Positions 1 to 39,408 of a stretch of DNA of 39,408 nucleotides are shown one piece after another. A model generated the notes under the pieces. The model saw only the letters and a list, made by a program, of their open reading frames with translations, had not been told where the DNA came from and made no database searches. The stretch comes from Deltaproteobacteria bacterium (GTDB lineage Bacteria > Desulfobacterota > Desulfobulbia > Desulfobulbales > Desulfobulbaceae): positions 1-39,408 of the forward strand of contig JAJRQC010000091.1 in assembly GCA_024280455.1 (NCBI GenBank), written 5' to 3'. The position numbers and the translations under genes are program-made. Each line of letters starts with the position of its first letter. Within the stretch, counting starts at the first letter, position 1.

Positions 1-1163
1 CCCTTGTAAAAGGTCTGACCTCGTTTATTGGCAAAAGTTGTTGCCGAGAGACCGGCTACGGTTCCGTTTATTGAGCCGTAGCGGGAAAAGTCATAGGAGG
101 TTATTTTTATGACGACTGGAAATCCAACCTTGATATGACCGATATCATTCGGCGAAATTTTGACCTCGGCAAAAAGCTCACTATCGGCGGGAACAATTTC
201 CATCAGCTCTCTGCCCTGAGCAATTATACCGCCGACGGTATGGACTTCAAGACCTTTGACTACCCCGTCCACCGGAGAACGGATGGCCAGCCGTTCAATC
301 TGCATCCTGAGTTTTTCTTTGATCTCCAGGGCGTCCGCGCGCTCGCTTTCAAGGACACCAAGTTGCTGCAGGGTTTTTTCCCGGGCCTTGGTGACAATAG
401 ATTGCAGGCGCCATTCGTATTCACTGATGGCATCCCGGGCCTGGATTATCTTTATCTTCAATCCGGCGACCTGCCCCTGCTGCTCATTCAGCTCCCGAAC
501 AACGGCCAGATAGGTGATCTCTGCAACCAGCCGTTCTTTGTAGAGCTTGTCCTGGGTTGAAAAAGCGGTTTCTGCAATTTCCAGCGTTTTTTCGGCCGTT
601 GTCAGTTCATGGGTCAGCAGCTTGACCTGTTCTTTTTTCTGGGTTAGCTGTGTTTTCAGGATTTCCTGCTCCCGCTGCAGTGAATCCAGCATCCCGGTTA
701 AAATTTCTTTTTCCGGCGAGTTGTCTTCACTGTACTGCCTGCAGAGGCGATCAAATACATCCCGGTCACCGCTGATAAATGCCCGCAGCCGGGCCGCCCG
801 TAAATCAAGAAGGCGCACCTTGGTCGCGACCCGCTCAAAGTCGCTGCGAATGTTCTCCCCTCGCAATCGCAGGAGGATTTGTCCTTTTGTGACCACATCG
901 TCGTCACGGACGAGAATTTCTTCAACGCTGCCGCCTTCAAGGTGCTGGATGGATTGGACGTAGGAGGACGGAACGATTTCGCCGCTGGTCCGTGCCATCT
1001 CCTTTATCTGGGTGAGAGCGGCCCAGCCCACGAAAATGAAAAAGGCCAGGCAGATGATCAGCATGGTGGTGCGAATGAGGTACGGTGTCCTGGCCTCTTC
1101 AAGCATCACCGATTGTGAAAGAATCCGCAGCTGTTCGGTTGTATCTCTGTTCTTGCGAGCCAT
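1..1163 (-). CDS. Type I secretion membrane fusion protein, HlyD family (3' end off the window)
   Basis: Periplasmic adaptor that joins an inner-membrane ABC exporter to a TolC-like outer-membrane channel. Reading the minus strand from the ATG at 1163 gives an open frame of 387 codons to the window edge. The N-terminal cytoplasmic stretch (about residues 1-32) is followed by one transmembrane helix (about 33-52, LIICLAFFIFVGWAAL), a lipoyl-type half motif (IVPSSYVQSIQHLEGGSVEEILVRDD, split here around residues 64-90 with the classic QxLEGG), a long coiled coil (about 150-275) and the second lipoyl half (RSPVDGVVKGL) before the beta-barrel part. This order is characteristic of HlyD/LapC adaptors. 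The gene lies 85 bp downstream of the 725-residue ABC subunit and is surely in its operon. The last part of the protein, and any TolC partner or substrate gene, lie outside the window. Confidence 0.93.
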   Translation of the reverse strand, partial: MARKNRDTTEQLRILSQSVMLEEARTPYLIRTTMLIICLAFFIFVGWAALTQIKEMARTSGEIVPSSYVQSIQHLEGGSVEEILVRDDDVVTKGQILLRLRGENIRSDFERVATKVRLLDLRAARLRAFISGDRDVFDRLCRQYSEDNSPEKEILTGMLDSLQREQEILKTQLTQKKEQVKLLTHELTTAEKTLEIAETAFSTQDKLYKERLVAEITYLAVVRELNEQQGQVAGLKIKIIQARDAISEYEWRLQSIVTKAREKTLQQLGVLESERADALEIKEKLRMQIERLAIRSPVDGVVKGLEVHTVGGIIAQGRELMEIVPADSELFAEVKISPNDIGHIKVGFPVVIKITSYDFSRYGSINGTVAGLSATTFANKRGQTFYK

Positions 1164-1248
1164 GGTGTGTATTTACCAGAGTTCAGATTTCAGGTGCAGG
1201 CTGTTCATCTGCTCATCCGTGATGCGTTTTCTGCAGGTGAGCATTCCG

Positions 1249-3426
1249 TCATGTCTGCAGGGCATTTAAAAGCTCCTCCGGTTCACCGGCCAGTACCTGA
1301 CCTGTTCCCGTCAGGTACACCATGCGATCGGCCAGCAGGACGTCGGACTTGCGGTCGGTGACAAAAAGAATGGTCTTGCTGCCCCGTGCCTTTTGCAGAT
1401 ATTCCCGAAAGAGAATTCCCGTTACCTCATTGATTACTGCAGAGGGGAATTCATCAAAAAGCATGATCGGCGAGTCCCGCAGGTAGCCTCGGGCCAGGTT
1501 GAGCTGGAAGGAGAACACCGAGGACAGCTGGTCGGATCGATAATCACCGATAAAGGTATTAAGGCCCTTGGGCAGCAGCTGAATATCTTCCAGTGCCCCT
1601 GCCCAGGTCAGGGCGTCCATGAGCTCTCTGTCAGTGGCATCCGGTTTGACCATCCGCAGATTTTTTTCAATGGTTCCATGGAAGAGCTCTATGACCTGAG
1701 GGACATAGGAGATGTTTTTTCGGAGCTCAATTGGGTCACGCTGTCTGATGTCGAGACCGTCGATCAGGATGGAACCCATCTGGGGAATATAGAGGCCGTT
1801 GGTCAGTTTGAGCATTGAGGTCTTGCCCGCCCCTGATCCTCCGGCGATGGCAATGATTTCCCCTTTTTTGACCTGCAGGTTCATTCCGGAAATAACCGGT
1901 CCGCGTTCGCCGGTATACCTGAGGCCGACACCGGTGAAGGTGATGTTTCCTTTGAGGCGAAACAGGGCCGGGTCAACTGCGGTGAGTTTTCCCTCCGGCG
2001 GGGTGCGTACCAGTTTGTGGACTTGACCGATACTTCGAAAGATAAAACGTATACGAATCAGAGAGTTGACAATGGCCTGCATGGGGGTGAGGACCCGCCA
2101 GACCAGCATCATGCAGGCGATCAATGCGCCGGTGGTAATCCGGCCCTGCCAGACCAGCCAGATTCCGGTGGTCAGGGTGCTGATCCCGGCAATGACCGAC
2201 AGGCCGTAAGCCAGGGCTTCGATGAGTGAGCTCAGAAAGGCGGAGGAAAAACTGGTCATGGCGGCCTGGCCGGACAACTCATGAAAACGCTGCCACCAGG
2301 TATCCCCCAGGCCATGGGCCTTGAGTGCCCTGATTTTTTTTATGGTTTCCACCAGCAGGGCCTGTTTTTTTACTCCTGCCACCGCCCCCTCCTCGGTGCG
2401 GGCCTGGATTTTCGGCAGCATGACAAGGGCCAGGGTCAGGTAGCAGAGCGCCAGAATCAGGGGAATCAGGGCCAGCGGCCCGCCGATGATGGCTATGGTG
2501 ATGAGGAAAATCACGGTAAACGGCAGCTCCAGAACCGCTATTCCGGTCGGGCCGGAAAAGAATTCACGGATGGAGTCAAAATCTTTGATCCGGGCCACCT
2601 GGGATGGAATGGAGGAGCCTTCAATCAGCCGCGGCGGCAGAAAGAGCAGGCGCTCGAAGATAAGCTGGCTGGTGATGGCATCCACTCTAACCCCGAAAAA
2701 GGCCAGGCTCCTTGCCCGCAGGTAGCGCAGCATGACTTCCATGGTCATGGCCAGCAGGGCGCCGAAAACAAGATATTGCAGGGTTTCAACCGAGCGGCTG
2801 CCGATAACCTTGTCATAGACGGTCATGACAAACAGCGATGAGGCCAGGGCCAGGATATTGATCAGGAAGCTGACCAGAAAGGCCTGCAGAAAGATGGCGT
2901 CAAACCGTTTGATGAGCTGCCGAAACCATTGCAGCGGTTTTTCATCGGCATTGGAGCGCACGGTATCTCCGGCAATGGTTTCTCTGGTCTGGGGTATGAA
3001 ACGATATAAGGTGCCGCGGCAATCGATGATTTCCCGTATCGGCTTGATGGTATCATCGGCCGGATCATATATCTCGCACCCGGTTCCTTCCGCGTCAGGC
3101 AGCAGGATGTAGGGGATATCATCCTTGCAGACAAAGAGGCAGGGGCTTAGACGAGGGTCTATATTGTGGAGATTGAGCGTGGTCGAGCGGGTATGGAACC
3201 CAAGGTTGATCATGCTGTTGACCAGATCAACCCGGTCAAGCTCGCCCGGCATATGGGGCAGGGCCTCACAGATTTGCTTTGCCTGTCCGCGCCAGCCCAG
3301 AGCGGGGAGCAGGAAGGTCAGGGCGCGGGCATGGGGAGAAACCCTGTCCAGCCCCAGCCAGCCGGCCGGTTCAAGGATCTTGCGGAAGTGCAGAGCCTTT
3401 TCCGTATACTGTGCTGTGCCGCTCAT
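1249..3426 (-). CDS. Type I secretion ABC transporter with inactive C39-like N-domain and degenerate ATPase
   Basis: Inner-membrane exporter subunit of 725 residues. Residues about 20-145 resemble a C39-peptidase-like domain without a recognisable catalytic Cys motif, as in LapB/HlyB-type exporters. A six-helix ABC membrane domain follows (about 175-460), then an ATPase domain (about 490-720). Walker A is intact (GGSGAGKT), the Q-loop Gln is present (NISYVPQ), and Walker B with its Glu is present (PIMLFDEFP). The LSGGQ signature is replaced by LSSVFSFQ, and the H-loop His is replaced by Asp (LFVTDRKSD). The start ATG overlaps the stop of the upstream ABC gene by 4 bp, which implies translational coupling and probably a heterodimer. 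Family assignment is secure. Whether the ATPase works alone is doubtful, given the two missing motifs. Confidence 0.93.
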   Translation of the reverse strand: MSGTAQYTEKALHFRKILEPAGWLGLDRVSPHARALTFLLPALGWRGQAKQICEALPHMPGELDRVDLVNSMINLGFHTRSTTLNLHNIDPRLSPCLFVCKDDIPYILLPDAEGTGCEIYDPADDTIKPIREIIDCRGTLYRFIPQTRETIAGDTVRSNADEKPLQWFRQLIKRFDAIFLQAFLVSFLINILALASSLFVMTVYDKVIGSRSVETLQYLVFGALLAMTMEVMLRYLRARSLAFFGVRVDAITSQLIFERLLFLPPRLIEGSSIPSQVARIKDFDSIREFFSGPTGIAVLELPFTVIFLITIAIIGGPLALIPLILALCYLTLALVMLPKIQARTEEGAVAGVKKQALLVETIKKIRALKAHGLGDTWWQRFHELSGQAAMTSFSSAFLSSLIEALAYGLSVIAGISTLTTGIWLVWQGRITTGALIACMMLVWRVLTPMQAIVNSLIRIRFIFRSIGQVHKLVRTPPEGKLTAVDPALFRLKGNITFTGVGLRYTGERGPVISGMNLQVKKGEIIAIAGGSGAGKTSMLKLTNGLYIPQMGSILIDGLDIRQRDPIELRKNISYVPQVIELFHGTIEKNLRMVKPDATDRELMDALTWAGALEDIQLLPKGLNTFIGDYRSDQLSSVFSFQLNLARGYLRDSPIMLFDEFPSAVINEVTGILFREYLQKARGSKTILFVTDRKSDVLLADRMVYLTGTGQVLAGEPEELLNALQT

Positions 3427-5120
3427 ATTCTGAACTCCCGGAAGGGGAGGATGTGATGGATTTTTGAATCAGATGGAGCCGTTTCCTGGAGCCGTCCGTG
3501 GTGAAGAAAATATTCCCGGTCGGCAAGGCGGAGGATATTGCGGTCATCGGAGATGATAATCATGATCGTCCGGGGCTTGAGGCGGCCAAGAACACCGAAC
3601 ATCAAATTGTAGCCGTGTTTGTCCAGGCCGCGGTCGGCATTGTCAAAAAGGATGACCCTTGGTTTGTTTGCCAGAACCCGGGCGATAGCGATGCGTTGTT
3701 TGAGGCCGGGCGGGATGGGGTCGGTTACGTTGTCGGTGAGCTGGGTTTCGTATCCTTCCGGCAGGATGGCGACGGCATCGTCAATGCCGAGGAGCCGGGC
3801 CACGACCATGGCATCCTCTTCATTGGCGGAGTTGAAGAAGGTCAGGTTCTCCCGGATGGTTCCGTAAAAAATAGTTCCTTTCTCCGGCAGATAGCCGACG
3901 TGCGTACGGAGGATGGCCGGATTGACCTGGTGTGGCTGGGCCCCGTCGACAAACACTTCTCCTTTTGATGGTTTGATCAGGCCGGTGATCAGGTGGAGGA
4001 TGGTTGTTTTTCCGGAACCGGCACTGCCGGATATGGCCAGGGAGTCCCCGGGATGCAGTTCCAGGTCCAGATCCCGAAGCAGCAGCGGGCTATCCTCTTC
4101 ATAGCGGAAAGATACACTATTTAAAACAATATGGCCGGTCGGCTTTTTTATCTGTTTGGTTTCGCTGTATGACGTTGTCGGCAGCTTGAAGATGTCCTGA
4201 AGCTCTTTGCGGTCAATAAAAAAGGATTGAAACCGGGTCCAGAGCGACAGGGCCCGCTGGACCGGTTGCATGATTCTGCCGGAAAGCAAAACACAGGCGG
4301 CCAGGCCGCCGGTTCCCATGTCGCCGTGGATAACCTTGAGCGCGCCGACGGCAACCACGGCAACCGTCATCACCTGGGAGAAAAGCATACCGCAGTTGAG
4401 GGCGATATTATTGGTCAGGGCCACCTGGTAGTGGGCAAGGGAGATCCGGGACTGGAGGCGGTCATTTCTGCGCAGGAAAAATTTTTCCAGACCAAGGCCT
4501 TTGAGAGAGTGGATACCCGACAGAGTTTCAATAATAAAATTATAACGGATTTTGGTGCTGAAATCCTGTTCGGTGACCTGCAGGCGCAGTTTATAACCGA
4601 CAAACCAGGCCAACAGGCTGAAGGCAAAAAAGAGCCCCAGGGGCACATAAACAAGGTTGCCGGCAATGTACCAGATCAGAAAGAGAAATATAAAGATGAA
4701 GGGAAGGTCGACAATGGTGAGCAGGGCCTGGCCGGAATAAAAGCAGCGCAGACGGCTGATGGAGGCCATTTTCTGCAGATACGTTCCCGAGCCCTGCTCT
4801 TCAAAACGCTGCATGGGAGACTGAAGAATATGTTCCATGGCCCGGCAGGCGGTTTTATGCTCAAAGACGGCTCCGGACCAGGATGTCAGGTAAGATCGGG
4901 CGATACGCAGGAGCATTTCCAGAATCACCGCCGTGATAACTCCGAAGACAAGCAGGGTAAGGGTCCCGTAACCGTGGCTGGGCAGGATGCGGTCATAGGT
5001 CTGCAGCATCATGATCGGCATGGCCAGTGCCAGCAGGTTGACGACCAGCGATGAGAGAACCAGGTGGATAAGGTTTACCCGAAATTCATGGTCCATGGTC
5101 GTCTGGGGTCGGTTCGGCAT
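3423..5120 (-). CDS. Second type I secretion ABC subunit, catalytically degenerate
   Basis: First gene of the secretion operon, 565 residues: an ABC membrane domain (about 10-300) followed directly by an ATPase domain (about 335-550), with no C39-like N-domain. Walker A is intact (SGSAGSGKTT). Almost everything else needed for hydrolysis has changed. The Q-loop reads GYLPEKG (Glu for Gln), the signature reads IPPGLKQ in place of LSGGQ, Walker B reads VILFDNAD with Asn in place of the catalytic Glu, and the H-loop reads IIISDDRN with Asp in place of His. This would be the silent partner of a heterodimeric exporter with the 725-residue protein. No clear Shine-Dalgarno precedes the ATG at 5120; an internal ATG eight codons later is an alternative start. 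Membership in the type I secretion permease/ATPase family is clear; the substrate is unknown. Confidence 0.9.
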   Translation of the reverse strand: MPNRPQTTMDHEFRVNLIHLVLSSLVVNLLALAMPIMMLQTYDRILPSHGYGTLTLLVFGVITAVILEMLLRIARSYLTSWSGAVFEHKTACRAMEHILQSPMQRFEEQGSGTYLQKMASISRLRCFYSGQALLTIVDLPFIFIFLFLIWYIAGNLVYVPLGLFFAFSLLAWFVGYKLRLQVTEQDFSTKIRYNFIIETLSGIHSLKGLGLEKFFLRRNDRLQSRISLAHYQVALTNNIALNCGMLFSQVMTVAVVAVGALKVIHGDMGTGGLAACVLLSGRIMQPVQRALSLWTRFQSFFIDRKELQDIFKLPTTSYSETKQIKKPTGHIVLNSVSFRYEEDSPLLLRDLDLELHPGDSLAISGSAGSGKTTILHLITGLIKPSKGEVFVDGAQPHQVNPAILRTHVGYLPEKGTIFYGTIRENLTFFNSANEEDAMVVARLLGIDDAVAILPEGYETQLTDNVTDPIPPGLKQRIAIARVLANKPRVILFDNADRGLDKHGYNLMFGVLGRLKPRTIMIIISDDRNILRLADREYFLHHGRLQETAPSDSKIHHILPFREFRI

Positions 5121-5237
5121 AAACAGTAGAGTAATTTTTTAGAAAACCGGTCAAAAATCGTAGGATTTAGGTAACTTTTCAATAACTGGTGGCAGAGTGA
5201 GAGAAAAAGTAGGTCGGAGTCTCGTATCTCTCTACCT

Positions 5238-5299
5238 GGGTTGAGTTCTACGAAACCCAACAGCTCCTCGACAAAGTTGGGTTTCGTAGAACTCAACCC
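5238..5299. repeat. Perfect 24-bp inverted repeat with 14-nt loop
   Basis: The left arm 5238-5261 (GGGTTGAGTTCTACGAAACC followed by CAAC) is exactly the reverse complement of the right arm 5276-5299. The wider context, CTACC to the left and AACCTAC to the right, extends the symmetry. The GTTGGGTTTCG...CCCAAC motif resembles dispersed REP/MITE-like repeats found in many bacterial genomes. There is no U-tract on either side, so it is more likely a repeat element than a terminator. The copy number in this genome cannot be seen here. Confidence 0.8.
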
Positions 5300-5843
5300 A
5301 ACCTACACAAAATACCATTACCGCCAATTATTGAGAAGTTACGGATTCGGAAGATAAGTTATACGTATTATATGGAATTTAGAACGTGATGCAAGCTGGA
5401 AGTGTCCAGGAGCTGTTTTTTTCATATTTTGTTGATTGTTCGTGTTTTCCTGAAAACCAGGACATCTGTACCTTCTGCAGGCCGGTTTGTACCGTACCTG
5501 CCCGCATCAACATCGACCCCAATCCTGGTCTTATCAAGGGTAAGTGTGAGTTTTTTTTAAAATTCCGCCTTGATTTTTTCGTTTTCCGTGTGACATAATG
5601 TTTTATGGAACAAGGGATGCTCTTTGTTTTTCATGGTTTTTTCTGCTGCAGTACTGCCTGCCGGCTGCCTGTGGTCGGAGTCGTGAGGGTGTTGCAGGAA
5701 AAGAAACGTAACTGATCACAGGGGTGGTAACTCGTCGGTTTCGTATATATAGTATCTATAAGTGGTCAAAGGGAGCTCCGATCATTTACAAAGAGACAGG
5801 CGGGTGAACTGCGGAATGATTCATGTGCTCTGGTCGGTTTGAA

Positions 5844-6050
5844 GGCCCGGGGACATAGCCGTCAAGCTAAGACTAATACAGTAACATATCAAAGAGTTGC
5901 ACCACGTAGGAGTCCGCCCTGCGGGCGATAATTATGCGTCAGGATGTCTCTGCTGTCACCAATCGCCCGCGGGGGCAGGCTCCTGCATTGCAGCTATCCT
6001 TCGATGTTATTGACATTTTACGTTAGCTTGACGGCTATGGGCCCGGGGGT
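5844..6050. repeat. MITE/REPIN-like nested palindromic element
   Basis: Outer inverted repeats of 17 bp, CATAGCCGTCAAGCTAA at 5854-5870 and its exact reverse complement at 6023-6039, are each flanked outward by CCCGGG-rich sequence. Inside lies a second inverted pair typical of REP sequences: 5906-5929 begins GTAGGAG and ends GCGGGCGAT, and 5962-5986 is its inverted, slightly diverged counterpart ending in CTCCTGC. Two inverted REPs about 30 bp apart form a REPIN. A third, direct copy of the 17-bp outer repeat lies at 7186-7202. The element has no coding capacity, so movement would need a transposase in trans. The family name is an inference; the repeats themselves are read directly. Confidence 0.75.
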
Positions 6051-6083
6051 ACAATAAATCACAATATGTAAGGCGGATGGATT

Positions 6084-6854
6084 ATGCGTTGTCCAAAATG
6101 TGGGTATATCTCTTTTGACCATTTAGAGTCCTGTAAAAAATGTAACAAAAACATCAGTGAGGCTTCTGTCGATATTGATGGAACCGTTTTTGCTGTCGCA
6201 GCGCCCGTGTTCCTGGATCTTGAGTATAAGGAGAGTGCTGCGCTGGCGGATGAAAAAGAGGATATTACCATTCTTGAGGAGAGCTCGGGCGATGGGGAAG
6301 AAGTCGTGGACCTGTCGTTTGAAGAGGATGAGGTTGATGGCGAGATCGTCATGGATCTAGGTGACGATGGGGAGTTTGATGATGTCGGGCTGGTTGAGGA
6401 AGTGGATGCTCCGACTCTTGAGCTGGACGCCCTTGAAGAGGTTGCCCCGGAAGATGAGATAACGCTTGATTTTGGTGCCGAAGAAGAAGCAACAGGGACC
6501 GGGGAAGAAGCGGACGATGGCCTGCAGCTTGATTTCGGTGAGATAGATATTTCCGACCTTGCCCCACCCGAGGAAGATGGTGAGGAACTGGTTGCCGAGA
6601 CCTTGACCCTTGATGAGGAGGAGACGTCCAGTGAACCTGCTCTTGCCGGCGGGCCCCTATCTGCTCCGGCATCCGTTGTCGCTCCGGGATCCGGCCTGGA
6701 AGATTTGCAGGTTGAAGATCTTGATCTGGATATTCCGTCGCCCCTGGTCGCCGGGAGTAAAGCCGGGGACAAACTGATGCCGTCTGTAAAAACCGGCACG
6801 GCACTGGATGATTTTGAAATTGATCTGGGCGAGTTGACGTTGGGTGATAAATAG
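6084..6854 (+). CDS. Zinc-ribbon protein with very acidic disordered tail
   Basis: A 256-residue protein of unknown function. It opens with a small zinc ribbon, MRCPKCGY followed by CKKCNK (four Cys, residues 3-6 and 17-20). The rest is rich in Asp, Glu, Gly, Ser and Pro and includes repeated short blocks such as LDFG, LDLD and IDLGEL, so it is predicted to be disordered and strongly negative. There is no signal peptide and no membrane segment. A purine-rich ribosome binding site (AAGGCGG) lies a few bases before the ATG. It is monocistronic, between the REPIN-like element and tRNA-Phe. Such zinc-ribbon plus acidic-tail proteins occur in Desulfobulbales-type genomes, but I know no established role. 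A nucleic-acid or protein binding role is possible; nothing here proves it. Confidence 0.85.
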   Translation: MRCPKCGYISFDHLESCKKCNKNISEASVDIDGTVFAVAAPVFLDLEYKESAALADEKEDITILEESSGDGEEVVDLSFEEDEVDGEIVMDLGDDGEFDDVGLVEEVDAPTLELDALEEVAPEDEITLDFGAEEEATGTGEEADDGLQLDFGEIDISDLAPPEEDGEELVAETLTLDEEETSSEPALAGGPLSAPASVVAPGSGLEDLQVEDLDLDIPSPLVAGSKAGDKLMPSVKTGTALDDFEIDLGELTLGDK

Positions 6855-6916
6855 AAAAAAGGTGTTGACAATCACAACAGATATTTGCTAATTAGTCTTT
6901 TCTTTACAACCCAGTT

Positions 6917-6992
<76 letters not shown>

Positions 6993-6999
6993 GTAATTT

Positions 7000-7037
7000 A
7001 AGGCACTTAGCTCACTTGTGAGTTGAGTGCCTTTTTT
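7000..7037 (+). terminator. Rho-independent terminator of tRNA-Phe
   Basis: The stem AAGGCACT-t-AGCTCAC pairs with GAG-TTGAGTGCCTT across a short loop (TTGT). It is followed by a run of six T. It starts 8 bases after the tRNA CCA end. It overlaps the stop codon of the integrase remnant on the other strand. Confidence 0.8.
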
Positions 7038-7188
7038 GTTGTGTGTGGATTCGTGTGAGACTTTTCTCTCGTAGCCCCATAATTCCGGATTGCCTGCTTC
7101 TCCGTTTCATTAAAACTATGCAAATAAATTTCCGTTGTTTTGCGGTTTTCACGACCAAGAATTTTTTGAATTATACCGATGGGAGCAT
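7007..7188 (-). pseudogene. Tyrosine recombinase (phage-type integrase) C-terminal remnant
   Basis: The minus strand reads APIGIIQKILGRENRKTTEI, then YLHSFNETEKQAIRNYG and a short tail to a TAA at 7007-7009. This is the C-terminal catalytic block of phage-type integrases (pattern IQ..LGH....TT.IYLH) with the nucleophile Tyr. The usual His of LGH is Arg here. All upstream parts, including the catalytic Arg boxes, are missing: the frame is cut at 7186 by the copy of the 17-bp CATAGCCGTC repeat. The position right beside tRNA-Phe, pointing at it, is the classic arrangement of an integrative element at its tRNA attachment site. It is a fossil and not functional. Confidence 0.8.
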
Positions 7189-7202
7189 AGCCGTCAAGCT
7201 AA
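7186..7202 (+). repeat. Third copy of the 17-bp CATAGCCGTCAAGCTAA repeat
   Basis: Identical to 5854-5870 and to the reverse complement of 6023-6039. Its last three bases (TAA, 7200-7202) form one side of the target duplication of the MITE that follows, and the sequence after the MITE resumes with TAAGGCC. The MITE therefore landed in this repeat after the repeat had already cut the integrase gene. Confidence 0.75.
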
Positions 7203-7380
7203 GGGTTCGTTCAGAAATAACTTCGCATTCTGAGGCGCACTCTGAACATTTAGAAAAGCGATCTTCAATTATGCAATCCTCGACGTAGCCCTGCTACGCC
7301 TGCGGTTGCATGCAATCAGATCACTTCTCTAGATGTCCACATTACACCTCATCTCTACGAAGTTATTTTTGAGCGAACCC
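7203..7380. mobile_element. 178-bp palindromic MITE with TAA target duplication
   Basis: The termini GGGTTCGTTCAGAAATAACT (left) and the matching inverted end CGAAGTTATTTTTGAGCGAA plus CCC (right) agree at 20 of 23 positions. The element is flanked by TAA on both sides (7200-7202 and 7381-7383). The inside is also an imperfect palindrome folding around a CGTAG-CCCTG-CTACG tip, so the whole element would form one long hairpin. It has no coding capacity. This is the structure of a non-autonomous miniature inverted-repeat element. The parent transposase is not in the window. Confidence 0.75.
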
Positions 7381-7540
7381 TAAGGCCAGCTACTGCGCAT
7401 ACATCAGGAAATTTTTTCGTAGCCTTCACCCGAGCGATAACCAGGTTTTTGTGGGCACCGCCCACCAGCAGGAAGTGGGTTACCATAAGCGCTGCTTCGC
7501 CGGAAGGACGTTGCTACATTTTAGTTCCGATTTAGTTCCG

Positions 7541-7648
7541 TAGTTCCGGGGACAGTATATTAAACTTCTTGTGGAGTCAAGATAATTGCATATACTGTCC
7601 CCGGAACTACACTCAAGATAATTGCATATACTGTCCCCGGAACTACAC
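7541..7648. repeat. REP-like inverted repeat with tandem 36-bp duplication
   Basis: TAGTTCCGGGGACAGTATAT at 7541-7560 is inverted twice downstream. A 36-bp unit (TCAAGATAATTGCATATACT followed by GTCCCCGGAACTACAC) occurs at 7577-7612 and again without change at 7613-7648. The TTCCGGGGACAGTATA motif is of the kind found next to Y1/RAYT transposases, and a broken RAYT gene lies 180 bp away. The array sits directly in front of the group II maturase remnant, so it probably replaced or interrupted the rest of that gene. Confidence 0.75.
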
Positions 7649-7821
7649 TGGGAACGTATGAAACGACTGGTAAGGACGTGGATACCCACCGCCAAAATAA
7701 AGCAACCATATCCGAGTCAGCGGCTACGCGTCATTTGACCCGAGGTAGGAGTCGTATGAGGTAGTTCCTCACGTACGGATCTGTGCGGGGGGTGCCGGGC
7801 AACCGGTATCCCTACCGCGAT
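7649..7821 (+). mobile_element. 3' end of a group II intron: maturase tail plus domains V and VI
   Basis: The frame 7649-7738 reads WERMKRLVRTWIPTAKIKQP then YPSQRLRVI and stops. It matches the closing segment of group II intron reverse transcriptase/maturases (W.RM.RL...W.P...I..PYP..R). A domain V-like hairpin follows at about 7749-7783 (GAGTCGTATGAGG, loop, CCTCACGTACGG), then a domain VI-like hairpin at about 7791-7821 containing CCTACC with a candidate branch A at 7814. The intron would end near 7821. Domains I-III and the polymerase part are absent. The AGC triad expected at the start of domain V reads AGT here. It is a dead 3' fragment. Confidence 0.7.
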
Positions 7822-7826
7822 ACGAT

Positions 7827-8535
7827 TTATTGAGCTGGACGGGTGCTGTTTTTCTTGCGTGGTCGCCCTGCCTTGCCAGGAGTTACCCGACGGCCAAGCA
7901 TTTCACTGATCTCCTGTTGAAACCGACTGTTTCCAAGTGCAAAATTCCCACTGGTTGCCTTCCGTATTGCATCAATCTCGCCCGGCTCCAGTTCTCTGCG
8001 AAACAGTTCGCGATACGCATCCTGTCTTTTTGAAGCTGTCCGGCCAAGGGATTGATAAAGAGGGTGGGGGCTCACCAGGTCAAAGCTGTTTCCCTGGCCG
8101 TTAACCTGATAGCTTGACCAGCGATATTCACCGGGATGATCGACTATCCCTGCTCGTACAGGATATAATTCAATATAGCGCCGGCATCTTAAAAGATAGA
8201 CGTCCTGCTGAATAATGGAGGCGCGAAATCTCCCCTCCCGGAGAGTGCCACTGCGTTTATAGGTACGGTTGACGTACTGAACATAACGCTGACCAAGGCG
8301 TTTCATGAGATTTCCGACACTATCGGATTTTTCAGGAGTGAACAGAAGGTGAAACATGATTTGTCATCAAAACAAAGGCATGAACAAGACAGCCTGAACT
8401 ATCGGCATATTCCTGCAGCCACTCAAGATAGAACCTATAATCTTGGTCAGCATAAAAAAAGGCCTGCCGATTATTTCAGCGCTGAACAACATGGAGCGGA
8501 ACAGTGGGCACAATGATTCTGGATCGTCTTGGCAT
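7827..8535 (-). pseudogene. REP-associated tyrosine transposase (RAYT, Y1/IS200-like), two inactivating lesions
   Basis: An HUH-type single-strand transposase of the kind that mobilises REP sequences. The original start is the ATG at 8535-8533 (MPRRSRIIVPTVPLHVVQR). Codon 20 is TGA (8478-8476) where the family has Gly (QRG.NRQ). The frame continues through CLVHAFVLMTNHV. There an extra A within 8352-8354 (plus strand) shifts it: deleting one base restores NHVHLLFTPEKSDSVGNLMK, the family HUH region. The last 176 codons (from 8357) are intact, with YVQYVNRTYKRSGTLREGRF and YIELYPVRAGIV, ending at 7827. Two independent lesions mean it is inactive. It sits beside REP-like arrays (7541-7648, 10149-10200), its likely former substrates. 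Confidence 0.9.
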
Positions 8536-8694
8536 GAGACGGGAGATAACATGCAACTATGAAAAAAAACTTGAAAAATCGTGGGCTGTCCTCTATTGTT
8601 CCGCCTATTGTTCTTCTCACTTTTTCATGGTTAATAATAGAAAAAAGGGCAATTCTAATCGGGGTATCCTTCGCTGGATAGACTTGTATTTTGG

Positions 8695-8738
8695 GTGGCC
8701 GAATAACTTTGGAATTAGTGGCCGAATTCAGTTGGAAT
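8695..8738 (+). repeat. Direct repeats resembling an IS21-family terminus
   Basis: GTGGCCGAATAACTTTGGAA-T (8695-8715) is repeated as GTGGCCGAATTCAGTTGGAA-T (8718-8738), a 23-bp period. Multiple terminal repeats with a GTGGCC(G)GAAT...TTGGAAT pattern occur at ends of IS21-like elements as I remember them. No istA or istB gene is nearby, so this is at most an orphan end. The repeat pair is certain and the IS21 label is tentative. Confidence 0.5.
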
Positions 8739-8816
8739 ACTCATTTTACGAGCCCATCATATTTCAGCTCTTTTTTTATCCATATCCCTCTCTATATTCG
8801 CTGGAAATTATTGCAC

Positions 8817-10091
8817 ATGACAACCTGTCAGCCACTTAGAAAATGTATATCAAGCAGCGCCGATGAACTCATAATTTACGGCGCCGATAATTTTGCTCAG
8901 TTCCCCCGCCGTGATGCGTCAATACAATCAAAATGTGATCGAGCCCTTCCCGCTGCCTGTCAAGACGATCTGGTAGTATTACGTGGAAAATTGGACCGGG
9001 AATATCACAGCTGGCTGCGCTCACACGGCTTGGGGTCGGACTATGTTGTCGAATATAAGGCATTGTCTCGGGAGCTGTCACTTTCAGAACTTATCATAAA
9101 TGACCCGGAACCAATCTTAAAGATCATTCGAGAGACCGACCGGAAACCAGTATACGTACCTTGGTTTTCCAGGAGAATGGAAGCGGAGGCTGCAAAGACG
9201 CTCGGCGCCGACCTCTTTGGGGCGCCGGAAGCAGCAACATTGAAATACAACGACAAGTCCGATTTTAAGACGGTTTGCCGGCAGTTGGATGTACCTGTTG
9301 TTGTTGGGGATTCCTTTACAATACATCCGGAAAACAGCGCTAATGCCGGCGAGATGGCCCGTGTTGTTAACAGGCACCTGTCAACGCACGAAACCGTGAT
9401 TATTCGCGGCACTCTTGGGGAATTCGGCCTGTCATTATACAAGACTACGGGAGATGATATCCCGGATTTGTATAGAAAAATCGCTGCCAGTGGCGAAAAG
9501 ATGGTCATAATTGAGCCTTTCTTGAGCGTCATCTCTACCCCGAACGATCAATGGGCAATAGATAGAAATGGGGACATACGCCATCTTGGCTTGGCGGACC
9601 AGATATGCGAGGGGGGGATGGTGCATATTAGCACTCAAGAAGGTCAACCCCCATCACAACGTATCCACAATTATATCACTCAGGCATCGCTTAAAATCGC
9701 AAAGCACATGGTGGAATTCGGGTACAGAGGGGTGCTCGGTATTGACTATATTGTGACAGACGAAGGTATATTCCCGGTTGAAAACAACGCCCGTTTTAAT
9801 GGTTCTTCGTATGCGCGCCTCATCATTGATAACATTGAAAATTTGACAACCCCAATTGAATACTGGAAATTTATCAAGATCAAGACACTGCCGTGTTCAT
9901 TTTTCGAACTTACTCAACGTATTGAGAACGTACTCTATGACGGCAAAAAAATAAATTCCGTATTCCCTTTTAATTGCAACGCATTACCATTGACCGGCGA
10001 CTTTACCGTTATACTCCTTGCCGAGGATTTGAATCACCTCATCTATCTTGAACAGTTGTTGAAAGCTAAATTGAACGTTTCTGTATTTTGA
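8817..10091 (+). CDS. ATP-grasp ligase with pre-ATP-grasp domain, orphan
   Basis: A 424-residue protein from the ATG at 8817. The open frame extends back to 8691, but that part translates the IS21-like repeats and has no protein character, so the downstream Met is preferred; no strong ribosome binding site marks either. Residues about 1-170 look like a Rossmann-type pre-ATP-grasp domain. Residues about 170-345 carry ATP-grasp features: the VIIRGTLGEFG lysine/arginine strand region, VIIEPFLSV, and the metal-binding close PVENNARFNGSSY (E.N.R). Such enzymes join a carboxylate to an amine or thiol through an acyl phosphate, often making peptides or amino-acid conjugates. It stands alone between mobile-element debris and an opposing operon, so no substrate can be inferred. 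It looks like a transferred cargo gene. Confidence 0.78.
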   Translation: MTTCQPLRKCISSSADELIIYGADNFAQFPRRDASIQSKCDRALPAACQDDLVVLRGKLDREYHSWLRSHGLGSDYVVEYKALSRELSLSELIINDPEPILKIIRETDRKPVYVPWFSRRMEAEAAKTLGADLFGAPEAATLKYNDKSDFKTVCRQLDVPVVVGDSFTIHPENSANAGEMARVVNRHLSTHETVIIRGTLGEFGLSLYKTTGDDIPDLYRKIAASGEKMVIIEPFLSVISTPNDQWAIDRNGDIRHLGLADQICEGGMVHISTQEGQPPSQRIHNYITQASLKIAKHMVEFGYRGVLGIDYIVTDEGIFPVENNARFNGSSYARLIIDNIENLTTPIEYWKFIKIKTLPCSFFELTQRIENVLYDGKKINSVFPFNCNALPLTGDFTVILLAEDLNHLIYLEQLLKAKLNVSVF

Positions 10092-10148
10092 ACGATAAAA
10101 TCTCAACCTGAACCGCCTTCAGGCTGCCCGCGGCAGAAAAGCAAGAAA

Positions 10149-10200
10149 AGGGGTCAGATTTATTTTATTGTAGATAATTGAGGTCAGAGTTAAATTGAGA
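10149..10200 (+). repeat. GGTCAGA-type REP-like repeat pair
   Basis: AGGGGTCAGATTTATTTTAT and, about 30 bp on, AGGTCAGAGTTAAATTGAGA are diverged direct copies. GGGGTCAGA(T/G)T..A(A)TT motifs of this kind commonly accompany Y1/RAYT transposases. They lie in the 136-bp gap between the stop of the ATP-grasp gene and the converging stop of the GT4 gene. Confidence 0.5.
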
Positions 10201-10227
10201 CACTCTGCCGTTAGCCTTTAGCTGAAC

Positions 10228-12510
10228 CTATTTTTTCACCATCTGTCCAAGGATTTCATACATACTGAGAAGAGAGAGCAGCCAGCAAAGAGTCGACTCC
10301 GCACCCTGGTTGGCGTTGACTCCGGTGGGCTGAATACCGTCGCAACAGCCTCCCGTCTTAAAGTCATAAATCTGTTCATTTAAATCATTACTGCCCAGAA
10401 ACCAGCCGAGACAACGATGCCCCTGGTCAAGCCATTTCATCTCGCCGGTAGAACGGAAGGCCGCTGCACAAGCGCCGATCAGGCACATGACCTCTATGGG
10501 CTGTTGATCAAAAGTAGAAGTGAGGCCATTCCTGTTGTGCCAGTTCAAATTGCCGATAACTGAAAGGTGACCTTCTCGTGCCTTCTGTTTTTCCAGCAGC
10601 CAGGTGAGGGAATCAATGCCCATTTTAAACATTTCCGGATTGGGGATCCACTGCCCGGCCAGGATCAAGGCATGGGGCAATTTGGCGTTGGCATAGGTAA
10701 GCTTATCTTCACACCACAGCCAGTCCTCCGTGCTGGAACCTTTTTGAAAGAGCGCAAAGAGTTTTTCCGCCAGCAGAGTGCGTAACCGGCGGGCCGTGCT
10801 GTCCCCGCCGAAAACCTCCATATAGGCGTGCAGGCCGATGATGACAAATGCCCATGATCTTGGAGAGTTGAAACTTTCCACGGCCGTAAGTCCGTCCAGA
10901 AAAAGTCGGACAGCCATGTTCCGGATCGAATCATGAGGGGCGTATTGGATGGCGACTCCCAGCCCCCAGATGGATCGTCCGTGGGAATCATCACTGCCGA
11001 CCTCTTCGAGCCATTGCCGGTCATAGGACATGAAATTTCTGAAACGGCCATTTTCAGGATTGAAAGAGTAGTGCAAAAAAGAGAGATAGGTATGGATCAG
11101 GGGAATAACATCCTTGTCCTTGCGTAGAGCATAGTACATCGCGGCGACAATGAGCGATCTGGCATTATCATCCACACAGTAGCCGTGCGTGCGGTCCGGG
11201 ATGCAATATTTGGCGTGCTGGAGGATGCCGGTGCCATCGGTCATGATGCGCATATGCTGGAGGTTGATCTCCGGCAGGCCGCCCAGAATCCTGGTATCAG
11301 GTCTTTGCGGAATTTCGCCATCCGGCCTTTCGCTATACTGTGGAATCGGTTGGTCAATTGCCCGTTCTAAGATCTCTTTGACCAGATGGAGGTACTGCGA
11401 ACCTACTGCTTTCCAGACTGCGGCTCGGCCGAATTGATAACTTTTCCTGCTGATTTCATCACGTTCTTCCTCGTGGTCCAGAAGATGATTGATCTTTTCG
11501 GCCAAAACCCGCGGCTCATTGAAAGGTACCAGGCATCCTCTGCCCTCCGCCAGCAGCTCCTGGGCGTACCAATAGGGGCTGGAGACCACCACCGTGCCCA
11601 TGCCCGCAGCATAAGCCAGGGTGCCGGAGACAATTTGTTCTTCCTGGAGATAGGGCGAGATATAGAGGTCCGCACTGGTCATATATCGAGTTAAGGTCTC
11701 CAGATCGACAAAACGGTTGTGAAACAGCACATAATCGTCAAGGCCGAGACGGCGAACCAGTTGATACAGGCGCTGCCGGTAAGAATCTCCCGTATCCTTT
11801 ATAATGTGAGGGTGGGTCTTGCCGAGGACAATATAGGACACTGCAGGATGACGCTCGATGACCCGGGGCAAGGCATTGAGCATGACCTCAATCCCTTTGC
11901 CGGGGCTCAGCAGGCCGAAGGTCAGCAGCATCTTCCGGTCTTTCAACCCAAGCCTGGTTTTGAATGAATCGGATCTGGTAAAGGGCACATCCGGGATGCC
12001 GTGGGGAATAAAGATGATTTTCGATTCTTCAATGCCATAGGAATCGATGAGCAGCGTCCGGGCCTTATGGGCCATGACAATCAAGGCGTCGGTATATTGC
12101 GCCAACTTCCGGATGACGGCGCGCTGGCCGTCCGTGGGTTTGTTGAGAACAGTATGCAGGGTGGCAATTACCGGCATGCGCAGATTTTTTATCAGATGGA
12201 AGATGTAGGAACCGTCCTCTCCCCCGAATATACCGAATTCGTGCTGGAGAATCGCGGCATCGAACTTGTGGACATTTAAGAATTCAGCGGCATGGATATA
12301 ATCAGACTGGACGTTTGTCCTTATCTGGAACCCGACCCGATCCGGATAAGGGTAGCCTGTTTCAACGTCATCCATGGCCACGACAGTAAGACGTTCACCG
12401 TCCTTTTTCAGCCCCCTGGCGAGGGAGTCACACAGGTCGGTGGTAAAGGTGGCAATGCCGCATTGCCTGGGCAGGTAATTGCCGATAACCGCCAGTTTCA
12501 TGGTTTTCAT
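10228..12510 (-). CDS. GT4 glycosyltransferase fused to an (alpha/alpha)6-barrel-like domain
   Basis: 760 residues, last gene of a four-gene minus-strand operon. Residues 1-385 are a GT-B fold family 4 transferase: N-terminal MKLAVIGNYLPRQCGIATFT, nucleotide-sugar part TFGLLSPGKGIEVML, and ISPYLQEEQIVSGTLAYAAG. That last motif keeps the first Glu of the usual E-x7-E but has Leu for the second, a variant seen in a subset of GT4 enzymes. Residues about 415-760 form a helical region (MTDGTGILQHAKYCIPDRTH, then GYCVDDNARSL) that resembles six-hairpin glycosidase-like barrels. The gene begins 11 bp after the stop of the first GH130 gene. It is probably cytoplasmic. A mannosyl donor is inferred from the neighbours and is not shown by the sequence. 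Confidence 0.85.
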   Translation of the reverse strand: MKTMKLAVIGNYLPRQCGIATFTTDLCDSLARGLKKDGERLTVVAMDDVETGYPYPDRVGFQIRTNVQSDYIHAAEFLNVHKFDAAILQHEFGIFGGEDGSYIFHLIKNLRMPVIATLHTVLNKPTDGQRAVIRKLAQYTDALIVMAHKARTLLIDSYGIEESKIIFIPHGIPDVPFTRSDSFKTRLGLKDRKMLLTFGLLSPGKGIEVMLNALPRVIERHPAVSYIVLGKTHPHIIKDTGDSYRQRLYQLVRRLGLDDYVLFHNRFVDLETLTRYMTSADLYISPYLQEEQIVSGTLAYAAGMGTVVVSSPYWYAQELLAEGRGCLVPFNEPRVLAEKINHLLDHEEERDEISRKSYQFGRAAVWKAVGSQYLHLVKEILERAIDQPIPQYSERPDGEIPQRPDTRILGGLPEINLQHMRIMTDGTGILQHAKYCIPDRTHGYCVDDNARSLIVAAMYYALRKDKDVIPLIHTYLSFLHYSFNPENGRFRNFMSYDRQWLEEVGSDDSHGRSIWGLGVAIQYAPHDSIRNMAVRLFLDGLTAVESFNSPRSWAFVIIGLHAYMEVFGGDSTARRLRTLLAEKLFALFQKGSSTEDWLWCEDKLTYANAKLPHALILAGQWIPNPEMFKMGIDSLTWLLEKQKAREGHLSVIGNLNWHNRNGLTSTFDQQPIEVMCLIGACAAAFRSTGEMKWLDQGHRCLGWFLGSNDLNEQIYDFKTGGCCDGIQPTGVNANQGAESTLCWLLSLLSMYEILGQMVKK

Positions 12511-12521
12511 ATGTGTTTCCT

Positions 12522-13991
12522 TTAATCAGCCAGCATTCTGGCGAGTAGATCCTTCACCGACACAACCGCAAGGCCGGATGAGGTGTCAGACATGGAGTAT
12601 GGGATGATCAATTCATTGTTGTGAATTATGGCGCCGCAGGTGTACAAGACATTCGGCACATAACCTTCGCGTTCTTCTGCCGTAGGGCTGAGCAACGGCT
12701 CGGCAAGACGACCGATAATCCTGGTTGGGTCTCGCAGATCCAGCAGAGAGGCGCCGATACAATATCTCCTCATCGCCCCGACCCCGTGGGTCAGCAAGAT
12801 CCAGCCCGCCTCGGTTTCAAGGGGGGAACCGCAGTTGCCGATTTGGATGAATTCCCACGGATACTGTGGTTCCTGCAGAATTTGGGCTTCTTGCCAAAAG
12901 TGGATATTGTCCGAAGACATGATAAACATGTTTTCCCCGTCCTGACGGGAGATCATCATGTATCTGTCGTTAATTCTCCTTGGAAAAAGGGCCATCCCTT
13001 TATTCTGCACGGCCTTGCCGTTAAGTGTCCTGATGGCGAAGTTGACGAAATCCTTTGTTTCAAGCAGCATCGGCAGGATATCAAAACCGTTGTATGCGGT
13101 GTAGGTCGCGTAATAGGTGATTTCGTCGTTGGTATCGCAAAAGCGCACGAACCTGGCATCCTCAATCCCCCGGCTCTCGTTTTCCGACACGGGGAATATA
13201 ACCCTCTCCGATATTCGCCGGTCCTTTCTGAACCGTAACTGGTAATTGGATCGCGCCAGCCACCGCATCTTTTCTGCCGTATCATGAAGCAAAACAGCCG
13301 GTTCTTCATACCAGGTATCGGTCTTCTGTCGAATAGCGGCCTGCAGTTCAACAAAAGAGAATTCGGGCCCCAGATCCTCTAATATGTCCTCGGAAACAGT
13401 ATTCATGGCGTCCATATCCGCGAGTTTCAACCGGAAAACATATTTGTCATAGATCGGGTTTTTGATGAGCTCCGGAGTTCCCACAAACCTGCTGACCGGA
13501 TCAAAATGGATATCGTTTTTTGCATCAAACACGCCGCTTCTGAATTCAATAGAGGATATATGCCCTTCTCCGACGGAGCGGAAACTCAAGATGAAGCGCA
13601 GGCTTTTTCCATCGAGATGACTTTGATCGGGATGCATGATAATGGAAGGGTTGAAAAAGGCGGCTGCCTGGACTGAATACTCCTTGGTAAAAAAAGTCCC
13701 GAGAAGATATCTCCTTTCCTCTGAAAGATTAAGGCTTTTGGGAATGTACTCTTTGATCTTGGTAAAGCTCTGATTAAAAACCTGGCGGATCTCTTTGTGG
13801 CGCGTAGAAAAATCGGCCATTACCTGTTGCAGATTCTCCCGTACTTCTTCTTCTGAAAGCCCGAGAACACGCGCGATGATGTGCCTGGTTCGCTCTTCGC
13901 CGCCCGAGAGATAAAATTTGGTGATCACCCGGGAGGATTCGGCGGAAAATTTTTTCTTTTTTCTTTTTACCTGCAATGGTACTGGATGCAT
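12522..13991 (-). CDS. GH130-family glycoside phosphorylase, long form
   Basis: Five-bladed beta-propeller enzyme of family GH130, which phosphorolyses (or, in reverse, builds) beta-mannosides with mannose 1-phosphate. The open frame reaches 14036, but the ATG at 13991 has a good ribosome binding site (AAGGAAAACCAG) and the extension overlaps a tandem repeat, so 489 residues are preferred. Residues about 1-140 are a helical N-domain with a basic start (KRKKKK). The propeller follows, with RGIEDARFVRF carrying the Asp in the position of the GH130 acid, then GNCGSPLETEAGWILLTHGV and EGYVPNVLYTCGAI, a typical closing blade. It is 11 bp upstream of the GT4 gene, within the mannoside operon. The direction of reaction and the linkage cannot be told from sequence. 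Confidence 0.85.
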   Translation of the reverse strand: MHPVPLQVKRKKKKFSAESSRVITKFYLSGGEERTRHIIARVLGLSEEEVRENLQQVMADFSTRHKEIRQVFNQSFTKIKEYIPKSLNLSEERRYLLGTFFTKEYSVQAAAFFNPSIIMHPDQSHLDGKSLRFILSFRSVGEGHISSIEFRSGVFDAKNDIHFDPVSRFVGTPELIKNPIYDKYVFRLKLADMDAMNTVSEDILEDLGPEFSFVELQAAIRQKTDTWYEEPAVLLHDTAEKMRWLARSNYQLRFRKDRRISERVIFPVSENESRGIEDARFVRFCDTNDEITYYATYTAYNGFDILPMLLETKDFVNFAIRTLNGKAVQNKGMALFPRRINDRYMMISRQDGENMFIMSSDNIHFWQEAQILQEPQYPWEFIQIGNCGSPLETEAGWILLTHGVGAMRRYCIGASLLDLRDPTRIIGRLAEPLLSPTAEEREGYVPNVLYTCGAIIHNNELIIPYSMSDTSSGLAVVSVKDLLARMLAD

Positions 13992-14015
13992 CTGGTTTTC
14001 CTTAAATAGTAACTT

Positions 14016-14205
14016 GTTTATCCGAAAATCGCCCACGAAGTGATGTCGTATCAGGCTATTTTCATCGTTCGTTGTGGCTGTAACGTTATAAATCTGGTCC
14101 AGCCATGCTGGTTTATCCGAAAATCGCCCACGAAGTGATGCCGATCCGGGCTATTTTCATAGTTTGTTGTGGCTGTGACCTGTACAATCTGGTCCAGCCA
14201 TGCTG
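14016..14205. repeat. 95-bp direct tandem repeat, two copies
   Basis: Copy one at 14016-14110 and copy two at 14111-14205 both begin GTTTATCCGAAAATCGCCCA and end GGTCCAGCCATGCTG; a third start (GTTTAT) follows at 14206. The copies differ at about a dozen positions, clustered in the middle. The period is not a multiple of three and the reading frames contain stops, so it is not a protein repeat. It fills the 238-bp gap between the two GH130 genes of an otherwise tightly packed operon. Confidence 0.85.
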
Positions 14206-14229
14206 GTTTATGGGTAACCGGACCGTGAG

Positions 14230-15165
14230 CTAATAAGGCGGCCTTGGGTTATCAAGACACATCTCTACAAGATCCATGATCCGGGCCGAGCCTGCACACA
14301 TGACCGTGTCCGCCCCTCCCCAGTAAATTTTCACGGTGCCGTCGTCTTCCGGAACCGCGCCGCAGGTAAACACCACGTTGGGCACATAGCCGGTTATCTC
14401 CCAAGGGTCTTCGGGCTGCAGGATCCACTCATCCGCGACCCCGATAATCCTGGCCGGATCATCCCGGTCATGCAAAGCCACGCCGAGCCGGTAGACGGCC
14501 CCCGCCATGGTCTCAAAAACCCCATGGTAAATATGAAGCCATCCTTTTTCCGTCATAAACGGCGTGGCGCCCGGGCCGATCTTCAACTGGTCCCAGTGAT
14601 AGGTCACCGGTTTCATGACGACCCTGGAGTCTCCCCAATGGATCAGGTCGGGAGAATAAGAGATATGGATGGACCAAGGGGATGTCTCGGAATGGGGCCG
14701 GTCGAGACGCGCATATCTCCCCATGATTTTTTGCGGGAAGATCACCACGTTGCGCATATCAGGCTGGGAGATTAAAGCGATTCGCTCGACCCGTTTAAAA
14801 TCCCTGGTCCGCGCACAGGCAATCCGCACCCCGTGTCTTGAGTAGACGCTGTAGGTCAGGAGATACTCGCCCTCCAGAGCACAGATGCGCAGGTCTTCCA
14901 CCCCGAATTCTTCATATTCGCCAAACCCCCCCTCCGTGGACGGCGTGAGAAACGGTTCAGGCCGCACCGTGAAAGAGAAACCATCGTCACTCTCGGCCAG
15001 GCCGATAATAGAACGGCCGTCCCGGCGGTGGGAACGGAAGAGCATGACATACCTGCCGTCATACTTGACCACCCCGGCATTATGCACGGTTGCCACCGGA
15101 TAGGGGACGTCATGTCTGGTCAGGATCGGATTTTTTTCATATCGCTGTACTACTGGATCTTGCAT
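14230..15165 (-). CDS. GH130-family beta-mannoside phosphorylase, short form
   Basis: 311 residues, close to the usual length of single-domain GH130 enzymes. Motifs of the five-bladed propeller are clear: NPILTRHDVPYPVATVHNAG, GRYVMLFRSHRRDGRS, the catalytic-Asp segment EFGVEDLRICALEGEYLLTY, GATPFMTEKGWLHIYHGVF and the closing EITGYVPNVVFTCGAV. Members act on beta-1,4- or beta-1,2-linked mannosides using phosphate and release mannose 1-phosphate. There is no signal peptide, so it works in the cytoplasm. It begins 12 bp after the GT4-PMI gene and is the second gene of the operon. Family assignment is firm; the specific substrate (mannobiose, mannosyl-glucose or mannosyl-GlcNAc) is not resolvable here. 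Confidence 0.9.
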   Translation of the reverse strand: MQDPVVQRYEKNPILTRHDVPYPVATVHNAGVVKYDGRYVMLFRSHRRDGRSIIGLAESDDGFSFTVRPEPFLTPSTEGGFGEYEEFGVEDLRICALEGEYLLTYSVYSRHGVRIACARTRDFKRVERIALISQPDMRNVVIFPQKIMGRYARLDRPHSETSPWSIHISYSPDLIHWGDSRVVMKPVTYHWDQLKIGPGATPFMTEKGWLHIYHGVFETMAGAVYRLGVALHDRDDPARIIGVADEWILQPEDPWEITGYVPNVVFTCGAVPEDDGTVKIYWGGADTVMCAGSARIMDLVEMCLDNPRPPY

Positions 15166-15177
15166 AATTTACCTCCC

Positions 15178-16527
15178 CTATGTCCGACCAAAGTCATCCT
15201 CCAGCCTGACAATATCATTTTCCCCGAAATAATCTCCCAGCTGCATCTCAATAAAGGCCATATTCTCGCTGGTCTGATTCTCCATGCGATGGACCGCTTC
15301 CCTGGGAATATCGATGGATTCGCCTTTTTCCAGTCGAATCTGCCGACCATTCAGGGTGACGACCCCCTCGCCGTAAACCATGGTCCAACGCTCCGCCCGG
15401 TGCCGGTGCTTTTGCAGACTAAGACGCTTGCCGGCATAGACGTGAATGCGTTTGACCCTGTGATCCGGTTCATCCGCCAGGACCGTATAGTATCCCCACG
15501 GACGATGATCTTCACGTTTTGTCCGGGAAATGATCTGCTCATAGACCTTGAGGTAGTCATCCACCATTCGCTCCTTGGAAAAATTCTCCTCCGCGAACTT
15601 GCGGCAGGCAGCCCGGTCTATCCGGAATATTTCCTTAACCGCCGCTACGGCTTCCTCTATATTGGCAACCAGGAACCCGTTCAGCCCAGGGCGAATCAAC
15701 TCAGGCATGCTGCCCCGGTTAAAAGCAATCACCGGCGTACCGCACGACATCGCCTCTACAACGGAAAGCCCGAAAGGTTCATTAAAGTTGATCGAGTGCA
15801 ATAAGGCATATGCCTTGCCAAGCAAGGCATTCCTCTGCTCCGGCCCGACGCTGCCGACATAATCCACATCTGCGCCCAAATAAGGTTCGACTTCAAGTTC
15901 ATAGTAATTTTTATCCTGAATAATACCGGCCATAATCAACTTTCGGCCGGCCGCCCTGGCAATGGCAATGGCCTCTTTGGCCCCTTTGTCCGGGTGAATA
16001 CGGCCAAAAAAAAGCAGGTAGTCCTCAGGGTCCGGCTCGAATATAAAATCGTTGAGGTCGATGCCGTGGTGGATGGTTGCCGTGTAGTCGAGCTTTGGCG
16101 AACGATCGGCCTCGCTGATCGCCACATAAAAGGCCCTACCGTTGTATTTTTCATAAACGGGCAGGATACGGGGGGAGGAAAAGCCGTGAATGGTGGTGAG
16201 TACCGGGGTCGTCACCAGGCCGCTGTATGCCAGTGGGGCGAAATCAAAGTGGTTGTGAATCAGGTCGTACTCATCGGCCCGTTCAAACAGTTCGGATATA
16301 TGCAGGCACTCCCATACTTTCGGCTCTATTTTGTTGCTTTCCTCATACCCGGATTTACATACGGCGTGCAACGTCCCCTTGGTCCGAGAATCGGCGGTGG
16401 CAAAAAGAGTGACGTCAACCCCTTTGGCAACCAACCCCTCTGTTAACAGGGAGACTACACTTTCCCAGGGGCCATAATGGCGCGGCGGCGTTCGCCACGC
16501 AATAGGGGCAAGCATTGCAATACGCAT
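15178..16527 (-). CDS. GT4 glycosyltransferase fused to type II mannose-6-phosphate isomerase cupin
   Basis: 449 residues, first gene of the operon. Residues 1-335 are a GT4 transferase: MRIAMLAPIAWRTPPRHYGP, FFGRIHPDKGAKEAI, and the complete E-x7-E motif in FNEPFGLSVVEAMSCGTPVI. Residues about 340-445 are a cupin of the type II phosphomannose isomerase group: RPWGYYTVL, KRIHVYAGKRLSLQKHRHR, AERWTMVYGEG and IPREAVHRMEN, which supply the metal-binding His and Glu residues. The isomerase interconverts fructose 6-phosphate and mannose 6-phosphate. Fusion of isomerase to transferase in front of two GH130 genes points to mannose as the sugar handled. The ATG at 16527 is preceded by AACTTAAGGTGAATTT, a usable ribosome binding site. 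No signal peptide. Confidence 0.88.
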   Translation of the reverse strand: MRIAMLAPIAWRTPPRHYGPWESVVSLLTEGLVAKGVDVTLFATADSRTKGTLHAVCKSGYEESNKIEPKVWECLHISELFERADEYDLIHNHFDFAPLAYSGLVTTPVLTTIHGFSSPRILPVYEKYNGRAFYVAISEADRSPKLDYTATIHHGIDLNDFIFEPDPEDYLLFFGRIHPDKGAKEAIAIARAAGRKLIMAGIIQDKNYYELEVEPYLGADVDYVGSVGPEQRNALLGKAYALLHSINFNEPFGLSVVEAMSCGTPVIAFNRGSMPELIRPGLNGFLVANIEEAVAAVKEIFRIDRAACRKFAEENFSKERMVDDYLKVYEQIISRTKREDHRPWGYYTVLADEPDHRVKRIHVYAGKRLSLQKHRHRAERWTMVYGEGVVTLNGRQIRLEKGESIDIPREAVHRMENQTSENMAFIEMQLGDYFGENDIVRLEDDFGRT

Positions 16528-17031
16528 AAATTCACCTTAAGTTATGTTTGGGAAAACTGGCAGTTATGTCTGTGCGGCAATCAACCGCTTCCCAGGTTGA
16601 ACATAACAGAGAGGCCACGGATAGACAGTATAAATTAAAGGATCGGACAGAAGCGGACAGAAGTGAGAGTGGGGCGGACCAAGTCAACTAGCTGTAATCA
16701 ACTATTAAACAGTGTGAAGAACACCGGATTTAGCCCTTAGAGCCTCTTTTTTCCTCTAAAAAGAGCCCCCTCTATGGAAGGACAGGTCAGGCTTCAGGTT
16801 AAGCCGGGAACGTTCTATCTTTCCTGTTGAAGTCATTTACATGTACTGTGTCGACCCCAAAAGGGATTGCGCTGGATAAGGACCTGTTGGCTCAATTTTA
16901 CAGCAAAACTGAGAAACCGAGAAGGTGTTGTGGCAAAGCCCTGATATTTTTTAATCCGGAATCTGCTTTTGTTAAGAAGGGGTTTAAGCTGAAAGCGGAA
17001 TGGGATAGATCCTCATTTCATTTTTTTGTTG
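16528..17031. other. Intergenic promoter region between mannoside operon and fusA leader
   Basis: About 500 bp with no convincing gene. It must hold the leftward promoter of the GT4/GH130 operon. An imperfect hairpin with A/T-rich flanks (about 16740-16775, GCCTCTTTTTT / AAAAAGAGCC) could be a weak terminator for leftward or rightward transcription. The 103-codon open frame from 16827 to 17138 is low in protein-like features, runs through the candidate small-RNA promoter and hairpins, and is rejected. Confidence 0.5.
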
Positions 17032-17060
17032 TTGTTTTGTATTTATTATTGCTGTATAGT
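17032..17060 (+). promoter_or_regulatory. Candidate sigma-70 promoter upstream of fusA leader
   Basis: TTGTTT at 17032-17037 and TATAGT at 17055-17060 are 17 bp apart in a very AT-rich stretch. They precede a two-hairpin segment that ends in a U-tract. The -10 hexamer is one base from consensus and the -35 is weaker. Confidence 0.4.
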
Positions 17061-17172
17061 AAAAGATTTTTTAAAGGATATTTGCCTTGGGAAGCTGTTT
17101 CAGCGTTGCGGCATGAGTCGTTGTCTGAAACAGCATGAGGGGAGTTACAGTACGTTCTGCAACTCCTTTTTT
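17061..17172 (+). ncRNA. Candidate small RNA or terminated leader upstream of fusA
   Basis: After the candidate promoter come two strong hairpins. The first has perfect 10-bp arms GCTGTTTCAG (17094-17103) and CTGAAACAGC (17125-17134) around a 21-nt loop. The second has arms GGAGTTaCAG (17141-17150) and CTGcAACTCC (17157-17166) and is followed by six T, a typical intrinsic terminator. The segment ends 66 bp before the fusA ATG. It could be a free small RNA of about 110 nt or a transcription-attenuation leader for fusA. No known family was recognised. Confidence 0.4.
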
Positions 17173-17238
17173 GTTTAGTGAAACTGAAAAGTTGTTAAAA
17201 AGAACAGCGATCTGTGTGCAGCAGTTGGGGAACGCGAG

Positions 17239-19323
17239 ATGAAACAGAATCTTGATCAGGTACGTAATATTGGAATCAGTGCCCATATTGACTCGGGCAA
17301 GACAACGCTTACCGAGCGTATTCTTTATTATACACAACGAATTCATGCCATCCATGAGGTTCGGGGAAAAGACGGTGTCGGCGCTACCATGGATTCCATG
17401 GAATTGGAAAAGGAACGTGGAATCACTATTCAGTCCGCTGCAACATTCTGCACCTGGAAAGATCATGATATTAATATAATCGATACTCCGGGCCATGTTG
17501 ACTTCACCGTTGAGGTTGAGCGTGCCCTGCGGGTGCTCGACGGCGCTATCCTGATTCTGTGCTCGGTCGGCGGAGTTCAGTCACAGTCGATCACCGTTGA
17601 CAGGCAGATGACCCGTTACAATGTTCCCCGGATTGCCTTTATTAATAAATGTGACCGGACCGGAGCCAACCCGTATCGGGTTGCGCAGCAGCTGCGTGAT
17701 AAGCTGAATTTGAATGCGGTCATGATCCAGATACCCATCGGCCTGGAAATTGACCTCCAGGGTGTTGTTGACCTGGTCTCCATGAAGGCGATCTATTTTG
17801 AAGGCGAACAGGGGGATGATCTTCGTTATGATGAAATTCCTGCAGAGCTCAACGATGAGGCTGAAGAGAAGCGTGAAGAGCTGCTTGATGCGGTCTCCAT
17901 GTTTTCCGATGAGCTGATGGAGGTCATGCTGGAAGAACAGGAAATCCCGGAGGAGATGATTCACGCTGCCATCCGCAAGGGAACCCTCAGTCTGGAGCTG
18001 GCTCCGGTTATGATTGGTTCCGCCTATAAAAATAAGGGCGTACAGTCCCTGCTTGATGCGGTGAATATGTACCTGCCCAGTCCGACCGATGTTGAAAACA
18101 TTGCCCTTGATCTGGATAACGAGGAGGCCGAAATTATCGTTTCCAATAATCCTGATGATGATCTGGTTGCCTTGGCTTTCAAGCTTGAAGATGGCCGTTA
18201 CGGGCAGCTCACCTATATCCGTACCTATCAAGGCGTTATCAAGAAGGGTGAGAGTATTATCAACACCCGGACCGGTAAAAAGATAAAGGTCGGCCGACTG
18301 GTCCGGCTGCATGCCGATGAGATGGAAGAGATTGATGAGGCCGGTTCCGGTGATATTGTTGCCCTGTTCGGCGTCGATTGTGCATCTGGAGACACCTTCT
18401 GCAGTAAAAATATCAACTGGTCGATGAGTTCCATGCATGTGCCGGCTCCGGTTATCTCACTGGCTATCAAGCCGGTGGATAACAAGGCCCAGGTCAATAT
18501 GTCCAAGGCCTTGAACAGGTTTACCAAAGAGGATCCGACCTTTAAGACCTTTGTCGATCACGAGACCAACGAAACCATTATTTCCGGTATGGGCGAGTTG
18601 CACCTTGAAGTGTATATTGAGCGCATGAAGCGGGAGTATGGGGCGGAGGTCGAGATCGGTGCACCGCAGGTTGCCTATCGTGAAACCATCACCAAGCGGG
18701 CCGATTTTAATTACACCCATAAGAAACAGACCGGTGGCTCTGGTCAGTTCGGCCGCGTTGGCGGGTATATGGAACCCCTGGCCGATGAAGAGTACGAGTT
18801 TGTCGATGAAATCGTCGGCGGCGTTATTCCGCGTGAGTATATTCCTTCCTGTGACAAGGGCTTTCAGGCCAGCATGAAAAAAGGTACCCTGATCGGTGCT
18901 GCAATCACCGGAGTGAAAATGGTGCTCAACGACGGTAGCTTTCATGCGGTTGATTCCTCGGATATGGCCTTCCAGCAGGCCTCCAAAGGGGCGTTCCGGG
19001 ACGGGTATGCCAAGGCCGGTCCGGTCATTATGGAGCCGATCATGAAGGTCGCCGTTGAAGGGCCTTCCGAGTTTCAGGGAGCGGTTATGGGCAGCCTGAA
19101 TCAGCGGCGCGGTATGATTGTCGGTACCTTTGAAGAGGGAAATTACACTGTGGTTGAGGCGGAAATGCCGCTGTCTGAGATGTTTGGATATTCAACCACC
19201 CTGCGGTCGCTCACCCAGGGTAAGGCGGAGTTTACCATGGAGTTCTCAACCTACAAACAGGTACCGAAAAGTGTGGCTGAAGAACTGGTAAAAGCCTATC
19301 AGGAGCAGCAAAAAGAAGCCTAG
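17239..19323 (+). CDS. fusA: Elongation factor G, mitochondrial/spdEFG1-like type
   Basis: A 694-residue translational GTPase that drives ribosomal translocation. Domain I shows the P-loop AHIDSGKTT, switch [22 protein letters not shown] and NKCD; domain II follows (about 300-390), then III-V with the domain IV segment [11 protein letters not shown] and the closing [20 protein letters not shown]. Ser in AHIDSGKTT and the stretch [20 protein letters not shown] are marks of the mitochondrial EFG1/spdEFG1 branch found in spirochaetes, planctomycetes and some Desulfobacterota. In those genomes translocation and recycling can be split between two EF-Gs. The gene is outside the str operon (no rpsL, rpsG or tuf beside it). 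The start follows GGGGAACGCGAG. It has a possible structured leader upstream. Confidence 0.95.
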
Positions 19324-19387
19324 GCTGCAAGGTTGCTTTGTGATCAATAAAAATAAGCGGATATAACGAGAATAAAGAGGCAAGACA

Positions 19388-20083
19388 ATGGGATACGAAC
19401 CACTGGTCAATCAGAATCCTTTACGGGTGTTAAACCTGGGCCGAGGAAGCAAGCAGTTAGGGTTGGTTATGGCCCGTGCAGGTTTGGGGAAAACGGCCCT
19501 GCTGGTCCAGATAGCGTTGGATTCAATTCTGCGCGGAAACCGGGTCATCCATGTCAGTATAGGTGAATCCATAGAGAAGACCAAGAGCTGGTATGACGAC
19601 ATTCTGCAGTTTATTCTGCAGGAGCACAGCATCACCCGGCCGCATGAGCTGATAGAGATGGTTGCTCAGCACAGGATGATTATGACGTGTAAGGAGGATA
19701 CCTTCAGCCGGCCCCGGTTGGAAGAACGTCTCAATGATCTGATTCTGCAAGATATATTCAAGCCGAACTGTCTTGTTGTTGACGGCTTTGATTTCGAAAA
19801 TTCCGATCGTTCCACGGTTGAAGATATCAAGGAATTCCTGGAAAGTATGAATCAGCAGGCCTGGTTCTCCGCAACCAGCCATCGAGGTGATGACCGTGTT
19901 TCGCCGACAGGCGTCCCGGCCCCCTGTCACGAAGTGGATGACCTGTTTGATACCGTTATCCTGCTCAAGCCGGAACAGAATGCGACAATTCAGCTGGAAA
20001 TTATTCGCAATAATGGTACTGCTTCAGATTTGGGTTCCGCCCTCAACCTTGATCCGTCGACAATGATGGTTAAAGAGGGGTAA
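19388..20083 (+). CDS. RecA/KaiC-like P-loop ATPase of unknown role
   Basis: 231 residues, cytoplasmic. The P-loop reads ARAGLGKTALLVQIALDSIL (about residues 29-48), a RecA-fold Walker A (A..G.GKT). The Walker B region reads NCLVVDGFDF (about 132-141). LFDTVILLKPEQNATIQLEI near the end matches the C-terminal strands of RecA-like folds. There is no DNA-binding or KaiC autokinase motif that I can recognise. It starts 64 bp after fusA, with AAAGAGGCAAGACA as ribosome binding site, and ends just before an intrinsic terminator, so it may be cotranscribed with fusA. Family membership at the fold level is safe; function is unknown. Confidence 0.8.
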   Translation: MGYEPLVNQNPLRVLNLGRGSKQLGLVMARAGLGKTALLVQIALDSILRGNRVIHVSIGESIEKTKSWYDDILQFILQEHSITRPHELIEMVAQHRMIMTCKEDTFSRPRLEERLNDLILQDIFKPNCLVVDGFDFENSDRSTVEDIKEFLESMNQQAWFSATSHRGDDRVSPTGVPAPCHEVDDLFDTVILLKPEQNATIQLEIIRNNGTASDLGSALNLDPSTMMVKEG

Positions 20084-20105
20084 CAGCTACCTGGGGCAAT
20101 CGGTG

Positions 20106-20138
20106 ATTGCCGGCAGCTTTTGCCGGCAATGATTTTTT
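20106..20138 (+). terminator. Intrinsic terminator after the P-loop ATPase gene
   Basis: Perfect 10-bp stem ATTGCCGGCA (20106-20115) and TGCCGGCAAT (20121-20130) with a 5-nt loop, then GA and six T. It separates the fusA/ATPase unit from hisA, whose start codon lies only 44 bp further on. Confidence 0.85.
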
Positions 20139-20181
20139 CGTCCCTGTTGCTGTTTGTCCCCTGCAGTTTCTCTGAATTCAT

Positions 20182-20943
20182 ATGCGTTTTCGTCCCTGCA
20201 TAGACCTACACGACGGCCGGGTAAAGCAGATCGTCGGTTCGACTCTGCGCGGGGCTGACGCCGATCAGCCCCAAACCAATTTTTCTTCTGATTTCCCTCC
20301 CTCCTATTACAGCCGGATGTACCGTCGGGATGACCTGACCGGTGGACATGTAATCATGCTCGGTCCCGGCAACGAGGAGGCCGCTGTCGACGCCCTTGCC
20401 GCCTGGCCCGGAGGCCTGCAGGTCGGTGGTGGTATTACGGATAAAAATGCAGTCTTCTGGCTTGATCGGGGAGCCTCCCATGTTATCGTGACCTCCTATG
20501 TTTTTCATGACGGACTCCTTGATAAAGAACGTCTGCACAACCTCTGCCGGCGGGTTGGCCGTAACCGGCTCGTTCTTGATCTCAGCTGCCGCCTGCGGGA
20601 CAATGACTATTATGTCGTTACCGATCGCTGGCAGAAATTTACCCGCCTGAAGATTACCGAGCGGGTGCTTGAGGAGCTTGCCGGATACTGTGACGAATTT
20701 CTTGTCCATGCGGTCGATGTTGAGGGCAAGTGTATGGGGGTGGATCAGCGGCTTATTCGTATGCTGGCTAAAACCACTCCCGTCCCCGTCACCTATGCCG
20801 GCGGGGTCGCCTCCATGGCGGACCTGGATCTGATCCGGGAAGCAGGAGAGGGAAACCTTGATGTCACCGTCGGCTCCGCCCTTGATATATTCGGTGGTAC
20901 CGGCCTGCTGTACAAAGAGGTGGTTGAGTACTGCGGTCCATAG
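20182..20943 (+). CDS. hisA: Phosphoribosylformimino-AICAR-phosphate isomerase, eukaryotic-type HisA
   Basis: Histidine biosynthesis enzyme (Amadori isomerase of ProFAR to PRFAR), a TIM barrel of 253 residues. The opening MRFRPCIDLHDGRVKQIVGS and the blocks VIMLGPGNEEAAVDAL, GGLQVGGGITDKNA and VTYAGGVASMADLDLI match the fungal/plant HIS6 form and not the common bacterial HisA. The catalytic Asp near the start (CIDLHDG) is present. It is not beside other his genes. There is no clear Shine-Dalgarno before the ATG. It is followed after 17 bp by a small gene that may share its transcript. Identification as HisA is strong; the eukaryotic-type label comes from remembered family motifs. Confidence 0.92.
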   Translation: MRFRPCIDLHDGRVKQIVGSTLRGADADQPQTNFSSDFPPSYYSRMYRRDDLTGGHVIMLGPGNEEAAVDALAAWPGGLQVGGGITDKNAVFWLDRGASHVIVTSYVFHDGLLDKERLHNLCRRVGRNRLVLDLSCRLRDNDYYVVTDRWQKFTRLKITERVLEELAGYCDEFLVHAVDVEGKCMGVDQRLIRMLAKTTPVPVTYAGGVASMADLDLIREAGEGNLDVTVGSALDIFGGTGLLYKEVVEYCGP

Positions 20944-20960
20944 AGATTGAGGGGTGCGTT

Positions 20961-21137
20961 GTGCCTGAAAAAGAAGTACCATACCCGGAACTTTCTGAAA
21001 TAAAATTGTTTGTTCCCGACGATCTCTATCGTGCCTTTCAGCGTTGCGTCTGGATCCTTGTCCATGAGACAGGTCGTGATCAACTTGACATCATGCAGGA
21101 AGTTGTCCATGATTTCCTGGTCAAACATGAGTGTTGA
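20961..21137 (+). CDS. Small protein of 58 residues, possibly ribbon-helix-helix-like
   Basis: A GTG start at 20961 preceded by GATTGAGGGG (good ribosome binding site, 17 bp after hisA) opens a 58-codon frame: VPEKEVPYPELSEIKLFVPD, then DLYRAFQRCVWILVHETGRD and QLDIMQEVVHDFLVKHEC, ending TGA at 21135-21137. The layout, a short strand (EIKLFVP) followed by two amphipathic helices (DLYRAFQRC, LDIMQEVVHDFLVKH), recalls ribbon-helix-helix regulators. Codon choice looks coding. No family was recognised for certain. It is short enough to be missed by gene finders with a 60-codon cut-off. Confidence 0.65.
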   Translation: MPEKEVPYPELSEIKLFVPDDLYRAFQRCVWILVHETGRDQLDIMQEVVHDFLVKHEC

Positions 21138-21442
21138 TTCAATCCGACAGCCGGAAACGTTGTGAACTCCGAAAATTGTCCGCCTGCAGGCTTTGCCCTG
21201 TAGATCCTGCGGCAACTCGTCTGATCGTCAGAGCACAGCTTTATTTTCTGCTAATTTGCCTGCTGCGCTTGACCAGTTCTTTTCCTTCCTTTAATATAAA
21301 ATATTTAGAAAAGGATACAGGGCCGCTGCCGAAGAGTGAATTCTGAGGATGCGCCTGTTTCTACAAGAGCCTGAAAGCTATTTTTTATCGATGATGTCGA
21401 TGGGACAGGGGCTTTTTATTACCGCAATACATACTTCTATTC
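21138..21442. other. Intergenic region before the HDOD gene
   Basis: About 305 bp without a credible gene. An AT-rich stretch (about 21290-21315, TTTAATATAAAATATTTAGA) could hold a promoter for the HDOD gene. A loose hairpin, AGCCTG to CAGGGGCT with a T-run after it, spans about 21368-21420 and could be a terminator or leader. Nothing else is seen. Confidence 0.45.
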
Positions 21443-22300
21443 ATGGATGATCGGGAAGCCCGGTTACGAAAAATTCGTAACTTTGTCAAAAAAATGCCGA
21501 GCCTGTCGACAACGGTCAGCAAGGTCCTTGAGATCTGCAGCCGACCGGACACGGCGCCCAATGATTTAAACAAGGTGATCTCCCTTGATCCGGTTTTGAC
21601 CGGTCAAGTGTTAAAGCTCATCAACTCGGCCTATTATTCCCTGATGAATAAGGTTACCTCCCTGACCCGGGCCATAATCATGCTCGGTTTAAATACCGTC
21701 AAAAATTTAGCCCTTTCAACGGCGATCATCCGCAGTGTCGGTCAGACAAAAAAATCCAAGGTACTGCCCATAAAAAAATTCTGGGCCCATTCCATCGGGG
21801 TCGGAGTGACGGCCAAGCTTTTTGCCGTCGCCCTTGATGTCCCCATGGGGGAAAGAGAAGAGTATTTTGTCGCCGGTCTCCTGCATGACCTGGGCAAGGT
21901 GCCTTTTGGTGATGAGTATACCGAAGTGCTGATGCTGACCAAGCAGCGGCAACAGCCGCTGGTCATCGTTGAGCAGGACGTTATGGAAGTGGATCACCAG
22001 GAGGTGGGCAGGCTGATAGCGGAAAAATGGAAGCTGAATGAGGCCATAACCGAGGCCATCTGTTACCACCATTCACCTGAACTCGCCGCCCCTGAAAACC
22101 GGCAGCTGGTTGCAGCCATAGCCCTTGCGGACTGCTATATCTGTCTTTTTGATATCGGCTATGCCGGTAATCGCTATCCCGACGAGGATCAGTTGACCAC
22201 AGCCCTTAAGCTGACCGGCCTTTCCTGGCCGACTATTTCAGGGATGTCCGATGCCGTTGAGGAGGAAATTCGCAAGGCCGAGGTTTTTCTGCAGGTGTAG
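21443..22300 (+). CDS. HDOD-domain protein
   Basis: 285 residues, essentially a single HDOD domain (about 15-215), the signalling-output relative of HD phosphohydrolases. The opening MPSLSTTVSKVLEICSRPDT and VISLDPVLTGQVLKLINSAY are typical, as is the helix pair with TRAIIMLGLNTVKNLALS. The HD pair is kept in FVAGLLHDLGKVPFG, and a further His cluster lies in VDHQEVG and CYHHSP. Many HDOD proteins have lost these residues, so weak phosphohydrolase activity is possible. There is no receiver, GGDEF or EAL domain. It is followed closely by a metallo-beta-lactamase-fold hydrolase in the same direction. A signalling role is inferred from the family. Confidence 0.9.
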   Translation: MDDREARLRKIRNFVKKMPSLSTTVSKVLEICSRPDTAPNDLNKVISLDPVLTGQVLKLINSAYYSLMNKVTSLTRAIIMLGLNTVKNLALSTAIIRSVGQTKKSKVLPIKKFWAHSIGVGVTAKLFAVALDVPMGEREEYFVAGLLHDLGKVPFGDEYTEVLMLTKQRQQPLVIVEQDVMEVDHQEVGRLIAEKWKLNEAITEAICYHHSPELAAPENRQLVAAIALADCYICLFDIGYAGNRYPDEDQLTTALKLTGLSWPTISGMSDAVEEEIRKAEVFLQV

Positions 22301-22343
22301 CTACAGTTGTTGTTTTCAGATTTTTTTTTGGAGGGCAGGGCGC

Positions 22344-23270
22344 ATGATTAAAGTCAGATTCTGGGGTGTACGTGGATCAATTCCCTGTCCCGGCCCTCAA
22401 ACCATGAAATATGGAGGGAATACAGCTTGTATTGAGCTTCGTTTTCCCGAGGTCAATCGACATATTATCATTGATGCAGGTTCCGGCATTCGTGAACTGG
22501 CTGGCCACATGATGGCCAATGATCTGGCCAACGGTTCGATTTCCACCGAAATATATCTGTCCCATACCCACTGGGATCATATTATGGGGTTTCCTTTTTT
22601 TGTTCCCGCCTACATCCCCGGCACCAGTATCAAGGTTTTCGGGCCCGTAACCTACGAGGATGATCCCCTGGAAGAGGTGGTCGGCGGGCAGATGAAGTAT
22701 CGGTATTTTCCGGTCAATATGGGTGAGCTGGCCGCCTCCATTGAGTACGAGCGTCTGAAGGAAGATCCGCATATAGATCTCGGTGACGGTATCATTCTCT
22801 CCACCACCATCATCAACCACCCTATAACCGCCCTTGGTTATCGGTTTTCCTTTCGAGGTGCCGTGTTCTGCACCGCTTATGATACCGAGCCGTTCCGTAA
22901 TCTGTTCGTCACTGATCCGAATGATCCTTCATATGATGAATTGATGGCCCACGAAGGAGATCTTGCGGCCCGGGAGCAAAATCAGGTTCTTGAGAATTTT
23001 TTTGCCGGTGCCGATCTGCTGGTGCATGATGCCCAGTACACTGAAGAGGAGTATCTGGGCGGCAAGGTGGACTGGGGGCATACACCGATTGAACATGCCA
23101 TTGAGTCCGCCCGCAGGGCAGGGGTCAAACGTCTCGCCCTGTTCCACCATGATCCGGAGCGCAGTGACGAGCAGTTGGATCGGATGAGTGAAGAATACGG
23201 CAGTAATGGTGAGGGCGGAAGTACGGAAATTTTTTTCGCCCGCGAGGGTATGGAAATTGATCTGTTGTAA
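22344..23270 (+). CDS. Metallo-beta-lactamase-fold hydrolase
   Basis: 308 residues from the ATG at 22344, which has a strong ribosome binding site (TTGGAGGGCAGGG); the longer open frame from 22251 overlaps the HDOD gene and has no protein character. MIKVRFWGVRGSIPCPGPQT, IIIDAGSGIREL, the metal site SHTHWDHIMGFPFF and the later DLLVHDAQYT and LALFHHDPERSD are the standard two-metal set. This branch includes phosphodiesterase-like enzymes often encoded near signalling proteins, in line with the HDOD neighbour 43 bp upstream. Substrate unknown; a cyclic nucleotide or other phosphodiester is a guess. Cytoplasmic: no signal peptide. Confidence 0.9.
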   Translation: MIKVRFWGVRGSIPCPGPQTMKYGGNTACIELRFPEVNRHIIIDAGSGIRELAGHMMANDLANGSISTEIYLSHTHWDHIMGFPFFVPAYIPGTSIKVFGPVTYEDDPLEEVVGGQMKYRYFPVNMGELAASIEYERLKEDPHIDLGDGIILSTTIINHPITALGYRFSFRGAVFCTAYDTEPFRNLFVTDPNDPSYDELMAHEGDLAAREQNQVLENFFAGADLLVHDAQYTEEEYLGGKVDWGHTPIEHAIESARRAGVKRLALFHHDPERSDEQLDRMSEEYGSNGEGGSTEIFFAREGMEIDLL

Positions 23271-23314
23271 CGGTTCCTTTGTTTGAGCACTAAAAAACAG
23301 TACAGGAGCATCAC

Positions 23315-23929
23315 ATGGAAGTTGTCACGCTTGACTGTAGAGGGCTTGCCTGCCCGCAACCGGTCATTCAAACAAAAGATGCCCTGGAGCAGGGGGCTAT
23401 GCGGATAGAGGTTATTGTCGATAACGAGGCCTCTAAGGATAATATCACCCGTTTTGCACGCAGTCGAAGCTGTGCGATAGAGTGGCACGCCCTTGAAGGG
23501 GGATCTTTTCAGTTGATTCTGCAGGCCGGGGAGACCCCGGCTGCGCACCCCTTTGACCCGGCGGATTATGCCTGCCCCGTCAGCCCGGGCAGCGGTCTGG
23601 TGTATGTGATTTCTTCCGATTCCATGGGCCGCGGCAGTGATGAGCTGGGCTGGGCTCTGTTGCAGACCTATCTCCGGACCATCGCAGAGGTCGAGCCGTT
23701 ACCGACTAAAATTCTTTTCTATAACGGCGGTGTCAAACTGGTGACGGAGGGTTCCGGTGCCCTGGATGCCCTTCAACAGTTACAGGCCTCCGGTGTTGAA
23801 ATCCTGGCTTGTGGAACCTGCCTGGATTTTTTTCAGCTTAAATCAGCCATTCAGGTGGGCCACATTTCAAATATGCACGAAATAATGACGGCCATGAGTG
23901 AGGCCGATAAGGTGGTTAGTCCTTTGTGA
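23315..23929 (+). CDS. yedF: YedF: TusA-DsrE fusion, selenium metabolism protein
   Basis: 204 residues. The N-terminal TusA-like domain (about 1-72) has the signature VVTLDCRGLACPQPVIQTK with the Cys-Pro-x-Pro active site. The C-terminal domain (about 95-200) is DsrE/F-like, with YVISSDSMGRGSDELGWALL and the Cys pair in LACGTCLDFF. The fusion matches the YedF family that accompanies selenium use (SelD-containing genomes) and is thought to handle reactive selenium or sulfur. The start is set by AGGAG (TACAGGAGCATCAC). It stands between the hydrolase and prc, with no sel genes in the window. Confidence 0.9.
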   Translation: MEVVTLDCRGLACPQPVIQTKDALEQGAMRIEVIVDNEASKDNITRFARSRSCAIEWHALEGGSFQLILQAGETPAAHPFDPADYACPVSPGSGLVYVISSDSMGRGSDELGWALLQTYLRTIAEVEPLPTKILFYNGGVKLVTEGSGALDALQQLQASGVEILACGTCLDFFQLKSAIQVGHISNMHEIMTAMSEADKVVSPL

Positions 23930-24014
23930 TGGAACAACAGTCCTGTTGACGATTTTCGTTGTCCTCTGACTCTCTCGCCTCAATTTCCTTTCATTTTTTC
24001 CTTTGGAGTAGAAA

Positions 24015-26138
24015 ATGCGCACATTGCGTAGTGTATTCAGCTTGTTGATCATAGTTTCGTTAACAACTGCCACCGCCTGGGCAAATATCAAGCCGGTGGA
24101 GTTTGATGCGGCCAGAAACCGGCTCATTGCCTACATGCTCAGTCATCAACTACCGGCCCAGCATTACAGCCAGGTTCCGTTTGATGATGAGCTGTCAAAA
24201 AAGGCATTTGACCTCTATCTTCGTCAGCTTGACCCGAGAAAACGTTTTCTGCTTCAGTCGGATGTCGATGAACTGGGTGCGTTTTCAGAGCATATTGACG
24301 ATGAACTGCGAAGGGGCAGAATGGTCCTGCCGGATGCGGGCATGCAGATACTGGATGAGCGGATACGACAGGTTCAGGCCATGCTTGAACCCATTATGAA
24401 GGACGGTTTTGATCCGAACCGTGAGGATTATCTGGAGTCCGACCCCAAGAAGATTACCTGGGCGGCAGGTCGGGAAGAACTGCGGGACCGCTGGCGCCGG
24501 GTGCTGAAGCTGCAGGTCCTGGATGAATATCTCAATTCCGTTGAGAAGAAGAAAAAGGAAGACAAGCAGTTCCGTGAGCCTGCAGCCAGGGAGATAACCA
24601 GTACCGAAATCTGGAAAACCGCCAAGGAAACAGTGCGAAAACGAAACGTAAATTATTTAAACCGGCTGCTGAGGGAAAGCAGGCAGGATCATTACAACCG
24701 ATATTTTGATGCGGTCGCCAGGGCCTTTGACCCCCACACAAACTACATGCCGCCGACCTCCAAGGAGGATTTTGATATCCATATGTCCGGCTCGCTGGAA
24801 GGGATCGGCGCCCTGCTTCGTGAAGACGACGGCCATATCAAGGTGGTGCGGATTATTCCGGGCAGTGCGGCTGAGCGGCAGGGACAGCTGCAGGCGGAAG
24901 ATATCATTCTTGCGGTGGCTGAAAAAGGCGGAGAACCGGTTGAAATCAGCGAAATGCGTATTCGGGAGGCGGTCAGCTACATCCGTGGACCCAAGGGCAC
25001 AGAGGTGATTCTGACCGTGCAGAAACCTGATGGGGTCAAGCAGGTTATTCCCATTGTCAGGGACGTGGTCCAGATAGAGGAAACCTATGTTAAGTCCACG
25101 GTCTTGAAGGATGATCAGGAGGGCAAGATAGGATACATCCGAATTCCAAGTTTTTATCGTGATTTCAGTGCAACACGGGATAACGGAAAGGGCAGGAATG
25201 TAACCGATGACACCAGAAGTGAACTGGTCCGTTTGAAAAAAGAGGGGATCAAGGGCCTGATTCTTGATCTGCGCAATAATGGCGGCGGAGCCCTCACCGA
25301 TGCCGTTGATATTTCAGGATTGTTTTTACCCGGTGGCCCGGTGGTGCAGGTGAAGAATTCCCAGGGCATGATCCGGGTCCTGGAAGATGAAGACGCTCAG
25401 GTGGTCTATGACGGGCCGCTCATCGTGCTGGTCAATCAGTTCTCGGCCTCAGCTTCCGAGATCCTTGCCGCTGCCCTGCAGGATTACGGCAGAGCACTGA
25501 TCATTGGTGGAAAACATACCCACGGCAAGGGAACCGTGCAGGCACTGGTTGACTTGAATCGTAATTTACCCCTGCTGCATCTGAAAAAGTATGAGGACCT
25601 GGGAGCTCTCAAGGTCACCATCCAGAAATTTTACCGGATTAACGGTGGGTCGACACAGTACAAGGGGGTGGAGCCGGATATTGTTGTGCCGAGCATGTTT
25701 GATTACCTGAAGACGGGGGAAAAGAACATGGATAATTCCCTGCCCTGGGATACGGTTGAGGATGTTGGTCACAACCGTTGGCAGGGGAATCGATTCGAGG
25801 TCGGCAAGTCTCGTCTGCAGAGCAAGCTGTGGATAGCAATGAATAAAAAATTCCAGGAAATTAAAGAGGAGTCGGCAAAGGCAAAAGTGCGCAGAGAGCA
25901 GACCCGGGTCGCCGTTTTTCTGGCAGGAATGCAGAAGGAAAGGGCCGAGGCGGACAGAGCAAGGAAAGAGGCGGCGGCAGCCGGATTCATCGACCAGGAT
26001 GCTGTGCAGGGGGCTGAGGATGAAAAGGAAAAGAAGAGCCTGGATGAGGAGCTTGCCGGGGATCCATTCGTCGGGGTGGCTCTTTTTTTAATGGATGATG
26101 TCGCCGGTTCCGGAAAAACAGTTGGTGATGTAAAATGA
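24015..26138 (+). CDS. prc: Carboxy-terminal (tail-specific) processing protease Prc
   Basis: 707 residues. A signal peptide (about 1-23, MRTLRSVFSLLIIVSLTTAT, cleavage after TAWA) sends it to the periplasm. A helical N-domain follows, then a PDZ domain (about 255-345, IGALLREDDGHIKVVRIIPG) and an S41 protease domain with LILDLRNNGGGALTDAV, the catalytic Ser in NQFSASASEIL and the catalytic Lys in THGKGTVQ. A Lys/Glu-rich tail closes it. The length matches E. coli Prc. It trims C-termini of periplasmic proteins and mis-tagged substrates. Ribosome binding site TTGGAGTAGAAA. Monocistronic as far as seen. Confidence 0.95.
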   Translation: MRTLRSVFSLLIIVSLTTATAWANIKPVEFDAARNRLIAYMLSHQLPAQHYSQVPFDDELSKKAFDLYLRQLDPRKRFLLQSDVDELGAFSEHIDDELRRGRMVLPDAGMQILDERIRQVQAMLEPIMKDGFDPNREDYLESDPKKITWAAGREELRDRWRRVLKLQVLDEYLNSVEKKKKEDKQFREPAAREITSTEIWKTAKETVRKRNVNYLNRLLRESRQDHYNRYFDAVARAFDPHTNYMPPTSKEDFDIHMSGSLEGIGALLREDDGHIKVVRIIPGSAAERQGQLQAEDIILAVAEKGGEPVEISEMRIREAVSYIRGPKGTEVILTVQKPDGVKQVIPIVRDVVQIEETYVKSTVLKDDQEGKIGYIRIPSFYRDFSATRDNGKGRNVTDDTRSELVRLKKEGIKGLILDLRNNGGGALTDAVDISGLFLPGGPVVQVKNSQGMIRVLEDEDAQVVYDGPLIVLVNQFSASASEILAAALQDYGRALIIGGKHTHGKGTVQALVDLNRNLPLLHLKKYEDLGALKVTIQKFYRINGGSTQYKGVEPDIVVPSMFDYLKTGEKNMDNSLPWDTVEDVGHNRWQGNRFEVGKSRLQSKLWIAMNKKFQEIKEESAKAKVRREQTRVAVFLAGMQKERAEADRARKEAAAAGFIDQDAVQGAEDEKEKKSLDEELAGDPFVGVALFLMDDVAGSGKTVGDVK

Positions 26139-26239
26139 TATTTTTCTCTTGAAATCAAATTCCAATCATGATAGACAGACGTAATGCATGAATCAGCATT
26201 CATTTTCTTTTAAAGGTAAATCGATAATTTCGGACTCTA

Positions 26240-26773
26240 ATGCAATTGATTGAGGCGCTCAAAAATAAGAAAAAAGAGATTTTGTCAACCTGGGTTGACA
26301 GGACTCTTGATAGTTATGTCTCATCAGGCTTTTTTAAGAGAGCCCAAGATAAATTTGCCAATCCCGTTGGTGCAAATATCCGTGAAGGGTTAAGCAAATT
26401 GTATGACCTGCTGCTTTGCAAAGCGGATCAGAAAGAGATGATGGATCCCCTGGATCAGGTTATCCGAATTCGTGCGGTTCAGGAGTTTACTCCGGCGCAG
26501 GCGGTTGCGCCAATATTAGAGCTCAAGTGGGTGGTCAAGCAGGTTTTTACTGCTGATAAAAAGTTACGACCGCTGCTGATTGAGCTTGATTCATTCGACT
26601 GTGATGTTGACCGAGCTGCACTAGCGGCTTTTGATATTTATACGATATGCCGGGAACAGTTGTATCAAAACCGGATAAGTGAGTTGAAAAGCGGCAGATC
26701 TATTCTGACCGATTCCGGATGTCCTTCGGCACTGGATCGGCAGGGAAAGCAGCATATATCTAAACTCCAGTAG
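26240..26773 (+). CDS. RsbRD N-terminal-domain protein preceding dsrM
   Basis: 177 residues, predicted all-helical. MQLIEALKNKKKEILSTWVD, REGLSKLYDLL and IRIRAVQEFTPAQAVAPILE are typical of the globin-like RsbRD N-terminal sensor domain. There is no STAS domain after it, so it is a stand-alone version. Genes of this type often sit directly upstream of dsrM in sulfate reducers, as here (121 bp). A regulatory or redox-sensing role for the operon is a guess. Weak ribosome binding site before the ATG. A hairpin lies between it and dsrM. Confidence 0.75.
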   Translation: MQLIEALKNKKKEILSTWVDRTLDSYVSSGFFKRAQDKFANPVGANIREGLSKLYDLLLCKADQKEMMDPLDQVIRIRAVQEFTPAQAVAPILELKWVVKQVFTADKKLRPLLIELDSFDCDVDRAALAAFDIYTICREQLYQNRISELKSGRSILTDSGCPSALDRQGKQHISKLQ

Positions 26774-26810
26774 TTCGTATAAGTGGTCTGGCGGCAGGCA
26801 GTGCAACAGA

Positions 26811-26848
26811 ATATGCCTTGAGCTGAGGAGGCTCTGGCATATTTTACC
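26811..26848 (+). terminator. Hairpin between RsbRD-N gene and dsrM
   Basis: ATATGCC-t-tGAGC pairs with GCTC-t-GGCATAT around a short loop, followed by TTTT. It may terminate the upstream gene, or act as a partial terminator or processing site that sets the level of the dsrMKJOP message. The T-run is short. Confidence 0.5.
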
Positions 26849-26894
26849 GCATTCTCAATATGTTATCGTTTAACTTGAAGCGAGGGAGTGATCA

Positions 26895-27914
26895 ATGAAG
26901 TACACCTTCCCGTTGGCGGCAGTCGTTGCCATGGTGTTGATTGCGTGGATTGGGGCAAGCATCCCTGGAATGCAATACTTTTTTGGTATTGCAGTTCCTT
27001 ATGTGGCTATGGCCCTGTTTCTCGGCGGTTTTTGCTACCGTGTTATTCAGTGGGCAAAATCACCGGTACCATTTAAAATTCCAACGACCTGCGGCCAGCA
27101 GTATTCACTGCCCTGGATAAAGCAGGACAAGCTTGAGGCGCCGGTAAACACCTCTCAGGTCGTGGCCAGAATGTTTCTGGAGATCGTGCTCTTCCGATCC
27201 CTCTGGCGGAATACCAAGTCAACCGTTCATGACGGACCCAAGTTGACCTATGAGTCAAGCCGATGGCTGTGGATGTTCGGCCTCCTTTTCCACTACAGCT
27301 TCCTGATGATTGTCCTGCGTCACATGCGGTTGTTTCTCGATCCGGTACCGGGCGCGATCGCCGGCCTGGAGTTCATGGATGGTATTCTCCAGATCGGAGC
27401 CCCGACCATGTATCTGACCGATGCGACCATTATTCTCGGCCTCCTGCTGCTCTTTGGTCGTCGGCTGGTCAACCGGCAGGTTCGTTATATCTCCCTGGCC
27501 AATGATTACTTTCCACTTTTTCTTATCTTTGCCATTGCCACCACCGGAATACTGATGCGCTTCTTTCTGCGCACTGATATCGACATAACGGCAATTAAGC
27601 GACTTGCTGTCGGACTGGTCACGTTTCAGCCCGCCATCACCGCTGATATCGGGACCATCTTTTATGTCCATGTCTTTCTCGTCAGTGTGCTGCTTGCCTA
27701 CTTTCCGTTTTCCAAGTTGATGCACATGGGTGGTGTCTTTCTCAGCCCGACCAGAAATATGGCCAATGATAGTCGTATGCACCGTCATATCAATCCGTGG
27801 AATCCAGATATTAAGCCACATTCCTACGCAGGTTATGAAGATGAGTTCCGTGAAGATATGGTCGAGCAGGGAATCCCGGTGGAGAAACCGCTTCCCGAAA
27901 AGGCTGATGACTAA
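26895..27914 (+). CDS. dsrM: DsrM, cytochrome b subunit of the DsrMKJOP complex
   Basis: 339 residues, NarI-like membrane cytochrome b. Hydrophobic segments lie at about 5-25, 30-48, 122-145, 165-188, 205-225 and 255-280. Several His residues in or next to them (FHYSFLMIVLRHMRLFL, VHVFLVSVLL, KLMHMGG) can ligate two b hemes. It exchanges electrons between menaquinone and DsrK. The C-terminal tail (NPDIKPHSYAGYEDEFREDM) is cytoplasmic. Start ATG at 26895 with GAGGGAGTGATCA before it. First structural gene of the operon; dsrK follows after 35 bp. The complete dsrMKJOP set marks a sulfate reducer or sulfur disproportionator. Confidence 0.96.
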   Translation: MKYTFPLAAVVAMVLIAWIGASIPGMQYFFGIAVPYVAMALFLGGFCYRVIQWAKSPVPFKIPTTCGQQYSLPWIKQDKLEAPVNTSQVVARMFLEIVLFRSLWRNTKSTVHDGPKLTYESSRWLWMFGLLFHYSFLMIVLRHMRLFLDPVPGAIAGLEFMDGILQIGAPTMYLTDATIILGLLLLFGRRLVNRQVRYISLANDYFPLFLIFAIATTGILMRFFLRTDIDITAIKRLAVGLVTFQPAITADIGTIFYVHVFLVSVLLAYFPFSKLMHMGGVFLSPTRNMANDSRMHRHINPWNPDIKPHSYAGYEDEFREDMVEQGIPVEKPLPEKADD

Positions 27915-27949
27915 CGATTGCAAACCACCAAGAGGATAAGGATAGAGCA

Positions 27950-29587
27950 ATGGCAGTTGTAAAGGTAGATAAATTAGCACGGAGTGTGGCTGAAGGGCCC
28001 TCGCTGATGACCGGCTCCAATCCGACGAAAAATTGGATGGATGTGCCGGTGGTATTTAAGCCGGGTAATTATGCCTATACCACCAAACCTGAAAAGCTCG
28101 AGTATCTGGATAGCCAGCAGGGCGTCAGTTTTCCGAATGCCAGGGTATGGAATCCGGAAGATGAAGACTGGAAGCTCCCTGAAAACTGGAAAGAAATCAT
28201 CATCAACGGGCTCGCGGACCGACTGGACAAGTTTCGTTCCTTGAAAATCTTCATGGACTGTTGTGTTCGTTGCGGTGCATGTGCCGATAAATGTCATTTT
28301 TTCCTCGGCACCGGTGATCCTAAAAATATGCCGGTGCTCAGGGCGGAGCTTCTCCGGTCCGTCTATCGGCAGGAGTTTACCCTTGCAGGCAAATTGCTCG
28401 GTAAGATGGCCGGTGGCCGAGAAATGACCACCGCTGTTATTAAAGAGTGGTTCATGTACGCCTACCAGTGTACGGAATGTCGCCGCTGTTCGGTCTTCTG
28501 TCCCTACGGGATTGATACTGCTGAAATCACTATGATGCTGCGTGAGCTCCTGCATCTGGTCGGCTGTGGTATCAACTGGGCCATGGAGCCGGTTGCCAAC
28601 TCCAACCGGACCGGTAACCATATGGGGTTGACCCCCCAGGCTTTTAAAGGGAATGTGGAATTCCTCTGTGAGGATATCGAAAATTTGACCGGGATTCACA
28701 TTGAACCAAGTTTTAATCGTAAAGGCGCGGAAATATTATTTATAACCCCATCTGCAGATGTCTTTGCCGAACCGGGTCTGTTCACCTGTATGGGCTACCT
28801 GTTGCTCTTTGAGGCAATCGGGCTTGACTATACCTGGTCGACCTATGCCTCTGAGGGGGGTAACTTCGGTCTCTTCACTTCAAACCAGATGATGAAGAAG
28901 CTCAACGCTAAGATGTATGCGGAGGCCAAGCGTTTGGGGGTCAAGTGGATTCTTGGCGGTGAGTGCGGCCATATGTGGCGTGTGATCCATCAGTATATGG
29001 ATACCATGAACGGTCCAGCGGATTTCCTCGAGGTACCGAAGTCCCCGATCACCGGAACGGTCTTTGACAATACAGCTTCAACTAAGATGGTTCACATTTC
29101 GGAGTTCACCGCCGACCTTATCCAACAGGGTAAAATCAAGTTCGATAAGAGCAGAAACAGTCATGTCAAGGCAACCTGGCATGATTCATGTAACACCGCC
29201 CGTGGTATGGGACTGCTTGAGGAACCCCGATATATTCTCGATCATGTGGTTGATAACTGGGTTGAGATGCCGGAAAATACCATCCGTGAAAAAACGTTCT
29301 GCTGTGGTTCCGGTACTGCACTTAACACCGATGAAATTATGGAACTGCGGATGCGCGCCGGTCTGCCGCGGGCAAATGCCGTCCGTTACGTTGCAGATAA
29401 GCACGGAGTGAATACACTTGGCTGTGTGTGTGCAATTGATCGCGCCACCCTGACGACTTTAATGAATTACTGGAACCCTGATGTTCAGGTTTGCGGGCTC
29501 AGTGAGCTAGTTGGTAACGCCTTGATTATTGAAGGTGAAAAAAGAGCGGAGAACCTCGACGAAGGTCTTCGAACCATGGTATTTTAA
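27950..29587 (+). CDS. dsrK: DsrK, HdrD-like iron-sulfur subunit of DsrMKJOP
   Basis: 545 residues, cytoplasmic face of the complex, related to the catalytic subunit of heterodisulfide reductase. Two [4Fe-4S] ferredoxin-type sites are seen: CCVRCGACADKCHFF (about 104-118) and CTECRRCSVFCPYGID (about 173-188). The C-terminal half carries the CCG-type residues for the special [4Fe-4S] centre (HDSCNTARG, TFCCGSGTAL and LGCVCAID). DsrK is thought to reduce the DsrC trisulfide made by DsrAB. Start ATG at 27950 with GGATAGAG before it. Between dsrM and dsrJ in the conserved order. No dsrC or dsrAB in this window, which is usual because they lie elsewhere. Confidence 0.97.
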   Translation: MAVVKVDKLARSVAEGPSLMTGSNPTKNWMDVPVVFKPGNYAYTTKPEKLEYLDSQQGVSFPNARVWNPEDEDWKLPENWKEIIINGLADRLDKFRSLKIFMDCCVRCGACADKCHFFLGTGDPKNMPVLRAELLRSVYRQEFTLAGKLLGKMAGGREMTTAVIKEWFMYAYQCTECRRCSVFCPYGIDTAEITMMLRELLHLVGCGINWAMEPVANSNRTGNHMGLTPQAFKGNVEFLCEDIENLTGIHIEPSFNRKGAEILFITPSADVFAEPGLFTCMGYLLLFEAIGLDYTWSTYASEGGNFGLFTSNQMMKKLNAKMYAEAKRLGVKWILGGECGHMWRVIHQYMDTMNGPADFLEVPKSPITGTVFDNTASTKMVHISEFTADLIQQGKIKFDKSRNSHVKATWHDSCNTARGMGLLEEPRYILDHVVDNWVEMPENTIREKTFCCGSGTALNTDEIMELRMRAGLPRANAVRYVADKHGVNTLGCVCAIDRATLTTLMNYWNPDVQVCGLSELVGNALIIEGEKRAENLDEGLRTMVF

Positions 29588-29614
29588 TCCCCTGGCACGA
29601 GTGGAGGAAAAGAA

Positions 29615-29989
29615 ATGTACGACAGTGGTAAAATAATTCCGGGGCTGATTATCTTCGTCCTGTTTATCACATTTCCGATCTGGTACAATCACGGTGATGC
29701 CGGGGCAGTACCACAGCCGGAGCTGCCGAAAAATGTAAAAGAATGCGTTTTGCCGATAACGGAAATGCGTTCGGATCATATGCAGTTGTTGAACGAGTGG
29801 CGGGATATAGTCCTGCGCACCGGAGACAGATCGTTTGATGTGAAGATCGGCGACAAGATGTATCAGAAGAGTCTGATGAATACCTGTATGGAGTGTCACA
29901 CCAGCAAGAAGAAATTTTGTGATACATGTCATACATATGCGTCTGTAAAGCCGTACTGTTGGGATTGTCATTTAGCTCCTGTTGAGTGA
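29615..29989 (+). CDS. dsrJ: DsrJ, periplasmic triheme cytochrome c
   Basis: 124 residues. One N-terminal membrane anchor (about 7-24, IIPGLIIFVLFITFPIWY) is followed by a periplasmic part with exactly three heme c sites, CMECH, CDTCH and CWDCH, all in the last 35 residues. The Cys in KNVKECVLP is the family's conserved Cys, a candidate distal ligand of the unusual His/Cys-coordinated heme described for DsrJ. Start set by GTGGAGGAAAAGAA. It sits 27 bp after dsrK and 22 bp before dsrO. Confidence 0.97.
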   Translation: MYDSGKIIPGLIIFVLFITFPIWYNHGDAGAVPQPELPKNVKECVLPITEMRSDHMQLLNEWRDIVLRTGDRSFDVKIGDKMYQKSLMNTCMECHTSKKKFCDTCHTYASVKPYCWDCHLAPVE

Positions 29990-30011
29990 GCCGCGAAGGA
30001 GGAATATACTG

Positions 30012-30866
30012 ATGGATAAGAAGAGACGAGATTTCCTCAAGATCGCCGGTGTCACTACCCTGGCTGGTCTTGGGGGAACGACGGTGGTTGACCGGCTGGT
30101 GTCGGGATCAAGTCCTGTACAGGCACGGGCCGCCCAAGAGGTTGACCCGGCCGAACATGGTGCTGGAGAACAGACTGCTGCCGCCGGACATGGCGAAGAG
30201 GTTGTCAAGTCCGGTAATCGATTGGGAATGGTTGTTGATCTGCGTAAATTCAGAGAACATCCCGAGTTATTGGAAAAGGTAAGGCAAGCCTGCCATGCAG
30301 AGCATAATGTGCCCGATTTTCCGAATAAAAAAGATGTAATCAAGTGGATCTGGCCGACTGGATTTGAAAATGCATTTCCGGAGCACAGTACCTATCATCT
30401 GAACGAGAGCTCCGAGGACAATAAGGTGCCGGTTTTCTGCAATCACTGCGACAGCCCGCCCTGCGTCAAGGCCTGCCCGACAAGGGCAACCTTCAAAAAC
30501 AAGGACGGCATCGTGGCCATGGACTATCATCGCTGCATCGGTTGCCGGTTCTGCATGGCGGCCTGTCCATACGGTATGCGAAGTTTTAACTGGCGTGACC
30601 CCCGGGCCGGACTGGATATGAATAATATAAATCGCAGATTTCCGACAAGGATGCGTGGTGTCGTTGAGAAATGCAATTTCTGTGCGGAACGGGTAGGCCT
30701 TGGTGAACAACCAAAATGTGTAGAGGTTTGCGGAGAGACCAAGGCAATGATTTTTGGTAATCTGAATGATCCGGAATCAGAGATACGGAAGGTGCTGAAA
30801 GAGAACTTTACCATTCAGCGTAAGCCCTCAGCGGGTACCCATCCATCAGTCTTTTATATCGTATGA
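30012..30866 (+). CDS. dsrO: DsrO, Tat-exported iron-sulfur subunit
   Basis: 284 residues from the ATG at 30012, which follows AAGGAGGAATATACTG. A longer open frame from 29982 overlaps dsrJ and lacks such a site. The twin-arginine signal KKRRDFLKIAGVTTLAG shows that the folded protein is exported. Four-Cys ferredoxin clusters follow: CNHCDSPPCVKACP, CIGCRFCMAACPYG and CNFCAERV...CVEVC, as in the NrfC/DmsB type electron carriers. It passes electrons between DsrJ and the membrane subunit DsrP. The Ala/His/Glu-rich linker at about 40-65 is a normal flexible part. dsrP follows after 7 bp. Confidence 0.97.
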   Translation: MDKKRRDFLKIAGVTTLAGLGGTTVVDRLVSGSSPVQARAAQEVDPAEHGAGEQTAAAGHGEEVVKSGNRLGMVVDLRKFREHPELLEKVRQACHAEHNVPDFPNKKDVIKWIWPTGFENAFPEHSTYHLNESSEDNKVPVFCNHCDSPPCVKACPTRATFKNKDGIVAMDYHRCIGCRFCMAACPYGMRSFNWRDPRAGLDMNNINRRFPTRMRGVVEKCNFCAERVGLGEQPKCVEVCGETKAMIFGNLNDPESEIRKVLKENFTIQRKPSAGTHPSVFYIV

Positions 30867-30873
30867 GGTCGCC

Positions 30874-32043
30874 ATGTTTGAAAAAGCGCTAAAAGGAAAT
30901 AATTACTACTGGATGTGGCTGGCCTTTCTCGGCACCTTTATAGGGATTGCCGCCATCTGCTATGTCCGGCAGTTTAACTACGGTCTTGGTCTGACCGGTA
31001 TGAGCCGGGATGTTTCCTGGGGACTATATATCTCCCAGTTTACCTTTCTGGTCGGTGTTGCCGCCGGTGGGGTTATGGTCGTACTCCCCTATTACATTCA
31101 CAACTATAAGGAATTTGCCAAAATAACCATACTTGGCGAATTTCTCGCCATTGCAGCACTGCTCATGTGCCTGAGCTTTATCGTCGTTGATCTTGGTCAA
31201 CCGATGCGGATGTTGAACGTAATTTTTCATGCCCAACCCAAGTCAATGCTGTTTTATGACATGCTGGTGCTTAACGGGTATCTTTTCCTGAATATCATTT
31301 GCGGTTGGGTCATTCTTACTTCCGAGCGTAAAGAAGTACCGCCGCCGAAGTGGATCTACTTCTTCGTCTATCTCTCGATACCCTTTGCTGTCTCGATTCA
31401 TACGGTAACGGCTATGCTGTACTGTGGTCTACCCGGACGGCATTTCTGGCTGTCTGCGATTGTTGCCCCCCGTTTTCTGGCGTCCGCCTTTGCCGCCGGT
31501 CCTGCTTTTATTGTTGTCGCCGCCTTGATTTTAAAAAGGGTGTCCCACTTTGACGCCGGCAAAAAAGCGATTGACAAGCTGGTAACTATAATAATATACG
31601 CCGCTCTGGTTAACGTCTTCTTTGTCGGGCTTGAGTTTTTTGTCGGCTACTACTCCAATATGCCGGGCCATATTGCTACCCTGCAGTACCTGTTTTTCGG
31701 CCTTGAACATAATGGTCATATGTACAACAATCTGGTCCCATTCATGTGGGGGTTTGTTGTCCTCTTCATAATCGGTATCACCTTGCTGTCGATACCCTAT
31801 ACCAGAAGACATAATGATTTCTGGCTCGGTGCCGGTGCTGCCGCCATCTTTATCTCCTTCTGGCTTGATAAAGGCGTAGGATTTGTCCTTGGTGGCTTTG
31901 TTCCGACTCCCCTTGAGGAGGTCGTAGAATATTACCCCACAGCCAATGAGATATTTATCACCATTGGAGTCTGGGCAATGGGTTTCTTTGTCCTCACGGT
32001 TCTTTATAAGATTGCCATCGGGGTAGAGCAAGAAATCGAATAA
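30874..32043 (+). CDS. dsrP: DsrP, NrfD-type membrane subunit
   Basis: 389 residues with about ten hydrophobic helices, an NrfD/PsrC-family quinone-interacting integral membrane protein without heme motifs. Typical blocks are MWLAFLGTFIGIAAICY near the start, GLYISQFTFLVGVAAGGVMV and the C-terminal FWLDKGVGFVLGGFVPTPL. It pairs with DsrO to form the second quinone module of the complex. It is the last gene of the operon: TAA at 32043, then a strong intrinsic terminator. Confidence 0.96.
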   Translation: MFEKALKGNNYYWMWLAFLGTFIGIAAICYVRQFNYGLGLTGMSRDVSWGLYISQFTFLVGVAAGGVMVVLPYYIHNYKEFAKITILGEFLAIAALLMCLSFIVVDLGQPMRMLNVIFHAQPKSMLFYDMLVLNGYLFLNIICGWVILTSERKEVPPPKWIYFFVYLSIPFAVSIHTVTAMLYCGLPGRHFWLSAIVAPRFLASAFAAGPAFIVVAALILKRVSHFDAGKKAIDKLVTIIIYAALVNVFFVGLEFFVGYYSNMPGHIATLQYLFFGLEHNGHMYNNLVPFMWGFVVLFIIGITLLSIPYTRRHNDFWLGAGAAAIFISFWLDKGVGFVLGGFVPTPLEEVVEYYPTANEIFITIGVWAMGFFVLTVLYKIAIGVEQEIE

Positions 32044-32074
32044 TTAGAGAACTGGAATATGACTTCGGTCCAGA

Positions 32075-32107
32075 AAGCCTCTGATCTTTGATCAGGGGCT
32101 TTTTTTT
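32075..32107 (+). terminator. Intrinsic terminator of the dsrMKJOP operon
   Basis: AAGCCTCTGATC and GATCAGGGGCTT form a stem around a TTT loop, followed by seven to eight T. It lies about 30 bp after the dsrP stop. One of the clearest terminators in the window. Confidence 0.92.
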
Positions 32108-32194
32108 GTCTTTAGACTATGCTATAACGCCTCATATGTATCTTTATTTGTAACGATTCAGGTGCAGGATAAAAAGCGGCCAAAAGCTCAGTAT

Positions 32195-32302
32195 GTAACT
32201 GTTCAACAGTGCCCCGGGTGTGCGCAAGCGGGTTGGAGAGCTATAGCATGTCTATGTGAACCAGCCTGATCGCGTGCAGATGGGGTGCTGCTGAACAGTT
32301 AC
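32195..32302. repeat. 108-bp palindromic MITE-like element
   Basis: The arms GTAACTGTTCAACAG (32195-32209) and CTGCTGAACAGTTAC (32288-32302) are inverted copies with one difference, extending inward as GTGCCCC / GGGGTGC with a few more mismatches. There is no coding capacity. It lies between the dsr terminator and the flavodoxin-like gene, ending about 28 bp before the preferred start codon, so it may influence that gene's expression. No target duplication is obvious. Confidence 0.7.
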
Positions 32303-32330
32303 CTTTATTTTAACGGTGAGCAGACTAAAG

Positions 32331-33020
32331 ATGACCTCTCCAGCCCAAAAATCCCCTTCGGTTTTAATCCTCTATTTTTCATTCAGCAGTCAGACTAAGA
32401 ATTTGCTGCACTCCCTGGCTGAAGGTATTGCCCAGGAGAATGTGACTGTAGAGTGGGAGAGAATAAAACCTCTACAGCATCTACGGTTTCCGATCGGATC
32501 GGTGATGAAGACGTTCTGGATGATGCTGGAGACCTTTTTTCGCAAGCGCTATCCGATTGAGCCGCTGGATGAGAAATGCTTTTCCGGGTACGATCTCATT
32601 ATTCTTGCCGGGCCGACCTGGTCGTATAATCCCAGCGGACCCGTGCTCGCCCTGTTGGATCGGGACGGTGAACGGTTGTTTGCCGGTCGTCGGGTACTGC
32701 CGCTCATCTCCTGCCGGGGATATTGGCGTATGCATTGGTGGGGGTTGAGAAGGATACTCCGGAAATACAAGGCCCTGGTCGACGATCTGATTGTTTTTTC
32801 CCATCCCAGCCGCGAGCCCTGGCGTACTCTCGGTGTTTTTTTGAAGCTTGCCGGTAAGGTTCCTGAACGGATGTGGTTTTCCAGGTATTACAGGAAGTAC
32901 GGGCACACCAACGCCCAGATTCTTGAAGCGGAACGGTTTGGGATCATGATCGGCAAAGCTCTTGTCGAGGGGACGGACCTCGGTCAGCTCAACTTTAAGA
33001 GTAAAAAGGCTCTTGTCTGA
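32331..33020 (+). CDS. Flavodoxin-like fold protein
   Basis: 229 residues from the ATG at 32331 (a GTG at 32316 is an alternative; neither has a strong ribosome binding site). SVLILYFSFSSQTKNLLHSL has the FMN-phosphate loop layout of flavodoxin-like proteins ((S/T)xSxTxN). LIILAGPTWSYNPSGPVLAL and the following RVLPLISCRGYWRMHWW fit the second and third FMN-binding loops of the NAD(P)H-oxidoreductase/flavodoxin group. The C-terminal half is rich in aromatic and basic residues and may touch the membrane. No specific enzyme was recognised. It runs convergently towards the prepilin peptidase gene. Confidence 0.75.
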   Translation: MTSPAQKSPSVLILYFSFSSQTKNLLHSLAEGIAQENVTVEWERIKPLQHLRFPIGSVMKTFWMMLETFFRKRYPIEPLDEKCFSGYDLIILAGPTWSYNPSGPVLALLDRDGERLFAGRRVLPLISCRGYWRMHWWGLRRILRKYKALVDDLIVFSHPSREPWRTLGVFLKLAGKVPERMWFSRYYRKYGHTNAQILEAERFGIMIGKALVEGTDLGQLNFKSKKALV

Positions 33021-33084
33021 GCAAGCGCTTCCAGCCTGCAACCCGTAGCCATTCCTTTTTTTTATGTCATAGTACCGGGAAGTA

Positions 33085-33876
33085 TTATCCTGCAGGCAGG
33101 ATAAGGTTCAGGTAGAGCTGCCATAGATTAAGGATGGGCTGCTGGAACAAAATCCACGAAAAGGCGGCGATTGATAGAAAAGGGCCAAACGGTATTCGAG
33201 TCCTGCCTCCCTTTTGTTGTTTGAGCATGGCGCCAAGGCCGATGATCGAGCCCAGCAGTGAACTGGCAAACACCACATAGAGCAGGCTCTGCCAGCCAAG
33301 AAAAGCACCGATCATTGCCAGTAGCTTAATATCGCCTCCACCCATTCCATCTCTCTTTGTTAACAGATAGTAGATAAGGGCAATGGCATAGAGAATACCG
33401 CCGCCGATAAGGATGCCCAGAGCGGATTGCTGCCAACTGATCGTGCTGATAAAAAAGGACCCCCCGAATCCAATGAGAATACCGGGCAGGCTTATGACAT
33501 CGGGGATTATCTGGTGGCGGATATCAATGAAGATAATGACCAGCAGCGCGGCGAAAAAGATAAAATAATACAGGAAATCCAGACTCAGGTCAAAGTGCCG
33601 GAACAGAGCCATGCTGAGCAGGCCCATGCTGAGTTCGACCAGTGGATACTGCGACGATATTTTTTCGCTGCAGGTTCGACACCGGCCCCTGAGGACCAGA
33701 AAGCTGAGGATCGGGATATTCTCATACCAGTGGAGCGGGGTCGAGCATTTAGGACAGTGTGAAGCTGGAAAAACGATAGATTCATCCTGGTTCGGCAGTC
33801 TGAAAATGACCACGTTGAGAAAAGAGCCGACAACCGCCCCAAACAGAAAAGTGAAGATCGAAAAAAGAGTGTCCAC
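33085..33876 (-). CDS. pilD: Prepilin peptidase / N-methyltransferase
   Basis: 263 residues, inner-membrane aspartic protease that cleaves type IV prepilins or type II pseudopilins and methylates the new N-terminus. It opens with a membrane segment and GSFLNVVIFRLP, then the cytoplasmic Cys tetrad CPKC...CRTC, then seven further membrane helices. The two catalytic Asp residues are in FIDIRHQIIPD and GMGGGDIKLLAMIGAFLG. It starts at a GTG (33876) with no obvious Shine-Dalgarno. No pilin or secretin genes are in the window, so pilD against gspO cannot be decided. Confidence 0.93.
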   Translation of the reverse strand: MDTLFSIFTFLFGAVVGSFLNVVIFRLPNQDESIVFPASHCPKCSTPLHWYENIPILSFLVLRGRCRTCSEKISSQYPLVELSMGLLSMALFRHFDLSLDFLYYFIFFAALLVIIFIDIRHQIIPDVISLPGILIGFGGSFFISTISWQQSALGILIGGGILYAIALIYYLLTKRDGMGGGDIKLLAMIGAFLGWQSLLYVVFASSLLGSIIGLGAMLKQQKGGRTRIPFGPFLSIAAFSWILFQQPILNLWQLYLNLILPAG

Positions 33877-34063
33877 GAAGTTGTAATTTGCTATATTGAT
33901 TTAAGCTGCTGATGACCACCGGAACCCGGTCTTGCCGGCCGATATAAAAAACTGTCGGCAGTTTTGGGACCAAGTCGGCGGCAGAGTATTTTCCGGCGGC
34001 ATACAGACGATATGTTCGGTCCACTGGGTCGAGCGTAAACAATCTCTCTGTCTCCGGATTCAG
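33782..34063 (-). other. Possible small coding region upstream of prepilin peptidase, start unclear
   Basis: On the minus strand a frame without stops runs from just after a TAA at about 34078 through LNPETERLFTLDPVDRTYRL, then YAAGKYSAADLVPKLPTVFY and IGRQDRVPVVISS, which looks protein-like with mixed codon use. There is no ATG. CTG (34063) or TTG (34042) would be the start, and AAGGA lies 8 bases before the CTG. After about 33900 it overlaps pilD in another frame and loses coding character. It may be a small gene, a decayed gene or chance. Otherwise the 222-bp divergent gap holds the promoters of pilD and pyrK. Confidence 0.25.
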
Positions 34064-34098
34064 ATTAACGTATCCTTATATTATTTCTATCTCTTTCT

Positions 34099-34881
34099 AT
34101 GCCTGAATTCCAGGAAAAATCACAGATCCTGCTCAAGGAGACTGTTACCTGCGATATTTTTCGCCTGACCTTACAGGCACCTGCCATTGCCGGGGCCGCT
34201 CATCCCGGTCAGTTTGTCATGCTCCAGGTGGACGACAGTCTGGACCCATTGCTGAGAAGACCTTTCTCCATCCACCAGATTGCTGCCGACGGCACCATCC
34301 AGATTGTCTTTAAGGTGGTGGGCAAGGGAACGGCAAAACTCTCTCGGCTTGCGGCCGGTGACACGGTTGACTGTATTGGTCCACTTGGCCGTGGGTTCCC
34401 GCTCGAGCGCATGAATCGGCTGTGCCTGATTGGTGGCGGCATGGGAATCGCTCCGCTCTATTTTCTTGCCAAACGACTGCTGCAGGCCGGAATACAGCCG
34501 GAAAATGATTATGTATTGCTTGGCGCCGCAACCCGAAACGAGTTGACCCTGTTTGCCGATGAATTCTTTGATCTCGGCTATACGGTTAAGACGGCAACCG
34601 ATGACGGCAGCCTTGGCCACCATGGCTTTGTCACCGACCTGCTGGAACCGATTCTTGCCGATATTGAACGGGTCTACACCTGTGGTCCTTTTCCGATGAT
34701 GGGGATCGTTGCCGCCAGGGCACAGGCTGCCGATGTCCAATGCATGGTTTCCATGGAAACCCACATGGCCTGCGGGCTTGGGGCCTGTCTCGGCTGCACC
34801 CTGGCTGGTGCTGACGGCAAATATATCCATGTGTGCAGGCAGGGGCCTGTGTTTGACAGCAAAGAAGTAGCATGGACGTAA
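34099..34881 (+). CDS. pyrK: Dihydroorotate dehydrogenase electron transfer subunit
   Basis: 260 residues. The FAD domain (about 1-100) has the RRPFSIH motif, the NAD-binding domain has LCLIGGGMGIAPLYFLA and the late TCGPFPMM, and the C-terminal [2Fe-2S] loop reads MACGLGACLGC with a fourth Cys in HVCRQGP. This is the standard PyrK set. It links class 1B dihydroorotate dehydrogenase (PyrD) to NAD+ in pyrimidine synthesis. pyrD follows after about 145-160 bp, in the same direction. No strong ribosome binding site precedes the ATG. Confidence 0.95.
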   Translation: MPEFQEKSQILLKETVTCDIFRLTLQAPAIAGAAHPGQFVMLQVDDSLDPLLRRPFSIHQIAADGTIQIVFKVVGKGTAKLSRLAAGDTVDCIGPLGRGFPLERMNRLCLIGGGMGIAPLYFLAKRLLQAGIQPENDYVLLGAATRNELTLFADEFFDLGYTVKTATDDGSLGHHGFVTDLLEPILADIERVYTCGPFPMMGIVAARAQAADVQCMVSMETHMACGLGACLGCTLAGADGKYIHVCRQGPVFDSKEVAWT

Positions 34882-35040
34882 ACGATCACCGGTACCACAT
34901 CGTTGCACGGTCACACCAGTTTGCATAGAGGACTATAGCGCACCGGTGTGCCTGCGCAGATCTACAGCACCTGAGATCGCTTACTCTGTCTGGGGTGGTG
35001 AAAATACATAATTATAAATCCTGCGGTGAATGAAATAAGC

Positions 35041-35982
35041 ATGGACACTGTAAACGGTTCTGAAATCGATCTCACGGTTCGCCTGGGCAACCTGCAGTTG
35101 CGCAATCCGGTCATGACTGCGTCCGGAACCTTCGGCTACGGGCGGGAATTTTCCCAGCTGGTCAACCTGCACCGGCTCGGTGGGGTGGTGGTCAAGGGTA
35201 TTTCCCTTGAGCCCCGTCCCGGTAATCCGCCGCCCCGAGTGGTGGAAACCGCCTGCGGCATGCTCAATGCCATCGGCCTTGAAAACGTCGGGGTGCAGGG
35301 ATTCCTTGACCGCAAGATGAATTTTCTGCGCGGCATGAACAGCCGGGTAGTGGTTAATATCCTCGGGGATTCGGTCGAAGAATATGGCCTGCTGGCCGAG
35401 CGGCTGACCGGAGTCGAAGGCATTGACGCCCTTGAGGTTAATATTTCCTGTCCCAATGTCAAGAAAGGCGGAGTGGCGTTTGGCACTGTCCCGGAAATGG
35501 CCGCTGAGGTCACCCGTGCGGTTAAAGAGCGCACCGACCTGCCGGTGATTGTTAAACTCTCCCCCAATGTTACTGATATTGCCTTGATGGCCAGGGCGGT
35601 TGAAGATGGGGGCGCCGATGGGGTTTCTCTTATCAACACCCTTATCGGCATGGCCATAGACCCTGGAACCCGGCGGCCGAAGCTGGCAAATGTCATCGGC
35701 GGCCTGTCCGGACCGGCAATCAAGCCGGTTGCCCTGCGCATGGTCTGGCAGGTTGCGCGGGCGGTTTCAATCCCGGTTATCGGGATCGGCGGCATCAGCA
35801 CCGCAGACGATGCGATCGAGTTTCTTCTTGCCGGTGCGACCGCGATCCAGGTCGGCACCGCCAATTTTTATCAGCCTCGGGCCGCTGAAGCAATCGTTGA
35901 CGGACTCAGGACCTACTTAAGCGAACAGGGAGAGGATTCGGTTCGATCAATTATAGGCGCTGTCCGGGTAGTGGAAGGCTGA
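35041..35982 (+). CDS. pyrD: Dihydroorotate dehydrogenase, class 1B catalytic subunit
   Basis: 313 residues from the ATG at 35041; a GTG at 35026 gives five more residues and has GCGGTGA-like sequence near it, so the start is open. A TIM barrel binding [23 protein letters not shown], the catalytic Cys base in [12 protein letters not shown] (Cys marks class 1, Ser would mark class 2), [28 protein letters not shown] and [20 protein letters not shown]. It oxidises dihydroorotate to orotate and passes electrons to PyrK. It is followed one base later by aroD, so pyrD and aroD probably share a transcript. Confidence 0.95.
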
Positions 35983-35983
35983 A

Positions 35984-36673
35984 ATGACGGGTAAGGTTTG
36001 TGTGGCGGTGAGCGCTGATGATGCGGCCGCAGTTGCCGAAGCGGTCGGGCCGGTTCTGTCCTCGGTTGATGTGGTGGAAATACGCCTGGACGGGATGGCA
36101 AAGCCCGAGGTCGAAAAATGCTGCAGTCTGCTCCGGCTGCCCCTGCTGTTTACCAATCGGGCCTCCTGGGAAGGCGGGCATTTTTCAGGCACTGAGCAGG
36201 AGCGACTGGCACCTCTGCTTACGGCGGTGCGGCTGCAGGCGGCCTATGTTGACCTTGAAGTACGGACGGGGCGGTCGCTCCGCGAACAGTTGCTCTCTGA
36301 ACTGCGGGAATCCTCAACCACGCTGATTCTCTCCTGGCATGACTTTGAGGGTACACCGAAGCAGGATGAGCTGGTGGATATCCTCGGCCGGATGCAGGAA
36401 GGCGGTGCCGATATCGGTAAAATCATCACCACTGCCCATGACCGAAGCGATGTCCTGCGGATATTTGCACTCCTGCAAAGGGCAAAAGAATTACAGTTTC
36501 CACTGACGGCCTTTTGTATGGGTGAAATCGGTCGTATCAGCCGTTTTGCCGCCCCGTACCTGGGGAGTTCGATGACCTATGTGGCCGCCAGCGAAGATCA
36601 GGCCACCGCGCCCGGTCAGTTTTCAGCCGCCCATTTTCAAAAACTACAAGCCCTGTTTTCTCATGTCGATTAA
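35984..36673 (+). CDS. aroD: 3-dehydroquinate dehydratase, type I
   Basis: 229 residues. Shikimate pathway step three, forming 3-dehydroshikimate through a Schiff base. EIRLDGMAKPEVEK corresponds to the substrate-binding EiRlD motif, LILSWHDFEGTP has the catalytic His, and GADIGKIITTAHDRSDVLRI has the Schiff-base Lys. The late region ICMGEIGRISR-like block (CMGEIGRISRFAAPYLG) is also typical. The start ATG lies one base after the pyrD stop. The 3' end overlaps aroE by 11 bases, so the two are translationally coupled. Confidence 0.95.
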   Translation: MTGKVCVAVSADDAAAVAEAVGPVLSSVDVVEIRLDGMAKPEVEKCCSLLRLPLLFTNRASWEGGHFSGTEQERLAPLLTAVRLQAAYVDLEVRTGRSLREQLLSELRESSTTLILSWHDFEGTPKQDELVDILGRMQEGGADIGKIITTAHDRSDVLRIFALLQRAKELQFPLTAFCMGEIGRISRFAAPYLGSSMTYVAASEDQATAPGQFSAAHFQKLQALFSHVD

Positions 36674-37505
36674 CGGTACCACAAAATTATACGGAATCCT
36701 CGGTCATCCCGTGGCCCACTCCATGAGTCCTGCCATGCACAATGCCGCCCTGGCGGGCATGGGCATTAACGGGGTGTATGTGCCCATGGATGTGCAGCCC
36801 TCGGATCTTGTCGCCGCAGTGACCGGGTTACGCGCCCTTGGTTTTATCGGTCTTTCGGTGACCGTGCCCCATAAAGAGGCGGTCATGGCCTGTATTGATG
36901 AAATTGATCCGGTGGCCGAGCGGATCGGTGCGGTCAACACCCTGCTCTTTCGGCAAAGGCCTGGAGAGGAAAAGGTTACTGTCCGTGGTTTTAATACCGA
37001 CTGGCTGGGCTCAAACCTGGCGCTGGCGGAAAAAATACAGCTTGCCGGCAGCAGGGTTCTGGTCCTTGGTGCCGGAGGCGCGGCCAAAGGGGTTTGTTTT
37101 GGACTGGTCGAGGCCGGGGCCGAGGTCCTGATTACTAATCGGACTGAACAAAAGGGTAGAGACCTTGCCGACTGGCTCGGCTGCACCTTTATCTCTGCGG
37201 ATCAGCTTGGCTCGGTGCGGGCGGATGCGCTGATCAATACCACCTCGGTCGGCATGAATCCCTATGCTGAGAATATCGCTCTTGATCCCGGCCTGCTGGA
37301 AAATTTCAAGGTGGTCATGGATATTGTCTATGCCCCCCTGCAGACCCGGCTCCTGCGGGAAGCCGCCCAGGCAGGATGCCGGATAATCGATGGCCTGGCC
37401 ATGCTCCAGTTTCAGGCCGCCGTCCAATTGAAAATCTGGACCGGTAAGCAGCCATCCAGTGATGTTCTTCGGCAGGCTCTTCTTGATGAGCTGGCCGGCA
37501 GGTAA
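36663..37505 (+). CDS. aroE: Shikimate dehydrogenase
   Basis: 280 residues from the ATG at 36663, inside the end of aroD; upstream codons in the same frame belong to aroD. Substrate domain: YGILGHPVAHSMSPAMHNAA with the Ser pair, then LSVTVPHKEAV with the catalytic Lys. The NADPH domain has VLVLGAGGAAKGVCFGL and LITNRTEQKG, where the Asn-Arg-Thr favours NADP. C-terminal MLQFQAAVQLKIWTG is typical. It reduces 3-dehydroshikimate to shikimate. aroA follows after a 177-bp gap with a REP-like palindrome. Confidence 0.96.
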   Translation: MSINGTTKLYGILGHPVAHSMSPAMHNAALAGMGINGVYVPMDVQPSDLVAAVTGLRALGFIGLSVTVPHKEAVMACIDEIDPVAERIGAVNTLLFRQRPGEEKVTVRGFNTDWLGSNLALAEKIQLAGSRVLVLGAGGAAKGVCFGLVEAGAEVLITNRTEQKGRDLADWLGCTFISADQLGSVRADALINTTSVGMNPYAENIALDPGLLENFKVVMDIVYAPLQTRLLREAAQAGCRIIDGLAMLQFQAAVQLKIWTGKQPSSDVLRQALLDELAGR

Positions 37506-37592
37506 TTTTGTGTACTCTTTGAGTAGAGTGAAAAATGATGGCCTCGTAAAAATGATGAGCTCGTAAAAACTCTATTCTGCTCCTTGTTCGTC

Positions 37593-37612
37593 ATTCCCGC
37601 GGAGGCGGGAAT
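37593..37612. repeat. dRS3-like palindrome ATTCCCGC-GGAG-GCGGGAAT
   Basis: A perfect 8-bp inverted repeat in the context CGTCATTCCCGCGGAGGCGG-GAATCCAGAA, the same core as the widely dispersed dRS3/REP-type repeat. It sits in the aroE-aroA gap. Just upstream, a short motif (ATGATGgCCTCGTAAAAAT / ATGATGAGCTCGTAAAAAC, 37533-37570) is repeated twice in tandem. Confidence 0.7.
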
Positions 37613-37682
37613 CCAGAATTTTTCCTGATCAAAGGCAAAAAGGCTATCTTTAACTGAGTGTTCTATAGAACCAATAAAAAAA

Positions 37683-38969
37683 ATGAAAGAAATTATTCCG
37701 CCCGGTCGGGTCGATGTAACAGTTGAAGTCCCCGGTTCCAAGAGTCTGAGCCAGCGGGCCCTGATAGCCGCCGCCCTGGCCGAGGGTGAGTCTACCCTGA
37801 TCGGACCGCTGGCCAGTGAGGATACGGCCTACACCATGACCGCCCTGCGGGCCATGGGTGCAGACATCAACGACGATAATCCAGATAGCTGGCTTGTCCA
37901 GGGAACCGGGGGCACAATCAAAACCCCGGAGCAGGATATCTTTTTAGGCAATAACGGGACTGCGACCCGGTTTCTGACCTCGGTGGCGGCCCTGGGTAAC
38001 GGCACCTTTCGTATTGTCGGCAGCGAGCGTATGGCCCAGCGTCCGATTGATCCGTTGATGGAGGCCCTGCGGGGCTGGGGCGTTGTCATCAAGAGCGATG
38101 CCGATAACAACTGTCCACCCCTGACCATTGAGGCCCATGGCCTGGCCGGCGGTAAAACCATTCTGCCCGAGGGTAAATCCAGCCAGTATCTCTCCTCTCT
38201 GCTGCTGGTCGCACCGTTTGCAAGGGAAATGGCCGAGCTCGAAGTTCAGGGCGAGGTGTATTCAAAACCCTATGTGGAGATGACCCTGGCGGTTATGAAC
38301 GATTTCGGGGTCCAGTGCGAGGCGGTACCGACCCTGAACTTTTTTCGAATTCCCCGCAGCTGTTACCAGGGCCTGGAGTACCGGATCGAGGGTGATGCCT
38401 CCGGCGCCTCCTATTTCTGGGCTGCGGCCGCAGTAACCGGCGGCCGGGTGACGGTGGCCAATGTGCCGGTGCCTTCCCTGCAGGGAGATGCCATGCTGGT
38501 GCCTCTGCTGGCCCGCATGGGTTGTGATGTAACCCGCAGCAAAGAGGGAGGGCTCACCGTGACCGGCCCGGAACAGCTGCAGGCAATAGAGGTGGACATG
38601 GGAGATATGCCCGATGTTGCCCCGACTTTGGCAATCGTTGCCGCCTTTGCCGAGGGCACCACCGTGATCAACAATATCGCCCACCTGCGGATCAAGGAAT
38701 GTGACCGCCTCAGCGCCATGGTGACGGAGCTCTCCAAGATGGGGGCCGAGGTCGAGGAGGAGCCGGAACGGATGATCATTCATGGCCGGGCCGGTGGGAG
38801 CAACCTGCATGGCGCTGAAATTGAGACCTATGACGACCACCGGATAGCCATGTGTTTTGCGGTTGCCGGACTCAAAGCTCCAGGCGTACAAATCACCGGT
38901 GAAGACTGCGTGGTCAAATCCTTCCCTGACTTCTGGCAGCGGTTCGGCCGTCTGGCCGAGATCGGATAG
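37683..38969 (+). CDS. aroA: 3-phosphoshikimate 1-carboxyvinyltransferase (EPSP synthase)
   Basis: 428 residues, the usual length. It transfers the enolpyruvyl group of PEP to shikimate 3-phosphate. VPGSKSLSQRALIAAALAEG has the substrate Lys and Ser. LGNNGTATRFLTSVAAL is the PEP-binding loop, with Phe where the E. coli class I enzyme has Pro. QYLSSLLLVAPFA, GDASGASYFWAAAAV, DMGDMPDVAPTLAI and the late IKECDRLSAM and YDDHRIAMCFAVAGL complete the set. The ATG is preceded only by A-rich sequence, no clear Shine-Dalgarno. Probably a separate unit from aroE, because of the 177-bp gap. Confidence 0.96.
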   Translation: MKEIIPPGRVDVTVEVPGSKSLSQRALIAAALAEGESTLIGPLASEDTAYTMTALRAMGADINDDNPDSWLVQGTGGTIKTPEQDIFLGNNGTATRFLTSVAALGNGTFRIVGSERMAQRPIDPLMEALRGWGVVIKSDADNNCPPLTIEAHGLAGGKTILPEGKSSQYLSSLLLVAPFAREMAELEVQGEVYSKPYVEMTLAVMNDFGVQCEAVPTLNFFRIPRSCYQGLEYRIEGDASGASYFWAAAAVTGGRVTVANVPVPSLQGDAMLVPLLARMGCDVTRSKEGGLTVTGPEQLQAIEVDMGDMPDVAPTLAIVAAFAEGTTVINNIAHLRIKECDRLSAMVTELSKMGAEVEEEPERMIIHGRAGGSNLHGAEIETYDDHRIAMCFAVAGLKAPGVQITGEDCVVKSFPDFWQRFGRLAEIG

Positions 38970-39408
38970 CCTCTTTTCTTATCAGCCGGTGGAATCAGGT
39001 TCGTAGTTTCCTGCCCGTTTGTCATGATATCTGGCTGAAAGGCGATTAACATCTTGATGGTACGTCATTCAACCTTTAAGGTTTGCATACCTGTTGAATA
39101 TGTCCGATGTCTATTGGCCATCGGCGAACGATACATTAATGGCTTACGCTGCTTTTGTCGGTATAAGCACTTGTTTGCATTAGTTTTTTGAAATATCATG
39201 CTAAAATCTTTAAGCCAATAGACAGAATCTGCCTAGTCTAATATTGGCCCATTCTGTCTATTTCACTGATGAGGCTCGCCTGCCAAACAGCGGCAAGCGA
39301 GCCTCATCGTCGCTGTCGAGTAAACTCGAACGCCCTGACAGGTTCCGCCATAAATGGCTACACCTATCAAGACGTTCGAGCCACTGCGCTTCTCAGCGGA
39401 AAGACAAG
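38970..39408. other. Structured non-coding right end with several hairpins
   Basis: 440 bp with no credible gene. AATAGACAGAAT (39217-39228) and ATTCTGTCTATT (39251-39262) are perfect 12-bp inverted arms. GATGAGGCTCGCCTGCC (39268-39284) and GGCAAGCGAGCCTCATC (39292-39308) form a stem with 16 of 17 pairs and no T-run after it. GTCTATTGGC (near 39108) is inverted at 39214-39223, overlapping the first pair. It may be an end of a mobile element or a structured RNA running out of the window; I cannot decide which. Confidence 0.5.

Follow-up and report, generated by a model that had tools for sequence, protein, structure and literature searches.

In the window analysed here, a stretch of 39,408 nucleotides of DNA from a deltaproteobacterium of the family Desulfobulbaceae, two adjoining genes encode unlike ABC subunits, A725 and B565, that very probably work as one heterodimer. 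Judged by the residues conserved across the family to which they belong, the exporter is asymmetric, in that one of its two composite ATP sites is protected and the other is dismantled, and this holds family-wide. We consider it likely that the pair is a heterodimeric inner-membrane exporter of giant RTX/cadherin-like adhesins, working with a single site at which hydrolysis would be altered and probably slow.

The genes of B565 and A725 overlap by 4 bp, and the gene of an HlyD-type adaptor, truncated by the contig start so that 387 aa are visible, comes next on the same strand (Table 1). A first interpretation made from the letters of this DNA (hereafter the sequence-only reading) had proposed a type I secretion operon with an HlyD adaptor, and this was borne out: type I secretion ABC models of NCBIfam were the top matches for both ABC subunits and the adaptor scored above the cut-off of its family, so that an HlyB/LapB-type ABC exporter adjoins an HlyD adaptor in the window. 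Against TIGR03375 (LssB), A725 scored 459 bits and B565 389 bits, and neither reaches the cut-off of 693. Among solved structures, HlyB was the best match for each of them. A725 consists of an N-terminal C39-like domain, a transmembrane domain and a nucleotide-binding domain; a search at the level of protein families reported no C39 peptidase family for A725. The structure model of A725 aligned over its full length to HlyB and PCAT1, and, being of low confidence (pLDDT 64), was used for fold similarity only. Both reading frames are intact, as had been stated, but the shorter one spans 1.7 kb and not 1.2 kb.

Table 1. Genes and site motifs of the exporter operon in the window
Feature	Position	Strand	Remarks
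HlyD-type periplasmic adaptor	3-1163	(-)	TIGR01843, 293 bits (cut-off 209)
A subunit, A725 (725 aa)	1249-3426	(-)	LapB/LssB-like type I secretion ABC protein
A switch position, D691	1354-1356	(-)	Asp for His
A Walker B with catalytic Glu E659, and D-loop	1429-1467	(-)	Glu intact; D-loop Asp lost (PSAVIN)
A signature, LSSVFSFQ for LSGGQ (aa 634-641)	1504-1527	(-)	Degenerate; part of dismantled site
A Q-loop, YVPQVI (YVPQ = aa 574-577)	1690-1707	(-)	Kept, Gln intact
A Walker A, GGSGAGKTS (aa 529-537)	1816-1842	(-)	Kept
B subunit, B565 (565 aa)	3423-5120	(-)	Transmembrane and nucleotide-binding domains only; partner of A
B switch position, D525	3546-3548	(-)	Asp for His
B Walker B with N494 for catalytic Glu, and D-loop	3621-3656	(-)	D-loop Asp intact (RGLD), serves kept site
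B signature, IPPGLKQR for LSGGQRQ (aa 469-476)	3693-3716	(-)	Fourth-position Gly kept; serves kept site
B Q-loop position, YLPEKG (aa 410-415)	3876-3893	(-)	Glu for Gln
B Walker A, GSAGSGKTT (aa 365-373)	4002-4028	(-)	Kept in window copy

Each ATP site of an ABC dimer is composed of the Walker A, Walker B, Q-loop and H-loop of one subunit and the signature and D-loop of the other. The motifs that the sequence-only reading had assigned to the two subunits proved correct on alignment to HlyB, with the H-loop positions of A725 and B565 fixed by the downstream ADR motif, and its statement that this pair retains neither a strictly consensus site nor a switch His holds as well. A725 also carries a one-residue insertion directly after E659. 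Overlooked until now was the state of the D-loop, which B retains whereas A has lost it; this difference makes the two composite sites unequal.

How widely do such pairs occur, and do A and B belong together? Our sequence set comprised 106 A-type and 104 B-type subunits, drawn from genome samples centred on Alphaproteobacteria, from plasmids of Azospirillum and from Desulfobulbaceae. Beyond the Desulfobulbaceae-type group, the nearest matches were genes on Azospirillum megaplasmids in which B and A are fused into a protein of ~1378 residues, with the HlyD gene next to the fusion gene and a giant Ig-like protein gene divergent from it. With this fusion as the query, 33 of the 240 genomes from the class of genome G441 gave matches (E<=1e-90), of which 29 contained a pair, cut short by the end of the contig in a few cases, and the other 4 had a single-type exporter; the four Alphaproteobacteria single-type matches (L100-L103) served as controls. 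Genomes from the phylum of G441 matched in 45 of 200 cases, several with three matches each, and the order of G680 yielded 30 loci in 29 of 142 genomes. The spread beyond the window's group thus appears to be centred on Alphaproteobacteria, to which G441 would belong. Within a sample of 395 Desulfobacterota genomes, the B subunit was found only in the window genome and in Desulfogranum mediterraneum; three further matches in this sample were set aside as ordinary single exporters.

In the tree, A forms one clade and B another, each with a support of 100, and ordinary single exporters stand apart (support 99-100); A and B share only about 25% identity. Their distance matrices are nevertheless strongly correlated over 67 loci (r = 0.91), and none of 2000 permutations gave so high a value (maximum 0.20). 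B and A are fused into one protein at 20 loci, which the tree resolves into two fusion events, and the gene order B-A-HlyD of the window recurs in related Desulfobulbaceae-type genomes and at most loci of the family. Because the A and B trees match and the two subunits have been fused at these loci, a single heterodimer is very likely the arrangement, as the sequence-only reading had assumed in treating them as partners. In both trees, the group of the window adjoins the small-genome order of G680; these two groups share the extra residue that follows the catalytic Glu of A, an insertion that arose once.

Conservation differs greatly between the two composite sites. We defined the core of a site as five residues, the Walker A Lys and the Walker B Asp and Glu of one subunit with the signature Gly and the D-loop Asp of its partner. 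At the site formed by the Walker motifs of A and the signature of B, 96 of 100 pairs have the whole core; at the site formed by the Walker motifs of B and the signature of A, 28 of 100 do. On the A side of the former, the Walker B Asp is present in 106/106 proteins, the Walker A Lys and the catalytic Glu in 105/106 each and the Q-loop Gln in 97/106, and B contributes the fourth-position Gly of its signature (102/104) and its D-loop Asp (104/104). At the other site, the catalytic Glu of B remains in 58/104, its Q-loop Gln in 55/104 and its switch His in 22/104, and A has its D-loop Asp in 59/106 and a degenerate signature throughout. Changes counted on trees that were built without the motif columns follow the same division: in A there were none at the Walker B Asp, one each at the catalytic Glu and the Walker A Lys, three at the Gln and six at the His, and in B there were none at the D-loop Asp and one at the signature Gly, with eight at the Glu, nine at the Gln, 12 at the His and seven at the Walker A Lys. 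Therefore, the earlier view that both sites had been lost stands for the B-Walker/A-signature site and fails for the A-Walker/B-signature site. By the difference between the two cores, the exporter conforms to the rule that a heterodimeric ABC exporter has one good site, which here is a modified one. Of the features that define such exporters, unlike subunits that appear to pair and one degenerate composite site are present, but a consensus second site (LSGGQ and His) is absent, since the signature Ser is replaced by Pro in B and the switch His is missing in the lineage of the window.

The switch His and the Ser of LSGGQ both belong to the textbook description of the ABC motor, and in most systems that have been studied, laboratory mutants lacking the His show hardly any ATP hydrolysis. 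At the position of this Ser, the B subunits carry Pro in 87/104 proteins and Ser in 4/104. The switch position of A is His in 68/106, Tyr in 23, Asp in six and Gln in five, and Glu, Cys, Phe and Asn also occur; in 34 of 100 pairs, including that of the window, neither subunit has the His. Asp or Glu at the switch of A is confined to Desulfobulbaceae-type genomes. In B these residues are distributed more widely, alongside His in A at four loci (L110, L114, L131 and L138) and alongside Tyr in A in 18 pairs, and the co-evolution that had been read into the paired Asp residues of the window is thereby not supported. Among the site positions of the clade, nothing convincing was found that would compensate for the lost His. 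In HlyB, the H662A substitution leaves less than 0.1% of the ATPase activity (PMC6222333) and abolishes secretion (PMC5018854), and HisP with H211D or H211Y retains less than 2% (PMC6222333). In contrast, Pdr5 keeps its ATPase activity without the H-loop His (PMC6222333).

With so many consensus residues absent, one might suppose that the operon is decaying and non-functional. However, the operon of B565, A725 and HlyD recurs, whole or in part, with the same substitutions in six related genomes, the orthologues belonging to congeners, to Desulfogranum mediterraneum (70% identical for A and 72% for B) and to one Desulfobacterales MAG. Every A copy that reaches the motif in question has kept Walker A, the Q-loop and the catalytic Glu and reads LSS.F.F for the signature, with Asp at the switch position (Glu in D. 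mediterraneum). The B copies that reach the motifs have Glu for the Q-loop Gln, IPPGLKQR (VPPGLKQR in the MAG), Asn for the catalytic Glu and Asp for the His. As identical residues appear in independent assemblies of related genomes, sequencing error is unlikely. Against the congeners, dN/dS is 0.05-0.09, and 0.04-0.07 in the C-terminal third, where the larger part of the nucleotide-binding domain lies. The more distant copies of D. mediterraneum and the MAG give 0.08-0.20, at a dS close to saturation. Strong purifying selection can thus be read from the sequences of the window's lineage, and the substitution pattern is family-wide. The shared deviations and the low dN/dS rule out a decaying operon, which we regard as hardly credible. 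The sequence-only reading had likewise argued against random decay, and the two checks that it proposed, canonical motifs in close relatives and dN/dS, both came out in its favour: the relatives deviate as the window does, and the genes are under selection.

We propose that A725 and B565, together with the HlyD adaptor and a TolC-type channel, would export giant adhesins in one step. ATP hydrolysis, we infer, would take place solely at the site made of the Walker A, Q-loop and Walker B (E659) of A and the IPPG signature and D-loop of B, where most likely one ATP would be hydrolysed per cycle with Glu659 as the key residue. ATP at the dismantled site would be held unhydrolysed and would act as a hinge, a role that has been proposed for the second ATP of degenerate sites (PMC7756269). 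Given Pro for Ser and Asp for His at the kept site, hydrolysis there probably either runs slowly or relies on a proton path around Glu659 that differs from that of HlyB; the unusual or very slow hydrolysis of the sequence-only reading is in this way our leading interpretation, by inference and for the kept site.

The HlyB and HisP mutants also raise the thought that even the kept site may be without hydrolysis. The pair would then bind ATP and hydrolyse it at neither site, and export would be driven mainly by binding, by Ca2+-dependent folding outside the cell and by very rare turnover, or would proceed through a gated conduit. The many pairs without a switch His and the missing signature Ser speak for this, as does the fact that mutants at the switch position are dead; yet the catalytic Glu and the Walker A Lys of A are each present in all but one protein and changed once on the tree, a pure binder would have no need of the Glu, and Pdr5 shows that ATPase activity can survive without the His. 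We therefore think it rather improbable. Even less can be said for a standard heterodimeric exporter of normal turnover in which Asp691 stands in for His as the linchpin. The core of the kept site is whole and natural family members show Y, D, E, Q, C or F at this position, but the H-to-D and H-to-Y forms of HisP are nearly inactive and the signature Ser is missing too, so that we give this explanation a slim chance.

Several known systems resemble the single-site exporter that we favour. The MARTX transporters RtxB/RtxE of Vibrio and others also combine two ABC subunits and an adaptor for one large substrate, and a heterodimer has been suggested for them (PMC3034196, PMC4316617); their gene order, however, is ABC-HlyD-ABC (rtxBDE) instead of B-A-HlyD, and the RtxB and RtxE clades are described inside one group of type I transporters, whereas A and B stand apart from HlyB-type single exporters in the tree. 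It is on gene order and on the published description that we set the two apart. LapB/LssB (TIGR03375) is similar in being the best NCBIfam match and in its HlyD partner, giant adhesins and C39-like domain (in A), but is encoded by a single gene of the homodimer type, and both of its sites are consensus. HlyB is homodimeric and fully consensus, and needs H662 for ATPase activity and secretion. TAP1/2, TM287/288, BmrCD, TmrAB and Pdr5, the degenerate site of which carries Asn in place of Glu and Tyr in place of His (PMC7756269), share with A/B the combination of a degenerate and a catalytic composite site; their catalytic site is consensus-like, whereas the kept site of A/B has no signature Ser and, in the branch of the window, no His either. 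In a partial literature search, with most subscription journals outside it, we found no description of the large A/B family, and MARTX and its relatives were the only two-ABC type I systems encountered.

The A/B family would thus be a second two-ABC layout in type I secretion, beside MARTX. It contains an exporter branch in which the His (replaced by Tyr, Asp or Glu) and the Ser have both been replaced at the sole protected site. If hydrolysis proceeds there, neither residue is indispensable to the ABC motor. Because natural variants with and without the His exist within one clade, the role of this residue is directly testable, and the naturally fused pairs, being single chains, should be handy for structural work.

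What might be the substrate? The operon of relatives is accompanied by genes of giant proteins that are poor in Lys and Arg and contain cadherin, Ig, LamG or RTX domains; examples near the operon are an RTX and cadherin protein (L187) and an Ig/cadherin and LamG protein (L032). In D. mediterraneum, an OEP/TolC channel (PF02321) and a receiver-HATPase protein lie in the same gene cluster; in one congener, the adhesin and the exporter are on separate contigs. No channel of this type was seen in the window, which stops at the contig edge. Neither the start of the adhesin nor orthologues of the regulator were found in the window's own assembly, where the substrate gene is missing presumably because the contig ends there. 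Among 57 candidate ORFs of pair loci, which were picked by composition and not by function, 10 contain the motif [NGTA][ILV]HxG[STIV] within the first 170 residues (0.17 expected from shuffles), and the remaining parts contain 2 matches in 52,801 residues; the motif was first spotted in the same sequences in which it was later counted. A second motif, D[LI]DG[VS]TE...GSGN, is found in 19 other candidate ORFs, all of the sister group. The N-terminal motif shared by the adhesins may be an export or docking signal. We tentatively suggest, as a possibility somewhat short of probable, that a widespread family of type I exporters, with subunits either paired or fused, hydrolyses ATP at a single site without the switch His and signature Ser, and that its adhesins carry GNIHxGT or DLDGVTE...GSGN as a possible N-terminal export or docking motif. 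The Desulfobulbaceae adhesins have the first motif as GNIHLGT, GNLHYGT and GNLHYGM.

The candidate substrates, giant adhesin-like ORFs picked by composition that lie beside the paired exporters, have a short N-terminal motif in common, NIHxG[ST], which is replaced in the sister group by DLDGVTE followed by GSGN. The motif occurs in these ORFs at a frequency far above chance and is a candidate signal for export, docking or retention. In the Desulfobulbaceae, the HlyD gene and the adhesin are separated by a response regulator that combines a receiver domain with an HATPase domain like that of histidine kinases; no orthologue of this regulator was found in the genome assembly of the window. A very acidic protein, for which Pfam gave no family above its cut-off, is divergent from the exporter operon in the window and in Desulfogranum mediterraneum alike.

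Features around the exporter operon and in loci of relatives (L-numbers)
Feature	Position	Remark
Very acidic protein	window 6084-6854; L032:600-1514	zinc-ribbon-like start MRCPKCGYISFDHLE..CKKC
Motif-bearing candidate substrates	L032:8319-12698; L029:9253-9417; L187:2-4255	
Same, further loci	L072, L077, L080-L086, L091; also L096-L139	
Response regulator	L032:6923-7876; L029:7917-8885	receiver + HATPase
Perfect inverted repeat	window 5237-5300	25-bp arms, 14-nt loop; directly upstream of B565
REP-associated tyrosine transposase-like fragment	window 7827-8357	match under model's cut-off
tRNA-Phe (gaa)	window 6917-6992	near exporter operon and transposase-like fragment

The Walker A loop of the B subunit has degenerated in several relatives (SDHAPSIEA, ADHSASKGA and AADDVALAV in L119, L129 and L133), and the dismantled composite site to which it belongs may therefore have lost ATP binding altogether in these loci. 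In L143-L145, B and A share one frame and are divided by a single stop codon, an arrangement that possibly reflects readthrough or a recent split.

The inverted repeat has no further copy within the window; given the transposase-like fragment at 7827-8357, it may be a REP-type element.
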